Shown one piece after another: positions 1 to 11,839 of a DNA stretch of 11,839 bases. This stretch comes from Candidatus Aerophobota bacterium (GTDB taxonomy: Bacteria > Aerophobota > Aerophobia > Aerophobales > B3-G15). The notes under the pieces were generated by a model, which was given only the letters and a program-made list of their open reading frames with translations, searched no databases and was not told where the DNA came from. Each line of letters begins with the position of its first letter. The stretch's first letter is position 1. The position numbers and the translations under genes are program-made. Where the stretch lies: NCBI GenBank assembly GCA_014859225.1, contig JACUUP010000271.1:1-11839 (forward strand). Reading direction: 5' to 3'.

Positions 1-2
1 GA

Positions 3-1043
3 AAAGGTGCCCGTCTTATTCTTATATCTCATCTGGGTCGACCCAAAGGGAAAGTTGTTTCTGAGCTTAAGATGGATAAGGTGGCTGAGCGACTTTCTGA
101 AATTTTGGGCAAAAAAGTGATAAAATTGGATACGTGTGTGGGTGATGAGGTAGAGCAGGTTGTGGATAAATTAAAATCAGGTGATGTAGTTCTTTTAGAA
201 AATACCCGATTCTACAAAGAGGAAACGGAAAATGATGTAGAGTTTGCTAAAAAGCTTGCCCGATTGGGAGATATTTTTGTTAATGATGCTTTTGGAGCAG
301 CACATCGCGCTCATGCTTCCACTGTAGGTGTTGCTGAGTTTCTTCTGGCAGTTTCCGGTCTTCTTATGGCTAAGGAGCTTGAGATGCTGGATGGCATTTT
401 AACCAATCCAGCTTCTCCCTTTATAGCCATTTTAGGAGGTGCGAAGGTTTCTGATAAAATAGGTGTTCTAAAGAGCCTTCTTGGGAAATGTCAGGAAATT
501 CTTATTGGGGGAGCAATGGCATACACCTTTCTTAGAGCTGAAAAAATTCCGACGGGCAGGTCCCTGGTAGAGGAGGATAAAGTAGAGGAAGCTAAGAAAA
601 TTATGGAAGATGCAGAAAAAAGAGGTTGCAGGATTCATCTTCCCGTAGACCATGTTGTTGCTCCTGAGATTGCAAGTGGTGTGCAAATTAAAATAGTTGG
701 TGAGAAAGAAATCCCCTCAAACTACCTGGCACTTGATATAGGCCCTGAGACTATAAGGCTTTTTAATGAATCTATTGAGCGGGCAAAAACAATTTTCTGG
801 AACGGACCTCTTGGTTACTTTGAGATTGATGAGTTTGCCCGGGGAACAGGGGAGATTGCCAGAAAGCTTGCCCGGGTAAAAGCGGAAGTTGTGGTGGGAG
901 GGGGAGATTCTATTAGCGCACTGAAAAAGGATAATTTGCTGGATAAGATGAGTCATGTTTCAACCGGAGGAGGAGCATCACTTGAGTTTTTAGAGGGGAA
1001 ACAGCTTCCAGGAGTAGCTGTTTTAAAGGATAAAAAAGACTGA
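3..1043 (+). CDS. pgk: phosphoglycerate kinase, 5'-truncated by window edge
   Basis: Cytosolic glycolytic enzyme that transfers phosphate between 1,3-bisphosphoglycerate and ADP. The reading frame is open from base 3, so the gene starts outside the window; roughly 45 N-terminal residues are missing compared with the usual length of about 390-400. Visible family motifs in order are SHLGRPKG (substrate-binding arginine), LLENTRF, NDAFGAAHRAHAS, ILGGAKVSDKI, FWNGPLGYFE, GGGDSISAL and the C-terminal STGGGASLEFLEGK hinge and nucleotide segment. GGGDSISAL departs slightly from the common GGGDTVAAV form. The stop is 7 nt before tpiA, and the tpiA Shine-Dalgarno overlaps it, so the two are co-transcribed. 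The identification is secure. Confidence 0.97.
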   Translation, partial: KGARLILISHLGRPKGKVVSELKMDKVAERLSEILGKKVIKLDTCVGDEVEQVVDKLKSGDVVLLENTRFYKEETENDVEFAKKLARLGDIFVNDAFGAAHRAHASTVGVAEFLLAVSGLLMAKELEMLDGILTNPASPFIAILGGAKVSDKIGVLKSLLGKCQEILIGGAMAYTFLRAEKIPTGRSLVEEDKVEEAKKIMEDAEKRGCRIHLPVDHVVAPEIASGVQIKIVGEKEIPSNYLALDIGPETIRLFNESIERAKTIFWNGPLGYFEIDEFARGTGEIARKLARVKAEVVVGGGDSISALKKDNLLDKMSHVSTGGGASLEFLEGKQLPGVAVLKDKKD

Positions 1044-1050
1044 GGAGAAA

Positions 1051-1812
1051 ATGTTGCGAAAATCAATTATGGGCGGTAACTGGAAGATGAATAAGAGTTT
1101 GCAGGAAGCTACAGAATTTACAAAAAAGTTAATTTCGGAATTAGGGACATACAGGGATGTGGAAACCGTCATTTTCCCACCTTTCCCCTACCTTAAGATG
1201 ATAAGCTCTCTTCTTGGTGAAACAGATGTAGCTTTGGGTGCTCAAAATATGTTCTGGGAGGAAAAAGGTGCCTACACGGGTGAGGTGTCGCCTTTAATGT
1301 TGATGGATGTTGGATGCAGGTATGTTATCCTGGGTCATTCCGAGAGAAGACAGTATTTTGGCGAGACGGATGAGGGGATAAATAAAAAAATAAAGGCAGC
1401 GTTAAAGTTTCAGCTTACCCCACTTGTTTGCGTGGGGGAGAAGCTTGAAGAAAGAAAAAAAGGGCTGGCAAAAGAGATAGTTAAATCTCAGTTGACAAAA
1501 TGCTTTACGGGTATTAACTCTTCCGAGGTTCCCCAGATTGTTATTGCTTATGAGCCAGTTTGGGCTATAGGAACCGGGGAAACTGCCACTCCAAAGCAGG
1601 CTCAGGATATGCATCAGTTTATAAGGGAAATTCTTCAGGAAATATTTGACAAAAAAACAGCTAATCTGGTGAGAGTTCAGTATGGGGGCAGCGTAAAACC
1701 GGATAACATAAAAGAGCTCATGCAAGAGCCCGATATTGATGGGGCGCTTGTAGGGGGTGCCAGCCTGGATGTTGATTCCTTTATTAAAATAGTAAAGTAT
1801 GGAGAGTTTTGA
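1051..1812 (+). CDS. tpiA: triosephosphate isomerase
   Basis: Interconverts dihydroxyacetone phosphate and glyceraldehyde 3-phosphate in the cytosol. The 253-residue length is normal. Active-site residues are all visible: Asn10 and Lys12 in GGNWKMN, His96 in ILGHSERR, Glu168 in AYEPVWAIGTG, then YGGSVKPDN and the phosphate-binding GALVGGASL near the C-terminus. The start at 1051 is chosen because a GAGGAG ribosome-binding site lies at 1042-1047, inside the pgk stop region; an internal ATG at 1069 has no better site. The gene sits directly after pgk and overlaps secG by one base. This pgk-tpiA-secG order is common in many bacteria. Confidence 0.97.
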   Translation: MLRKSIMGGNWKMNKSLQEATEFTKKLISELGTYRDVETVIFPPFPYLKMISSLLGETDVALGAQNMFWEEKGAYTGEVSPLMLMDVGCRYVILGHSERRQYFGETDEGINKKIKAALKFQLTPLVCVGEKLEERKKGLAKEIVKSQLTKCFTGINSSEVPQIVIAYEPVWAIGTGETATPKQAQDMHQFIREILQEIFDKKTANLVRVQYGGSVKPDNIKELMQEPDIDGALVGGASLDVDSFIKIVKYGEF

Positions 1813-2075
1813 TGGGAATTCTTTTGGTCTTTCAGGTGATTATTTGTATTTTATTAATCGGAGCAGTTTTGCTGCAAGTTGGTAGGGGCGCAAGCACGGG
1901 AGCAGTTTTTGGAGGAAGGCAGGATACTTTTTTTGGTCCCTCAGGTGAAGTTAGTTTTTTGGGAAAGGTAATTGTAGTTTTAACGGTTTTATTTGTGGTG
2001 AACACGGTGCTTCTTTATGTATCTTCACGTCGGATGCCACCTCCAATGCGTCCTGCAGCAGAGGGCACAAGATGA
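1812..2075 (+). CDS. secG: SecG, protein translocase subunit
   Basis: Small integral inner-membrane subunit of the SecYEG translocon that assists SecA-driven protein export. The product has 87 residues. Two hydrophobic helices are visible, about residues 2-22 and 49-70, joined by the family-typical loop GRGASTGAVFGG ... TFFGPSGE. A short proline-rich and basic tail follows (RRMPPPMR). I place the start at the ATG at 1812, which overlaps the tpiA stop as TGATG and has GGAG at 1801-1804 seven bases upstream; the TTG one codon earlier is unlikely. It is the last gene of the glycolytic block; the next gene is separated by a palindromic repeat region. Confidence 0.93.
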   Translation: MGILLVFQVIICILLIGAVLLQVGRGASTGAVFGGRQDTFFGPSGEVSFLGKVIVVLTVLFVVNTVLLYVSSRRMPPPMRPAAEGTR

Positions 2076-2101
2076 AGCTCTTGGGAGCACTCTGCCAGAA
2101 G

Positions 2102-2240
2102 TGTAGGCGCACCTTTTAAGGTGCGTGGTATTTCTTCCGTATTAATGTAGCCGCACCCTTCAGGGTGCGCTCTTTTACGCAGGCTAAAGCCTGCGGCTAC
2201 ATAGGTATTCTTCTCGCGGGCTAAAGGTTGCAGCCACCTA
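2102..2240. repeat. degraded outer palindromic element, split by an inner copy
   Basis: This is most of the secG-mtrB gap. The left part, 2102-2126, is TGTAGG plus a perfect hairpin (stem CGCACCTT at 2108-2115, AAGGTGCG at 2118-2125). The right part, 2215-2240, is CGCGGGCTAAAGGTTGCAG then CCACCTA, a decayed hairpin with G-U pairs and a mismatch. TAGG (2104-2107) can pair with CCTA (2237-2240). Placed together without the middle, these parts have the same plan as the intact element at 2146-2201: terminal TGTAG, a GCACC hairpin, a pyrimidine-rich spacer, a GGCTAAAG hairpin, and a terminal inverted end. The GGTATTTCTTC at 2127-2137 and GGTATTCTTC at 2204-2213 flank the inner copy. The family is not identified; a REP/MITE-like non-autonomous element is inferred. 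Confidence 0.6.
2146..2201. repeat. intact two-hairpin palindromic (REP/MITE-like) element
   Basis: A 56-bp element bounded by perfect 6-bp inverted ends TGTAGC (2146-2151) and GCTACA (2196-2201). It contains two perfect 8-bp hairpins, each with a 2-nt loop: CGCACCCT/AGGGTGCG (2152-2169) and CGCAGGCT/AGCCTGCG (2178-2195), separated by CTCTTTTA. As RNA it would fold into a three-way, cloverleaf-like junction. Perfect pairing suggests recent mobility or selection. No transposase is seen in the window; mobilisation in trans is inferred. Confidence 0.7.
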
Positions 2241-2241
2241 T

Positions 2242-2269
2242 TTGACAAAAATTTTATTTTTGCTAATAA
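2242..2269 (+). promoter_or_regulatory. promoter of mtrB-trp operon
   Basis: A perfect -35 box TTGACA (2242-2247) is followed, after 16 bases, by TAATAA (2264-2269), directly preceded by an extended -10 TGC (2261-2263). The spacer is A/T-rich. It starts two bases after the palindromic repeat ends. With a usual 6-9 base distance, transcription would start at about 2276-2279, that is, at or next to the mtrB ATG (2279). No second promoter of this quality is visible between mtrB and trpE, so it probably drives the whole operon. Confidence 0.7.
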
Positions 2270-2278
2270 AGTAGCATT

Positions 2279-2524
2279 ATGGACATACAGGATGAAGTTG
2301 TAGCTGAATATATTGTGATTAAGGCACTGGAGAGGGGGGTTACCATTATCGGGCTAACGCGTGGGGAAATGACCAGGATTCATCATACCGAGAAACTGGA
2401 CAAAGGAGAATTAATGGTAGCTCAGTTCACACGGCATACATCTGCTATAAAAATTAGAGGAAAAGCAGAGGTTTTTACAAAATATGGAAAAGTAGAACTG
2501 GAAGGACAGGAAGCTAAAGGTTAA
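2279..2524 (+). CDS. mtrB: TRAP, trp RNA-binding attenuation protein
   Basis: Tryptophan-activated RNA-binding protein; in Bacillus it forms an 11-subunit ring that wraps RNA carrying repeated GAG/UAG triplets. The 81-residue product matches B. subtilis TRAP as I recall it, with +2 numbering: [23 protein letters not shown] and [14 protein letters not shown]. The RNA-contact residues Lys37, Lys56 and Arg58 correspond to Lys39, Lys58 and Arg60. Tryptophan-pocket residues (Thr25, Thr30, Gln47, Thr49, Ser53) correspond to Thr27, Thr32, Gln49, Thr51 and Ser55. Bacillus Phe32, which I recall contacting RNA bases, is Ile34 here. There are no Trp residues. No Shine-Dalgarno precedes the ATG and the promoter -10 ends only 9 bases before it, so a leaderless mRNA is likely. 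It lies 53 bp upstream of trpE, whose start region carries a matching TRAP site. The family call is secure; regulatory action is inferred. Confidence 0.93.
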
Positions 2525-2544
2525 ATGTAATAAATTAAAAACTT

Positions 2545-2597
2545 GAGAATAGCAGAGAAAAGGAAGGAGCAATATAGATGAGACAAGATGAGACGAG
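2545..2597 (+). promoter_or_regulatory. TRAP-binding NAG repeat array over the trpE ribosome-binding site
   Basis: RNA site read on the + strand. NAG triplets start at 2545 (GAG), 2550 (UAG), 2555 (GAG), 2560 (AAG), 2575 (UAG), 2580 (GAG), 2585 (AAG), 2590 (GAG) and 2595 (GAG), all on one exact 5-nt register with 2-nt spacers that contain no G. The two register slots at 2565 and 2570 do not match, but an off-register GAG at 2567-2569 forms the 3' end of the trpE Shine-Dalgarno (GGAAGGAG, 2562-2569). The span is exactly eleven slots. The trpE ATG (2578-2580) lies inside. Known TRAP sites are (G/U)AG repeats with 2-3 nt spacers, and some Bacillus sites overlap ribosome-binding sites and repress translation. 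I infer the same here. Confidence 0.85.
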
Positions 2598-4161
2598 GCG
2601 GATGCGCTCTATTTTTTTTGAGCCAAAAAGAGCAACATATTACCCTGAATTTGCTGAGTTTGAAAAACTTTGCCGGCAGGGTAATTTAATTCCTATCTAT
2701 AGAGAAATACTCGCCGATTTAGAAACTCCATTGTCTGCTTTTATGAAACTGCAGCCGCAAGAAAAAAGCTCTGAGGGAAAATTACAAGATTATACCTACC
2801 TTTTAGAAAGCGTGGAAAAAGGAGAGCGTCTTGGAAGATACTCATTTTTAGGAATTGACCCCTTCATGATTTTTGAAAGTAAGGGAAAAAAAGGGCGGCT
2901 TTTTTCTTCAACGGGCAAAGTAGAAATTCATAATATAGAAAATGACCCCCTTCAAACTTTGAAGCAGATTATGCAACGATTTAAAGTGGTAAACCTTCCT
3001 CACCTTCCTATTTTTTCTGGAGGAGCAGTTGGATATGTGGGATACGATGTAGTTAAGTTCTGGGAAAAGATTTCTTTTTTAGATAAAAAAGATTCAGATT
3101 TTCCTGATTTATTTTTTATATTTACGAAAAGTGTAGTTATATTTGACCATCTTGACCACCGCATAAAGATAATAAGTTTTGCTTTTTTAGATGAAGATGA
3201 AGGTAGCCCTGAAAAAATTTACCAGAGAACAACACAGAGAATAGATGAGATAGTTTTTAGGTTAAGGAGTAAATTTTCTTCATCTTTGGAGATTTCAAGC
3301 TGTATCCCGGAAAAAAGGGAAATTGAATCTAATTTTAGCCCGGAAAGTTTTACAAAAGCTGTAGAAAAGGCTAAGGAGTACATAAGGGATGGAGATATTT
3401 TTCAGGTGGTTATATCTCAGGAATTTAGCAGGAAAATTTCTTCTTCTTCTCTTGATATTTATAGAGTTTTAAGGTCCTTGAATCCTTCGCCTTATATGTA
3501 TTTTTTAAAATGTGGTGATTTTTCTATTGCAGGCTCGTCTCCCGAGATTTTAGTGCGTAAGGAAGGAAAGGAAGTTATACTCAGACCCATTGCCGGGACA
3601 AGACCAAGAGGAAGCTGCGAGGAAGATGATGCAAGGCTGACAGATGAGCTTTTAAAAAACGATAAAGAAAGAGCCGAGCATATAATGCTGGTGGACCTTG
3701 GTAGAAATGACCTGGGAAGAGTTTGCGATTATGGGACAGTGAAAGTTAAAGAACTTTTTTCTCTTGAGAAATATTCACATGTGATGCATCTTGTCTCCGA
3801 GGTCCGGGGAACCTTACGTGATGGATTAGACCAATTTGACCTTTTGCGAGCCTGTTTCCCCGCAGGAACTGTTTCTGGTGCACCCAAGGTAAGAGCTATG
3901 CAGATAATTGAAGAGCTTGAGCCTTGCTGCCGGGGAGCTTATGGAGGAGCTCTTGGTTATTTTAGCTTTTCCGGTAATATGGATACCTGCATAATTATTC
4001 GCACTATGATTGTGAAGGGTGATACAGCTTACATTCAGGCAGGGGCAGGAATTGTTGCTGATTCTATTCCAGAAAATGAGTTTAAAGAAACTGTAAATAA
4101 AGCTAAAGCTTTAACTTCAGCCATAGAGCTTACCGAGGAGGGAAAAGGATGGTTCTGGTAA
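2578..4161 (+). CDS. trpE: anthranilate synthase component I
   Basis: Makes anthranilate from chorismate with ammonia supplied by TrpG; first committed step of tryptophan synthesis. The 527-residue protein has the tryptophan feedback-site motif LLES at residues 75-78, [10 protein letters not shown], then the chorismate-binding domain: [72 protein letters not shown] and [10 protein letters not shown]. The start at 2578 is supported by GGAAGGAG eight bases upstream; family similarity begins only at about residue 20 ([11 protein letters not shown]), so the first 20 residues are an extension that carries the 3' half of the TRAP array. An ATG at 2602 is a weaker alternative. Only three Trp residues occur, two of them in the last three positions (WFW). 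It overlaps trpG by 13 bases. Regulation by allosteric feedback plus TRAP translational repression is inferred. Confidence 0.96.
2595..2619 (+). promoter_or_regulatory. possible pause site: weak bulged stem plus T8 in trpE
   Basis: Immediately after the TRAP array, GAG-G-CG (2595-2600) can pair with CGCTC (2605-2609) as a 5-bp stem with one bulged G and a GATG loop. Eight T residues follow at 2612-2619. The stem is too weak for a confident terminator, and it lies within trpE codons. A T-rich tract here could act as an RNA-polymerase pause, as NusG-dependent pausing does in the Bacillus trp leader. This is speculative. Confidence 0.25.
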
Positions 4162-4739
4162 TTGATAACTATGACTCTTTTGTCTACAACCTGGTTCAAT
4201 ATTTGGGTGAGTTAGGAGAGGTGGTAGAGGTTTATAGAAATGATAAAATATCTTGTGACAGGATAAAGGATAAAAATCCTTCCGCAATTGTTATATCTCC
4301 TGGCCCGGGTAGACCCTCTGATGCCGGCATATCCAATAAGGTAATTGAGCGCTTTGCTGGAGTTATTCCTATCTTAGGAGTTTGTCTTGGCCATCAGTGC
4401 ATTGGGGAAGTCTTTGGGGGAAGAATTGTTCGGGCTAAAAGATTAATGCATGGAAAAACATCTCTTATCCATCACAGCGGGAGGGAAATATACCATGGAG
4501 TGGAAAATCCTTTCATAGCTACCCGTTATCATTCTTTAATCATTAAAGAGGATACTCTTGCCTCCTGTTTTTTATTGACAGCCTGGACAAAAGAGGGGGA
4601 AATAATGGGAATAAGACATGAAAGTTATCCTCTATTTGGTATGCAGTTTCACCCTGAGTCCATATTAACGAAAGAAGGTATGAAACTTTTAAGTAATTTC
4701 TTGAATATAAAAGAATCAATCCCCCTGAGGATAAGATGA
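4149..4739 (+). CDS. trpG: anthranilate synthase component II, glutamine amidotransferase
   Basis: Hydrolyses glutamine and passes ammonia to TrpE. Class I amidotransferase of 196 residues, normal for TrpG/PabA. Motifs in order: [31 protein letters not shown], nucleophile Cys79 in GVCLGHQ, MHGKTS at 100-105, RYHSL, and catalytic His168 and Glu170 in QFHPES. The start at 4149 has GAGGAGGG at 4135-4142, all inside the trpE 3' end, and the genes overlap by 13 bases, so translation should be coupled to trpE. It overlaps trpD by 4 bases (ATGA). Whether it also serves folate synthesis with a PabB elsewhere, as in Bacillus, cannot be judged here. Confidence 0.95.
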   Translation: MVLVIDNYDSFVYNLVQYLGELGEVVEVYRNDKISCDRIKDKNPSAIVISPGPGRPSDAGISNKVIERFAGVIPILGVCLGHQCIGEVFGGRIVRAKRLMHGKTSLIHHSGREIYHGVENPFIATRYHSLIIKEDTLASCFLLTAWTKEGEIMGIRHESYPLFGMQFHPESILTKEGMKLLSNFLNIKESIPLRIR

Positions 4740-5752
4740 TTAGAGAAGCGCTAAGTATGCTTGTCCAGAGAAAAAACTTGAGCAAGGCTCAGGCAAAAGA
4801 AGTTATGTCTGAGATTATGCAGGGAAAAACAACCTCCTCTCAAATTGCCGCCTTTCTTACCGCCCTTAGAATGAAAAAAGAGACGGTGGAGGAGATAACT
4901 GGTATGGCTGAGGAGATGATGGATAAAGCTGTAAGTTTTCCCTGGAATGGTGGTATTCTTGTAGATACCTGTGGCACAGGAGGGGACGGGATTGGTACAT
5001 TCAATGTATCAACGAGCTGTGTTTTTGTAGTGGCAGCTAGCGGGGTAAAGGTAGCTAAACATGGAAATAGAGCTCTATCAAGTATGTGTGGCAGTGCTGA
5101 TGTTTTAGAGGAACTCGGAGTTAAACTTGAGATTTCACCTGATTTAGTAAAAAAATCTTTAGAGGAGATAGGTGTAGGTTTTTTATATGCTCCTTTTTTT
5201 CATCCTGCTATGAAGTATGCTTTGCATCCAAGACGTGAGATAGGAATAAGGACAGTGTTTAATATTTTAGGTCCTTTAACTAACCCTTTGAGGGCAAATG
5301 TTCGCCTGTTAGGGGTTTACAGCTCATCCCTCCTTTTTACCATAGCCTGCGTTGTATCACATCTGGGAGTTAAAAGAGCTTTTATAGTGCGGGGCGAGGA
5401 TGGATTGGATGAGGTTAGCGTAACCTCATCTACTAAGGTGGTAGAGTTAAGGGAGGGAGAAATTATTGGTTACTCTATAGAACCTGAAAAACTTGGTCTG
5501 AGGAGGTGGTCATTAAGCTCACTTAAAGGGGGAGATAGGAAAGTAAATGCTGGGATAATGCGCAATATTTTAAGTGGCAAAGAGAAAGGAGCTAAAAGAG
5601 ATATGGTGCTGATTAACTCCGCCTTCTGTTTGTTGGGAGCAGGTGTAGCCAGTAATCCTGAAGAGGGAGTGGAAATTGCCGCCTTCTGTATTGATTCAGG
5701 AAAAGCAGTTAAAAAATTAGATGATTTAATAGAGTTTACAAATAGTATTTAA
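4736..5752 (+). CDS. trpD: anthranilate phosphoribosyltransferase
   Basis: Joins anthranilate to phosphoribosyl pyrophosphate, second step of the pathway. The 338-residue length is normal. Motifs: a helical N-terminal domain (residues 1-60), DTCGTGGDGIGTFNVST (78-93) for pyrophosphate binding, KHGNRALSSMCGSADVLEELG (108-128; the family more often has HGNRSVSSKSGSAD), FFHPAMKYALHPRREIGIRT, NILGPLTNP and RGEDGLDEVS. The ATG overlaps the trpG stop as ATGA with TGAGG at 4726-4730, so it is translationally coupled. It ends 22 bases before trpC. Confidence 0.96.
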   Translation: MIREALSMLVQRKNLSKAQAKEVMSEIMQGKTTSSQIAAFLTALRMKKETVEEITGMAEEMMDKAVSFPWNGGILVDTCGTGGDGIGTFNVSTSCVFVVAASGVKVAKHGNRALSSMCGSADVLEELGVKLEISPDLVKKSLEEIGVGFLYAPFFHPAMKYALHPRREIGIRTVFNILGPLTNPLRANVRLLGVYSSSLLFTIACVVSHLGVKRAFIVRGEDGLDEVSVTSSTKVVELREGEIIGYSIEPEKLGLRRWSLSSLKGGDRKVNAGIMRNILSGKEKGAKRDMVLINSAFCLLGAGVASNPEEGVEIAAFCIDSGKAVKKLDDLIEFTNSI

Positions 5753-5774
5753 TAAGGAGGATGAGGAAAGATAA

Positions 5775-6563
5775 ATGTTTCAGGATATACTTGAGAAGAT
5801 AATAATTTTCAAGAAAAAAGAGGTTGCAAAAAAAAAGAAAACTTTGCCCCTTTTTAGGTTAAAGGTAAGATTAGATGAAACCCAATATCCCCGAGATTTT
5901 AAAACAAGTATTTCTTGTGGGGATAGGGTGCGCATAATTGCCGAGATTAAACGGCGTTCCCCCTCCGCCGGTATTTTAAGGGATAATTTAAACCCTGCTC
6001 AGTTTGCCAGGCTCTATGAGCAAAATGGAGCCTCAGCTATATCCGTTTTAATTGATGAAAAGTTCTTCGGGGGAAACCTGAAAGACCTGCAGATGGCGAA
6101 AGGGGCAGTTTCTTTACCTGTTCTTGCTAAAGAGTTTATAGTGGATGAGTATCAAATCTATGAAGCAAAACTTTACGGTGCAGATGCCATCTTACTCATC
6201 GCAAGAATGCTCAGCCAGGAAAAACTTCTGAAGTTTTATCAAACTGCCTGTAGCATCCAGATGGGGTGCATAGTAGAGGTACACTCTCCTGAAGATGTTA
6301 AAAAAATTTTGCATCTTCCCTTCCCACTGCTCGTGGGAATTAATAATAGAGACTTAAAGAATTTTGAAGTTAATCTAAGCATAACCGAGAGGATTTTAAG
6401 TCTTCTTCCCCCATCCTCTGTTGTAATTAGTGAAAGTGGCATAAAAACTGCTGAGGATATAAAACTATTAAGAGCAAAGGGTGTGCATATCTTTCTGGTA
6501 GGAGAGGCTATTTTGCGAAGTTCAAATCCTGGTGAAAAGTTAAGAGAGCTTTGTTATGGTTAA
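5775..6563 (+). CDS. trpC: indole-3-glycerol phosphate synthase
   Basis: Closes the ring of carboxyphenylamino-deoxyribulose phosphate to give indole-3-glycerol phosphate. Single-domain (beta/alpha)8 enzyme of 262 residues, not fused to TrpF. Active-site residues are visible: Glu57 and Lys59 in IIAEIKRRSPSAG, Lys119 in VLAKEFIVDE, Glu168 in GCIVEVH, Asn191 in GINNRDL, and Glu220/Ser221 in VISESGI; the phosphate site GEAIL follows. The ATG at 5775 has GAGG at 5764-5767; a GGAGG at 5756-5760 lies further upstream. This is the only internal junction in the operon with a gap (22 bases), so it has an independent ribosome entry site. The C-terminus overlaps trpF by 8 bases. It contains no Trp. Confidence 0.96.
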   Translation: MFQDILEKIIIFKKKEVAKKKKTLPLFRLKVRLDETQYPRDFKTSISCGDRVRIIAEIKRRSPSAGILRDNLNPAQFARLYEQNGASAISVLIDEKFFGGNLKDLQMAKGAVSLPVLAKEFIVDEYQIYEAKLYGADAILLIARMLSQEKLLKFYQTACSIQMGCIVEVHSPEDVKKILHLPFPLLVGINNRDLKNFEVNLSITERILSLLPPSSVVISESGIKTAEDIKLLRAKGVHIFLVGEAILRSSNPGEKLRELCYG

Positions 6564-7173
6564 AATTAAAATATGCGGTATAACCAATAAAGAGGATGCT
6601 TTCTTGGCTGTAAATTTGGGAGTAGATGCTCTTGGGTTTATCTTTGCAAAAAGTCCAAGACAAATTGCCCCCGAGGAGGCAAAGAGGATAATCAAGAAGC
6701 TTCCTCCTTTTGTAGATAGAGTGGGTGTTTTTGTTAACGAGGAGCCGCAAAAAGTACTACAGATTGCACGTTTTTGTCTTTTGTCCACCTGTCAGTTTCA
6801 TGGAGATGAATCTCCTTCTTATTGTGAAGAGTTTCCCTATAAGCTGATAAAATCTTTTTTTGTGAAAGATGAAGTGCCTGATAATATTTTGGATTACGAA
6901 GGCAGGGTTGATGCCTGCCTTCTGGATACTTTCTCTTCAGCTAAAAGGGGTGGAACGGGAAAGGTTTTTAACTGGGAAATTGCAAGGAAAGTGAAAATGC
7001 CTGGTCTTCCTCTGATTCTTTCCGGAGGGCTTACCCCGGATAATGTAGCAGAGGCTATTGACAAAGTTAGACCTTATGCTGTAGATGTTGCAAGTGGTGT
7101 GGAGGATGCACCGGGAAAAAAATCAAGAAATAAACTGCAGAAGTTTATTGAGATTGTAAGGAGAGCGAAATGA
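6556..7173 (+). CDS. trpF: phosphoribosylanthranilate isomerase
   Basis: Amadori rearrangement of phosphoribosylanthranilate to the TrpC substrate. The 205-residue length is normal for a stand-alone TrpF. Catalytic Cys7 is in KICGIT and catalytic Asp124 in CLLDTF; other motifs are [51 protein letters not shown] and [14 protein letters not shown]. The ATG lies inside the end of trpC (8-base overlap) with a modest GAGAG at 6544-6548, so it is probably coupled to trpC. It overlaps trpB by 4 bases. In pathway order TrpF acts before TrpC, although the genes are in the reverse order. Confidence 0.96.
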
Positions 7174-8366
7174 GGTATTATAGACTGCCTGATTTCAGGG
7201 GTCATTTTGGCGAATTTGGAGGAAGATTCGTCCCCGAGATACTGATGCCTGCTCTTCAAGAACTTGAGCAGGCTTATATTAAGGCAAAAAAAGATAAGAT
7301 GGGGTTTCAAAAAGAGCTAAGCTTTTATCTTCGCCAGTATGCAGGAAGACCCACACCTTTATATTTTGCCCGCAGATTAACGGAGTATCTGGGGGGAGCA
7401 AAGATTTATTTAAAGAGGGAAGACCTTGCCCATACAGGCTCTCATAAGATTAACAATACTTTGGGGCAGGTAATTCTGGCAGGAAGAATGGGTAAAAAGC
7501 GTATAATTGCAGAGACCGGAGCCGGACAACATGGTGTTGCTACAGCTACAGCAGCGGCTGTTTTTGGTTTTCCCTGTCAGGTATATATGGGAGAGGAAGA
7601 TATTAAAAGACAGGAAATTAATGTTTTTAAAATGAGGCTTCTTGGAGCAAAGGTTGTTCCTGTTGGTCTTGGGAGTAGAACGCTCAAGGATGCTATTAAC
7701 GAAGCTATTAGAGACTGGGCTACGAATGTTGAGGAAACCTTTTATGTTTTAGGCTCGGTGGTTGGACCGCATCCTTATCCTGTGATGGTGAGGGATTTTC
7801 AGTCAGTTATCGGCAAAGAACTGAAAAGACAAATCCTTGTTCAGGAGAAAAAACTACCCGATGTATTGATTGCCTGCGTGGGAGGTGGGAGCAATTCTAT
7901 AGGCATGTTTTATCCTTTCTTGCAAGAAAAGGTTGAACTGATAGGAGTGGAAGCAGCTGGTTTTGGGCTTTCCACAGCGTTTCATGGGGCTACTTTAGCT
8001 AAGGGAACTGTTGGGGTCCTGCACGGGAGTAAAAATTTTCTTCTCCAGGATAATAACGGTCAGATTCTTCCCACCCATTCCGTAGCAGCAGGTCTTGATT
8101 ATCCGGGGGTGGGTCCTGAACACTCCTATCTGAAGCGGACGGGGAGAGTTAAATATACAACTGTTGGTGACGAGGAGGCACTTGATGCTTTTAGGTTATT
8201 AACCAGGCTTGAGGGAATAATCCCTGCTCTGGAAAGCTCTCATGCCATAGCCTATGCCCTGAAAACTGCCCCTTCTATGGATAAGAGGGCAACTTGTGTT
8301 GTGAATCTTTCTGGCAGGGGAGATAAAGATGTGCAACTCGTTAATGAGAGGCTACAAAATGAGTAA
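7170..8366 (+). CDS. trpB: tryptophan synthase beta chain
   Basis: Pyridoxal-phosphate enzyme that condenses indole with serine to make tryptophan, in a complex with TrpA that channels indole. The 398-residue length fits the TrpA-partnered TrpB1 type. The N-terminus reads [17 protein letters not shown]. The cofactor lysine is Lys93 in HTGSHKINN and the catalytic glutamate Glu115 in [16 protein letters not shown]; phosphate binding is by GGGSNSIG and the C-terminal SGRGDKD contacts the cofactor ring. The ATG overlaps the trpF stop as ATGA with AAGGAGAG at 7158-7165. It overlaps the trpA start. One Trp only. Confidence 0.97.
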
Positions 8367-9153
8367 CATAAAGGCTACATTTGATGTGCTACAAAAAAGA
8401 GGTGAGAAAGCTTTCATCCCTTTTCTTACCCTGGGTTATCCTGATATGAAAACCTGTATGGATTTAATTTTAGAACTGGAAAAAAGAGGTGCAGATATTA
8501 TTGAGCTTGGTATTCCCTTCTCTGACCCCCTTGCCGATGGTCCTGTTATTCAAAATGCCTCCTATGAAGCTTTGAGGGGTGGAGTTACTCTAAAAAAAGC
8601 AATTAAATTTGTGAGCAAGCTAAGAGAAAAAACATCCATACCCCTTATCTTTATGGGATACTATAATCCTGTTTTTAAATTTGGCCAGGAAAGATTTGTT
8701 CAACAGGCAAAAGATGCTGGAGTTGATGGTTTAATTTTAGCTGACCTTCCTCCTGAAGAAGGCGAAGATATAAGACAAATGGCGAAAGAAAAAGATTTAG
8801 CTTTAATTTTTCTTCTAACTCCCGTAAGCTCAGAGGCAAGAATAAAACTTATCTCAAGCATAAGCGAAGGTTTTATTTACTGTGTCTCCTACACGGGTAT
8901 AACCGGGGGAGGAGAAGAAAAACAAACAATGTTAACTTCACTGCTTCATAAAATTAAGTCCTGCTCAAAAACCCCCGTGGTTATAGGGTTTGGTATCTCT
9001 TCCCCTTCCCAGGCAAAAAAAGCTTCCCGCCTTGCCGATGGGGTGATAGTTGGCTCGGCAATTATCCGTAAAATAATGGAAAATAAAGGTAAAGATGATA
9101 TGGTAAATAAGGTGGGGGATTTTGCCCTCTCCCTTTGCCAGGCGGTTAAATGA
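8359..9153 (+). CDS. trpA: tryptophan synthase alpha chain
   Basis: Cleaves indole-3-glycerol phosphate to indole and glyceraldehyde 3-phosphate; partner of TrpB. From the ATG at 8359 the product has 264 residues, and the catalytic acids fall at Glu49 (IIELGIPF) and Asp60 (SDPLADGP), the same numbers as in the enteric enzyme. This supports this start over in-frame codons at 8329 and 8344. Other motifs: [33 protein letters not shown] (loop 6 region) and GFGISSP, then VGSAI for phosphate. The start overlaps the end of trpB and uses GAGAGG at 8345-8350. It contains no Trp and is the last gene of the operon. Confidence 0.96.
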
Positions 9154-9163
9154 AGTTCACAAT

Positions 9164-9195
9164 GACAGGCGAGACGCCTGTCCTACTGTTTTTTT
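9164..9195 (+). terminator. trp operon terminator (repeat-like hairpin plus T7)
   Basis: Perfect 8-bp stem GACAGGCG (9164-9171) and CGCCTGTC (9175-9182) with a 3-base AGA loop, starting 10 bases after the trpA stop. A run of seven T follows at 9189-9195. The six bases between stem and T-run are more than in a textbook terminator. The hairpin also resembles short dispersed palindromes, so a repeat recruited as terminator is possible. Confidence 0.6.
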
Positions 9196-9261
9196 ATAAA
9201 ACCTAATCCATTACTATTGAAAATGTGATATTGCAAGACCTGACCCCATTGTTATTCTTTG

Positions 9262-9290
9262 TTGACATATATTCTTTTACTTGCTACCAT
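9262..9290 (+). promoter_or_regulatory. promoter of the M42 peptidase gene
   Basis: Perfect -35 TTGACA (9262-9267), 17-base spacer, -10 TACCAT (9285-9290), with an extended -10 TGC immediately before it. The predicted start near 9297 gives a leader of about 25 bases that contains the ribosome-binding site. It has the same box layout as the mtrB promoter. The rest of the 9196-9321 gap shows no other structure. Confidence 0.65.
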
Positions 9291-9321
9291 TAAACATGAA
9301 AGCTCAAAAAAGGGGGATGAA

Positions 9322-10383
9322 ATGGAAGAGACATCTTTTGCATTTTTAAAGAGATTAATTGAGGCACCCAGCCCTTCAGGTTTTGAACAACCCATTCAAA
9401 GAATTGTGAGAGAAGAACTGGAGGAAAGAGCGGACAATATAAAAACTGACATCCATGGAAATGTGATTGCAGAGAAAAATCCGGAGGGAAGACCTCGTAT
9501 AATGCTGGCTGCGCACTGCGATGAGGTGGGGTTTATGGTGAGGTACATTAGCGATGATGGATTCATATACTTTTCTTCTATTGGAGGTGTGGATGCGCAT
9601 GTTACCACCGGACAGAGAGTAAAAATTCACACAAGCTCAGGGCCCATCCTGGGAGTTATAGGAAAAAAACCCATACATGTGCTGGAAGAGGAGGAAAAGA
9701 AGAAAGTGGTTGAACTTTCCAAACAGTGGATTGACATCGGTGTATCGGACAAAAAAGAGGCAGAACAAATAGTAAAAGTGGGAGACCCTATAACTTTTGC
9801 TGTTTCTCTTGAGATGTTGCAGGGAAATATTGCTGTTGCCCGAGGATTTGATGATAGAATGGGGACTTTTATTATCTGTGAGGTTTTAAAGTCCCTTTTT
9901 AACCTTTCTTTTCCTGCGGCACTTTTTGTAGCCTCTACTGTTCAGGAAGAGGTGGGTTTAAGGGGTGCACGAACGGCAGCCTTTTCCATTAACCCTGATA
10001 TTGGAATCGCTGTAGATGCTGATTCAGCCAGCGATTTTCCCGACATGGATAAGAAAAAAGAGGGAGATATTAGATTGGGAAAAGGACCTGTTCTATCCAG
10101 AGGTCCAAATATAAATCCTAAGGTGGGCGAGCTACTGGTAGAGATAGCTGAAGAGAAAAATATTCCTTATCAAATTGCCGGGGAACCAAGAGCAACTCCC
10201 ACCGATGCTAATGTTATTCAAATTAATCGCTCAGGTGTGGCTGCGGGAATTATTTCTGTGCCGGTGCGCTATCTTCATACGCCGGTGGAAGTTATTTCTT
10301 TAGAAGATGTAGAAAATGCTATAGAGCTTTTAAAACAGTTTGTTCTTAAAGTAGATGCGGGTGAAGATTTTGTTCCCGGTTAA
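9322..10383 (+). CDS. M42-family metallo-aminopeptidase (FrvX/YsdC-like)
   Basis: Cytosolic co-catalytic metal peptidase, family M42 (glutamyl/deblocking aminopeptidase, sometimes annotated endoglucanase CelM). 353 residues. Metal ligands and catalytic acids are visible: His65 and Asp67 in AAHCDEVGF, Asp177 in ARGFDDRMG, Glu209-Glu210 in TVQEEVGLRGA, Asp232 or Asp234 in VDAD, and His319 in VRYLHTPVEV. An insertion-domain segment lies about residues 70-165. The ATG at 9322 is chosen because GGGGG at 9312-9316 precedes it; an in-frame start at 9259 lies upstream of the promoter. It is monocistronic and converges with the next gene, overlapping its stop by 4 bases. Exact substrate specificity cannot be read from sequence. 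It probably has a general peptide-recycling role unrelated to the trp operon. Confidence 0.9.
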   Translation: MEETSFAFLKRLIEAPSPSGFEQPIQRIVREELEERADNIKTDIHGNVIAEKNPEGRPRIMLAAHCDEVGFMVRYISDDGFIYFSSIGGVDAHVTTGQRVKIHTSSGPILGVIGKKPIHVLEEEEKKKVVELSKQWIDIGVSDKKEAEQIVKVGDPITFAVSLEMLQGNIAVARGFDDRMGTFIICEVLKSLFNLSFPAALFVASTVQEEVGLRGARTAAFSINPDIGIAVDADSASDFPDMDKKKEGDIRLGKGPVLSRGPNINPKVGELLVEIAEEKNIPYQIAGEPRATPTDANVIQINRSGVAAGIISVPVRYLHTPVEVISLEDVENAIELLKQFVLKVDAGEDFVPG

Positions 10384-11300
10384 AAAATAAAGGAGAAGGA
10401 AAGATAATGAGTTCCCGCAAACTCGGTTGAAGTTGTGAAAGCATAATTGAAGACAAAATTCAACGCGCTGAGAAAATCTGTCCCCAGGCCAATTCCTGTG
10501 GAAAAGTTTAAATTTTCGTCTTTCTGGAGTTTTTGAGACAATCCCGCTCTGAAGAAAATGTTTCTCGTAAGCTCCCACTCCCCTCCTAATCTCATACCTC
10601 TTAGTATATCTGTGGGTGATACATCCAGGTCCAGGGCAATAAGAGCAACCTGGTTTAAATTAAAGGCTATCCCCAACATGATGTTCAAAGGGAGGGTATC
10701 TGTGTGACCTGTTTGCCAGTCTATCCTGGAAAAAACATCCTGGATACAGATGCCCCAGGAAAGTTTTTCACTTTTCCCCAGATAACTGACATCAAAACTG
10801 TACCCGGAAGCATCCTCATGGGGGGTAGTTTGCCTTAGGTATTTTAAATTAATTCCCCAGCTATTACTTATAAAAAAATCTTCTCTATTAAAAAGATAAT
10901 TAGCGTACGAATAAGCCCAGAGGTCATAGCTCCAGGTTTCTGGCTCCAGATTGGCTGAAAGATGGCTCCAGCTCAGCGCGCCACTCCCCATTCCCATATC
11001 TGGCTCAGCAAAACTAAGGAAGCTGTGACTTAGAAGTCCAAGACCGTAAAGGTCAGTATACATAGTCCCCAATTGGCGCTGCTGAAGATGAACCAATCCA
11101 GCCGGATTATAATAACAGGCACTGTAATCATCCGCTACGGCAACAAAGGCTCCTCCCATTCCCATAGCTCTGGCGCTAATGGGAAGTCGAGTAAAACCGG
11201 TATCGGTAACATCCAAATATGAACCTTGAGCAATAGAGCTTAAGGTAAATAAAAAAGTAACTACCAGACCCGCTGAAAAATAAGTTGATTTTCTTTTCAT
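10380..11300 (-). CDS. PorV/PorQ-like outer-membrane beta-barrel protein
   Basis: 306 residues. The N-terminus is a signal peptide: MKRK, a hydrophobic stretch of about residues 8-23, then SSIAQG with likely cleavage near residue 26. Residues 43-69 carry the family hallmark ARAMGMGGAFVAVADD followed by YYNPAGL. The remainder alternates polar and aromatic residues as beta strands do, and the last residues YLSFSFIF end in Phe, the usual signal for outer-membrane insertion. I choose the ATG at 11300 because the signal peptide begins there; upstream codons from a TTG at 11342 would spoil it. Only a weak AAAGAG precedes it. Members of this family act as outer-membrane barrels, some linked to type IX secretion, but no such partners are visible, so the specific role is unknown. 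It implies a diderm host. Confidence 0.8.
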   Translation of the reverse strand: MKRKSTYFSAGLVVTFLFTLSSIAQGSYLDVTDTGFTRLPISARAMGMGGAFVAVADDYSACYYNPAGLVHLQQRQLGTMYTDLYGLGLLSHSFLSFAEPDMGMGSGALSWSHLSANLEPETWSYDLWAYSYANYLFNREDFFISNSWGINLKYLRQTTPHEDASGYSFDVSYLGKSEKLSWGICIQDVFSRIDWQTGHTDTLPLNIMLGIAFNLNQVALIALDLDVSPTDILRGMRLGGEWELTRNIFFRAGLSQKLQKDENLNFSTGIGLGTDFLSALNFVFNYAFTTSTEFAGTHYLSFSFIF

Positions 11301-11313
11301 TTTTTTCTCTTTA

Positions 11314-11342
11314 TTTTTACCATGAAAGAAAGTTTTTGTCAA
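11314..11342 (-). promoter_or_regulatory. promoter of the outer-membrane protein gene
   Basis: On the - strand, TTGACA (11342-11337) is followed after 17 bases by TAAAAA (11319-11314), with extended -10 TGG just before it. The -35 box includes the stop codon of the upstream reductase gene. Predicted transcription start is about 11307, leaving a leader of only about 7 bases before the ATG at 11300. Confidence 0.5.
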
Positions 11343-11839
11343 ATAAGAGTTTTACTTTCCAGATATTTATTTGTCATAAAGGCAGCCTGCGCTCCCTCAG
11401 CACAGGCTACTATCACCTGTTTTAACAGGTTTGACCTTACATCACCGCAGGCAAATATCCCGGCTATGTTTGTTTGCAATCTTTCATCTGTCAGGATAAA
11501 TCCCTTTTCATCTGTTTTAATCCAGCCCCGAATAAACTCAGAATTGGGTTTTGTTCCTACATATATGAAAACTCCTTTACAGGGAAGGTTTTTTATCTTC
11601 CCTGTTTTTACCTCTTGCACTTTGATACCTTCTACCTGTCCATTTCCATAAATTTCATGCAAAACTGTGCTCCATAGAATTTCAATTTTTTCATTTTTTA
11701 AAACTCTTTCCTGCAAGATTTTATCAGCCCGAAGCTCATCACGTCGATGCAGAAGGTAAACTTTGCTTACAAATCGGGTAAGATAAATTGCTTCCTCGGC
11801 TGCAGTGTTTCCTCCTCCCACAACGCAAATTACCTCATT
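11339..11839 (-). CDS. thioredoxin-reductase-like flavoprotein, C-terminal part
   Basis: NAD(P)H/FAD-dependent disulfide reductase of the TrxB class, cut by the window end; about 166 C-terminal residues are present of a usual 310 or so. Visible: the dinucleotide-binding GGGNTAAEEAIYL, the HRRDELRA segment typical of NADPH-binding TrxB, FIYVGTKPN, and the FAD-binding end GIFACGDVRSNLLKQVIVACAEGAQAA. The CxxC redox motif normally lies a short way before GGGN and would be just outside the window, so true TrxB cannot be separated from ferredoxin/NADP reductase-like paralogues. The frame stays open to the last base, so the GTG at 11821 is not the start. It lies 38 bases upstream of the barrel gene on the same strand. 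Confidence 0.87.
   Translation of the reverse strand, partial: NEVICVVGGGNTAAEEAIYLTRFVSKVYLLHRRDELRADKILQERVLKNEKIEILWSTVLHEIYGNGQVEGIKVQEVKTGKIKNLPCKGVFIYVGTKPNSEFIRGWIKTDEKGFILTDERLQTNIAGIFACGDVRSNLLKQVIVACAEGAQAAFMTNKYLESKTLI

What the first reader, a model, noticed from the sequence alone, without database searches (positions are those of the whole stretch)
2242..4739. Self-contained TRAP circuit: mtrB directly heads the trp operon it appears to control
The small gene at 2279-2524 keeps the TRAP RNA-contact (Lys39, Lys58, Arg60) and tryptophan-pocket residues, and the next gene, trpE, begins inside an array of TRAP-type NAG triplets. In B. subtilis mtrB sits away from trp, next to mtrA/folE, and the trp leader works mainly by transcription attenuation. 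Here sensor and target share one locus and probably one transcript, and the site covers the ribosome-binding site. Because the site is downstream of mtrB, repression would spare the sensor while shutting off trpE and the coupled trpG and trpD.
Basis: partly seen in the sequence, partly recalled or inferred. Interest (0 to 1): 0.8.

Follow-up and report, generated by a model that had tools for sequence, protein, structure and literature searches.

The report
TRAP gene heading its own operon
In an uncultured Aerophobetes bacterium the gene for a tryptophan-sensing RNA-binding protein sits at the head of the tryptophan operon, and its predicted RNA site covers the start of the next gene, trpE, whereas every relative examined uses a transcription terminator there instead.

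Summary
2279-2524 encodes a true TRAP (MtrB), with RNA-contact and Trp-pocket residues kept. Ten NAG triplets at 2545-2597 span the Shine-Dalgarno (2564-2569) and ATG (2578) of trpE; nine of eleven 5-nt slots are filled, which none of 20,000 shuffles matched. A TTGACA 37 nt before mtrB, conserved in three species, and terminator-like hairpins after secG suggest an mtrB-trpEGDCFBA unit.

Not unique: mtrB lies upstream of trpE in other Aerophobetes and in six Halobacteroidaceae-type genomes plus another Bacillota. Most Clostridia and Chloroflexi have dnaE-mtrB, Bacilli folE-mtrB.

The window keeps the terminator's U8 tail, but its stem is weak (-4.7), antiterminator pairing is absent, the ancestral trpE ATG reads ACA, and the start has moved upstream into the array.

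So direct ribosome-site occlusion by TRAP is likely here, with the terminator a relic. Aerophobetes TRAP-like sites also cover trpX-like Trp-transporter RBSs. All function is inferred; the rearrangement rests on one assembled genome.

Verdict: real; new variant of a known kind.

The parts
2107..2169 (+). terminator-like hairpins (2107-2126, 2152-2169) in a palindromic, REP-like stretch after secG; likely separate the pgk-tpi-secG unit from mtrB
   Evidence: inference
2242..2269 (+). predicted promoter of the mtrB-trp unit: TTGACA 2242-2247 and extended -10-like TGcTAATAA; TTGACA is exactly 37 nt before the mtrB ATG here, in L012 and in L013, so the start point would fall at or just before the ATG (leaderless mtrB)
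   Evidence: sequence; spacing by counting; the consensus scan did not flag this weak -10
2279..2524 (+). mtrB, TRAP, 81 aa
2545..2597 (+). TRAP-type array of 10 NAG triplets, nine of them on an 11-slot 5-nt register
2564..2569 (+). Shine-Dalgarno AAGGAG of trpE inside the array
2595..2619 (+). relic terminator: weak stem (about -4.7 kcal/mol) plus U8 tract, homologous in position to the strong terminator of L012; now inside trpE codons 6-14
2578..4161 (+). trpE; start in the array; the codon at 2635-2637 (ACA, Thr20) aligns with the ATG start of relatives (MYYPEF)
4149..4739 (+). trpG, overlaps trpE by 13 nt
4736..5752 (+). trpD, overlaps trpG by 4 nt
5775..9153 (+). trpC, trpF, trpB, trpA

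Best explanation
This is a TRAP circuit in which mtrB is the first gene of the trp operon. Shown by sequence: a genuine TRAP, a TRAP-type array over the SD and start codon of trpE, gene order mtrB-trpEGDCFBA, and loss of the strong terminator, antiterminator and original start codon that the relatives have. Inferred: one transcript is made from the promoter at 2242, with mtrB leaderless or nearly so; with tryptophan, TRAP rings bind RNA 2545-2597 and block ribosome entry on trpE, and through overlapping genes reduce trpG and trpD translation; mtrB, being upstream, escapes. In relatives the same array instead tips a terminator/antiterminator switch between mtrB and trpE.
For: TRAP family and residues; array statistics; array over SD and ATG with AAGGAG 8 nt from ATG; arrays kept in relatives; terminators in 12 of 12 other leaders and antiterminator pairing beyond shuffles in six, window neither; alignment showing the conserved CTATTTTTTTTG tail and ATG to ACA; the same RBS-overlap design on four of five trpX-like transporter genes of the order; an intact operon downstream.
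Against: No RNA or binding data. Only one assembled genome has the rearranged trpE start. Two AAG triplets and spacers of 4 and 5 nt around the SD make the array imperfect. The U8 tract and a weak stem remain, so termination may still contribute; B. subtilis TRAP gave 16-fold regulation without the attenuator stem and about 12-fold without stem and U-tract (PMC3913778).
Confidence: 0.68

Rival explanations
1. TRAP acts mainly on transcription here too: bound TRAP causes termination at the remaining weak hairpin and U8 tract inside trpE, as in the relatives' attenuators.
For: Conserved CTATTTTTTTTG tail; weak stem next to the array; TRAP-induced termination without the attenuator stem in B. subtilis (PMC3913778).
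Against: Stem -4.7 against -8.5 to -16.2 kcal/mol in relatives; antiterminator pairing at the shuffle mean; not flagged by the terminator scan, which flags L012.
Confidence: 0.18
2. The array is a decayed remnant of an attenuator and no longer binds TRAP; trpE is simply expressed from an upstream start.
For: Terminator and antiterminator are lost.
Against: The array is the best in the window and matches GAG/TAG rules better than that of G001, whose attenuator is intact (score 8.0 against 7.0); strong 5-nt register.
Confidence: 0.07
3. The odd trpE start is an assembly or sequencing artefact of this genome, and the true sequence has a terminator and ATG as in relatives.
For: Single assembled genome in 273 contigs; no second genome of the genus was found.
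Against: Several coordinated changes (lost ATG, 5-nt length change that keeps an open frame, a good SD, altered stem) are hard to get from random error.
Confidence: 0.07

Closest known systems
TRAP control of trpG (pabA), trpP and ycbK in Bacillus subtilis
   Same: NAG array over the translation initiation region, direct block of ribosome binding (PMC11255114, PMC4347634)
   Different: Here the target is trpE heading the full trp operon, and the sensor gene is the gene just upstream
TRAP transcription attenuation of the Bacillus subtilis trpEDCFBA leader
   Same: TRAP, NAG array upstream of trpE; the Aerophobetes relatives share the array-terminator-antiterminator layout
   Different: In the window terminator and antiterminator are degenerate and the array lies on the trpE start; mtrB is in the operon instead of beside folE
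mtrB-array-terminator-trpE loci of Halobacteroidaceae (Orenia, Natroniella, Halonatronum, Halanaerobacter, Fuchsiella)
   Same: mtrB upstream of trpE with a long array between; several also have an array at the trpE RBS
   Different: They keep a strong terminator after the first array; the window has one array doing the RBS job

Membership tests
TRAP (MtrB) protein family | Match to curated family model | tested here: met
   NF009724 126.9 bits against cut-off 117; PF02081 5e-37
TRAP (MtrB) protein family | RNA-contact Glu36, Lys37, Lys56, Arg58 and Trp-pocket residues | tested here: met
   E38, K39, K58, R60, T27, Q49, T51, S55; Phe32 replaced by Ile34
TRAP (MtrB) protein family | 11- or 12-subunit ring, Trp-activated RNA binding | not testable with these tools
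   needs purified protein; 11 slots of 5 nt in the RNA would suit an 11-subunit ring
TRAP RNA target | 9-11 NAG repeats, mainly GAG/UAG, spaced by 2-3 nt | tested here: met
   10 triplets, seven of nine spacers are 2 nt, two are 4 and 5 nt around the SD
RBS-occlusion type TRAP target (trpG, trpP) | array overlaps SD and start codon | tested here: met
   SD 2564-2569 and ATG 2578 lie within 2545-2597
B. subtilis-type trp attenuator | strong terminator after the array, plus antiterminator overlapping triplets | tested here: not met
   window stem -4.7, no antiterminator above shuffles; 12 of 12 relatives' leaders have a strong terminator
TRAP regulatory set of Bacillus | anti-TRAP antagonist | tested here: inconclusive

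The most novel reading that the evidence does not exclude
Within one family of Aerophobetes the same TRAP array has switched from transcription attenuation to direct translational repression of trpE: the terminator decayed into coding sequence and the start codon moved upstream into the array, while the sensor gene stayed in the unrepressed first position of the same operon.
Probability: 0.5. Interest if true: 0.62.

Novelty: new variant of a known kind. Interest (0 to 1): 0.52.

Why it matters
TRAP is a textbook regulator worked out in Bacillus. These loci show an apparently working TRAP system outside Bacillota, with the sensor encoded inside the operon it controls, and a natural sister pair (window and L012, same gene order) in which one array appears to act at two different levels. 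That makes the question of how an RNA regulator changes from transcriptional to translational control directly testable by comparing two short leaders in a laboratory strain.

Tried and rejected
Rfam scan of the window: no RNA family, so no T-box. Viral contigs: no mtrB relative. Anti-TRAP search in the genome: nothing, but no control. Other TRAP sites in the own genome: a strict five-triplet pattern gave three places, about the level of the reversed-pattern control; the other two score lower and one lies within a coding frame, so only the trpE site is convincing. DAHP synthase as a general target: array over its RBS only in genus g11 (2 genomes), not in the other 11 loci including the window's genome. 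No trpX-like gene found in the window's genome. The comparative papers on Gram-positive trp operons (Gutierrez-Preciado and colleagues) were not available, so earlier mention of mtrB-trp adjacency in Firmicutes cannot be excluded.

Full report
What was checked. The window is the whole of contig C109 of a 1.8 Mb genome (91% complete). Its nearest named relatives are Candidatus Aerophobetes. Gene order is pgk, tpi, secG, mtrB, trpE, trpG, trpD, trpC, trpF, trpB, trpA, then an M42 peptidase (pgk and tpi named from their sequences).

The sensor. The 81-aa product of 2279-2524 passes the curated MtrB cut-off and matches solved TRAP structures at E about 1e-27 and better. In an alignment of 39 TRAP sequences the window keeps Glu38, Lys39, Lys58 and Arg60 and the Trp-pocket residues Thr27, Gln49, Thr51, Ser55; Phe32 of Bacillus TRAP is Ile in the window, and Ile or Val throughout the Aerophobetes sampled. 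Residue roles are from general knowledge of B. subtilis and B. stearothermophilus TRAP.

The site. A chain search for NAG triplets finds one outstanding place on the + strand of the window, 2545-2597: GAGaaTAGcaGAGaaAAGgaagGAGcaataTAGatGAGacAAGatGAGacGAG. Nine of the eleven slots of a 5-nt register are NAG; 20,000 dinucleotide shuffles never gave nine. The register break falls on the SD AAGGAG (2564-2569). TRAP targets are 9-11 NAG repeats with short spacers, and one repeat over the RBS is enough to block ribosomes (PMC4347634).

Transcription unit. Terminator-like hairpins lie between secG and mtrB (2107-2126, 2152-2169). A TTGACA lies 37 nt before the mtrB ATG in the window, L012 and L013, followed by a -10-like TGnTANANA or TGnTAAACT. 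The start point would fall at or within a few bases of the ATG, and no SD precedes mtrB, so a leaderless mtrB message is inferred. The consensus scan did not flag this promoter in the window but did in L012.

Relatives. L012 (same family, same gene order) has 13 triplets at 2173-2243, then the terminator AGGCCCATCCTGGGCCTATTTTTTTT, then trpE at ATG 2287. Twelve leaders from eleven other genomes of the order all have a terminator 2-32 nt after the array with stems of -8.5 to -16.2 kcal/mol. In six of them pairing between the array and the 5' arm of the terminator is stronger than in 95% of shuffled arrays, with different sequences keeping the pairing, for example GAUGAGGCC:GGCCCAUC in L012 and GAUAAGCC:GGCUUAUC in L014. 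This is the B. subtilis attenuator logic. The window's stem is -4.7 and its pairing equals the shuffle mean.

The change in the window. Aligned with L012, the window keeps CTATTTTTTTTG, has different stem bases, a 5-nt length difference, and ACA where L012 has the trpE ATG. The frame is open back to ATG 2578, with a TAG stop just before it; ATG 2602 is the only other candidate and has a weaker SD. So trpE now starts inside the array and the old terminator lies in its codons 6-14. This is inference from one genome.

Wider census. Among the 80 closest mtrB loci in genome contigs, mtrB has trpE downstream in Aerophobetes (L012, L016, L040), six Halobacteroidaceae-type genomes and one other Bacillota (L073); in L014 it follows trpF. 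All seven non-Aerophobetes trp-linked loci have a long array after mtrB followed by a terminator, and several have a second array at the trpE RBS. Bacilli have folE-mtrB-hepS-ubiE; many Clostridia and Chloroflexi have dnaE-mtrB, often followed by pfk and pyk. These 80 are the best matches to the window protein, so the proportions are not a fair sample of all mtrB genes.

Regulon support. NAG arrays lie over the RBS of trpX-like Trp transporter genes in G003, G004 (two) and G008, and in G010 the order is mtrB-array-terminator-trpX. The trpX-like proteins match the TrpX model best but fall below its cut-off. This supports a working TRAP regulon in the order, with both modes of control in use.

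Conclusion. The RBS-occlusion reading is the most likely one for this genome, but the adjacency is shared with other lineages, and the notable point is the contrast with relatives that use attenuation. New variant of a known kind.

Noticed in passing
L013 (G002) 186-600 and L092 (G005) 66-300: mtrB is intact but the trp operon between it and the M42 peptidase gene is missing; L013 still carries the array and terminator, L092 does not. No trpE was found in either genome, so TRAP seems to outlive the pathway.
   Followed up: partly
L023, L025, L029 and L094, just upstream of mtrB: NAG triplet runs lie directly before mtrB itself, suggesting TRAP may regulate its own translation in some lineages; not seen in the window.
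   Followed up: partly
L151, L154, L155, L168: TRAP-type arrays over the RBS of trpX-like Trp transporter genes in Aerophobetes (scores 5.4-7.6).
   Followed up: yes
L160 and L161 (genus g11): Array over the RBS of DAHP synthase, the entry enzyme of aromatic synthesis; absent from the same gene in the other genomes.
   Followed up: yes
L020, L033 upstream of trpD; L019 upstream of trpB: Halobacteroidaceae trp operons carry several separate NAG arrays within one operon.
   Followed up: partly
many Clostridia and Chloroflexi loci, e.g. L021, L068: mtrB sits next to dnaE (often with pfk and pyk) and usually has no array nearby; its targets there are unknown.
   Followed up: no
window 2145-2202: Palindromic element containing GCAGGCTAAAGCCTGC, 8 exact pattern matches in the genome: a REP-like dispersed repeat.
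   Followed up: partly
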